DNA of 27,695 bases. Origin: a virus. The position numbers and the translations under genes were made by a program. The notes under the pieces were generated by a model. It did not search any database, was not told where the DNA came from, and saw nothing but the letters and a program-made list of their open reading frames with translations. The stretch covers positions 1 through 27,695 of the IMG/VR virus record IMGVR_UViG_3300009156_000021. The stretch is one strand, 5' to 3'. This document shows, piece after piece, positions 1 through 27,695 of the stretch. Within the stretch, counting starts at the first letter, position 1, and each line of letters begins with the position of its first letter.

Positions 1-123
1 ACGAGAAGCCCTATGACCGTGTGACGCTCGATGAGAACGGGGCCGAGAAGGTAGAGCGTGTCGAGCCCTGGGAAGTGAGGGCGACTGGAAAGAAGGTCCA
101 GGAACTCAAGGGGGCCTTCAAGG
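1..123. repeat. Terminal direct repeat, left copy
   Basis: The first 123 bases are identical to bases 27573-27695. This shows that the contig closes on itself. It may be the assembler's overlap on a circular or circularly permuted genome, or a true short terminal repeat of a linear virion DNA. The sequence alone cannot separate these. A gene reads straight through the junction, which favours simple circular closure. Confidence 0.97.
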
Positions 124-374
124 ACACGGCGCCGCAGATGCTTCATGAGCAGTCCGAACTGAACCGGAAGATCGGCATGGAGAAGATCACGCTCGCAGAC
201 GGGAGCGTGGACGAGACCAGGGCCGATCGAGTGGACCTATTGAGAACCAGGCCTGGGGTATGTCAGACCCGGATACGCCCAGGTATCATGATGAAACACA
301 TGCCTTGGCACAAGCCCTGCGGCCATTCCAGGCACCAGGAGTGCCATTGTGAGGGAGACAGAGTAGATGGCTAA
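1..374 (+). CDS. Hypothetical structural-region protein, 3' part of the junction-spanning gene
   Basis: This is the downstream part of a gene whose ATG is at 27491. Joined across the terminal repeat, it encodes 151 residues. The body is charged and helical (many K, E, R). The C-terminal tail is short and rich in Cys and His (a CGH..HQ.CHC pattern in the last 25 residues), which could bind a metal. The stop at 372-374 overlaps the next start by 8 bases (ATGGCTAA). An internal GTG at 21 is only an alternative start. I do not recognise the family. Its place between the capsid and tail genes suggests a virion or assembly role, which is inference. Confidence 0.75.
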   Translation, partial: EKPYDRVTLDENGAEKVERVEPWEVRATGKKVQELKGAFKDTAPQMLHEQSELNRKIGMEKITLADGSVDETRADRVDLLRTRPGVCQTRIRPGIMMKHMPWHKPCGHSRHQECHCEGDRVDG

Positions 375-615
375 CACCTTCGTCAAGCAGTTCTCTGTGA
401 ACGGGCTCCACTGCTACGTCTTCACGACGGCTTCGGCAGCCACGACGGAGACCTGTGCGGGACCTGTCGGGAAGACCATCGTGTTCGCTGCCCAGGCCAA
501 TATTGGAGGCACGGCCACCGCGCTTACGTTCAAATATACGGCGTCCAGCGGGAACTGTGATTTCTCGGGATTAACTGGGACGAACTCTTACGTATTCGCG
601 GTCTTTACCGACTAA
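367..615 (+). CDS. Small hypothetical virion-region protein
   Basis: This encodes 82 residues. It has no charge clusters and is rich in Ala, Thr, Gly and Phe, with three Cys. It reads like a small beta-sandwich, as in capsid decoration or tail accessory proteins. A GAGGGAG ribosome-binding site lies about 10 bases before the ATG. The first 8 bases overlap the upstream gene, so the two are probably translationally coupled. No family is recognised. A decoration or tail role is inferred only from position and composition. Confidence 0.7.
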   Translation: MANTFVKQFSVNGLHCYVFTTASAATTETCAGPVGKTIVFAAQANIGGTATALTFKYTASSGNCDFSGLTGTNSYVFAVFTD

Positions 616-628
616 GGGGGGAGGCACA

Positions 629-1063
629 TTGAAAAAGCTGCTTCTTCTCGTCGGGATTATGTCTCTCCTCTGTCTGGGTGCTGATCGTGGAGAATCTCAG
701 ACTGGGGAATACAAAACCATCACGCTGAGCGGCGTCAACGACGTCATAATCGATAGCACGCTCACGACAGCGTTGATGAACAACAAGCGTGTCTACATCA
801 ACGGGATCTACTATTGGTGGGACAACGCAGCCAACACCAACCCATTCTATATCGAGATCGTCCGAGGCCAGTCGGCCCTCGTCACGGCGGGGTCCCAGAG
901 GGCGTTTCGTTTCTCTGAGGCCATGACATCGGGAGGCGTCAAGGGTTCGACCATTCCAGTTAATCTCACGTCCGGAACGGACTCCACTCTCTACTTCGTC
1001 GTCTCGGCCACGTCGTCAGATTCTCTCTTTGTGTCATTCAACTACCGGATCGTAGGGAACTGA
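629..1063 (+). CDS. Hypothetical protein with N-terminal signal-like segment
   Basis: This encodes 144 residues from a TTG start preceded by a strong GGGGGGAGG Shine-Dalgarno sequence. The N-terminus has two Lys followed by a Leu-rich hydrophobic stretch (about residues 4-17), which looks like an export signal. A Cys at residue 15 lacks a good lipobox, because Leu rather than Gly, Ala or Ser precedes it. The rest is Thr/Ser/Val-rich and beta-predicted. A signal peptide is unusual inside a structural cluster. It may instead be a hydrophobic N-terminus buried on assembly. The stop overlaps the next ATG by one base. Confidence 0.72.
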   Translation: MKKLLLLVGIMSLLCLGADRGESQTGEYKTITLSGVNDVIIDSTLTTALMNNKRVYINGIYYWWDNAANTNPFYIEIVRGQSALVTAGSQRAFRFSEAMTSGGVKGSTIPVNLTSGTDSTLYFVVSATSSDSLFVSFNYRIVGN

Positions 1064-1287
1064 TGTCGCTCCAGACCGACGCCGAGAACATCGCGGATCT
1101 AGCGTCTCGAATCATCAAGTTCGAGATCCTGCGCGCCCAATTCCTAGCTAACGGCGGGGTGATTCAGGTCGTCCCTGGAGACACTGATACGAACGTCACG
1201 CTGAATAACGTGCAGAAGCAGGGGCTCCTTGCGCTCGAGGCGGGCTGGCAGACGAGTATCAAGTCCATTGTCGCGGCATGGCCGTAG
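1063..1287 (+). CDS. Small helical hypothetical protein
   Basis: This encodes 74 residues, starting at an ATG whose A is the last base of the previous TGA. It is predicted to be mostly helical, with a middle segment rich in Gly, Val and Thr. It has no Cys and no membrane segment. It overlaps the next gene by 10 bases. Short proteins like this between tail genes often act as chaperones or minor tail parts, but no family is recognised. Confidence 0.68.
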   Translation: MSLQTDAENIADLASRIIKFEILRAQFLANGGVIQVVPGDTDTNVTLNNVQKQGLLALEAGWQTSIKSIVAAWP

Positions 1288-2546
1288 GAGTCACGCAGCC
1301 GGGAGGGGCAGGGACGACGATCATGTTTCAGACCGATACGTCAGCCCCGAATGGCCTCTATTACACAGAGGCAGACTTCGCCGCCGCGTTCCCCGCTGAC
1401 TTCGTAGACCTCGGTACCACACCGAAAAGCTATCGAGCCAAGGTGTCCGTCCAGAACGGGGACGGTGCCCTGACCGGGACGACAACCTGGAAGGGGACTC
1501 GAAGCTCGGTCTTCTTCGATACCGGGAAGACCTACCTCGTCAATGCAACGGGCCTGATCAATCGGTTCACGGAATGGGGCACCAAAGCCACGGGGGCAAG
1601 CGGGGACGTCATTGGATATGACGGTCTCAATGTATTCTTTGGGACCAACCCCACATTCAACGGTAACTTCAAGCTCTACGGATGCAAGCTGACGAACGTG
1701 AACGCCGCCGCCGCCACGTCCCGAATCTTCCTAACGCCCACGGCGGTCGGTGCGTTTGCGGAGATCATCGACACGCCCATCTTCACGCTGGCTGGAACCC
1801 AGGCGTTCGGGATTAGCAATGCAGTCGGTATTGATGTCATGCGTCGAATCAACTCAGTCGGGCTCGGTTCGGGCGCGGTCAATGGGCACGTGGTTCAGTT
1901 CAATTGTCCAGACTCCGAGGACATGGCGTTCTACTGGCCCAACGGGGATTACAAGATCTCGACCGGCGGCTACGTCCGGATCGCGGAGCCCAAGTTCATC
2001 GGCCCCTCGACGCAAGGGGACACCCGTGGCACGTTTGCGATGATCGTCTTAAATCCGGAGTGGAGCCAGAACACGGGCAAGCTCACAGCGCCGAGCACGC
2101 TTGAAGAGTGGTTTTCCTTCGGCGTCTTGGTAACGGATGCGAACGGGGCACCCGTGAGCGGAATCCGAATCGAGGTCTACGACAACTACGACGGGAGAAC
2201 CGTTGTCGATACCACGACCGGGACTCTCGGGACGATTGACTTCCTCGCCCCTCAGTCGGTGGCCGAGTTCGGCTTCGGGACATCCCCAGACGCCCCGTTC
2301 CGCAACGCGCTCATGATCTACGGCCACAATAACGACGGCCTGACCCACGAGCATGGACCCTTCACTCTGTTTGTGAACCGCGGAATGGGGGTCGGACTTT
2401 ATCCCGAGTACACGCAGAAGTTTTCGTTCCCCTACTCGACCTATTTGGCAGGGGCCGAGAAGCAGTGGTCTCCCATGTACTTCAACGTAGTACTCCCGGC
2501 TTCGGGTACTGGGATCGCCACCAACTGGGTGGAGTTCGCCCTGTGA
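1278..2546 (+). CDS. Putative tail or receptor-binding protein with C-terminal beta-sandwich
   Basis: This encodes 422 residues. The first two thirds are rich in Gly, Asn, Thr and Phe, in the manner of repetitive beta-structure in tail fibres and spikes. From about residue 285 a segment reads VTDANGAPVSGIRIEVYD. This is the usual opening of a carboxypeptidase-regulatory-like (CnaB-type) beta-sandwich, common in surface-exposed phage tail proteins. It sits directly upstream of a small protein and a beta-helix tailspike, so a receptor-binding or fibre-branch role is likely. The stop overlaps the next GTG (GTGA). Confidence 0.75.
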   Translation: MAVGVTQPGGAGTTIMFQTDTSAPNGLYYTEADFAAAFPADFVDLGTTPKSYRAKVSVQNGDGALTGTTTWKGTRSSVFFDTGKTYLVNATGLINRFTEWGTKATGASGDVIGYDGLNVFFGTNPTFNGNFKLYGCKLTNVNAAAATSRIFLTPTAVGAFAEIIDTPIFTLAGTQAFGISNAVGIDVMRRINSVGLGSGAVNGHVVQFNCPDSEDMAFYWPNGDYKISTGGYVRIAEPKFIGPSTQGDTRGTFAMIVLNPEWSQNTGKLTAPSTLEEWFSFGVLVTDANGAPVSGIRIEVYDNYDGRTVVDTTTGTLGTIDFLAPQSVAEFGFGTSPDAPFRNALMIYGHNNDGLTHEHGPFTLFVNRGMGVGLYPEYTQKFSFPYSTYLAGAEKQWSPMYFNVVLPASGTGIATNWVEFAL

Positions 2547-2767
2547 GCCCCGCGACCCCTTGGACGGAACTCTCAGTTGCAGACGCAGGCTGGCAGCAGG
2601 CACTTCCTAGCCTCGGGAACCCGGACGATGACTACTACATTGACGTCCTCTTCGAGGGTACGGTCTTCTTCAATCCCGGAGTAACGCATACGGAACTGAG
2701 CGTTGGAGCGACGGCGGGGACCGAATTGACTACGCCGTCCACATCCTGGACCGAGGTGTCGATCTAG
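2543..2767 (+). CDS. Small virion-region protein with W/H-T-E-L/V-S repeats
   Basis: This encodes 74 residues from the GTG at 2543, which overlaps the upstream TGA by 4 bases. That is preferred over the ATG at 2465 because it matches the GTGA coupling seen throughout this genome. The protein holds three spaced copies of a short motif (WTELSV, HTELSV, WTEVSI), the last at the very C-terminus. The middle is acidic (DDDYY). The repeats suggest a small beta-repeat or oligomerisation element between two tail genes. No family is recognised. Confidence 0.7.
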   Translation: MSPATPWTELSVADAGWQQALPSLGNPDDDYYIDVLFEGTVFFNPGVTHTELSVGATAGTELTTPSTSWTEVSI

Positions 2768-4305
2768 TGGCCGGGCCATTCTCCGGAACTGTGGCGATCC
2801 GGGCCATGAAAGCGGCTGACTTCCAGGCAACCATCTTCGCTGGAACGGAAGCGGGCCTGATTGCGGCACTGGCCTACGCCAGCACCAATGGGCGAGTGAT
2901 GCTCGGGCCTGGGAACCTCAATATCTCCTCGATCATCACGATTCCGAATGGTACCGAACTCTGGCTTGGCGCGGGAACCTATCGCATGTCCGGAGCCTCG
3001 GGCTTCTCGCTCGGCATGGGCGCGATGCTCAAGGGTCAGGGATATAACGCTACGTCACTCCAGGTCGAGTCGTCCTTCACGGGCCAAGCGGTGGTCTTCA
3101 ATACGACCCAGGACGGCACGCAGCAAGCGTGCATGATGGAGTGTTTCCAGATCAACGGGCAGAGGTCCGCCGGCGGAAACCCGGTCAACGGGATCTATAT
3201 CAAGGGCATCGGCCAGCCGACCGTGATTCGGGACGTGGTGCTTTTCTCGATGGCGCAACGTGGGATCACCCTAGAAGGGGTGCTCACCAATGCGGCTTCG
3301 ATCACCTACATCGATAACTGTTGGGTGAACGACTGCCTCGACCACGGAATCACGGTCACAGGTCCCATGGGAGCTGTGACGATTCATCGGACTTCGGTCG
3401 AGACGATTCCCGCGAACAAGGCCGGGATCTATATCGACGGGTCAAGCGCATCGGCGAACCAGGGCGGCATATGGATTCGGGATATCCACGTCGAGGTCCT
3501 AGCGGCCAATGCGATCGGGATACTTCTCGAGGATTCGAAGGACATCACGGTGGATAACGTGCTCTTCTTCGGGTCTGGCGGGAACGGGGACTTGGTGAAG
3601 ATCACGGGAACCCCGCTCACCAACTCGTACAATTGCACGCTCCGGAATCTCTACGTCCGGTTCAACGCCACGGCCACGACCGTAAACGACGTATCGAACG
3701 GAGTGACCCTAACGAACGAGGTCCACTACTACTCGACCGGGGACCATCGACTCATCAACAACGTCGTTATAGGCGGGACGATCGATGGTACCGGGAACGT
3801 CACCTTCCGAGGGGCAAATAATAAGTTCGGCACCGCGGGGGTCGCCCAGACCACTACTGTGGGGCAGGGCGGGGCGAACGCTTTTGCCGCTGATTTTGTC
3901 GTCAACTCGGGCAACTCCGGAACGACCAAGGCTAGAGCTCTGATTCAGAGAAACGCCCAGACCGATCTCCTGCTTCAGGGGGACGGTGCGCTTGAGTATA
4001 TGCAGTTCCGCCACGCCTTCCAGTTTGGCACCACGGGCGGGACGGCCATTGGATTGATGACGACAGCGGGAAAGTTGAGGCTCGGGGACGGGTCCACTCC
4101 GGCGCAAGGCCTCGAGGTGGTGGGCAGCCCACTCTTCACGGGGCTGACGAGTGGGAAGTACCCGAAGATTTCAACGGGCGGGCTCATCATCGACGGCCCC
4201 ACGCCATTGGCTGGAACGAAAATCTACTGGGTCTCGGACACGAGCGGAGGCGCGGTCAATCGCAAGCTGACGTTCACGGACGGGATTCTCACCGCGGAGA
4301 CGTAA
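2767..4305 (+). CDS. Tailspike / tail fibre with pectin-lyase-like beta-helix
   Basis: This encodes 512 residues from a GTG that overlaps the previous TAG by one base. Residues of about 25-330 show the repeating short-strand pattern of a right-handed parallel beta-helix (runs such as NGIYIKGIG, GITLEGV, GIYIDG, GIGILLEDSKDITVDN). This is the fold of pectate lyases and phage tailspikes that bind or cut surface polysaccharide. The C-terminal 180 residues are Gly/Thr-rich and fibre-like, probably for trimerisation. I cannot pick out catalytic carboxylates. Depolymerase activity is inference, while host-surface binding is the likely role. Confidence 0.82.
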   Translation: MAGPFSGTVAIRAMKAADFQATIFAGTEAGLIAALAYASTNGRVMLGPGNLNISSIITIPNGTELWLGAGTYRMSGASGFSLGMGAMLKGQGYNATSLQVESSFTGQAVVFNTTQDGTQQACMMECFQINGQRSAGGNPVNGIYIKGIGQPTVIRDVVLFSMAQRGITLEGVLTNAASITYIDNCWVNDCLDHGITVTGPMGAVTIHRTSVETIPANKAGIYIDGSSASANQGGIWIRDIHVEVLAANAIGILLEDSKDITVDNVLFFGSGGNGDLVKITGTPLTNSYNCTLRNLYVRFNATATTVNDVSNGVTLTNEVHYYSTGDHRLINNVVIGGTIDGTGNVTFRGANNKFGTAGVAQTTTVGQGGANAFAADFVVNSGNSGTTKARALIQRNAQTDLLLQGDGALEYMQFRHAFQFGTTGGTAIGLMTTAGKLRLGDGSTPAQGLEVVGSPLFTGLTSGKYPKISTGGLIIDGPTPLAGTKIYWVSDTSGGAVNRKLTFTDGILTAET

Positions 4306-4979
4306 TGACAACCGCCGAGATGGTGACCCTTTGCAGAACCAGGATGGGCGAGGACTCGACTACGGCTACGGCCATTTCAGACGCCCAGATCCTTGCTCTT
4401 TTGAATGAACGCATGGCCGAACTATGCGCCGACACCAACGTCCTTGTGTCTGGATGGACGGCATCCACGGTGCTCAATCAGCAGCAGTATTCGGTACCCG
4501 CGGAATATACGTCGGTCGAGGCCATTCAAATCTACAGGACTACGGGGGACAACAAAAAGCAGTGGCTTAGGAAGGTCCCGGTCATCGATACCGACTCCTC
4601 GAAGTCTACTGGGTCGCCGGACAAGTTCGCGCTCTGGGGGCTCAATGTCTCCGGGGACAACTCCCCCGCGTTCTGGCTCGACCCGATTCCGAACGCCAAC
4701 GGCTCGTCTGACTTGATCTGCTACGGGAGGCAGTTGGCGAAGACGATGGTGTCCGGAGGTCAGGGGCCGGAAGTGAGACTCCGCTGGCAGTACCTTGTCG
4801 TGGATGGGGCCTTGGAGTTGATCTACCTCCGCTTCGCGGAAGGATCGCCCACGACTCTGGCGCTCGCAGACCGGATGCACGGGCTTTGGGAAGCGGGGAA
4901 GATGAAGGCGATGGAATACATCACGCTCGACCTCTACGCACCTGGCGAGGCAAGGGACACGATGGGGTATTGCTGGTAA
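4305..4979 (+). CDS. Head-tail adaptor / connector protein
   Basis: This encodes 224 residues, with its start overlapping the upstream TAA (TAATG). The N-terminus (TAEMVTLCRTRMGED then ISDAQILALLNERMAELCAD) has the layout of phage adaptor proteins that dock under the portal in short-tailed phages. A segment like YSVPAEYTSVEAIQIY follows, typical of that family. The stop overlaps the next ATG in the same way, so it is coupled to the large tail hub gene. The family match is from pattern memory and was not searched. Confidence 0.7.
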   Translation: MTTAEMVTLCRTRMGEDSTTATAISDAQILALLNERMAELCADTNVLVSGWTASTVLNQQQYSVPAEYTSVEAIQIYRTTGDNKKQWLRKVPVIDTDSSKSTGSPDKFALWGLNVSGDNSPAFWLDPIPNANGSSDLICYGRQLAKTMVSGGQGPEVRLRWQYLVVDGALELIYLRFAEGSPTTLALADRMHGLWEAGKMKAMEYITLDLYAPGEARDTMGYCW

Positions 4980-7414
4980 TGAGCGCAACCGAGCTCCGCT
5001 GTCTTCCTCTCACTGGAACGACGGACGGGCCTATCTTTGTCGCCAAGGAAGGCACGGCGCAGAGTCTGACGAATATGCGCCTTCGCCCGGACGGGTTTGC
5101 GGAGGCTCGAGGTGGGTTCGACAAGCTGAAGCCCTCTGGAGGGTCCGCGGTGGACGCTATCTCCGCAGGGGCCTACTCCGACATCCAGCAAACCAACACA
5201 TCGTACGGGTGGGTCCGGACGTTCGACCCCGAGCAGGCCGCAGGGTCGCAATACACAAAGAACCTCCAGCTCTCACAGGGCGGGAACAATCCCTTCAATC
5301 TAACCGCCATACCTGCCACGTACGTCGGGAAAATCCTCTACTGGGGAGCCGACGACAAGTTTAGCCGGATCATGGTCTCCATGGCGGTCGCGGCCACCGC
5401 GGGAACCCTGACCTACGTCTATGAATACTGGAACGGAGCGGCTTGGTCGGCCTTGACGACTGCGGAGACGATCGATTGGACCGTGCTTCGAACCCCGACT
5501 TTCGCATCCTGGACCCTTCCCACGGACTGGGTCGCTTCCACTATCGGAGACGCAGGTACCGGGAACGTTCTCAAATACTGGATGAGAATTCGCATTTCAG
5601 CGTGGACAGGGGCCTTTACTAACAGTGGAAGCATGGCAGTCGCACGCGGCTTCTGGGGAGGAATGCGGGAACTCTATGCCGCGACCCAGAACCCGAGATC
5701 CAACGCCGCGACGGGGACCCTCAAGCGGCACGGGCAGACCGGGACAACGGAAGAATGGTTCCCGATCGACTCGACTCTATTCTCGGCCCACGCTTCACCA
5801 GCTCGGATGCTTGAGTATCGAGGGCGGCTGTTCCTCATCAACGGCAAAGAGCAGAAACGGTGGGACGGGTACAACTTCCAGGACATCGGAGTCACGAGCA
5901 CGTACGCCCCGACCGCAGCAGCAGCAGCCGGTGGAGTCTTGGGTGCGGGGATCTGGCGCTATTACTACGCCTTCGGATACGGGTACTGCCAGAACATGGC
6001 GGTCTATCAGGACCGTCAAGACGCACAGGCTCTCTATGGGCCGAGTCAAGCCTACGCACTCGGGGAGATTACGACTGTTGCCGCACAGCGGGTCAGCTTC
6101 CAATACTTCGCCCTGAATCCTCTTCCAACTGGCGTTAGTTCTATATATCTCTATCGAACGGACGATTTGACGAATGTTCCTGTGGGGGACCGTGCGAACG
6201 CTCCCGCGTACATGATCCAATCGCTCCGCATCGAATCCCAAGGAACCAACTTCGAGCAGGGCCTTGGACTAGTTGGGAGTATCTATTACGACGATAACCT
6301 CTCTTACGTCTTCCCGCTGCAAGAGGCCAAGGCTTTTGACGTGCTTCCGCCGTCCCGGTGCAAGTACCAGTTGATCTATCAAAACCGGCTCATGCTCGGG
6401 GATGATGAGACCTGGTACACCTCGGACCCCTTCTTCCCGGATCTCTTCTCGAAGAAGAGCTACAACTATATTCGCCTCGCAAGAGCCTCAGGCGGGAGGC
6501 ACATGGGCGGGGTCGAGTTCGCGGATCAAGCCGTCCTTTACACGGAAGATCAGACCTGGGGATTAACGAGCGTGGACCAGGACGTGCCGCAACTCTTCCC
6601 GATTCATCCCACGGTCGGGTGCATCGCCCCGGACGCTATAGCTACGGGAGACGGTCGGTTGATGTGGCCTGCACGGGATGGGGTCTATACCTGGGACGGG
6701 GACGGGCGGCACTTGCCACGGAAGGTCACGGGGAACTTCGACACTACGCTCGGGAAGATGTCCTATGAGACCCACGGGGGAAGCCGCGGCGTCATTCGAG
6801 ACCGGGCCTATATCCTTTCGGTCTGCGCTCCCGGCGGGACTCCATCAGCGACCTACGTCTACGACATGGACACGGATATGTGGTCCACGTGGACTCTGGC
6901 CGGGTTCACTTCGACCCTCGCGCCATTGGCCTTGATTCACGCTCCGCTTGGGAACGCGGACGCGGGAGGAGTCCATGCGCTTTGGGGGAAGGTGGACTAT
7001 GGGACAGGGGCAGGGGATTACAGCCTATATCTGGACGAACTGACGACCCAGGACTCCTCGACCAACTACAACTGTTCCGGGGTCCTCTACTTCAAGCAGC
7101 CTCCGGGGGAACTCTTCACCCCGCAGCAAGTGATTGCCTACTACCAAGCGACGGACGGCTGGCAGGCTCCTACCTTCACCTATGCGGGGGGAGAGTTGGG
7201 GAGTTCTCCGGGGTCGGTCAATACGAGAACTCCCGACACCGGGACAGACTACTCGGTCGTAGGCGGGGTCTTCTCTTCGGTGCCGCGGGGCTCCTCGAGC
7301 CTCAAGGTAACGTTCACGGTGGCGAGTCAGGCCGGGGGTACGGTGAACGGCCAGCGACTCTTCGGAGCCGTCTTGAAGGGTATGGCGTCCGGATTCCGCA
7401 GGGGGGCTCCCTAG
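4979..7414 (+). CDS. Large tail hub / tail-needle-region protein (gp10- or tubular-B-like)
   Basis: This encodes 811 residues from the ATG at 4979, which overlaps the adaptor stop. The in-frame ATG at 4886 would overlap the adaptor by 94 bases and is less likely. The protein is long and beta-rich, with repeated W..WDG and Y..YD elements (RWDGYNF, YTWDGDG, YVYDMDTDMWSTW) resembling propeller blades. Large proteins of this kind follow the adaptor gene in many podoviruses and form the lower collar or hub of the short tail. Assignment rests on size, order and this pattern. Enzyme motifs were not seen. Confidence 0.72.
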   Translation: MSATELRCLPLTGTTDGPIFVAKEGTAQSLTNMRLRPDGFAEARGGFDKLKPSGGSAVDAISAGAYSDIQQTNTSYGWVRTFDPEQAAGSQYTKNLQLSQGGNNPFNLTAIPATYVGKILYWGADDKFSRIMVSMAVAATAGTLTYVYEYWNGAAWSALTTAETIDWTVLRTPTFASWTLPTDWVASTIGDAGTGNVLKYWMRIRISAWTGAFTNSGSMAVARGFWGGMRELYAATQNPRSNAATGTLKRHGQTGTTEEWFPIDSTLFSAHASPARMLEYRGRLFLINGKEQKRWDGYNFQDIGVTSTYAPTAAAAAGGVLGAGIWRYYYAFGYGYCQNMAVYQDRQDAQALYGPSQAYALGEITTVAAQRVSFQYFALNPLPTGVSSIYLYRTDDLTNVPVGDRANAPAYMIQSLRIESQGTNFEQGLGLVGSIYYDDNLSYVFPLQEAKAFDVLPPSRCKYQLIYQNRLMLGDDETWYTSDPFFPDLFSKKSYNYIRLARASGGRHMGGVEFADQAVLYTEDQTWGLTSVDQDVPQLFPIHPTVGCIAPDAIATGDGRLMWPARDGVYTWDGDGRHLPRKVTGNFDTTLGKMSYETHGGSRGVIRDRAYILSVCAPGGTPSATYVYDMDTDMWSTWTLAGFTSTLAPLALIHAPLGNADAGGVHALWGKVDYGTGAGDYSLYLDELTTQDSSTNYNCSGVLYFKQPPGELFTPQQVIAYYQATDGWQAPTFTYAGGELGSSPGSVNTRTPDTGTDYSVVGGVFSSVPRGSSSLKVTFTVASQAGGTVNGQRLFGAVLKGMASGFRRGAP

Positions 7415-7750
7415 ATGCCGCGGATTATTGGAACCGCTCGTCAGCTTGTGGGGACGCATCAAGTCTCTCTGTCTTCGATTCCGATGCAGGGCAGCTCCTT
7501 TAGCCGTCCTGCGGGATTCTCCCAGGCTCAGGGTGGAGCGAGGGAGCGGCGGATCTCGGTCAGCTTCCAGGCGGCAGACGCTCCGAAGGTGATTTGGCAC
7601 GGTCTGGGATTCGCTCCGACGGGATATCAAGTCATGGGAATGAACCGGGCCGGGCGGATCTACAACGATTTTCCCCTACGTAGTTCATCTAGGGTTCTCG
7701 TGCTCAAGTGTGATACAGCGAATTTGACGGCGGACATTCTGGTCCGATAG
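7415..7750 (+). CDS. Small virion protein
   Basis: This encodes 111 residues and begins directly after the upstream stop. Its C-terminal half has the pattern VIWHGLGFAPTGYQVM...AGRIYND. This kind of segment (a His-Gly-Leu-Gly turn followed by a Pro-Thr-Gly-Tyr turn) recurs in small tail or fibre-associated proteins of podoviruses. The N-terminus is Ser/Gln-rich and probably flexible. It is likely a tail accessory protein, but the exact role is unknown. Confidence 0.68.
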   Translation: MPRIIGTARQLVGTHQVSLSSIPMQGSSFSRPAGFSQAQGGARERRISVSFQAADAPKVIWHGLGFAPTGYQVMGMNRAGRIYNDFPLRSSSRVLVLKCDTANLTADILVR

Positions 7751-7758
7751 GAGGGGAT

Positions 7759-8226
7759 ATGGCTGAATTCTCAAGGATCGAGGACTTCATCAGGAAGACG
7801 GGCAAGATCGGGCCTTCGGCGGATATCACGACGGCGAACGTCTACCGGAACGCCTTGGAGAAGTCGGCCTACGGGGATTTTGGGCGGCAGTACGGGGCGG
7901 GACTCAACGACATCACGAACTACCTAGCTAGGAGTGGTCCTCTCTACGACTCCGGAGCGGCCACCGCACTGAGGGCGAGACTCGCAAGCCAGCTCTACGG
8001 GCAGGCACAGAGCCGCATCCAGGGGAGTTACGCGGACTATCTGAGGCAACTCCAGATGATGCGAATTCAGAACGCCTATCAGAAGGAACTCTTGAGGTAC
8101 CAGAAGAAGGCTCAAGGGGGCGGGTTCGGTAGCACGCTCGGCTCGATCGCGGGCGGCGTCGGCGGGGCGATCCTCGGCGGGCCTGCGGGAGCGATGGCCG
8201 GATATCAGATCGGCGGGAGCCTGTAG
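7759..8226 (+). CDS. Putative internal virion (DNA ejection) protein, glycine-zipper C-terminus
   Basis: This encodes 155 residues. A TAGGAGGGG ribosome-binding site lies just upstream. The body (about residues 15-118) is helical and rich in Ala, Gln and Tyr. The last 35 residues are a Gly/Ala zipper (GGGFGSTLGSIAGGVGGAIL pattern) that could insert in a membrane. Ejection proteins of short-tailed phages have this mix, since they leave the capsid and help build a channel in the host envelope. The two next genes look like its partners. Confidence 0.7.
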   Translation: MAEFSRIEDFIRKTGKIGPSADITTANVYRNALEKSAYGDFGRQYGAGLNDITNYLARSGPLYDSGAATALRARLASQLYGQAQSRIQGSYADYLRQLQMMRIQNAYQKELLRYQKKAQGGGFGSTLGSIAGGVGGAILGGPAGAMAGYQIGGSL

Positions 8227-8228
8227 CC

Positions 8229-9194
8229 ATGGCCTACCTTCCACCGCTACCGGACGTGCCTGGAGGCCTCGGGACCGCGGAATCCATCTACCAGTCGAAG
8301 TACGGCACCGCCCCTTACGACGAATTGAGGCGGAAGGCCCAGTCCCGGTTCTCCTTGATGAACCTTCTCGCAGGGGGTCTCTCAGGGCTTGCGGCGGGTC
8401 CAGGGCTCAACTTCGGCTATAGCCTAGGGCGAGGGTTCGGCCTGAGTTACGGACGCTCCCAGGCGGCTTCTAGGGCGGCTCAAGAGTACGCGATGAAAGC
8501 CGCAGAGCAGCAGCAGGCGGAAGAAGACAAGGCGTATCAGAGGCAGAAGGACGAGGCATATCTACGGATTGCCGAGAAGAACGCCACTAGGGAGCCTCCG
8601 AAGCCGGAGAAGCTGGAACTCTGGCAGCGGAGCCCGGAGGACCAAGCCAAGGCTATCGCTTTCGAGGCGAACCGAGCCAAGGCCCTAGCCGCAGCCGTTC
8701 CCAAGCCCGGAGAGAAGCCGAAGTCTGAAAAGCCTAGCCTCGCGGACTTTGACAAATTTGCCGACGACTATAGGCAAGAAAAAGACGTCTCCAACTTCAC
8801 GACCATTCGGGACTACTACAAGCGAATGCAGAGTAGTTCCAAGCTCGGCACGGGTCCTGGGGATCTGTCCCTGATCTTCTCATTTATGAAGGTTCTGGAC
8901 CCAACGTCCGTAGTCCGGGAGACGGAATTCAGTAACGCGGAGCAGGCGGTCGGGCGGGTCCAGCAGTTCTTCAACGTCCCAAAGGGATGGGTCCAGGGCA
9001 CTAGGTTGACCCCCGTAGGCCGGGCCGGGTTTATGAGGGCTGCCAAGGAAATCTACGACACGCAGCGGCGCACGCTAGGGGCCACTCAGGAACGCTATCG
9101 GCGTGCCGCCAAGAAATACGGCGTAGACCCAAATGACTTCATCACGGATTACGGAGACTCGACCGGAGATCCCCTAGACCAATTCATGAGGTAG
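8229..9194 (+). CDS. Internal virion / DNA ejection protein with conserved FMKxLDP domain
   Basis: This encodes 321 residues. Residues of about 45-75 are Gly/Leu-rich and membrane-active in look. Residues 80-170 are charged and helical (coiled coil, Q/E/K-rich). Residues 212-240 read LSLIFSFMKVLDPTSVVRE followed by EFSNAEQAVG. This is the hallmark of a domain found in ejection and peptidoglycan-associated virion proteins of many phages. The C-terminus (YRRAAKKYGVDPNDFI) also fits that domain. It probably travels with the genome into the host. Confidence 0.78.
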   Translation: MAYLPPLPDVPGGLGTAESIYQSKYGTAPYDELRRKAQSRFSLMNLLAGGLSGLAAGPGLNFGYSLGRGFGLSYGRSQAASRAAQEYAMKAAEQQQAEEDKAYQRQKDEAYLRIAEKNATREPPKPEKLELWQRSPEDQAKAIAFEANRAKALAAAVPKPGEKPKSEKPSLADFDKFADDYRQEKDVSNFTTIRDYYKRMQSSSKLGTGPGDLSLIFSFMKVLDPTSVVRETEFSNAEQAVGRVQQFFNVPKGWVQGTRLTPVGRAGFMRAAKEIYDTQRRTLGATQERYRRAAKKYGVDPNDFITDYGDSTGDPLDQFMR

Positions 9195-9198
9195 TACG

Positions 9199-10050
9199 GT
9201 GCCGAAATTTGATTACGCCGCGGCTCGGGCCGCAGGGCATTCGGATGAGGAGATCGGGGCCTACCTGACAAAACAGAAGGCCGCGGGCGTTGATGTCTGG
9301 CTCGATCGGAAAGAGGTCGATTCCTTGAGGGCCGCACAAGCCCCGCCTCCGGTCGTAGCGGCCCATCCGGTATCCGGCTCTCCCTACCGTCCCATCGATG
9401 CAGCGGGGGCTGCTATGGGTGGGGTGGGTCAAGGTCTCCTCAAGTTGGCGGGCAGGCCGGGCACGATTCCCAATGTGGGCGGGTTCCTGGGTGGGTTGGG
9501 CGGTGGGGCTATGGGAGTCGCGGCTGGTCCAGGTGCCCCCGCGGCTGTTCCCGCCCTCGCTTTGAGTGGGTCCTTGCTCGGCGGGACTGCGGGCCAGAGT
9601 CTCGAAGACGCCCTCTTTGGTCGGCCCCAAAACTTCGAAAGGGCAGGCCTTGAAGGAGCACGCCAACTGGCCTACCAAGCTACAGGGATGGGCGCTGGTA
9701 GGGTCTTGGGTGCCGCAGGCCGGGCTATCGCTCCGAAGGCCGCAGCCGTGGTCCCTGACGCCGTGGCAGGCCTTCGTGGGGTCGCCCCCAAGGGCCTCAA
9801 CTTCTTTCAGAGCGTCGCTCGGGGAGCCGGGAAGGTTGGGGAATTCGTCCTACCGAAAGGAGCCGGTCCCGCTGCAAGGGTTGCCGGGAAGGTGGCCGCT
9901 CGCATCGTGGCGAATCCCATGATCCGGAACAAGTCCGCGGCGTTTCTCAGTAGTGCCGCAGCCAAGACTCTAGCAAGGCAATCCCCCAGAGCTTTCGCCG
10001 CGATGTACCAACAGATGGTCTTGACCGAGGAACCCGACGCAACGAAGTAA
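9199..10050 (+). CDS. Internal virion / DNA ejection protein, Gly/Ala-rich
   Basis: This encodes 283 residues from a GTG start 4 bases after the previous stop. The N-terminus (FDYAAARAAGHSDEEIGAYL) is a short domain that often opens phage internal virion proteins. The rest is extremely rich in Gly, Ala and Val, with long stretches able to insert in membranes (about residues 75-130 and 165-200), and it has a basic C-terminal third. Together with the two genes upstream it completes a set of three ejection-type proteins, as in P22-like phages. Confidence 0.72.
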   Translation: MPKFDYAAARAAGHSDEEIGAYLTKQKAAGVDVWLDRKEVDSLRAAQAPPPVVAAHPVSGSPYRPIDAAGAAMGGVGQGLLKLAGRPGTIPNVGGFLGGLGGGAMGVAAGPGAPAAVPALALSGSLLGGTAGQSLEDALFGRPQNFERAGLEGARQLAYQATGMGAGRVLGAAGRAIAPKAAAVVPDAVAGLRGVAPKGLNFFQSVARGAGKVGEFVLPKGAGPAARVAGKVAARIVANPMIRNKSAAFLSSAAAKTLARQSPRAFAAMYQQMVLTEEPDATK

Positions 10051-10073
10051 GCCGACCGTTCGCCCCGGTCGGT
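10051..10073 (+). terminator. Short GC hairpin after the ejection genes
   Basis: CCGACCG (10052-10058) and CGGTCGG (10066-10072) form a perfect 7-base stem around a 7-base loop, with a possible G-U pair outside. It begins right after the stop of the ejection gene. No T-tract follows, so it is not a canonical intrinsic terminator. It may weaken transcription into the lysis genes or protect an mRNA end. Confidence 0.4.
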
Positions 10074-10103
10074 CACTCGTGGGGTGGAGGGGAGTTAAAT
10101 GGG

Positions 10104-10421
10104 TTGGAGCTTATCGAACTTGATGACGAGACGTACGTGGGTCTAGCGGAATGGTTGAAGCGATACGGACAGATCACGGCCTACACCATCGCGGTCATTA
10201 CCTTGACCGTGTTCCTGGTCCGGTTCGACCAGAGGTCCGCCGATGCGAACCGCTCCCTGACCGAGATTCGGGGCCAAGTCAATACCTTGGCTAGTCAGGT
10301 GAATGGACTTCAAGCCGTGCTCCAAGATCAGATCAAATACGAACGCTGGAGGAAGGGATTCAATACCCGACTCAAGCGGCTCTATAACGCTCGAGGGTGG
10401 GACTATGAGGACGTGGAGTAA
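10104..10421 (+). CDS. Single-TM coiled-coil protein, inner-membrane spanin candidate
   Basis: This encodes 105 residues from a TTG with a GGAGGGGAG Shine-Dalgarno sequence about 9 bases upstream. The nearby ATG at 10099 leads only to a 15-residue frame. One membrane segment (about residues 24-42) is followed by a heptad-like stretch (SLTEIRGQVNTLASQVNGL) and a basic tail. An N-terminal TM plus coiled coil directly before the endolysin is the layout of Rz-type inner-membrane spanins. No outer-membrane lipoprotein partner was found, so a holin-associated role is also possible. Confidence 0.62.
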   Translation: MELIELDDETYVGLAEWLKRYGQITAYTIAVITLTVFLVRFDQRSADANRSLTEIRGQVNTLASQVNGLQAVLQDQIKYERWRKGFNTRLKRLYNARGWDYEDVE

Positions 10422-10790
10422 GTGGGCGACCTAAGCGAGCATTTCAGCCGAAGCGAGTTCGCCTGTAAGTGTGGATGCGGGAAAGATGGCGTCTCGATGG
10501 ACTTAATATTCCAGCTCGAGCGGCTCCGGAACTTCATTCGCCGTCCCGTCCAGATCAACTCCGGGCTAAGGTGCGAGACAGAGAACTTGAGAGTCGGAGG
10601 GAAGCCAGACTCGGCGCATCTCACAGGGGAAGCCGCGGACATCGGCTGTGTGGATTCCCACACGCGATGGCAGATGAAGCGGGTCATCTACAGTTGGAGC
10701 CTCTTTAACCGGGTAGGGCACGGAGCCACGTTCCTTCACGTGGACATTTCCAAGGTTCTGCCCCAGGAGGTCGAATGGATCTATCCGTGA
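10422..10790 (+). CDS. Endolysin, M15-family peptidase
   Basis: This encodes 122 residues from a GTG immediately after the previous stop. The sequence HFSRSEFACKCGCG opens the domain. INSGLRC then leads to SAHLTGEAADI, and a later FLHVD follows. His66, Asp73 and His106 are the three zinc ligands expected for the M15 (D-Ala-D-Ala carboxypeptidase / L,D-endopeptidase) fold. It has the normal size of a single-domain phage M15 lysin. It should cut the peptide cross-links of peptidoglycan at the end of infection. It lacks a signal peptide, so it depends on a holin. Confidence 0.92.
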   Translation: MGDLSEHFSRSEFACKCGCGKDGVSMDLIFQLERLRNFIRRPVQINSGLRCETENLRVGGKPDSAHLTGEAADIGCVDSHTRWQMKRVIYSWSLFNRVGHGATFLHVDISKVLPQEVEWIYP

Positions 10791-10951
10791 TTCTCAACCT
10801 CGTCTTCGTCTTGGCCGTGGTGGGAGGCGCCCTCTACCTATTCAACATGCTTCCGCTCGACGCCACGGTCAAGAAGGTGGCGAACGTGTTAGCGATCTTC
10901 GTGATTGTGGTCTGGGCGATTCGCTGGTTGATGGGAGCCATCCCCCACTAA
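10775..10951 (+). CDS. Holin-like two-TM membrane protein (Thivi_2564-like)
   Basis: This encodes 58 residues, with a perfect AGGAGG 4 bases before the ATG. It overlaps the endolysin end by 16 bases. There are two hydrophobic segments (about residues 4-23 and 37-53), joined by a short loop with NMLPLDATVKKVANV. This pattern matches the small Thivi_2564-type membrane proteins often found beside phage endolysins. It is the best candidate for the holin that releases the endolysin. Direct proof of hole formation is lacking. Confidence 0.75.
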   Translation: MDLSVILNLVFVLAVVGGALYLFNMLPLDATVKKVANVLAIFVIVVWAIRWLMGAIPH

Positions 10952-10962
10952 GGGAGGATCTA

Positions 10963-11154
10963 TTGGGTACCAAGGAATGGTGGAAGTCGAAGGCGGTCTG
11001 GACTGGAATCCTCACGGTCCTGATTGCAGCGTACACCGCGTATCGGACGAGCCTCAACCCGCACCTTCCCGAGATCCCGGAATGGTTCTATGCGATCCTC
11101 GGAACCTTCGGGATCGTGTTCCGTCTCTCGGCCAACACGACGCTCACCAAATGA
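10963..11154 (+). CDS. Small two-TM phage membrane protein, second holin/antiholin candidate
   Basis: This encodes 63 residues from a TTG, with GGGAGG 5 bases upstream. It opens with a W/K-rich stretch (KEWWKSKAVWTG), then a TM (about residues 13-27), a Pro-rich turn (HLPEIPEW) and a second hydrophobic segment (about 41-54). Small proteins with this K-W-KSK-WTG start are common in phage lysis cassettes. It may pair with the preceding holin-like protein as antiholin or co-holin. Confidence 0.68.
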   Translation: MGTKEWWKSKAVWTGILTVLIAAYTAYRTSLNPHLPEIPEWFYAILGTFGIVFRLSANTTLTK

Positions 11155-11252
11155 GCGCGCCCATCGAAGACACGGTGGCTAAGGTCATTACGACCTTGAG
11201 CGGGCTCCTGTCGCTTCTGGCGATCTGGAAGAAGCCGAAGAAGAAGCCTTGA
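11151..11252 (+). CDS. 33-residue single-TM peptide with Lys-rich tail
   Basis: The ATG overlaps the previous TGA (ATGA). One hydrophobic helix (about residues 11-25) is followed by a very basic tail (WKKPKKKP). The next gene starts directly at the following base. This layout (short N-terminus, one TM, positive cytoplasmic tail) resembles minimal pinholin or antiholin peptides. No homolog is recognised. Its place as the third small membrane gene of the lysis cassette supports it being real. Confidence 0.55.
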   Translation: MSAPIEDTVAKVITTLSGLLSLLAIWKKPKKKP

Positions 11253-12065
11253 GTGTTCCCATCTTCTCGGGTCTCACGCATCGGGAGACCAAGAATCGCG
11301 TGGCGAAACTGGCTTCTGGTCGCGGTTGGGTGGCTGGCAAGCCTCGGGGTCGCTACCGCAGCCGACGTGAAGCTACGGTGGACCAACCCAAGCTTCAGCG
11401 CAACCGACTCCTGCACCGAGGACTCGACCCAACCCCTCCTTGACCTCTACCGCAACACCCTGACAGCGGTACGCATTCCGGAAGGGGATACACTCCGCTG
11501 GTATCTCCCGGCCACGGTGGACTCCTGCGTGGTCGAACTCGCGGATTCCGTCCATTACGTCATCTTCACGATGACCCCGGAAGATCTCTCCGGGAACCTC
11601 GCTTGCCCCGGCAATCAAGAGTTGGTGGCCGTACCTGCTCGGGATTGGGCTCCGGGGCTCAAGGGCACCTACTACGACAACGAGGATCTAACCGCGCCGT
11701 TCGGCTCGAGGACGGACCCCACTATCTCCTTCACCTGGGGGCAAGGCGCACCCCTTCCAGGCATGGGTGCGGATCTCTTCTCGGAGCATTGGGAGGGGGA
11801 AATCTACTTCCCAGTCTCTGGAGTCTGGAGTCTGTCGGCCATTGTGGAGGACGGCTGGCGGGCTTGGGTCAATGGGGTCTTTGTGGCGAACGACTTTGGG
11901 GTCCAGGCGGTGCATGAGTCGAGCTGTCAATTCCAGGCCGAGGCAGGCTGGACGCACCTAGTCGTCGAGGCGATGCACCACAACGGGAACGCTCAAATGA
12001 CTCTTTCCTGGACCCCTCCCGGTGGAGCGAAGATCATCGTCCCCACCGCCAACCTTCGGCACTAG
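11253..12065 (+). CDS. Exported PA14-domain protein
   Basis: This encodes 270 residues from a GTG directly after the previous stop. A basic N-terminus and a hydrophobic helix (about residues 19-33) lead to an ATA-AD signal peptidase I site near residue 36. Residues 38-125 look like a fibronectin-III-type beta-sandwich. Residues of about 134-268 form a PA14 domain (GLKGTYYDNEDLT, DLFSEHWEGEIYFPVSG, EDGWRAWVNG). PA14 modules bind carbohydrate in glycosidases and adhesins. It is the last gene of the late operon and lies beside the lysis genes. A role outside the host membrane is likely, either in surface binding or in release. No catalytic domain is present. Confidence 0.83.
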   Translation: MFPSSRVSRIGRPRIAWRNWLLVAVGWLASLGVATAADVKLRWTNPSFSATDSCTEDSTQPLLDLYRNTLTAVRIPEGDTLRWYLPATVDSCVVELADSVHYVIFTMTPEDLSGNLACPGNQELVAVPARDWAPGLKGTYYDNEDLTAPFGSRTDPTISFTWGQGAPLPGMGADLFSEHWEGEIYFPVSGVWSLSAIVEDGWRAWVNGVFVANDFGVQAVHESSCQFQAEAGWTHLVVEAMHHNGNAQMTLSWTPPGGAKIIVPTANLRH

Positions 12066-12173
12066 CGGGCAATCGTCGGCATGGTCGTAGCAGCAGATGA
12101 ACGCCGCGCATTGCGGGCATTGCTCCAACTCGTGATCCCGGAATAGGTGCGCGCACCCCGGCGGCTGCTTCAT
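11958..12173 (-). CDS. Small Cys/His-rich zinc-binding protein, last early gene
   Basis: This encodes 71 residues, with its ATG overlapping the upstream TGA (ATGA) and GAGGAAGG as Shine-Dalgarno sequence. The N-terminal half has C7, H9, H14, C19-P-Q-C22, C27-C28, H31 and C35, a dense potential zinc site. The C-terminal half is disordered in look and lies antisense to the end of the PA14 gene, overlapping it by 108 bases. A shorter product is possible in principle, but no earlier stop exists in frame. Function is unknown. Confidence 0.62.
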   Translation of the reverse strand: MKQPPGCAHLFRDHELEQCPQCAAFICCYDHADDCPLVPKVGGGDDDLRSTGRGPGKSHLSVPVVVHRLDD

Positions 12174-12364
12174 TCCTTCCTCTTGGCGAGAGAGTCGGCC
12201 ACTTCGTTTGAGTCGCGCAATCGAAGCGGTCGCTGTCTGAGCCGTTCCGCCTCCTCCTCTAGCTCGGAGGCGATGGCGATGAGTTCGTCCGGTGATGTTC
12301 GCCAGTCAACATTGTCCGCCACGTCCCGAATCCTCTCCGCTATCGACTTCGATGGGGCGGTCAC
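12170..12364 (-). CDS. Small helical charged hypothetical protein
   Basis: This encodes 64 residues from a GTG at 12364 that overlaps the upstream stop (GTGA). This start is chosen over the ATG at 12409, which would run through the preceding gene. The protein is helical, with an acidic run (ELEEEAERL) and a Lys/Arg-rich end. A middle motif (VDWRTSPDELIAIASELEEEAERL) resembles small phage early proteins with a leucine/glutamate helix. Function is unknown. Confidence 0.6.
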   Translation of the reverse strand: MTAPSKSIAERIRDVADNVDWRTSPDELIAIASELEEEAERLRQRPLRLRDSNEVADSLAKRKE

Positions 12365-12480
12365 TTGGCTAGGTCCGCGAGGAGAACGCCGAACGCCCAG
12401 CATAGCCACGTACGGAGTAGTTCAGGGCGGAGATGACCGCACACGCGACCGCTGCCATTGTGAATCGGTATCCAGGTCAC
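12361..12480 (-). CDS. 39-residue hypothetical protein with hydrophobic C-terminus
   Basis: The GTG overlaps the upstream TGA, and AGGAGG lies 4 bases before it. The C-terminal half (LLRTWLCWAFGVLLADLAK) is hydrophobic and rich in Trp and Leu, so it could form a short membrane helix. Its own stop overlaps the next GTG. The good ribosome-binding site and coupling at both ends support expression. No family is known. Confidence 0.5.
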   Translation of the reverse strand: MTWIPIHNGSGRVCGHLRPELLRTWLCWAFGVLLADLAK

Positions 12481-12575
12481 GTTCCCTCCTTGAGCACTTC
12501 ATCCAGAGCGGCGAGTTCGTCAATCTCCACGAGCGCAATCCGCAGCGCCTCGTCCACGCCCATAGGCTCGGTCAT
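12477..12575 (-). CDS. 32-residue acidic hypothetical peptide
   Basis: The ATG overlaps the upstream TGA (ATGA), and the stop overlaps the following GTG. The peptide is acidic and helical (VDEALRIALVEIDELAALDE). The longer ORF from 12665 would run antisense-like through the upstream membrane gene and is rejected. The role is unknown. The coupling on both sides is the main support. Confidence 0.5.
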   Translation of the reverse strand: MTEPMGVDEALRIALVEIDELAALDEVLKEGT

Positions 12576-12754
12576 GGCTTGGCCCCTGGAAGAACCAGGG
12601 CGCGTATGACGGCGGTGACTACGCATGAGAGAGCAAACGCCCATACGATGATTGGAGCCTTCCATGCGCTAGCTTCGTCCCATACGGCTTTTAGGAAGTC
12701 CCCTAGCGGGACCGGGACGATGAAGCATCCCACTAGGAATTTAAGGAACTTCAC
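12572..12754 (-). CDS. Small two-TM membrane protein
   Basis: This encodes 60 residues from a GTG, with AAGGAGGGGGG about 8 bases upstream. There are two hydrophobic segments (about residues 5-22 and 34-55), with an acidic/aromatic linker between (KAVWDEASAW). It lies in the early operon, far from the lysis cassette. It could act in membrane-based exclusion or host takeover. No family is recognised. Confidence 0.62.
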   Translation of the reverse strand: MKFLKFLVGCFIVPVPLGDFLKAVWDEASAWKAPIIVWAFALSCVVTAVIRALVLPGAKP

Positions 12755-12769
12755 TTCGCTCCCCCCTCC

Positions 12770-12835
12770 TTAGATGGCTCGGCCTTCAGGCGGCATCCCA
12801 AAGCACGCTTTGAGACGCAGATTCTGGAACGTCAT
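12770..12835 (-). CDS. Possible 21-residue peptide
   Basis: The ATG overlaps the stop of the upstream gene (ATGA), and the TAA ends just before the ribosome-binding site of the next gene. It thus fills an otherwise empty 77-base gap exactly. The peptide is basic and unremarkable, with one Cys. At this length the frame could be chance. The coupling pattern is the only evidence. Confidence 0.3.
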   Translation of the reverse strand: MTFQNLRLKACFGMPPEGRAI

Positions 12836-13125
12836 GGCTTCACTGGCTCGGTGAGGGCGCGGTAGGCGGCAGTAACTTCGCTTACTATGTTGCCGCACAC
12901 GCCGATTGTGTCGTCGAATACTCCTGGACCACCAATCAACCGCTTCGCCGCATCCGTGAACGCCCGTTCCTTCTCGTAGCGTTCGATGAAGGACGAGAGG
13001 CGATCTAGGCTCGCTTCGGCCTCGGCCACGTTGATCTCTACGTTGCCGTCCTCGTCATGCGCTAGAAGCATTGAGCGCAGATTCGCGATCTCGTCTCGCA
13101 GCGCCTTGAGGTCATCTAGGGTCAT
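12832..13125 (-). CDS. Helical coiled-coil early protein
   Basis: This encodes 97 residues with CTGGAGGCG upstream of the ATG. Residues of about 1-60 form heptad-like helices (LDDLKALRDEIANLRSML, AEASLDRLSSFIERYEKE), while the C-terminal third is less charged. It is likely a soluble oligomeric protein. Some phage early regulators look like this, but no family is recognised. Confidence 0.65.
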   Translation of the reverse strand: MTLDDLKALRDEIANLRSMLLAHDEDGNVEINVAEAEASLDRLSSFIERYEKERAFTDAAKRLIGGPGVFDDTIGVCGNIVSEVTAAYRALTEPVKP

Positions 13126-13187
13126 TCATCGCCTCCAGGGTTAGTCGGCTCGCGGGCCGGGCTTGATACCGGCTGTTTTGGTGGCGT

Positions 13188-13385
13188 TTATCGGGGCACC
13201 GCTTTCAACTGGTCGCTATGTGGCCCAATCCCTGGTGTCCAGAGCCACGGCCCCTTCCGAACCGGCAGGTTCCGGTTGCCACTTCTTCCCGTTTGGGTGG
13301 CGGCGTCGGACCCAGTTTGCCCGCACCATTTGCCGCCGTTATTAACCCAGTCCGTCTCGCACGGACCTATAGCGTGTCCATCCAC
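13188..13385 (-). CDS. Uncertain 65-residue ORF in a frame-ambiguous stretch
   Basis: A GTG at 13385 (weak GAGG 11 bases upstream) opens a frame rich in Gly, Trp, Pro and Cys (for example GGKWCGQTGSDAA). A second frame on the same strand (ATG at 13329) also reads like protein for 37 codons to a TAG at 13216-13218, and stays open beyond it to 13141. Third-position G+C does not separate the two. One of them may be a real early gene, so treat this as provisional. Confidence 0.3.
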   Translation of the reverse strand: MDGHAIGPCETDWVNNGGKWCGQTGSDAATQTGRSGNRNLPVRKGPWLWTPGIGPHSDQLKAVPR

Positions 13386-13398
13386 GCCGCCGCGAGCC

Positions 13399-13479
13399 TC
13401 ACAGCTTCTCCAAGGAACCGCGCTCCTTCGACTCCAGGGTACTCCAGACCCCCGAGACCGCTGCGTAGGCGAATCTCAT
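13399..13479 (-). CDS. 26-residue peptide in the micro-ORF chain
   Basis: The ATG overlaps the stop of the 16-residue peptide upstream (ATGA). Its TGA overlaps a GTG that opens a further 11-codon frame (13367-13402, beginning with MRLAAAW). The C-terminal part (LESKERGSLEKL) is a charged helix like those of small phage early proteins. A -1 slip at the CTG-TGA end would fuse it to the 11-codon frame and give about 37 residues. This is speculative. Confidence 0.45.
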   Translation of the reverse strand: MRFAYAAVSGVWSTLESKERGSLEKL

Positions 13480-13526
13480 CTGAGCCACCTCAACCAGTTC
13501 CAGAACTCATACCAGAGCCGCTTCAT
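13476..13526 (-). CDS. 16-residue Trp-rich cationic micropeptide
   Basis: The full product is MKRLWYEFWNWLRWLR: four Trp, one Tyr, one Phe and four basic residues. The ATG overlaps the HNH nuclease stop (ATGA), and the TGA overlaps the next ATG. It could form an amphipathic membrane-active helix, like Trp/Arg-rich antimicrobial peptides. It could also be only a translational coupling leader. No known homolog comes to mind. Confidence 0.45.
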   Translation of the reverse strand: MKRLWYEFWNWLRWLR

Positions 13527-14020
13527 AGCTTCTTCCTTTCCGCTTCCAGGTAGGCTCTCACGAGTTCCGGGTCGGTCTTGCGGGGCTTGGCGGCTCGAAG
13601 GACGAGGGCTTGGTAGCGTTGTGGCCCGATGAAGCGACACCAGAACTCGGCCCCCACTAGTGGTTGGTGGTGCCATTTCAGGTGGCAGCCTTTGCAAGCG
13701 GCCCATGAGTTATCCAAGTCCCACCGCAACCACTTGTACCTACGAGAGTAGACATGGCTCCAGTCCACGGCGGGCGCACAGCACCAAACGCAGAGGCCCC
13801 GGTCACGCTTGAACACGACCTCCCTACAAAGGGCATCCAGCTCCTTCACCGTGGCTCGTCTCTTGGCGGTACGTGGGGAGGCTCGGCGTACCGACTTACG
13901 AGGAGGGGCCAACATCAACAGCCACCGCTTGAGGGTTTCCTCTAGGGTCAACCTTGGGACGGGGCTCCGCTTTAGATAGTCCGCGATCTCTTTGGCGACT
14001 CTCTGGCTGGCCCTAGTCAT
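13523..14020 (-). CDS. HNH-type endonuclease
   Basis: This encodes 165 residues from the ATG at 14020, which overlaps the upstream gene by 8 bases. The ATG at 14065 would run deeper into that gene. The N-terminal 60 residues are basic and helical. The zinc/HNH core follows: C77-x2-C80, the catalytic-type His in DWSHVYSRR (H89), LRWDLDN near 98-104, C109-x2-C112-H113 and the WHH at 116-118. This is the layout of HNH and NinG-like phage nucleases. In an early operon with ERF it may process recombination or replication junctions. The exact substrate cannot be read from the sequence. Confidence 0.8.
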   Translation of the reverse strand: MTRASQRVAKEIADYLKRSPVPRLTLEETLKRWLLMLAPPRKSVRRASPRTAKRRATVKELDALCREVVFKRDRGLCVWCCAPAVDWSHVYSRRYKWLRWDLDNSWAACKGCHLKWHHQPLVGAEFWCRFIGPQRYQALVLRAAKPRKTDPELVRAYLEAERKKL

Positions 14021-14213
14021 GGATGAAAGCCAACACGCCGCGAATATTGCAGGGGGCGTATTCAATTGGCGTCCTCCAAATCTCCGGCAGAATGGCTACC
14101 ATCACCCATATGTGGCTTAGGTAGCGTCGCATCCTTCGATTGGCGAAGCCTGGATGGACGGCGCGAACGCTCTGAACAAGTGGCCTTTGGGATTCAGTGC
14201 GGGCCCTAGTCAA
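14013..14213 (-). CDS. Small basic hypothetical protein
   Basis: This encodes 66 residues from a TTG overlapping the upstream TGA (TTGA), with GGAGGG 9 bases before it. The in-frame ATG at 14132 has almost no ribosome-binding site. The N-terminal half is Arg-rich. The second half is hydrophobic and aromatic (YLSHIWVMVAILPEIW), perhaps membrane-associated. The stop overlaps the HNH ATG by 8 bases. Function is unknown. Confidence 0.5.
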   Translation of the reverse strand: MTRARTESQRPLVQSVRAVHPGFANRRMRRYLSHIWVMVAILPEIWRTPIEYAPCNIRGVLAFIHD

Positions 14214-14464
14214 GAGCGCGGCCCTCCCGCCTCGAGCGTGGTGGGGGGTGCTTCCGACTCGAGATAGGTCGAGCCGCGCTTTAGGCATTGGCAGTTCTGG
14301 GGGCTTTTCCCGCAACCCCTACACGCTAGGACCACTTGCCCTCCGTGTCTCACTCGCTTCACCATGTCCCGACCGCACCAACACGCCGGCGGGGCTTCCT
14401 TGATCGCTTTGAATTCTGGGTCCATGCCCGAGATACCGACCCCGAGCCGGATGATTTCAGGCAT
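14210..14464 (-). CDS. Small zinc-ribbon protein
   Basis: This encodes 84 residues and overlaps the upstream gene by 8 bases (ATGCCTGA). It holds a C28-W-C30 pair, then C48-x2-C51 and a C58-Q-C60 pair, enough for one zinc ribbon with extra Cys. The surrounding residues are basic (MVKRVRHGG), which suits nucleic-acid binding. An internal ATG (GMDPEFKA) is an alternative start. It is an early gene of unknown role. Confidence 0.65.
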   Translation of the reverse strand: MPEIIRLGVGISGMDPEFKAIKEAPPACWCGRDMVKRVRHGGQVVLACRGCGKSPQNCQCLKRGSTYLESEAPPTTLEAGGPRS

Positions 14465-14750
14465 CGGCCTGGGCGACGTCCCGTAGTCTCTCGCTGAGGC
14501 GAGCTCGTTCTTTGCGGTACGCCTCGGCCCCTTGGCAGTCGTGGCAGAGGTGGACCGAGATTCCGTAGATGTTATCGATCGGCCAAAGGAGCCCTTCTCG
14601 CTTCGAGCAGTAGTCGCACGGTTCTCCCGGATAGGTACCGGCGCGAAAGGCGCGGATCTTGGCCACGTTTTCAGCCATCCCCACCTTCATCCCAGAGGCG
14701 ACCAGGGGACCCACTAGCCCCTCAAGCGCCTTCGCTACCGTTTCGTCCAT
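14457..14750 (-). CDS. Small zinc-finger protein
   Basis: This encodes 97 residues. C45-D-Y-C48 and C69-H-D-C72 are spaced like a treble-clef or ribbon zinc site. The C-terminus is a charged helix (AYRKERARLSERLRDVAQ). It overlaps the replication initiator end by 29 bases, and an AGGAGCACG ribosome-binding site precedes the ATG. The link with the initiator could mean a loader or accessory role, but that is inference. Confidence 0.68.
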   Translation of the reverse strand: MDETVAKALEGLVGPLVASGMKVGMAENVAKIRAFRAGTYPGEPCDYCSKREGLLWPIDNIYGISVHLCHDCQGAEAYRKERARLSERLRDVAQADA

Positions 14751-15519
14751 CGTGCTCCTCCTTCCACCGCTTCACCTTTTCCAGGAAATCGTTTCTGGGG
14801 CGTTTTTGTGGCTCGGGGGATACCCGAGTAGGGGTCGAGGCTAGATCGTCGTCCCATCGCCTCCCATTGAGCCAGGAAGCGGCGTGTGGGATGAATTGGA
14901 TCTCCCGGCCTTGCCATTCGGTGGCTTTGTAGCGTCGGAGGCCGTCCATGACGTGATCGAGTTCGGCCTGGGTGAGTTTCTTCCAGGCTTTGGATGCTGC
15001 GGCCTTGCCTACCTTTCGGGGGTATTGGGGCCAGAAGTTGTCTTCGAAGGAGATCAAACTCAAACTCGGTCGAGCGTCAGCTTGACCAAGAGTCTTTTCT
15101 TTATGTGTCTGTATCTGTGTCTGTATAGCGTTACCGAGCGTTACAGAGCGTTTCACAGCGTTACGGTGCTTCCTCACCCGCTCCCGGGTCAGGCTTCTCT
15201 CACGGTCTAAGTCTTTGCGGTTCAGGTATTTCTCGTGGTTGAGGATCAACCATCCCCAGTCTCGATGATTGTCTAATCGGGCGATTCGTGACCCTTCGAA
15301 GTCGGCGGTGCGGCTCATCGGATCGCCCTCTTCGAGCTCTCGAATGGCATCGATGACGCGCTCGAGGGGTAATCCGGTGGCATCAGCGATGGCTTTGGGG
15401 ATCATGTCGAGGATGCCTCGGGCGTCACAGTTCGAGATCATGAAGACGAAGACCAACTGGAGGTCGGACTTTCCACGCATGGAGCCGGTCCAGAGCGAGT
15501 TGAACACTTTCCCATACAC
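14722..15519 (-). CDS. Replication initiator (lambda-O-like organisation)
   Basis: This encodes 265 residues from the GTG at 15519, with GGGAGG 9 bases upstream. The longer ORF from 15582 adds a Pro/Gly-rich stretch untypical of the family. Residues of about 5-95 are a winged-helix-type domain as in phage replisome organisers (SLWTGSMRGKSDLQLVFVF, then ERVIDAIRELEEGDPMSRT). A basic linker at 105-145 holds the iterons in its DNA. Residues 160-222 are a second domain (FWPQYPRKVGKAAASKAW ... IPHAASWLNGRRWDDD), common in phage replication proteins. It probably binds the origin and recruits the host helicase. Confidence 0.8.
   Translation of the reverse strand: MYGKVFNSLWTGSMRGKSDLQLVFVFMISNCDARGILDMIPKAIADATGLPLERVIDAIRELEEGDPMSRTADFEGSRIARLDNHRDWGWLILNHEKYLNRKDLDRERSLTRERVRKHRNAVKRSVTLGNAIQTQIQTHKEKTLGQADARPSLSLISFEDNFWPQYPRKVGKAAASKAWKKLTQAELDHVMDGLRRYKATEWQGREIQFIPHAASWLNGRRWDDDLASTPTRVSPEPQKRPRNDFLEKVKRWKEEHDGRNGSEGA
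15087..15166. other. Putative replication origin: iterons plus A+T-richer flank
   Basis: Four 10-base units starting with AGCG run head to tail at 15127-15166 (AGCGTTACCG, AGCGTTACAG, AGCGTTTCAC, AGCGTTACGG). They sit inside the initiator gene, in the linker-coding part. On one side lies a pyrimidine-rich, A+T-richer stretch (15087-15126) in an otherwise G+C-rich genome. This is the arrangement of the lambda origin: initiator binding sites in the O gene beside an unwinding region. Function is inferred and not shown. Confidence 0.65.
15104..15127. repeat. Two tandem 12-base repeats beside the iterons
   Basis: TGTGTCTGTATC is followed directly by TGTGTCTGTATA, differing at one base. The pair abuts the first iteron and forms most of the A+T-richer flank. 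Such 12- or 13-base repeats are typical of unwinding elements in replication origins. Confidence 0.75.
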
Positions 15520-15684
15520 GCCTCCCAACCTCCCTGGAAGATCCGCCCCCAAGCCCCGCACTGGGTAGAGCGAGGGGGGCACGCTGCCGGTCTACCGCCG
15601 AGCCGGAGGCTACCCCTAGCTCGACCCTGCGGCCCCAGTGCTATCCCCTTTGGGCCGTCCTTGGCCCCACACCCGTCCCTGGAA

Positions 15685-15900
15685 CTAGCCGTTTCCTGAC
15701 CCGTCGTCCACGGGTACTACGGTCGGGAACCCATAACGCTCGACCAACATCGTGCAGGCCGCGGCCAAGGGGCCGATGATGAGAAGCCCCAAGAGAAGGG
15801 CCAGGATGATGATTTGGCCTGGGTGGTGCTGGCTTCGCTCAGCCTGGGCCAGTCGCTTCTCGATCGATCGTTCCATCTGGCGGAACTGTTCCCGGTTCAT
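15685..15900 (-). CDS. Single-TM early membrane protein
   Basis: This encodes 71 residues from the ATG at 15900, with AAGGAGG 6 bases upstream. The ATG at 15933 would overlap the ERF gene and lacks this site. The N-terminal 25 residues form a charged helix (REQFRQMERSIEKRLAQAE), residues 29-51 are one strong TM, and a short acidic tail follows. It lies between the ERF gene and the initiator. It may anchor a complex to the membrane, but function is unknown. Downstream, 15520-15684 holds no clear gene, only G+C-rich short inverted repeats. Confidence 0.65.
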   Translation of the reverse strand: MNREQFRQMERSIEKRLAQAERSQHHPGQIIILALLLGLLIIGPLAAACTMLVERYGFPTVVPVDDGSGNG

Positions 15901-15914
15901 GGTGCCTCCTTGGG

Positions 15915-16838
15915 TTACTTGACCCACTTCCACGTATGCTCCTTCAGCCCACAGACCCCCGACGCCTCGAGTTCTTGCATGGTGGCTTCGGCCTCAAAAT
16001 CTTTGCGGAACGCCTTGTCTGAGAGTTCACAGGTTTGGTAGGGCTTCGAGCCTTTTTCATTCGAGGTGGTCTTCGTGAGGAGTCTCGAGCCGCACTTGCA
16101 GGCCTCCTGCTCGTCCCCCGGCCACAAGCCCTTGGGAGGCGCCTGCGGGGCTTTCAGGGCCTCGTTGATCTGGTTGCTCAACTCCACGGCTAGGGGGGAG
16201 TATTTCGCGGCCTTATTCGCTTCGACGGTGGCTTGGTACTCTTCGGGTGTTTTCTTCTTGGTGATGGGTTCCCCGGACATACGGGAATCGACTTTGGCGT
16301 CGTCTTCGGGGTCGTCTCCGGTGGATATGTTCAAGAGCATCATCCAGGCGTACTTGAGGGCTGCGGTTTGGGCCTTCATGACGGCCTTGTCGCCGTTGTC
16401 TTGTCCGGAGCCGAAGGCGCGGCACTTGATATCGTCTTTGCTGTCGAGGTCCTGGACATAGAGGTTGCACTCAACGATAACCAGGTGCTCAGTCCCGCCT
16501 TTGGCGTTGGTGCGCTCCTTTTCGCTGGCCAAGTCGAACATGGGTTGAGAGATAAGTCTATGTTCGATAAGGGCTTCGTTGACCTTTTCGAAGATGGTGG
16601 CGGCAGTAGCGTAGTTGTATTTATGGAACAGGTTGACGCCGTCTTTCCGGACATAGGCGCAATGAGCTGCGACCTTGGACAGCTTTTCCTTGAGGGTGGG
16701 CTTGGGGTTGGCGAACGGGAAAACGTCGGCCACTAGAATCGGGTTGCCAGCATCGTCTAATGCGGGCTTGTCATAATCTGGGAATGTTTCCGGCGCTAGT
16801 TCTGGTGCTTCGGGCATGGTGGGCTCCTTCTTCTTCAT
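15915..16838 (-). CDS. erf: ERF-family single-strand annealing protein with Cys-rich tail
   Basis: This encodes 307 residues from the ATG at 16838, which overlaps the upstream TGA (ATGA). The ERF core covers about residues 45-185, with the signature GSGQDNGDKAVMKAQTAALK and then STGDDPEDD. ERF proteins anneal single strands and support phage recombination, genome circularisation or replication restart. The N-terminal 45 residues are acidic and Pro-rich. The C-terminus carries extra Cys (CKCG and later single Cys), a possible zinc ribbon for DNA or partner binding. No exonuclease partner gene was seen. Confidence 0.9.
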   Translation of the reverse strand: MKKKEPTMPEAPELAPETFPDYDKPALDDAGNPILVADVFPFANPKPTLKEKLSKVAAHCAYVRKDGVNLFHKYNYATAATIFEKVNEALIEHRLISQPMFDLASEKERTNAKGGTEHLVIVECNLYVQDLDSKDDIKCRAFGSGQDNGDKAVMKAQTAALKYAWMMLLNISTGDDPEDDAKVDSRMSGEPITKKKTPEEYQATVEANKAAKYSPLAVELSNQINEALKAPQAPPKGLWPGDEQEACKCGSRLLTKTTSNEKGSKPYQTCELSDKAFRKDFEAEATMQELEASGVCGLKEHTWKWVK

Positions 16839-17020
16839 TGGGCTTCCGTCCAATCTGGTAAATCGTTATCACTTGGGCCGTTATCGGCCATATCCACGCA
16901 GTCTTTATGGCAGAGGCCGTAGTCCGGATGGTCGGAGAAGGTTTCGTTTTCTTCGATCTCGTGGCCGCAGATCTCGCACATGGGGACGTATTCGAAGCTA
17001 CGGCTGAACTCGGTGCTCAT
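16835..17020 (-). CDS. Small zinc-finger protein
   Basis: This encodes 61 residues from the ATG at 17020, which overlaps the upstream TGA and has AAGGAG 7 bases before it. C15-x2-C18 and C37-x3-C41, with intervening acidic residues and a His, make a likely zinc knuckle. The C-terminus is acidic (DNGPSDNDLPDWTE). It is coupled directly to ERF, so it may modulate it, though this is inference. Confidence 0.68.
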   Translation of the reverse strand: MSTEFSRSFEYVPMCEICGHEIEENETFSDHPDYGLCHKDCVDMADNGPSDNDLPDWTEAQ

Positions 17021-17289
17021 TTGGCGCTCCTTTCGGCCAGTGGGCCCCATTTGAGCCTGTATTCCTCGTTCATTTCCTCAACGGTCTCGTATAGGTCCCA
17101 GTTCTCCATATCGCAGAAATGAACCAGCTTCTGAACGCTTGGGGCTCCGGTAATCCATTCAAACAATTGGACCAAGCAGAACTCTTTCCCAACCAGACAG
17201 AGGACAGTTCCTTGCCACTTCACAAGCCCCTTATCGAAGGAGTGGAAGTACTTCCCGACTAGGCTGTGGATCTTGTTCACTTGGAGCAT
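17017..17289 (-). CDS. Conserved hypothetical protein (LVGKYFHSF type)
   Basis: This encodes 90 residues from the ATG at 17289, with GGAGGAG 2 to 5 bases upstream. The pattern LVGKYFHSF..G.VKWQGTV......LVQLFEWITGAPSV, ending in DMENWDLYETVEEM, recalls a widespread small protein of unknown function in phages and bacterial chromosomes. It is likely a small SH3-like or beta-barrel protein. The upstream 55-residue gene overlaps its first 13 bases. Confidence 0.7.
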   Translation of the reverse strand: MLQVNKIHSLVGKYFHSFDKGLVKWQGTVLCLVGKEFCLVQLFEWITGAPSVQKLVHFCDMENWDLYETVEEMNEEYRLKWGPLAERSAK

Positions 17290-17444
17290 TTCTCCTCCAC
17301 GGCATGGACTGGGCAAAGGGCGTAGTCGATCCCTTCGATGTGCTCGAGGTGGTCGGTCTCACGGTCGCAGACGACACAGGGGCGGATGACACCAGCCCGC
17401 TTCAGGAGGGCGGTCATCCATTCGATAGTCCTTACCGGGTCCAT
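17277..17444 (-). CDS. Small zinc-binding protein
   Basis: This encodes 55 residues. GAGGAGG lies 5 bases before the ATG, and the start overlaps the end of the upstream gene. C23-V-V-C26 and C44-P-V-H47 give a CCCH zinc site with an acidic/His linker (DRETDHLEHIEG). Its stop lies inside the next gene's start. It is too short for most ORF finders, but the zinc pattern, ribosome-binding site and coupling make it convincing. Confidence 0.68.
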   Translation of the reverse strand: MDPVRTIEWMTALLKRAGVIRPCVVCDRETDHLEHIEGIDYALCPVHAVEEKCSK

Positions 17445-17737
17445 TTGGCCTCCTCGAGCAGAACCGCAACTGCGGGATCGTAGGGAATGAGAAGTCCGTC
17501 CTTGAGCCGGTAGGCGTAGGTCTTACCACACTCCTGGCACTGACGAAGGAGCGCACTCTGCCCCAGAGCCTTCGAATTCCTCGACCCACACCGGCACAAA
17601 GGAGCCCCGTGATAGGTCACTCGAGGCTCGTCATACCCAGGCTGGTTCCAAGGAGCCAACCGATGGAGTTCGTCACGCTCTTCAGGGGTCAACGTAGGAA
17701 GGAAATAATCTTCGACATACTGGGAGGAGTTCGACAC
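17432..17737 (-). CDS. Small zinc-ribbon protein
   Basis: This encodes 101 residues from the GTG at 17737, with AAGGAGG 7 bases upstream. The ORF start at 17800 lacks such a site. A helical N-terminus (LTPEERDELHRLAPW) is followed by C48-R-C50-G and C67-x2-C70-GKTYAYRL, a typical zinc ribbon. The C-terminus (YDPAVAVLLEEAKWTR) is helical. It is probably a nucleic-acid-binding early protein. Function is unknown. Confidence 0.68.
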   Translation of the reverse strand: MSNSSQYVEDYFLPTLTPEERDELHRLAPWNQPGYDEPRVTYHGAPLCRCGSRNSKALGQSALLRQCQECGKTYAYRLKDGLLIPYDPAVAVLLEEAKWTR

Positions 17738-17820
17738 GGGGTAGCCTCCTTGTTTGGGTTTTCCGAGGGGGCGGCAACCGGGCTCCTCGACTGCTCCCAA
17801 TCACCGCTCACCCCCGACAC
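17689..17820 (-). CDS. Possible 43-residue protein right after an internal promoter
   Basis: The GTG lies 5 bases after the -10 box of the leftward internal promoter and has no Shine-Dalgarno sequence. It would therefore be read, if at all, as a leaderless or near-leaderless message. The product is Ser/Pro-rich and overlaps the next gene by 49 bases in another frame. The evidence is positional only, and it may be untranslated leader. Confidence 0.25.
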   Translation of the reverse strand: MSGVSGDWEQSRSPVAAPSENPNKEATPCRTPPSMSKIISFLR

Positions 17821-17825
17821 AAGGA

Positions 17826-17854
17826 ACGATATCCATCTAACGTGCGCACGTCAA
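17826..17854 (-). promoter_or_regulatory. Leftward internal promoter with palindromic operator candidate
   Basis: On the minus strand, TTGACG, a 17-base spacer and TATCGT fit a sigma70-type promoter (5/6 and 4/6 matches). The 12-base perfect palindrome ACGTGCGCACGT (17840-17851) covers part of the -35 box and the spacer start. A dimeric regulator bound there would block polymerase. It would drive the zinc-protein/ERF/initiator block. Confidence 0.5.
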
Positions 17855-17867
17855 GGGATATCTTCGG

Positions 17868-18029
17868 CTACTTCTGCTTTTTCTTGCGGGCTTTCTTTCT
17901 AGGATGTAACCTCACTGCAGACATAATCTTACTGCGGTCTTCCGCACTCACCCGAGCCCACCGCAACCGCGCAAGCTCGCTCGCCGCCTGGCTCTTTCCA
18001 TCCATCCCACTATCATACGCACGGCACAC
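17868..18029 (-). CDS. Small basic early protein
   Basis: This encodes 53 residues from a GTG at 18029, with GAGG 6 bases upstream. An ATG at 18005 would give 45 residues but has a poorer site. The middle reads SELARLRWARVSAEDRSKIM and the C-terminus is very basic (RKKARKKKQK). Small proteins with this ELxxLRW...S.EERS pattern followed by a Lys/Arg tail are common in phage and plasmid early regions. DNA binding is likely from charge alone. Confidence 0.58.
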   Translation of the reverse strand: MCRAYDSGMDGKSQAASELARLRWARVSAEDRSKIMSAVRLHPRKKARKKKQK

Positions 18030-18037
18030 ACCAAACC

Positions 18038-18253
18038 TCAACCCTTCTTCGAAGGATCGTACGGATCTACAGGGAACGGTGGAATGAACCGCAACGGCAC
18101 CCCCAAACTACGAAAGTTCCGCCAACACATCGTCAAATACTTGTCCAAAGGCAAATCATTCTGCCTCGCATCAGCCTTCATCATGCGGTGCTCGTGCTTC
18201 GCCACCCTCCCACGTACATAAGCGACGTTCCCAGCCTTCTCATCAAGCCTCAC
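18038..18253 (-). CDS. Basic hypothetical early protein
   Basis: This encodes 71 residues from a GTG with a moderate AGGTG site 7 bases upstream. It is Arg/Lys-rich in the first half, then Trp/Phe/Pro-rich (CWRNFRSLGVPLRFIPPFP), ending in a short basic tail. It has no recognised domain. Its place in the leftward operon and consistent spacing support it. Confidence 0.55.
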   Translation of the reverse strand: MRLDEKAGNVAYVRGRVAKHEHRMMKADARQNDLPLDKYLTMCWRNFRSLGVPLRFIPPFPVDPYDPSKKG

Positions 18254-18300
18254 TTATCGCACCTCGATAACCTAACGGTTTTCCCTCACAAACCCACTTT

Positions 18301-18339
18301 GCTAAACCCTCACAACCTACACAACCACAAGGGCTTAGC
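18301..18339 (-). promoter_or_regulatory. RNA hairpin between two early genes
   Basis: Read on the minus strand, GCTAAGCCC and GGGTTTAGC pair over 9 bases with one G-U pair. The loop is 21 bases and contains GTTGTG repeats. The hairpin includes the stop of the 39-residue gene. No T-tract follows, so attenuation, RNA stability control or protein binding is more likely than plain termination. Confidence 0.4.
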
Positions 18340-18454
18340 GTTGGCACGCTTCTATAGGTCTTTGCTTCCTGTTCATGAAGTGTGCCTGTTTTGGACCCCC
18401 CCGGAGGGGGTATACCGGGGTGTTGGCATTAGTAGTGCGGAGCCTGGCATACAC
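18335..18454 (-). CDS. 39-residue basic early protein
   Basis: A GTG preceded by AGGAG with a 6-base spacer opens a frame of 39 residues that begins one base after the upstream gene's stop. It is rich in Arg, Thr, Pro and Gln, with no membrane segment. An ACCCCC/GGGGGT hairpin (18395-18411) lies within it and may only reflect codon choice. The strong site and tight junction support translation. No family is known. Confidence 0.5.
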   Translation of the reverse strand: MYARLRTTNANTPVYPLRGGPKQAHFMNRKQRPIEACQR

Positions 18455-18455
18455 C

Positions 18456-18617
18456 TTAGTCTCCTAAAATGACCTTCACAGGGTAACGTGGGCCTGTGGG
18501 GGGTTGGTGGACTTGTTTTTGGAGGGAGGCTTGGTTTTGTTTCCAGGCTTTGATGCGGTTCCACTTCTCTTTATGTGGGGAGGTTTTGGGGTTGGCTGGT
18601 TGCTTGGGGAGATCCAA
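18456..18617 (-). CDS. First gene of the leftward operon, small basic protein
   Basis: This encodes 53 residues from a TTG, with a near-perfect TAGGAGGT Shine-Dalgarno sequence 4 to 5 bases upstream. It is Lys/Gln/Pro-rich, with a central helix (KEKWNRIKAWKQNQASLQKQ) that looks DNA- or RNA-binding. The plus-strand ORF over the same stretch (18504-18704) is a shadow with no ribosome-binding site. As the first product of the leftward promoter it may be an early regulator or host-takeover protein. Confidence 0.65.
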   Translation of the reverse strand: MDLPKQPANPKTSPHKEKWNRIKAWKQNQASLQKQVHQPPTGPRYPVKVILGD

Positions 18618-18655
18618 GGTTACCTCCTAGAGGAACAAAGGGCTAAACTTCGGGT

Positions 18656-18678
18656 CCACAACCCTCGCGCCCACAACC
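18656..18678. repeat. Two 8-base direct repeats at the start of the leftward transcript
   Basis: CCACAACC occurs at 18656-18663 and 18671-18678, exactly 15 bases apart, just downstream of the leftward promoter. The shorter CACAACC appears twice more at 18311-18317 and 18320-18326. The spacing suggests a repressor or initiator binding array, or a leader RNA element. Confidence 0.5.
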
Positions 18679-18686
18679 GCAATTGT

Positions 18687-18715
18687 CTTGTAGGGGATGG
18701 GTAAAAAGCTGTCAA
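18687..18715 (-). promoter_or_regulatory. Main leftward (early) promoter
   Basis: On the minus strand, TTGACA (18710-18715), a 17-base spacer and TACAAG (18687-18692) match a sigma70 promoter at 6/6 and 4/6. It points at the first leftward gene about 70 bases downstream. A near-perfect host-type promoter without an activator site fits immediate-early transcription by host polymerase. Confidence 0.72.
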
Positions 18716-18731
18716 GGGGAGATTTTTGTGC

Positions 18732-18761
18732 TTGCGGGGAGTTGGTGGGGGGCAGTAGGTT
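18732..18761 (+). promoter_or_regulatory. Possible rightward promoter at the packaging operon
   Basis: TTGCGG (18732-18737), an 18-base spacer and TAGGTT (18756-18761) give a weak promoter. Its start would fall at or next to the ATG at 18768, which has no Shine-Dalgarno sequence. The stretch TTGCGGGCATGG at the ATG almost repeats the one at the portal start. The divergent layout requires a rightward promoter here, but the match itself is weak. Confidence 0.3.
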
Positions 18762-18767
18762 GCGGGC

Positions 18768-18971
18768 ATGGTTACGAAGGGGTCGAAGGTGACGTTGGAG
18801 GAGTTGGTCGAACGATTCGATGGGGATTTGGCTCGGTTGGAGGCGGCGATTCAGAGGGTGGAGTCGTTGGACCCGAGGACCCCGGAAGAGCAGACGAAGG
18901 CCATTGACGACTTCATCAAGAAGTGGCGTGGGGAGCAGTTGGACAAGGCCCTAGCGTCCGATGAGATGTAA
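18768..18971 (+). CDS. Small helical protein, first gene of the rightward operon
   Basis: This encodes 67 residues. The ATG lacks a Shine-Dalgarno sequence and may be read from a leaderless message. The in-frame GTG at 18789 is an alternative. The protein is acidic and all-helical (LEELVERFDGDLARLEAAIQRVESL), likely a small coiled coil. It overlaps the next gene by 11 bases. It lies before the terminase genes. Function is unknown. Confidence 0.62.
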   Translation: MVTKGSKVTLEELVERFDGDLARLEAAIQRVESLDPRTPEEQTKAIDDFIKKWRGEQLDKALASDEM

Positions 18972-19149
18972 GGAGTGTGGGGAACTCTTCGAACGGTTCT
19001 ATCAGACGATCCACTTCGCGTCCCAGAAAGACGGCTGGAACGTGGACTTCCTGTGGCTCGAGGACTCATGCTGGACCTGTAGCTTCATGGAAGGGTTCGA
19101 AGCGTACGCGGAATACAAACTCTATCACCTGAGGCCGTCCAGTGAATGA
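18961..19149 (+). CDS. Small zinc-finger protein
   Basis: This encodes 62 residues. C3-x2-C6 near the N-terminus and C37-x2-C40 give a complete CCCC zinc site separated by an aromatic stretch (GWNVDFLWLEDS). The rest is Tyr/Glu-rich. It overlaps both neighbours, so it is part of the packaging operon's translational chain. It may regulate late expression or bind DNA, but function is unknown. Confidence 0.65.
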   Translation: MRCKECGELFERFYQTIHFASQKDGWNVDFLWLEDSCWTCSFMEGFEAYAEYKLYHLRPSSE

Positions 19150-19475
19150 CTGCATTCCGATCGACGTGGAGTTCGCCCTCACGGACGGTCTCGGGGAGAA
19201 CCCGCCCCAACACTCATCGGAAGTGGGTTCCGAGGCCGTGGTGGAAGTGGCGGCTCGTCTGGGGAGATATCCGGCGCTGGCACTGGGCCAAGGGGGATTC
19301 GGTCGAGGTGCCATGCCCCACGCCTCTGACGAAGGCGGGACGGGTCAAGATCGAGCAGGAACGCATGGACCTCAAGACTAAGGTCGTTGCCTCCAGGCAG
19401 TATTGGTGCCCGGAACCCTCAGTTCAGGGGGCTGATCAGACCGTCATCATGTACGCCGCGGCTATCTATGAATGA
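19146..19475 (+). CDS. Hypothetical protein before the small terminase
   Basis: This encodes 109 residues from an ATG overlapping the upstream TGA (ATGA). An alternative frame (19142-19381) is open over the first part, but its third-position G+C falls off. The chosen frame stays G+C-rich at third positions throughout and is coupled at both ends (8-base overlap with the next gene). It has an Arg/Trp-rich middle (WWKWRLVWGDIRRWHW) and a beta-rich C-terminus. No family is recognised. Confidence 0.6.
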   Translation: MTAFRSTWSSPSRTVSGRTRPNTHRKWVPRPWWKWRLVWGDIRRWHWAKGDSVEVPCPTPLTKAGRVKIEQERMDLKTKVVASRQYWCPEPSVQGADQTVIMYAAAIYE

Positions 19476-19944
19476 CCTCCCCGAGCTCGTAGCCATCGAC
19501 GCCCCTCCAGACAAACTCACCGACTGGAAAGGGGACCCGGACCTCGATAAGTGGAGAATGCAACTCGACCTCCGCTTAGAAGTCCTCTCCGAAGCCCTCT
19601 CTTCAGGACGATTGAAGACCACGAAGCAAATCGCCGGCGTCGCCAAGAGGCTCGGAGTGAAGCCCCAGCACGTGAAACTATGGATCTCAGACCCCAAAGT
19701 CCTGAAGCGTGCCGCCCAGTACGCCGTAGCCGAGGCATTGCCCTATCAAGCAGAGCGGGCCAAGGAAGACCTAGGCGCGTTCAAGGCCCTACAGGGACAG
19801 GCGGGCCTAGTGGAAACCGGGACCCGGGTGCAGACCAACGTCGCCATCGATGCCCGTACCCGAGGCGATACCGAGTCAGACCGGAAGTTCTTCGAGCAGT
19901 ACCGTAAGAGAGCCGAAAACGGCCTTGTCCAACCCGCTTCTTGA
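19468..19944 (+). CDS. Terminase small subunit
   Basis: This encodes 158 residues from the ATG at 19468. The upstream ATG at 19387 lies inside the previous gene. Residues of about 52-73 form a helix-turn-helix (TTKQIAGVAKRLGVKPQHVKLW), followed by a helical segment and a charged tail. It lies directly before the large subunit and overlaps it by 20 bases. Small terminase subunits bind the packaging site and load the motor. The family fit rests on the HTH, size and position. Confidence 0.75.
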   Translation: MNDLPELVAIDAPPDKLTDWKGDPDLDKWRMQLDLRLEVLSEALSSGRLKTTKQIAGVAKRLGVKPQHVKLWISDPKVLKRAAQYAVAEALPYQAERAKEDLGAFKALQGQAGLVETGTRVQTNVAIDARTRGDTESDRKFFEQYRKRAENGLVQPAS

Positions 19945-21478
19945 GGAATTCAGGGCCCGAGCTCGCACCTCTCCCTGGCTCGCCTACCCCCTAACCGCCG
20001 TTCCCAAGCTCCTCCCGTGGCACGAGTCGAAGAGCCACTATAGGGTCCTCTCCGGACCCAACGGAGGAGGCAAATCCACCGCCGGAGCCGCCGATTTCGT
20101 CTCCTATGCGCTCGGCTATAACCCCTTACGAGACGAGCACTACGAGACCCCGAACGTATGTTGGGCGGTTTGCGTGGAATACAACTCCTCAGGCCGTGTC
20201 ATGTTCCGGAAGATCTCGGACATGCTCCCCCGAGACCGTAACGGGAAGCCCCGATGGAAGTTCTACAAGCAAGAACACCTGTTTGTCCTCGATAACGGCT
20301 CCCATATCGCCCTCAAAAGCCAAAAAGAGGGCGAATCCAGCCTCTTGGCCGAGCGTTGTCGCGCCATCTGGATCGATGAAGCCATGGGCGGCGAAAGGGG
20401 AGAGGAGAACTTCGGAGAACTTCAGGCCCGAGGGCTCCCAGATCAGCCCCTAGACATGCTTTTCACGCTCACACCCAAGATGGACATCGGGTTGGACTGG
20501 ATGAGGCGCAAACTATGGTGCGAACCAGGCCAAGAACCCCACGAAGACTTCATTCCAGGAACCTTTTGCCTCCGATTCGAGCTCAACGACTGTCTCAAGG
20601 AAAACGGAGGCTATCTTTCGAGGGAATACGTCGCGCAACGAGAGGCTACGGTCGATCCCGACGAACGAGAGGCCCGAATCCTGGGGCTTTGGACCCCGTT
20701 CATGTCCCGGCCCGCGTTTTCCTTCCGTCTCTTGCTTGAAGCCGCCAACCGTGCCCCCAAAACCGAGTCGGTACGGTTCAAGGGGTCCCCCTTCTCCGGC
20801 TATAAGATGGAGGTCTGCTCAGGTGGCCCGAACCGAATGCAAAGGGACCGTCAAACCGCACATTCGAACATCGCAGCCTGGGACCCGTCCTCAGGACTCG
20901 GAAAAGGTCACGACAACTCCGCTTTTTCCGTCTTTGATCGCGGGGATCTATGCCAGGTGTTTCACGCCACTGCCAACGACATGGGTCCAGACCAATACCT
21001 TCGGGAAATCGTCCTGCCTGCCTGCTACTACTATAATGAAGCCCTCCTCGCCATCGAGGTCAACGGGGAAGGCGGCGCCGCGGCCCTCCAAGCGGCCAAG
21101 GAAAGCGGATACCCCAACCTCTATATGCAAAAGAACCTAGAAAAAGCCGGAGATCCCTATCTCGACAAGTGGGGGTGGCGCACCACGGAACAGAGTAGGG
21201 GCCGGATGATGGACGCCATGCAGAGGGCCTTAAAAGAGAACAAATGGACCCCCAGTAGGGATTTGGTCGAGGAAATGGGCCACGTCATGAAGAAAATGAT
21301 GCCCTCCGGGAAGATCCGTATCGAGCACGCAGACGGCTTCCACGACGACTTGACCATGGCCTCGGCGATCGCCCTCGCCATCCACTACGAAGAGCCGCTT
21401 TATGAGTGGCCCGATTTCAACACGCTTCGGGTCCGGTACGGCCCTACGAGAACCCTTCAAGAACTGCCCTTTACGTGA
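19925..21478 (+). CDS. terL: Terminase large subunit
   Basis: This encodes 517 residues from the TTG at 19925. The ATG at 19850 would overlap the small subunit by 95 bases and add a Ser-rich tail. The ATPase has Walker A GPNGGGKST (residues 44-52) and Walker B AIWIDEA (about 147-153). The nuclease acidic residues are D320 in AAWDPSSG, E378 in AIEVNGEG and the HDD at 473-475. It cuts concatemers and pumps DNA into the prohead with the portal. It ends in a GTGA overlap with the first glycosyltransferase. Confidence 0.92.
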   Translation: MSNPLLEEFRARARTSPWLAYPLTAVPKLLPWHESKSHYRVLSGPNGGGKSTAGAADFVSYALGYNPLRDEHYETPNVCWAVCVEYNSSGRVMFRKISDMLPRDRNGKPRWKFYKQEHLFVLDNGSHIALKSQKEGESSLLAERCRAIWIDEAMGGERGEENFGELQARGLPDQPLDMLFTLTPKMDIGLDWMRRKLWCEPGQEPHEDFIPGTFCLRFELNDCLKENGGYLSREYVAQREATVDPDEREARILGLWTPFMSRPAFSFRLLLEAANRAPKTESVRFKGSPFSGYKMEVCSGGPNRMQRDRQTAHSNIAAWDPSSGLGKGHDNSAFSVFDRGDLCQVFHATANDMGPDQYLREIVLPACYYYNEALLAIEVNGEGGAAALQAAKESGYPNLYMQKNLEKAGDPYLDKWGWRTTEQSRGRMMDAMQRALKENKWTPSRDLVEEMGHVMKKMMPSGKIRIEHADGFHDDLTMASAIALAIHYEEPLYEWPDFNTLRVRYGPTRTLQELPFT

Positions 21479-21978
21479 GCCTATCGATCATCGTCCCCAC
21501 CATGGGCCGGGACACCCTCTCGAGGACCCTAGCCTCCGTCTCCCCGCAGCTCTGGCCCGGAGACGAGATCCTAGTCCTTAGGGACGAGACCCGAGACTCG
21601 GGAAACACCCCTCGAGACCGGGCCATGAAACAAGCCTCCGGGACCCACCTTTGGTTCCTGGACGATGACGATATGGCTACCCCGGACGCGCTCCGGTTCC
21701 TGAGACAAGCCGCCCGTCCCCAAACAATGTCCTGCTTCAAGATGCTCTATGGTGGAAGGTCTGAGGAGCCGGGCCGGATTCTCTGGGAACGCCCGAAGCT
21801 CGAGCCCGGCAACGTGGGGACCCCTTGCTGCCTCATCCCGAATCTACCCAATCTGCCATCCTGGACTGAGGCCAATGATGAGCTCATCTTCTCGGATATC
21901 CGGTTTCTGATGAAGGTGGAACGCCTCTGCTCAAACCTGACCTGGGAGGATAGCGTCGTGGCTATCATTCGGCCTTGA
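21475..21978 (+). CDS. GT-A family (GT2-like) glycosyltransferase
   Basis: This encodes 167 residues from the GTG overlapping the terminase TGA. LSIIVPTMGRDTLSRTLASV opens the nucleotide-sugar domain. RDRAMKQASGTHLWFLDDDD (residues 47-66) carries the acidic metal site. At 167 residues it is short and may be a minimal catalytic domain or work with the next protein. It probably adds sugars to a virion protein or alters the host surface. The substrate is unknown. TTGA overlap joins it to its neighbour. Confidence 0.8.
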   Translation: MSLSIIVPTMGRDTLSRTLASVSPQLWPGDEILVLRDETRDSGNTPRDRAMKQASGTHLWFLDDDDMATPDALRFLRQAARPQTMSCFKMLYGGRSEEPGRILWERPKLEPGNVGTPCCLIPNLPNLPSWTEANDELIFSDIRFLMKVERLCSNLTWEDSVVAIIRP

Positions 21979-22553
21979 TCTACCACTTCACGCCCTTCTT
22001 TAAGGGGGACATCTCCGAGGGGATCAATCGCTCCGTCGAGGCGGTTCCCGACGACGCCTGGATCTGTATCCGGGACGCGGACACCATGTTCCTCACCTGG
22101 AAGCAACAGTGGCAGCTCGAGGAGATCACCCAAAAGACCGACTTCGGACTCCTGGGATGCCTCACAAACCGATGCTACCCAACGTATTGCATGTACGAAG
22201 GCAAACTCAGCGAGAACTACGACATCCTCTATCATGTGGATCTGGCGAAACGGCTCGAGAAGGAACACTGGGGCGAGGTCGAAGATGCGGTCGAATTGGG
22301 ATCGAAAGACGGCTCGGAAGGTCTCCTCTATGGACAGTTCCTCCTCTTCCCGAAGAAGGTCTGGAAGGAGGTCGGAGGATTCCAGGGCCATATCAACCAT
22401 GACTTTGAGTTCTCGAGGCGAGTCCTCAAGGCTGGCCACAGGCTCGGGGTCGCCACTGGGGTCTACATCTTCCATGCCTTCCGGCCTGGGGTGAAGATCC
22501 CCTGGTTTGAAGCCAACCTGGACGCCTCCCTTCTCGATGAGTGTGCCAGATAG
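21975..22553 (+). CDS. Second glycosyltransferase (GT-A-like)
   Basis: This encodes 192 residues from a TTG overlapping the previous TGA. DDAWICIRDADTMFL (DAD at residues 34-36) gives the metal site. LGCLTNRCYP follows, and the end GHRLGVATGVYIFHAFRPG has the usual His of phage and cellular GT-A enzymes. It differs clearly from the first GT, so the two are not tandem duplicates. Both lie inside the packaging module, ahead of a new promoter. Confidence 0.8.
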   Translation: MIYHFTPFFKGDISEGINRSVEAVPDDAWICIRDADTMFLTWKQQWQLEEITQKTDFGLLGCLTNRCYPTYCMYEGKLSENYDILYHVDLAKRLEKEHWGEVEDAVELGSKDGSEGLLYGQFLLFPKKVWKEVGGFQGHINHDFEFSRRVLKAGHRLGVATGVYIFHAFRPGVKIPWFEANLDASLLDECAR

Positions 22554-22594
22554 TCTCAAAAAAGATTGACGTGAGACAAAATGGCTCATATACC
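22553..22594 (+). promoter_or_regulatory. Portal promoter with flanking inverted repeat; leaderless start
   Basis: TTGACG (22566-22571), 17 bases and TATACC (22589-22594) form a sigma70-type promoter (5/6 and 4/6). The inverted repeat GTCTCA (22553-22558) and TGAGAC (22572-22577) brackets the -35 box, as an operator would. Transcription should begin about 22601-22603, at the portal ATG, and no Shine-Dalgarno sequence is present. The message is therefore probably leaderless. Confidence 0.62.
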
Positions 22595-22602
22595 CTTGCG
22601 GC

Positions 22603-24537
22603 ATGGCCTATACGCAAGAGAGCCTTCAGTCGGTCCAAGAAGCGTCCCCGCCTCCGTTAAGCACTCCCCCAGTCCGAGATTCCGACACTCCATCCTACCG
22701 ATACGCGAAAGCCCTGGTTGAAACCGCTCGAGCCGGGTCCCAGGACCGGATCAAGTCCTTCAAGAACAACTGGGACTGGCTCGTAGGCAAAAACCAGTTC
22801 ACCAACTGGCCCTCGAAGACCGCAACGTCTCAATGGCAGTTCCAGGGTGTGGTCAATATGACCTGGAGCACCATCCGCACCAAAGCCGCCATGCTGACCT
22901 CTCACGATACCGAACTCTTCGTAGACCCGCTCGATGAGGAGTCTAGTTACCTCGATCGGCTCCTCATCAAGAGTGCCAACGAACACGAAGCCGCTCGGAC
23001 TCGATTCGCAGACGTGAAGGAACGGGTCTATATGTCGGGCTCGGTAACCGGAGTCGGTATCTCGATGTGGTCGGCTCGGCCTGACCCCCTGACCGGAGCC
23101 ATGATCCTAGCGAGGACTCCGGTACCGTCCGATGAGTTCATGCGGGACCCGTCCGTCGATTCCATCACAAGCCCCAACTGTCGCTTCGTCGTGTGGTGCC
23201 CTCTCCTCGATATGTCCACCGTGCGGGATATGTTCCCGTCCAAAGCCCCGTTCGTGAAAACCGAGAATCGCCAAGTGGTCGGAGGCTGGACCTACTCGAC
23301 CACCAACGATGAGAACCTGATCTACGGTACCGCGGGGGACTACACCGTAGACAAGCAAGGTGCCCTGAATGCTCGGAAGGCTCGGGTCAACTTCATATGG
23401 GTGAAGGACGAATCGATCATCGAGGACATCCAAAAGGTCCTGATCGAAAAGGGCGGGGAAGGCTTCTACTGCGACGTCTGCGATACGATCTACACCAATA
23501 ACCAAGTCCAGAATACCCGGTGCCCCACCTGCAATCAGGAAATGGAGCCTACCCGCACCGAAGACCAGTATTCCGAGAACACAACGATTAGTCGCCAATA
23601 TCCCTATGGCCGGCTCCTCGTCTACTCGGGAGACACGCTTCTCTACGACGGAGAAAACCCGCTCGAGATCGAAGAGGTCTTCCCGTTTGCGGTCTATCAC
23701 CACGACCCGATACCGGGAGACTTCTACGGATCCAACGACGTGGAGCTTTTGCAGTCCCTTCAAGACGCCGAGAACCGGACCGTATGCCAGTTGATCGACT
23801 ATGTTCGGCTGAGCGTGAACGGTCCCTTTGTCTATCCCATCAGTTGCAAGAGCTTCACAACGATGGGGAACGGTCCCGGAGAGCGTCATCCCGTCCCTGA
23901 CCACCTAGTGCAGGGGCCCCACTTCGTGTCGCCCCAGAACTTCAATACCCAGGCGTGGGGCGCTCTCCACGGGGCTTTGATGCAGCACTTCCAGATCGTA
24001 TCGGGCCTGGGACAGATCGGCTCCGGGATGTCCTCAAGTCCCCCCATCTCAGCGACCGAAGCCGAGATCTCGAATGCTCGCCTCTCGGACCGGATGAAGG
24101 GCCACGCTCGAGGGCTCGCACAGTGGGCCACGGACGATTTCAATATCCAGAATCAATTGATGCGCCAGTTCTACGACAAGCCGATCCAGGTGGCCGTGAC
24201 GATGCCGGACTCCTCGATCAAGTCGATTGAAGTCGAAGTCCAGAAACTCCCCAGTGCTCGTGTGAGGATCGTGGTATCGACCGAGGAGACGTTGAAGGAC
24301 AAGCTGAGCGGACAAAACGCGATGCAGATGGCGACCACCGGACTTCTCAATTCCCCCTATGCGGATCTCTTCTTGGGGAAGGCTGGATTCACCCCAACCG
24401 AGATCAAAGAGTTCGAGGACCGCAGAGGGCTACATCAGGAGATGGCCGGCCCTCAAGCCGCCGCTCCGGACCTATCTCTAGTCCAAGGAGGCACGGATGC
24501 CCAACTACAGCCTGAACAATTCGGTCCCGGAGCCTGA
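22603..24537 (+). CDS. Portal protein with zinc-ribbon insertion
   Basis: This encodes 644 residues from an ATG without a ribosome-binding site. It has the size and layout of P22-type portals: a variable N-terminus, RYAKALVETARAGSQDRIKSFKNNWDWL, and a long helical stem region with NARLSDRMKGHARGLAQWATDDFN near residues 490-515. Residues 290-310 hold C290-x2-C293 and C307-x2-C310, a zinc ribbon. The C-terminus (from about 600) is a flexible Gln/Ala-rich tail. The portal forms the dodecameric DNA channel at the capsid vertex. Confidence 0.87.
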   Translation: MAYTQESLQSVQEASPPPLSTPPVRDSDTPSYRYAKALVETARAGSQDRIKSFKNNWDWLVGKNQFTNWPSKTATSQWQFQGVVNMTWSTIRTKAAMLTSHDTELFVDPLDEESSYLDRLLIKSANEHEAARTRFADVKERVYMSGSVTGVGISMWSARPDPLTGAMILARTPVPSDEFMRDPSVDSITSPNCRFVVWCPLLDMSTVRDMFPSKAPFVKTENRQVVGGWTYSTTNDENLIYGTAGDYTVDKQGALNARKARVNFIWVKDESIIEDIQKVLIEKGGEGFYCDVCDTIYTNNQVQNTRCPTCNQEMEPTRTEDQYSENTTISRQYPYGRLLVYSGDTLLYDGENPLEIEEVFPFAVYHHDPIPGDFYGSNDVELLQSLQDAENRTVCQLIDYVRLSVNGPFVYPISCKSFTTMGNGPGERHPVPDHLVQGPHFVSPQNFNTQAWGALHGALMQHFQIVSGLGQIGSGMSSSPPISATEAEISNARLSDRMKGHARGLAQWATDDFNIQNQLMRQFYDKPIQVAVTMPDSSIKSIEVEVQKLPSARVRIVVSTEETLKDKLSGQNAMQMATTGLLNSPYADLFLGKAGFTPTEIKEFEDRRGLHQEMAGPQAAAPDLSLVQGGTDAQLQPEQFGPGA

Positions 24538-24730
24538 TCGGTCCCTTGAGGACAAGGGCTTCAACGGTCTTTCAGTGACGAACCCACCTACAGCCTATGA
24601 GACTGGCGCATTCGGCCCACCGCCGAATCAGTTGACGAGCCCGCTCACCAACGAGGTGAACGAGTCATCGAACACAGAGACGAAAGGCCTCGGTCCCGCG
24701 GCGGGAGACTTTGCACGGAGGGGGTACTAG
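24497..24730 (+). CDS. Small disordered protein overlapping the portal end
   Basis: This encodes 77 residues. GGAGGCACGG precedes the ATG, which overlaps the portal C-terminus by 41 bases in another frame. It is rich in Asn, Pro, Ser and Thr, without predicted structure, and has a short basic end. It may be a capsid assembly aid or minor head protein. No family is recognised. Confidence 0.65.
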   Translation: MPNYSLNNSVPEPDRSLEDKGFNGLSVTNPPTAYETGAFGPPPNQLTSPLTNEVNESSNTETKGLGPAAGDFARRGY

Positions 24731-24919
24731 ATGGCGTTCAAAGAGGGAGTCCAGGAAGAGCACGTCCACGCTTTTCGTGCTCTGGTTACCGCGATGAAGA
24801 GCCTCGATGAGCAAATCGACGCAGGCCAGGTCACACCGTCGGAAGCACTCGACAAGGCCGTCGACCTCATCAATGCCACCGGCATTCCCGCCGAAAAGAA
24901 GAAGAAGGAGAAGGCCTGA
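24731..24919 (+). CDS. Small helical protein with Lys tail
   Basis: This encodes 62 residues, with GGAGGGGG upstream. Two helices (EEHVHAFRALVTAMKSLDE and PSEALDKAVDLINATG) end in a strongly basic tail (EKKKKEKA). It lies between the portal and the scaffold. It may bind DNA or the scaffold during head assembly, but that is inference. The stop overlaps the next ATG. Confidence 0.65.
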   Translation: MAFKEGVQEEHVHAFRALVTAMKSLDEQIDAGQVTPSEALDKAVDLINATGIPAEKKKKEKA

Positions 24920-25203
24920 TGTCTACCCCCATTCCGGAGTTCGATTCTCTAGCACAGGGAGAAGGCTACGCCAACGTCCCCGCTCCCACGAGTGATGCCG
25001 CAGATACCGCGGGCTGGAGTGATTCCCAGATCCCAAATGTGCCTCAAGGATCTCCGTCTCCGGTCGAGGCGGTGTCTTTGGCGACGTTGAATCATGCGGC
25101 CCCGAATCTGTCCCAGACCTGGAGTAGTGGAGACAAGGGCACCAACTGGATGGGGAATCCGTCCTATCCGACGAGCAAGACCGGAACTGAACCCGTAGCG
25201 TAA
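24919..25203 (+). CDS. Small Pro/Ser-rich hypothetical protein
   Basis: This encodes 94 residues from an ATG overlapping the previous TGA by one base. It is rich in Pro, Ser, Thr, Asn and Trp, with low predicted structure and no Cys. Its position just before the scaffold suggests a head-assembly or decoration role. No family is recognised. Confidence 0.62.
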   Translation: MSTPIPEFDSLAQGEGYANVPAPTSDAADTAGWSDSQIPNVPQGSPSPVEAVSLATLNHAAPNLSQTWSSGDKGTNWMGNPSYPTSKTGTEPVA

Positions 25204-25216
25204 TGAGGGGGATTGT

Positions 25217-26008
25217 GTGAGCGACGAACTAGAGACAAACGAGACACCGGAGACACCGCCGCAGCCTGAATTGGACCCCGCAGCCGCGATCGCTGCCGTG
25301 GCCCAACAGTTCGGGACAACCCCGGAGTTCATAGAGGGTGCGATTCGGACCCAAGAGGAGAATCGACGAGTTGACGCCCAACTCAGGCAGAAGCAAAGGG
25401 AACTAGATCTCAAGGAAGCCCTCATCCGGCAGAGGGAGGAACAGACTCAGTACGCGCCTCCCCAGTCCTATGACGAGCTCGATCCCGTCAGCCGAAAGTT
25501 GATGGAACGTCTCGACAGGATCGACAAGAGAGAAGAAGACCGGATGCGTCGGGAGCAGGAAGCCGTCGAGCGCCAAACCAGGACCCAGGAGATGGCGTTC
25601 GAGATGGAACGGGGCTATGAGTCTGTGATGCGGGCTGTCCCGAGACATAACAAGGTCGATCAAGACCAATTCTTCGCTGCCATGGCTCGGATTTATCCTC
25701 CGACCTCGGACGGGATGCTTCCTCGAGGCATCACGCCCCAAATGGCAGTCGATAACACCGCACGATATCTGGGGTTGGTTCAGAACGGATTAGCCCCGCA
25801 ACCATCCTACGCACCCCGAGACCGAAGGGCGTCGATCACCATACCGGCCAGCCCGACCCAACACCAAAACGGTCGGGATCTGACCGATATCGCCCCCTTG
25901 GACGGGGAAACTGACGAGCAACGCTTAGACCGCCTGACCAGGCTGGCACGAGCTCAGAACATGAGCCTCGCCAATCTTCCGGAAGGGCGCAAGTTTAGCT
26001 CGGGATAA
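25217..26008 (+). CDS. Capsid scaffolding protein
   Basis: This encodes 263 residues from a GTG with GAGGGGG 5 bases upstream. After an acidic N-terminus there is a long coiled-coil stretch (about residues 48-140, very rich in Gln, Glu, Arg and Lys, for example QRELDLKEALIRQREE). A helical and loop C-terminus ends in a basic segment. This is the classic makeup of a phage scaffold, and it lies directly before the major capsid gene. It should guide capsid assembly and then be lost. Confidence 0.77.
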   Translation: MSDELETNETPETPPQPELDPAAAIAAVAQQFGTTPEFIEGAIRTQEENRRVDAQLRQKQRELDLKEALIRQREEQTQYAPPQSYDELDPVSRKLMERLDRIDKREEDRMRREQEAVERQTRTQEMAFEMERGYESVMRAVPRHNKVDQDQFFAAMARIYPPTSDGMLPRGITPQMAVDNTARYLGLVQNGLAPQPSYAPRDRRASITIPASPTQHQNGRDLTDIAPLDGETDEQRLDRLTRLARAQNMSLANLPEGRKFSSG

Positions 26009-26023
26009 GGAGCCGACAAGTAG

Positions 26024-26860
26024 ATGGCTACTGGCAACATTACCCAGACTAGTGCCGCAAAACTCCTCCCAGAGATTTGGGCGGCACAGCCGGAATACCT
26101 CCCGAACAACGTACGAGGCTTTACCAAGTCCATCTGGGATACCGGCGACACCTATGTCGGCCCCGGATTCAAGGTCCACGTCCCGATTGTCCAGACCTAT
26201 GCTGCGTCAGCCTATTCCGGCTCTGTGACGTTCAACAACTTCACGGAGACCGAGATCACGGTCACCCCGACGGTGGCCTATAACGCGATCCAGATCCAGG
26301 AAGACGTGCTCCAGACCATCATGGCCCCTGGAGCGGAGCGAGTCTATAGCCCGGCTCTCGCGGAAGGCCTCTACCAGAAGCCCGACGTGGACGGCCTGAT
26401 CCTGGGCGGAAGCCTCACGAACACGGTCACGGACGCGGGCGCTTGGACCATTGCCAGCTTCCAGACCATCATCTCCACCATCCTCACGCAGGGTGGGGAC
26501 AAGGTGCAGCTCGGCCAGTTAGACGCCTGGTACCACCCTCAGCTCTGGGACACGATCATGGCGACTGCCGATATGTATTCTGCGGCGGTCCGTGGGGAGT
26601 CCAACTCCTCGGCCAAGACAGGAAACATCGGCACCGCGTTCGGCGTGAATATGAACTTCACGAAGAACGTGTTCCTCTCGACCACGCTTCGAAACACCAT
26701 CGTGTCTCGCAAGACGATGATCCTGGTCCGCAAGAACCGCCCCAAGATCGAGATGGAGCGGACGGACCTCACTACCAAGATCGTGGCTTCGATGATGTAC
26801 GGTATCGCCATTCTGCATGATCTGAGTGGCGGGCAGCACCGAGTCACGACCACCACGTAA
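26024..26860 (+). CDS. Major capsid protein
   Basis: This encodes 278 residues. AAGGAG lies 12 bases upstream of the ATG. The sequence is rich in beta-strands and polar turns (VTFNNFTETEITVTPTVAYN, then NAIQIQEDVL), with a helical middle (about residues 105-165) and a conserved-looking C-terminal domain. It fits a short HK97-fold capsid protein. Its place after the scaffold and portal is the standard order. It has no obvious N-terminal processing site. Confidence 0.75.
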   Translation: MATGNITQTSAAKLLPEIWAAQPEYLPNNVRGFTKSIWDTGDTYVGPGFKVHVPIVQTYAASAYSGSVTFNNFTETEITVTPTVAYNAIQIQEDVLQTIMAPGAERVYSPALAEGLYQKPDVDGLILGGSLTNTVTDAGAWTIASFQTIISTILTQGGDKVQLGQLDAWYHPQLWDTIMATADMYSAAVRGESNSSAKTGNIGTAFGVNMNFTKNVFLSTTLRNTIVSRKTMILVRKNRPKIEMERTDLTTKIVASMMYGIAILHDLSGGQHRVTTTT

Positions 26861-26871
26861 GGGAGGCAGTT

Positions 26872-27510
26872 ATGGCGGGGCCGGAAGACACTCTGACATT
26901 CGATCCAAGTCGAACGCCGTTTACGACTCCGGCCCCGCGTTTCACTTACATCCGGCATCCACTTGTTGGGAACATCAAGCTAAACCCGGACACCAAGGTG
27001 GTGGCTCCGATCCCGGACGTGCCGTATCCAAACTACCCAGTCCGTCTTCCGATCGAACTGGCCGAAGTGGATCAGCCGGTCATTCGGACTTGTAGTGAGC
27101 CTGGACCCAGGAACAAGGGTTGCGATGCTGCGGTCAACGGAGGATGCCCCTTGATTCACAAGTACGGAAGAGGGGCTGGGCCGTTCAACATGATTGTGGA
27201 GAAGAACGGTAACGTGGATTCCTCTCCGTGCTTCGCGGTCTACTGCGGCATCACGGATGCAGGGCGTCCCACGTCTCAGGCTCATCTTTTGATGGACGGC
27301 TGGCAGATTTTGGCTGACCGGACCACGACGGAATACGTTGAGACTAAGACCGAAAACGGGCTCAAGACGAGACGGACGGTTCAGATGGAAGTTCCGGATC
27401 TTCCTCCGTTCTATGAGCTCGCCAAGGTGGGACGGTTCGCGGAAGCCAAGGCTCTTCCCAAGAAGAAGGGCAGGCCCAAGAAGGTGGCGGATGTCGGAAC
27501 CGGAGACTGA
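26872..27510 (+). CDS. Cys-rich hypothetical protein after the capsid
   Basis: This encodes 212 residues, with GGGAGGC upstream of the ATG. Five Cys cluster in the middle (C74, C84, C92, C120, C125), with CDAAVNGGCPLIHKYGRG between. This could hold a metal or a cluster, though no known motif fits. The C-terminus is basic and AT-hook-like (KKKGRPKK). It overlaps the junction gene by 20 bases. Function is unknown. A minor head or DNA-binding role is inferred. Confidence 0.68.
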   Translation: MAGPEDTLTFDPSRTPFTTPAPRFTYIRHPLVGNIKLNPDTKVVAPIPDVPYPNYPVRLPIELAEVDQPVIRTCSEPGPRNKGCDAAVNGGCPLIHKYGRGAGPFNMIVEKNGNVDSSPCFAVYCGITDAGRPTSQAHLLMDGWQILADRTTTEYVETKTENGLKTRRTVQMEVPDLPPFYELAKVGRFAEAKALPKKKGRPKKVADVGTGD

Positions 27511-27695
27511 GCCCCACGTCCTAAGGCGGGAGATCATCTCGCAGGACAAGGACGGCACGCTCGAGAAGATCTACGAGAAGCCCTATGACCGTGTGACGCT
27601 CGATGAGAACGGGGCCGAGAAGGTAGAGCGTGTCGAGCCCTGGGAAGTGAGGGCGACTGGAAAGAAGGTCCAGGAACTCAAGGGGGCCTTCAAGG
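27491..27695 (+). CDS. 5' part of the junction-spanning gene
   Basis: The ATG at 27491 overlaps the end of the preceding gene by 20 bases. Reading runs without a stop through the repeated 123 bases and continues at the start of the window to 374. The N-terminal part is acidic then mixed (REIISQDKDGTLEKIYEKP). This supports treating the window as one closed circle with a 151-residue gene across the join. Confidence 0.75.
   Translation, partial: MSEPETEPHVLRREIISQDKDGTLEKIYEKPYDRVTLDENGAEKVERVEPWEVRATGKKVQELKGAFK
27573..27695. repeat. Terminal direct repeat, right copy
   Basis: This is the exact copy of bases 1-123. Removing one copy gives a unique length of 27,572 bases. Confidence 0.97.

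Follow-up and report, generated by a model that had tools for sequence, protein, structure and literature searches.

The question raised by this locus is whether a short array of direct repeats, lying inside the replication initiator gene of a phage, is the origin at which that phage starts its replication. We analyzed the whole stretch of DNA available (27,695 nucleotides, hereafter the window) together with homologous initiator genes from other phages. We consider it highly probable that bp 15090–15166 is the phage replication origin, composed of iterons and an unwinding element and situated in the linker-coding part of the phage's own initiator gene.

Genomic context and organization of the repeats

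The two ends of the record (bp 1–123 and bp 27573–27695) were identical, and because of this 123-bp direct terminal repeat the record was taken as a complete circle of 27,572 bp. The initiator gene (bp 14722–15582) is on the minus strand, which corrects an earlier note on this DNA, and encodes 286 amino acids when counted from the listed GTG. Since the conserved part of the protein begins near residues 17–25, translation may in fact begin at the GTG near bp 15516. The gene is flanked, in the same early block, by genes for an Erf-like annealing protein (bp 16853–15915) and an HNH/NinG-like nuclease (bp 14065–13523). Elsewhere in the window, two adjacent ORFs (bp 21406–21978 and bp 21975–22553) appeared to be glycosyltransferase-like, as judged by eye only (e.g., LSIIVPTMGRDTLSRTLASVSPQLWPGDEILVLRD); they were located between the terminase and portal genes, which is an odd place for such genes.

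Four units, with the core GTAACGCT and with starts exactly 10 bp apart, were confirmed at bp 15127–15166, as had been noted. On the plus strand they are AGCGTTACCG (bp 15127–15136), AGCGTTACAG (bp 15137–15146), AGCGTTTCAC (bp 15147–15156) and AGCGTTACGG (bp 15157–15166); in coding-strand order (minus strand, bp 15166–15127) the array reads CCGTAACGCT GTGAAACGCT CTGTAACGCT CGGTAACGCT. The deviant unit is the third on the plus strand and hence the second on the coding strand, and its deviation is patterned, as described below. Directly adjoining the iterons is a 6-nt tandem tract (minus strand, bp 15103–15126), a putative unwinding element, which reads ATACAG ACACAG ATACAG ACACAT on the coding strand and groups with the (CAGNNN)n tracts seen in relatives. 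This tract had been described as two tandem 12-mers, which are real, though better read as four 6-nt units. It is continued by an A-rich stretch (minus strand, bp 15090–15102; AAAGAAAAGACTC on the coding strand). The pyrimidine-rich, A+T-richer stretch that had been noted next to the repeats also proved to be real, and it holds the least stable DNA calculated for the record: at lengths of 30, 35, 40 and 50 nt, the stability minimum of the whole sequence was in each case within bp 15078–15127, beside the array. A search of the window for a second array like that at bp 15127–15166 found none. GC skew, proposed earlier as a marker of the origin, had its extremes near 11.0 kb and 27.1 kb, away from the array at 15.1 kb; it neither supports nor localizes an origin and was judged uninformative as a locator.

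The initiator protein

The protein matched phrog_270 (replication initiation protein; E = 8.3e-28) over residues 36–282, which is most of its length, and further profile matches were obtained with phrog_9474 (E = 1.9e-16) and with the primosomal protein profile phrog_9327 (E = 3.5e-19). Neither Pfam nor NCBIfam gave a match of the initiator protein to the lambda O family. The description of the locus as lambda-style is supported for the proposed placement of the origin inside the initiator gene, but not for the protein, which by sequence does not belong to the lambda O family. A search for phrog_270 across two bacterial genomes gave no match.

In the AlphaFold2 model, an N-terminal winged-helix domain with a basic helix is encoded by bp 15145–15534 (minus strand); the winged helix comprises residues 17–115, and a long basic helix (residues 116–146) precedes the linker. 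The model block had a pLDDT of 90–98 across most of residues 31–120. Fold matches of this domain in the PDB were winged helices, including RepA of pPS10, although they were weak and none had an E-value below 0.001, and a PDB sequence search with the initiator returned nothing useful. For the C-terminal domain (minus strand, bp 14722–15075; residues ~170–286) the AlphaFold2 model was poor and no fold could be confidently predicted. Residues 130–282 are homologous to primosomal and replication proteins, and on this sequence evidence the C-terminal domain is probably the half that binds a partner or a helicase loader.

Selection on the DNA and the reading-frame signature

The array is the strongest lag-10 repeat of the window, with 24 of 30 positions matching, compared with a maximum of 21/30 for the other lags from 5 to 20. 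When the codon order of the linker was shuffled the maximum was 20, with none of 5,000 shuffles reaching 24, and when the peptide HRNAVKRSVTLGNAI was recoded synonymously 200,000 times, a lag-10 score of 24 was never attained. Taken alone, the 6-nt tract is weaker evidence in the window: codon shuffling seldom equals it (p = 0.0004), but it is equaled by 3% of synonymous recodings.

A period of 10 bp takes the core GTAACG through all three reading frames, one of which (xxG TAA CGx) contains a stop codon. The deviant unit GTGAAACGCT falls exactly in this frame, and its change from GTAACG to GAAACG turns TAA into AAA. A blind pattern scan yielded 23 further initiators whose coding strand carries the array. 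In these, the two open frames contained 50 and 60 exact units (110 in total), whereas the stop frame had no exact unit and 25 units with one mismatch, all 25 of them changed inside the TAA (GTCACG, 8; GAAACG, 6; GCAACG, 5; GGAACG, 3; GTTACG, 3). The form found in the window, GAAACG, is therefore one of the stop-frame variants of these other initiators. Exact units cannot occur in the stop frame of a gene that is open; what is telling is that near-perfect copies are retained in it. The repeats, in the window and in its relatives, are selected as DNA and not as protein, and they are tuned to the reading frame because translation of the protein has to pass through this DNA.

Arrays in homologous initiator genes

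A whole-protein search of viral contigs returned only four relatives (L002–L005; 31–32% identical), near-identical among themselves, with no such array in the linker; for this reason sampling was switched to the N-terminal domain. Eighty viral loci were picked by this domain only, to which two from bacterial assemblies were added; broad alignments were too divergent to be used as search queries, and the genome scan yielded only these two relatives. Significance at each lag was set at p≤0.01 against codon-order shuffles after near-duplicates had been removed, and the lag method recovered the annotated iterons in the O gene of lambda as a positive control. Significant repeats were found at lag 6 in 45 of 63 linkers, at lag 10 in 18, at lag 9 in 8 and at lag 11 in 3, compared with 0–2 at each lag in the DNA encoding the N-domain. 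An earlier histogram of 6-mer spacings was discarded, since its optimizer favored the ranges being counted, and was replaced by null-controlled counts in which each linker was free to choose its own 6-mer. By this count, 33 of 64 linkers had at least 4 units spaced 9–11 bp apart (at least 3 intervals), while 0.6 were expected from codon shuffling and none was found in N-domain DNA; intervals of 12–14, 15–17, 18–20 and 21–23 bp gave only 0–1 linkers each. The motif is phage-specific (GTAACG, GTCGAC, GTGGAC, GTAGAC, GTTAGC, GTTAAC, GTCAGC and others). These statistics assume independence after near-duplicate removal, and the certainty is somewhat overstated.

Conservation of the repeats in related phages had been put forward as a check: arrays are present in 33/64 linkers, the motifs differ and some homologs have no repeats. 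No array was found in the initiator linkers of phages psageB2 and Pam4, and together with L002–L005 these cases mean that the origin is elsewhere in such phages or that the link is not universal. The view that a 10-base period would place the initiators on one face of the helix likewise fits the array in the window, but relatives use 9, 10 or 11 bp and other initiator families 12 bp, and a uniform spacing of 9 or 12 bp would rotate from unit to unit. In two loci, an HNH nuclease-like (L316) and a GIY-YIG-like (L367) segment replaces the repeat linker, the repeats being absent; it is possible that these segments are homing elements sitting in the origin.

Repeats of this kind could also be the functionless product of neutral tandem duplication or slippage, by which tandem repeats arise easily, the more so in linkers that tolerate insertions. 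Within the window, however, the core bases are conserved among the four units, whereas the 2-base spacers vary; in the homologs the spacing is confined to about one helical turn (33/64), and initiators that are divergent and have different motifs show the same position and order. We thus regard slippage as very unlikely.

The 6-nt tract and DNA stability in homologs

A clear 6-nt tract was present in 41 linkers, and in 35 of these it was (CAGNNN)n on the coding strand, compared with 9% for a random hexamer; the iteron-like stretch began upstream of the tract in 32/41. Codon usage within the tracts was locked, with GCA used for 85 of 88 Ala codons as against 177/773 outside the tracts of these genes (p = 9e-45) and ACA for all 23 Thr codons as against 92/375 elsewhere, while Glu used both GAA and GAG; the constraint on the tract consequently acts on the DNA. 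The tract is read in one reading frame in 30/32 cases; in the window the frame is another one (IQTQIQTH), whereas the relative L382 has DTDTDTDT. The linker was less stable than the N-domain DNA in 55 of 60 homologs, and the least stable 40-mer of the gene was within the linker in 37/60.

In many relatives the linker contains a simple alternating peptide (AEAEAE, DTDTDT), and the reading frame is nearly always the same one, which might suggest that selection on the protein maintains low complexity in the linker and that the repeats merely follow from it. Such selection would not account for a 10-bp period, which puts the same DNA in all three frames and so yields different peptides, nor for the failure of synonymous recoding to reproduce the periodicity of the array, the persistence of stop-frame units with one-base changes, and the locking of tract codons to GCA and ACA while Glu codons vary. 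This explanation is contradicted by these results and is extremely unlikely.

Blind scans and named phages

Three GTAACG units were searched for in viral loci irrespective of gene, giving 73 loci with a spacing of 10, 118 with spacings of 20 plus 10, at least 120 each with spacings of 11 and 12, and only 5 with a spacing of 13. A control motif of the same composition, CGAATG, gave 23 loci at spacing 10; two of these were, by eye, in initiator-like genes, indicating that other iteron motifs exist. Arrays within long ORFs were mostly in replication initiation, DnaD-like helicase loader and replisome organizer families, 12 of 70 such proteins being judged by eye as non-initiators. Among the spacing-12 matches listed, a large share were GNVT repeats of tail fibres, and other initiators were also present; tail-fibre-like GNVTGNVT proteins (L418, L420, L456, L472 and others) are a protein-level source of GTAACG at 12 bp. 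Many GTAACG arrays at one-turn spacing were located outside long ORFs. In L185, L209, L217, L248 and L260, which belong to another initiator family, an 11-bp GTAACG array was apparently inside the N-domain coding region and not in the linker, and in an initiator-like ORF of L023 (bp 7839–8828) an HNH-like segment was observed just upstream of the GTAACG array.

Arrays in the initiator linker were also identified in named phages, namely Arthrobacter phage Galaxy (11 bp), Faecalibacterium phage Lagaffe (10 bp), Pseudomonas phage PfAn1 (11 bp, plus (CAGATA)4) and Pseudomonas phage MR15 (11 bp, plus 7-nt repeats); CheeseTouch had a lag-11 signal, but within the N-terminal part. None of the named phage records examined for phrog_270, phrog_9474 and phrog_9327 had an annotated origin.

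Iteron arrays also act as centromeres in plasmid-like phages (PMC6669507), and the array might accordingly be merely hosted by the initiator gene and serve in partition (as a centromere-like site), packaging or incompatibility. The blind scans, however, link such arrays to replication initiator genes, and no partition gene was noticed among the window ORFs, as judged from the ORF list only without a partition-family search. We give this possibility hardly any weight.

Residues associated with the iteron class

The iteron class covaried most with residues 131–139 of the basic helix, and its covariation with other residues of the domain was slight; Arg135 was present in 23 of 27 members of the GTNACG class and in none of the 20 others, and mean N-domain identity was 0.454 within and 0.448 between iteron classes. 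The tree of homologs gave only one independent contrast on supported branches, and as it is weakly resolved, independence of the association cannot be demonstrated. Moreover, residues ~139–141 adjoin the start of the array, and their codons may therefore be shaped by it. The link between residues and iterons, drawn from sequence comparison alone, is suggestive but not proof.

Coevolution of this kind would equally be produced by operator sites for the encoded protein, and the fold of the N-domain, a winged helix, is similar to that of transcription regulators; the repeats might thus serve the initiator, or a repressor, in repressing its own operon, with replication starting elsewhere. The array, however, is in the middle of the gene and not at a promoter, it is paired with a 6-nt tract that is conserved and with the least stable DNA of the genome, neither of which an operator needs, and the position is one occupied by the origins of lambda and SPP1. 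We consider the operator explanation unlikely.

Interpretation

An origin embedded in the initiator gene, as the original prediction held, remains the best-supported reading, given the phrog_270 match, the predicted winged-helix N-domain, the selection on the DNA and the adjoining lowest-stability stretch; binding by the initiator, melting and firing are inferred. In the mechanism we propose, the N-terminal winged helix, probably together with the basic helix, would bind the four GTAACGCT iterons side by side, with one protomer per helical turn. The packed initiators would strain and melt the adjoining 6-nt tract, the least stable stretch of the genome, after which the C-terminal half may help bring in the helicase loader and the helicase. 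The unit that would read TAA is altered by one base, which avoids an in-frame stop.

Beyond this phage, we lean, with considerable reservation, towards the existence of a general and largely unrecognized origin module within the linker-coding region of many initiator genes of tailed phages, drawn from several families, the module consisting of phage-specific iterons 9–12 bp apart that are read by the winged helix and basic helix, followed by a (CAGNNN)n loading or unwinding tract, with one-base changes driven by the reading frame. If this is true, origins and their cognate initiators could be read directly from phage genomes. Replication origins are known for few phages, and a rule that finds iterons, tract and initiator together would allow prediction. 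Synonymous recoding would offer a clean test of origin function, and the case would show one stretch of DNA meeting the demands of protein, stop codon and binding site together.

Comparison with known systems

The lambda origin lies in the middle of gene O and has four iterons and an AT-rich region (PMC7466680). The window shares with lambda an array in the middle of the initiator gene, in which four iterons are directly beside a purine-rich, low-stability tract. It differs in that lambda has 18-bp iterons, annotated in its record with starts 20, 24 and 23 bp apart, plus the AT-rich region, whereas here the units are 10 bp long, one per turn, and are followed by a 6-nt tract; the expectation that the unit would be shorter than the lambda iteron was thus correct. 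In SPP1, oriL is within gene 38, which encodes the replisome organizer gp38, and the layout of direct repeats plus an unwinding element within the initiator gene is shared with the window (PMC6316719). SPP1 has a second origin, whereas no second array was found here. For Francisella phage KIRK, an origin with four repeats was predicted in the replication gene and proposed to be lambda-like; it is a single-phage prediction, for which no test of selection at the DNA level was noted (PMC7924643). The KIRK protein has a Phg_2220_C domain, to which the window initiator had no match. In mycobacterial prophages no repeats were reported in the regions examined, and an origin was only suggested in or beside repA (PMC7157519).

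The phrog_270, phrog_9474 and phrog_9327 initiators are the family of the window gene, and relatives among them have comparable arrays. Short-period repeats beside double-strand sites are also a feature of bacterial basal unwinding elements with the DnaA-trio, which are proposed to be a track for single-strand loading. These have 3-nt units that act with DnaA, whereas here the units are of 6 nt (CAGNNN), without DnaA, and the function is inferred. No description of the general pattern, seen here in dozens of phages, was found in the literature, most subscription journals not being covered. An origin inside the initiator gene is accordingly of a known kind, as lambda, SPP1 and KIRK illustrate; what differs is the one-turn spacing of the iterons, the 6-nt CAG tract and the breadth of the arrangement across phages.

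Follow-up and report, generated by a model that had tools for sequence, protein, structure and literature searches.

A conserved promoter predicted to yield leaderless or nearly leaderless mRNA at the portal gene of a group of phages

The locus and its relatives

How is a gene at the head of a virion operon expressed if no Shine-Dalgarno (SD) sequence precedes it? This question is raised by the portal gene in an IMG/VR virus record of 27,695 bases, the whole of which is called the window here. A direct repeat of 123 bases is common to both ends of the window (1-123 and 27573-27695), and thus the window probably represents the complete genome of a phage, circular or circularly permuted. The portal gene (22603-24537, 644 amino acids; plus strand, as all features below unless stated otherwise) matches phrog_156 with E=1.3e-11 and is the first gene of the virion operon. 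Its start codon is aligned in relatives; an ATG at 22581 was discarded as the start because it lies in the wrong frame for the portal and the relatives align at 22603. In the window terL is followed by two glycosyltransferase genes and then by the portal gene. The glycosyltransferase gene at 21975-22553 (phrog_14179, E=5.7e-45), a cargo gene in the interval from terL to the portal promoter, is missing or swapped for something else in other lineages.

Relatives were obtained from portal and capsid searches of IMG/VR and share about 37-67% portal identity with the window. The comparison set consists of 14 non-redundant portal lineages including the window; as the lineages are related, they are not fully independent. 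Searches of the phage collection with the portal and the capsid protein (MCP) as queries returned no cultured relatives, and scans of genome contigs for prophages that could point to a host confirmed no relative. An Rfam scan and a tRNA scan were empty.

A conserved promoter ahead of the portal gene

Upstream of the portal gene lie a -35 element, TTGACG (22566-22571), which agrees with TTGACA in five of six positions, and a -10 element, TATACC (22589-22594), which agrees with TATAAT in four of six and is devoid of the T at -7. The spacer between them is 17 bp. A preliminary description of this DNA called the element a good sigma70-type promoter. As a conserved feature the promoter was borne out, but with a score of 9/12 against the consensus, a weak -10 and the last T of this element absent, "good" is too generous. 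A consensus promoter scan of 20001-27695 listed no promoter; the portal promoter escaped it because the scanner demands a -10 element that ends in T.

Only 8 nt (CTTGCGGC) separate the end of the -10 element at 22594 from the portal ATG at 22603, and no SD match of at least 3 bases is found ahead of this ATG, as had been described before. With this geometry transcription is predicted to start within 22601-22605, either at the portal ATG itself or roughly 2 nt upstream.

The same layout recurs among the relatives. In 12 of the 14 lineages a TTGAC begins 35-42 nt ahead of the portal start codon and is followed by a -10 of the TA type, without an SD. The distance is 37 nt in the window, L018, L049, L008, L011 and L023, 36 nt in L024, 38 nt in L017, 39 nt in L001, 40 nt in L003, 42 nt in L015 and, counted from the ATG at 2953, 35 nt in L062; exactly -37 is reached by 7 of 13 elements if that of L007 (see below) is included. 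By shuffling each upstream region, the chance of such a placement was estimated at about 0.2-2% per lineage, with a start different from the ATG at 2953 being used in the shuffle of L062. An unbiased EM search over 13 lineages recovered a TAT[AT] core downstream of TTGAC with a score of 72.6, where 15 shuffled sets averaged 57.4 (sd 5.2), and in most rows this core is located 17-18 bp from the -35 element. Correspondingly, the spacer measures 17-18 bp in 12 of the 13 tabulated portal promoters and 15 bp in L024. The T at -7 is absent from most lineages. Between lineages the upstream DNA can be aligned only at TTGAC and in scattered columns.

Judged by its sequence, the portal promoter is therefore a real, conserved feature. 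Among lineages with otherwise unalignable upstream DNA the start codon keeps its distance from TTGAC and an SD is consistently missing, which argues strongly for the leaderless portal promoter that had been proposed. In L015 the distance of 42 nt implies a leader of several bases. L020 is degenerate, with TTGAC displaced to -31 and a TTGATT at the correct spacing.

L007 shows a different arrangement. Its portal gene starts with GTG, lacks a TTGAC upstream and has a 13-nt overlap with the glycosyltransferase gene before it. Within 3485-4007 of L007 this glycosyltransferase gene is itself preceded by TTGACT-18-TATAAG-7-GTG, with TTGACT starting 37 nt before the gene. Hence the promoter layout is found one gene further upstream in L007, and its portal is probably translated by coupling.

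The nearest gene recognised upstream of the portal is terL in L008, L011, L017, L024, L049 and L062, and glycosyltransferases are present between terL and the portal gene in the window, L001, L015, L018, L020, L002 and L003. The glycosyltransferases of L002 and L003 are 36% alike; the promoters that follow them are nearly identical. TerL and the promoter seem to enclose a cargo slot in which genes are exchanged. The idea that the promoter divides the packaging and glycosyltransferase genes from the virion genes applies to 12 lineages and fails in L007, where a glycosyltransferase gene is located downstream of it. A temporal separation of structural gene expression by this arrangement is plausible.

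Shine-Dalgarno sequences at portal and capsid genes

In the portal upstream regions across lineages SD matches of 3-5 bases are scattered, and none exceeds 5 bases. The sole 5-base match, TAAGG in L011, overlaps the -10 element. Downstream of the element, 12 of the 13 tabulated portal starts are ATG, with GTG in L024. The capsid gene, which served as a control, behaves differently: an SD match of 4-7 bases was found in 13 of 13 distinct cases, and the start codons are TTG (seven), GTG (three) and ATG (three). SDs precede most genes of the window as well. With SD-led capsid genes throughout, these phages normally use SDs, and the portal gene is the exception. At the capsid gene (26024 in the window) the relatives mostly have TTG or GTG starts and strong SDs.

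Early promoters

Promoters of early genes allow a comparison. In the window two of them were noticed on the minus strand, at 17854 and 18715, with the structures TTGACG-17-TATCGT and TTGACA-17-TACAAG. A perfect palindrome, ACGTGCGCACGT, spans the -35 end and the spacer of the TTGACG-17-TATCGT promoter. The start of the gene downstream of the promoter at 17854 is uncertain. Early promoters in L072, L075 and L078 carry a full -10, either TATCGT or TATCAT. The next start codon follows 44-55 nt downstream, and in L075 and L078 it comes with an SD of 5-6 matching bases. The early promoters of the window and these three lineages are of the same -35 type as the portal promoter, with a fuller -10. This suggests that the late portal promoter is weaker than the early promoters or is assisted.

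Inverted repeat, operator candidates and RNA structure

The preliminary description also proposed that an inverted repeat, GTCTCA (22553-22558) and TGAGAC (22572-22577), brackets the -35 element just as a repressor or activator site would. The two 6-bp arms are indeed exact. However, only the right arm abuts the -35 element, and the left arm, which begins inside the glycosyltransferase stop codon, ends 7 nt upstream of it. Across a 13-bp gap, 6-bp arms come up in 8% of dinucleotide shuffles (p=0.08), and about 14% of sampled 62-nt windows contain arms that are at least as long. The expected number of exact pairs in the window is 0.05 and one was found, a comparison coloured by the pair having been picked after it was seen. 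There is no second exact copy with a gap of 5-30 bases in the genome, and a search of IMG/VR for GTCTCA-N7-TTGACN-TGAGAC retrieved no contig. Moreover, the repeat is absent from the relatives that keep the promoter, including L001 and L015 with 67% and 63% portal identity, respectively, and all others, so that the operator claim fails the check named in the preliminary description. We thus rejected an operator role for GTCTCA/TGAGAC, which appears highly improbable with p=0.08 and no conservation; most likely the repeat is incidental.

A different kind of operator would add to the leaderless promoter rather than replace it. A phage or host protein could act on TGGNNCA/TGNNCCA half-sites or on lineage-specific palindromes and confer late timing. 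TGGNNCA or its complement occurs in nine copies between the -35 element and the start codon of 14 promoter regions, carried by the window, L003 (three), L011 (two), L062 (two) and L023. In the window the half-site, TGGCTCA (22582-22588), lies between the -35 and -10 elements; TGTGCCA, the opposite orientation, is found at 22542-22548 within the end of the glycosyltransferase gene. Both are leads only. At least nine copies of the best pattern were obtained in 9 of 1000 shuffled sets (look-elsewhere P=0.009), but in a gapped-pattern search the number of lineages per pattern (five) was no higher than for the best pattern in shuffles. As copy number exceeds the shuffles and lineage number does not, and as the half-site was noticed post hoc and L003 weighs heavily in the count, it stays a lead, albeit, on weak evidence, a better one than GTCTCA/TGAGAC. 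L003 further carries TGGCACATGTGCCA in its spacer (p=0.012) and its third half-site copy before the ATG. In L023, tandem TTGGGT...ACCCAA repeats of the type TTGGGTgaaaatACCCAA (1859-1896) are located just upstream of the -35 element, and L059 has such repeats in the same place; activator sites or twin hairpins are candidate explanations for them. The weak -10 element would leave space for an activator. On the other side, the half-site is restricted to 5 of 14 lineages, with three copies coming from L003 alone, inverted repeats are not enriched over the 14 lineages (Fisher p=0.31), and a scan of early proteins yielded no recognisable DNA-binding regulator family, many small ORFs being unassigned. 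Regulation of the promoter by an operator is thus conceivable, although we would not expect it on these findings.

The repeats could instead belong to a read-through transcript, as an RNA hairpin acting as a weak terminator or leader structure, with the portal being translated internally. The predicted fold of the read-through RNA has nested stems (-15.6 kcal/mol, z=-1.96), in the outermost of which GCCA from TGTGCCA pairs with TGGC from TGGCTCA. Yet a U tract is absent, the locus has no terminator-like site, and the stem is absent from relatives while the promoter spacing is conserved; a terminator or leader hairpin was discarded on these grounds. Internal translation of the portal also fits poorly with the missing SD in every portal lineage. 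This explanation is improbable.

A model for portal expression

In our view 22566-22603 probably constitutes a sigma70-type promoter for the host RNA polymerase, and the mRNA of the virion operon would have its 5' end at the portal AUG or a few bases from it. Leaderless or nearly leaderless expression of the portal is very likely from the arrangement of the sequence elements. Host RNA polymerase would start at or just before the portal AUG, and ribosomes would bind this 5'-terminal AUG without an SD, while the virion genes after the portal would be SD-led. As the portal lacks an SD, little of it would be made from mRNA that reads through from terL and the glycosyltransferase gene, and most would come from transcripts of its own promoter. 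Virion expression would thereby become independent of the packaging and cargo genes. In addition, a modest promoter together with a leaderless start could hold the portal, of which few copies per virion are needed, below the SD-led capsid protein, which is needed in many, although both are encoded on the same mRNA. One might speculate that leaderless translation of the portal only is an old, selected device which insulates virion expression from the variable cargo slot upstream and keeps the portal at low stoichiometry against the SD-led capsid protein, but we regard this as rather doubtful.

The locus offers a conserved and testable case of a predicted leaderless start at one structural gene in otherwise SD-led phages. 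L007 provides a natural comparison for the benefit that such starts bring to a phage.

Comparison with known systems

A leaderless phage mRNA made from a host sigma70 promoter is known from lambda, where cI is transcribed from PRM. Lambda cI is a repressor gene, whereas here the first gene of the virion operon is concerned. In Thermus phage phiYS40, middle and late mRNAs are leaderless (PMC3594737). The likeness is that later phage genes are transcribed without a leader; however, this holds for most middle and late mRNAs of phiYS40, whereas here the portal is the one clear candidate, SDs being present at the other virion genes that were examined. Cluster O mycobacteriophages have SigA-like promoters that are predicted to yield leaderless mRNA (PMC4351075). 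As here, the prediction was made from sequence, for a sigma70/SigA-type promoter placed such that +1 coincides with the first start-codon base. The promoters concerned are PL1, PR2 and PL2, none of them for a portal gene. The "-10 adjacent to ORF" genes of Deinococcus-Thermus are reported to have a -10 element directly before the ORF and leaderless mRNA (PMC12340547). Those are cellular genes, in contrast to the phage gene considered here, in whose promoter the -35 is the best conserved element. Leaderless late genes of phages are thus already known, and the apparent restriction to the portal, together with its conservation in a group without cultured relatives, seems to be the interesting part of the present case.
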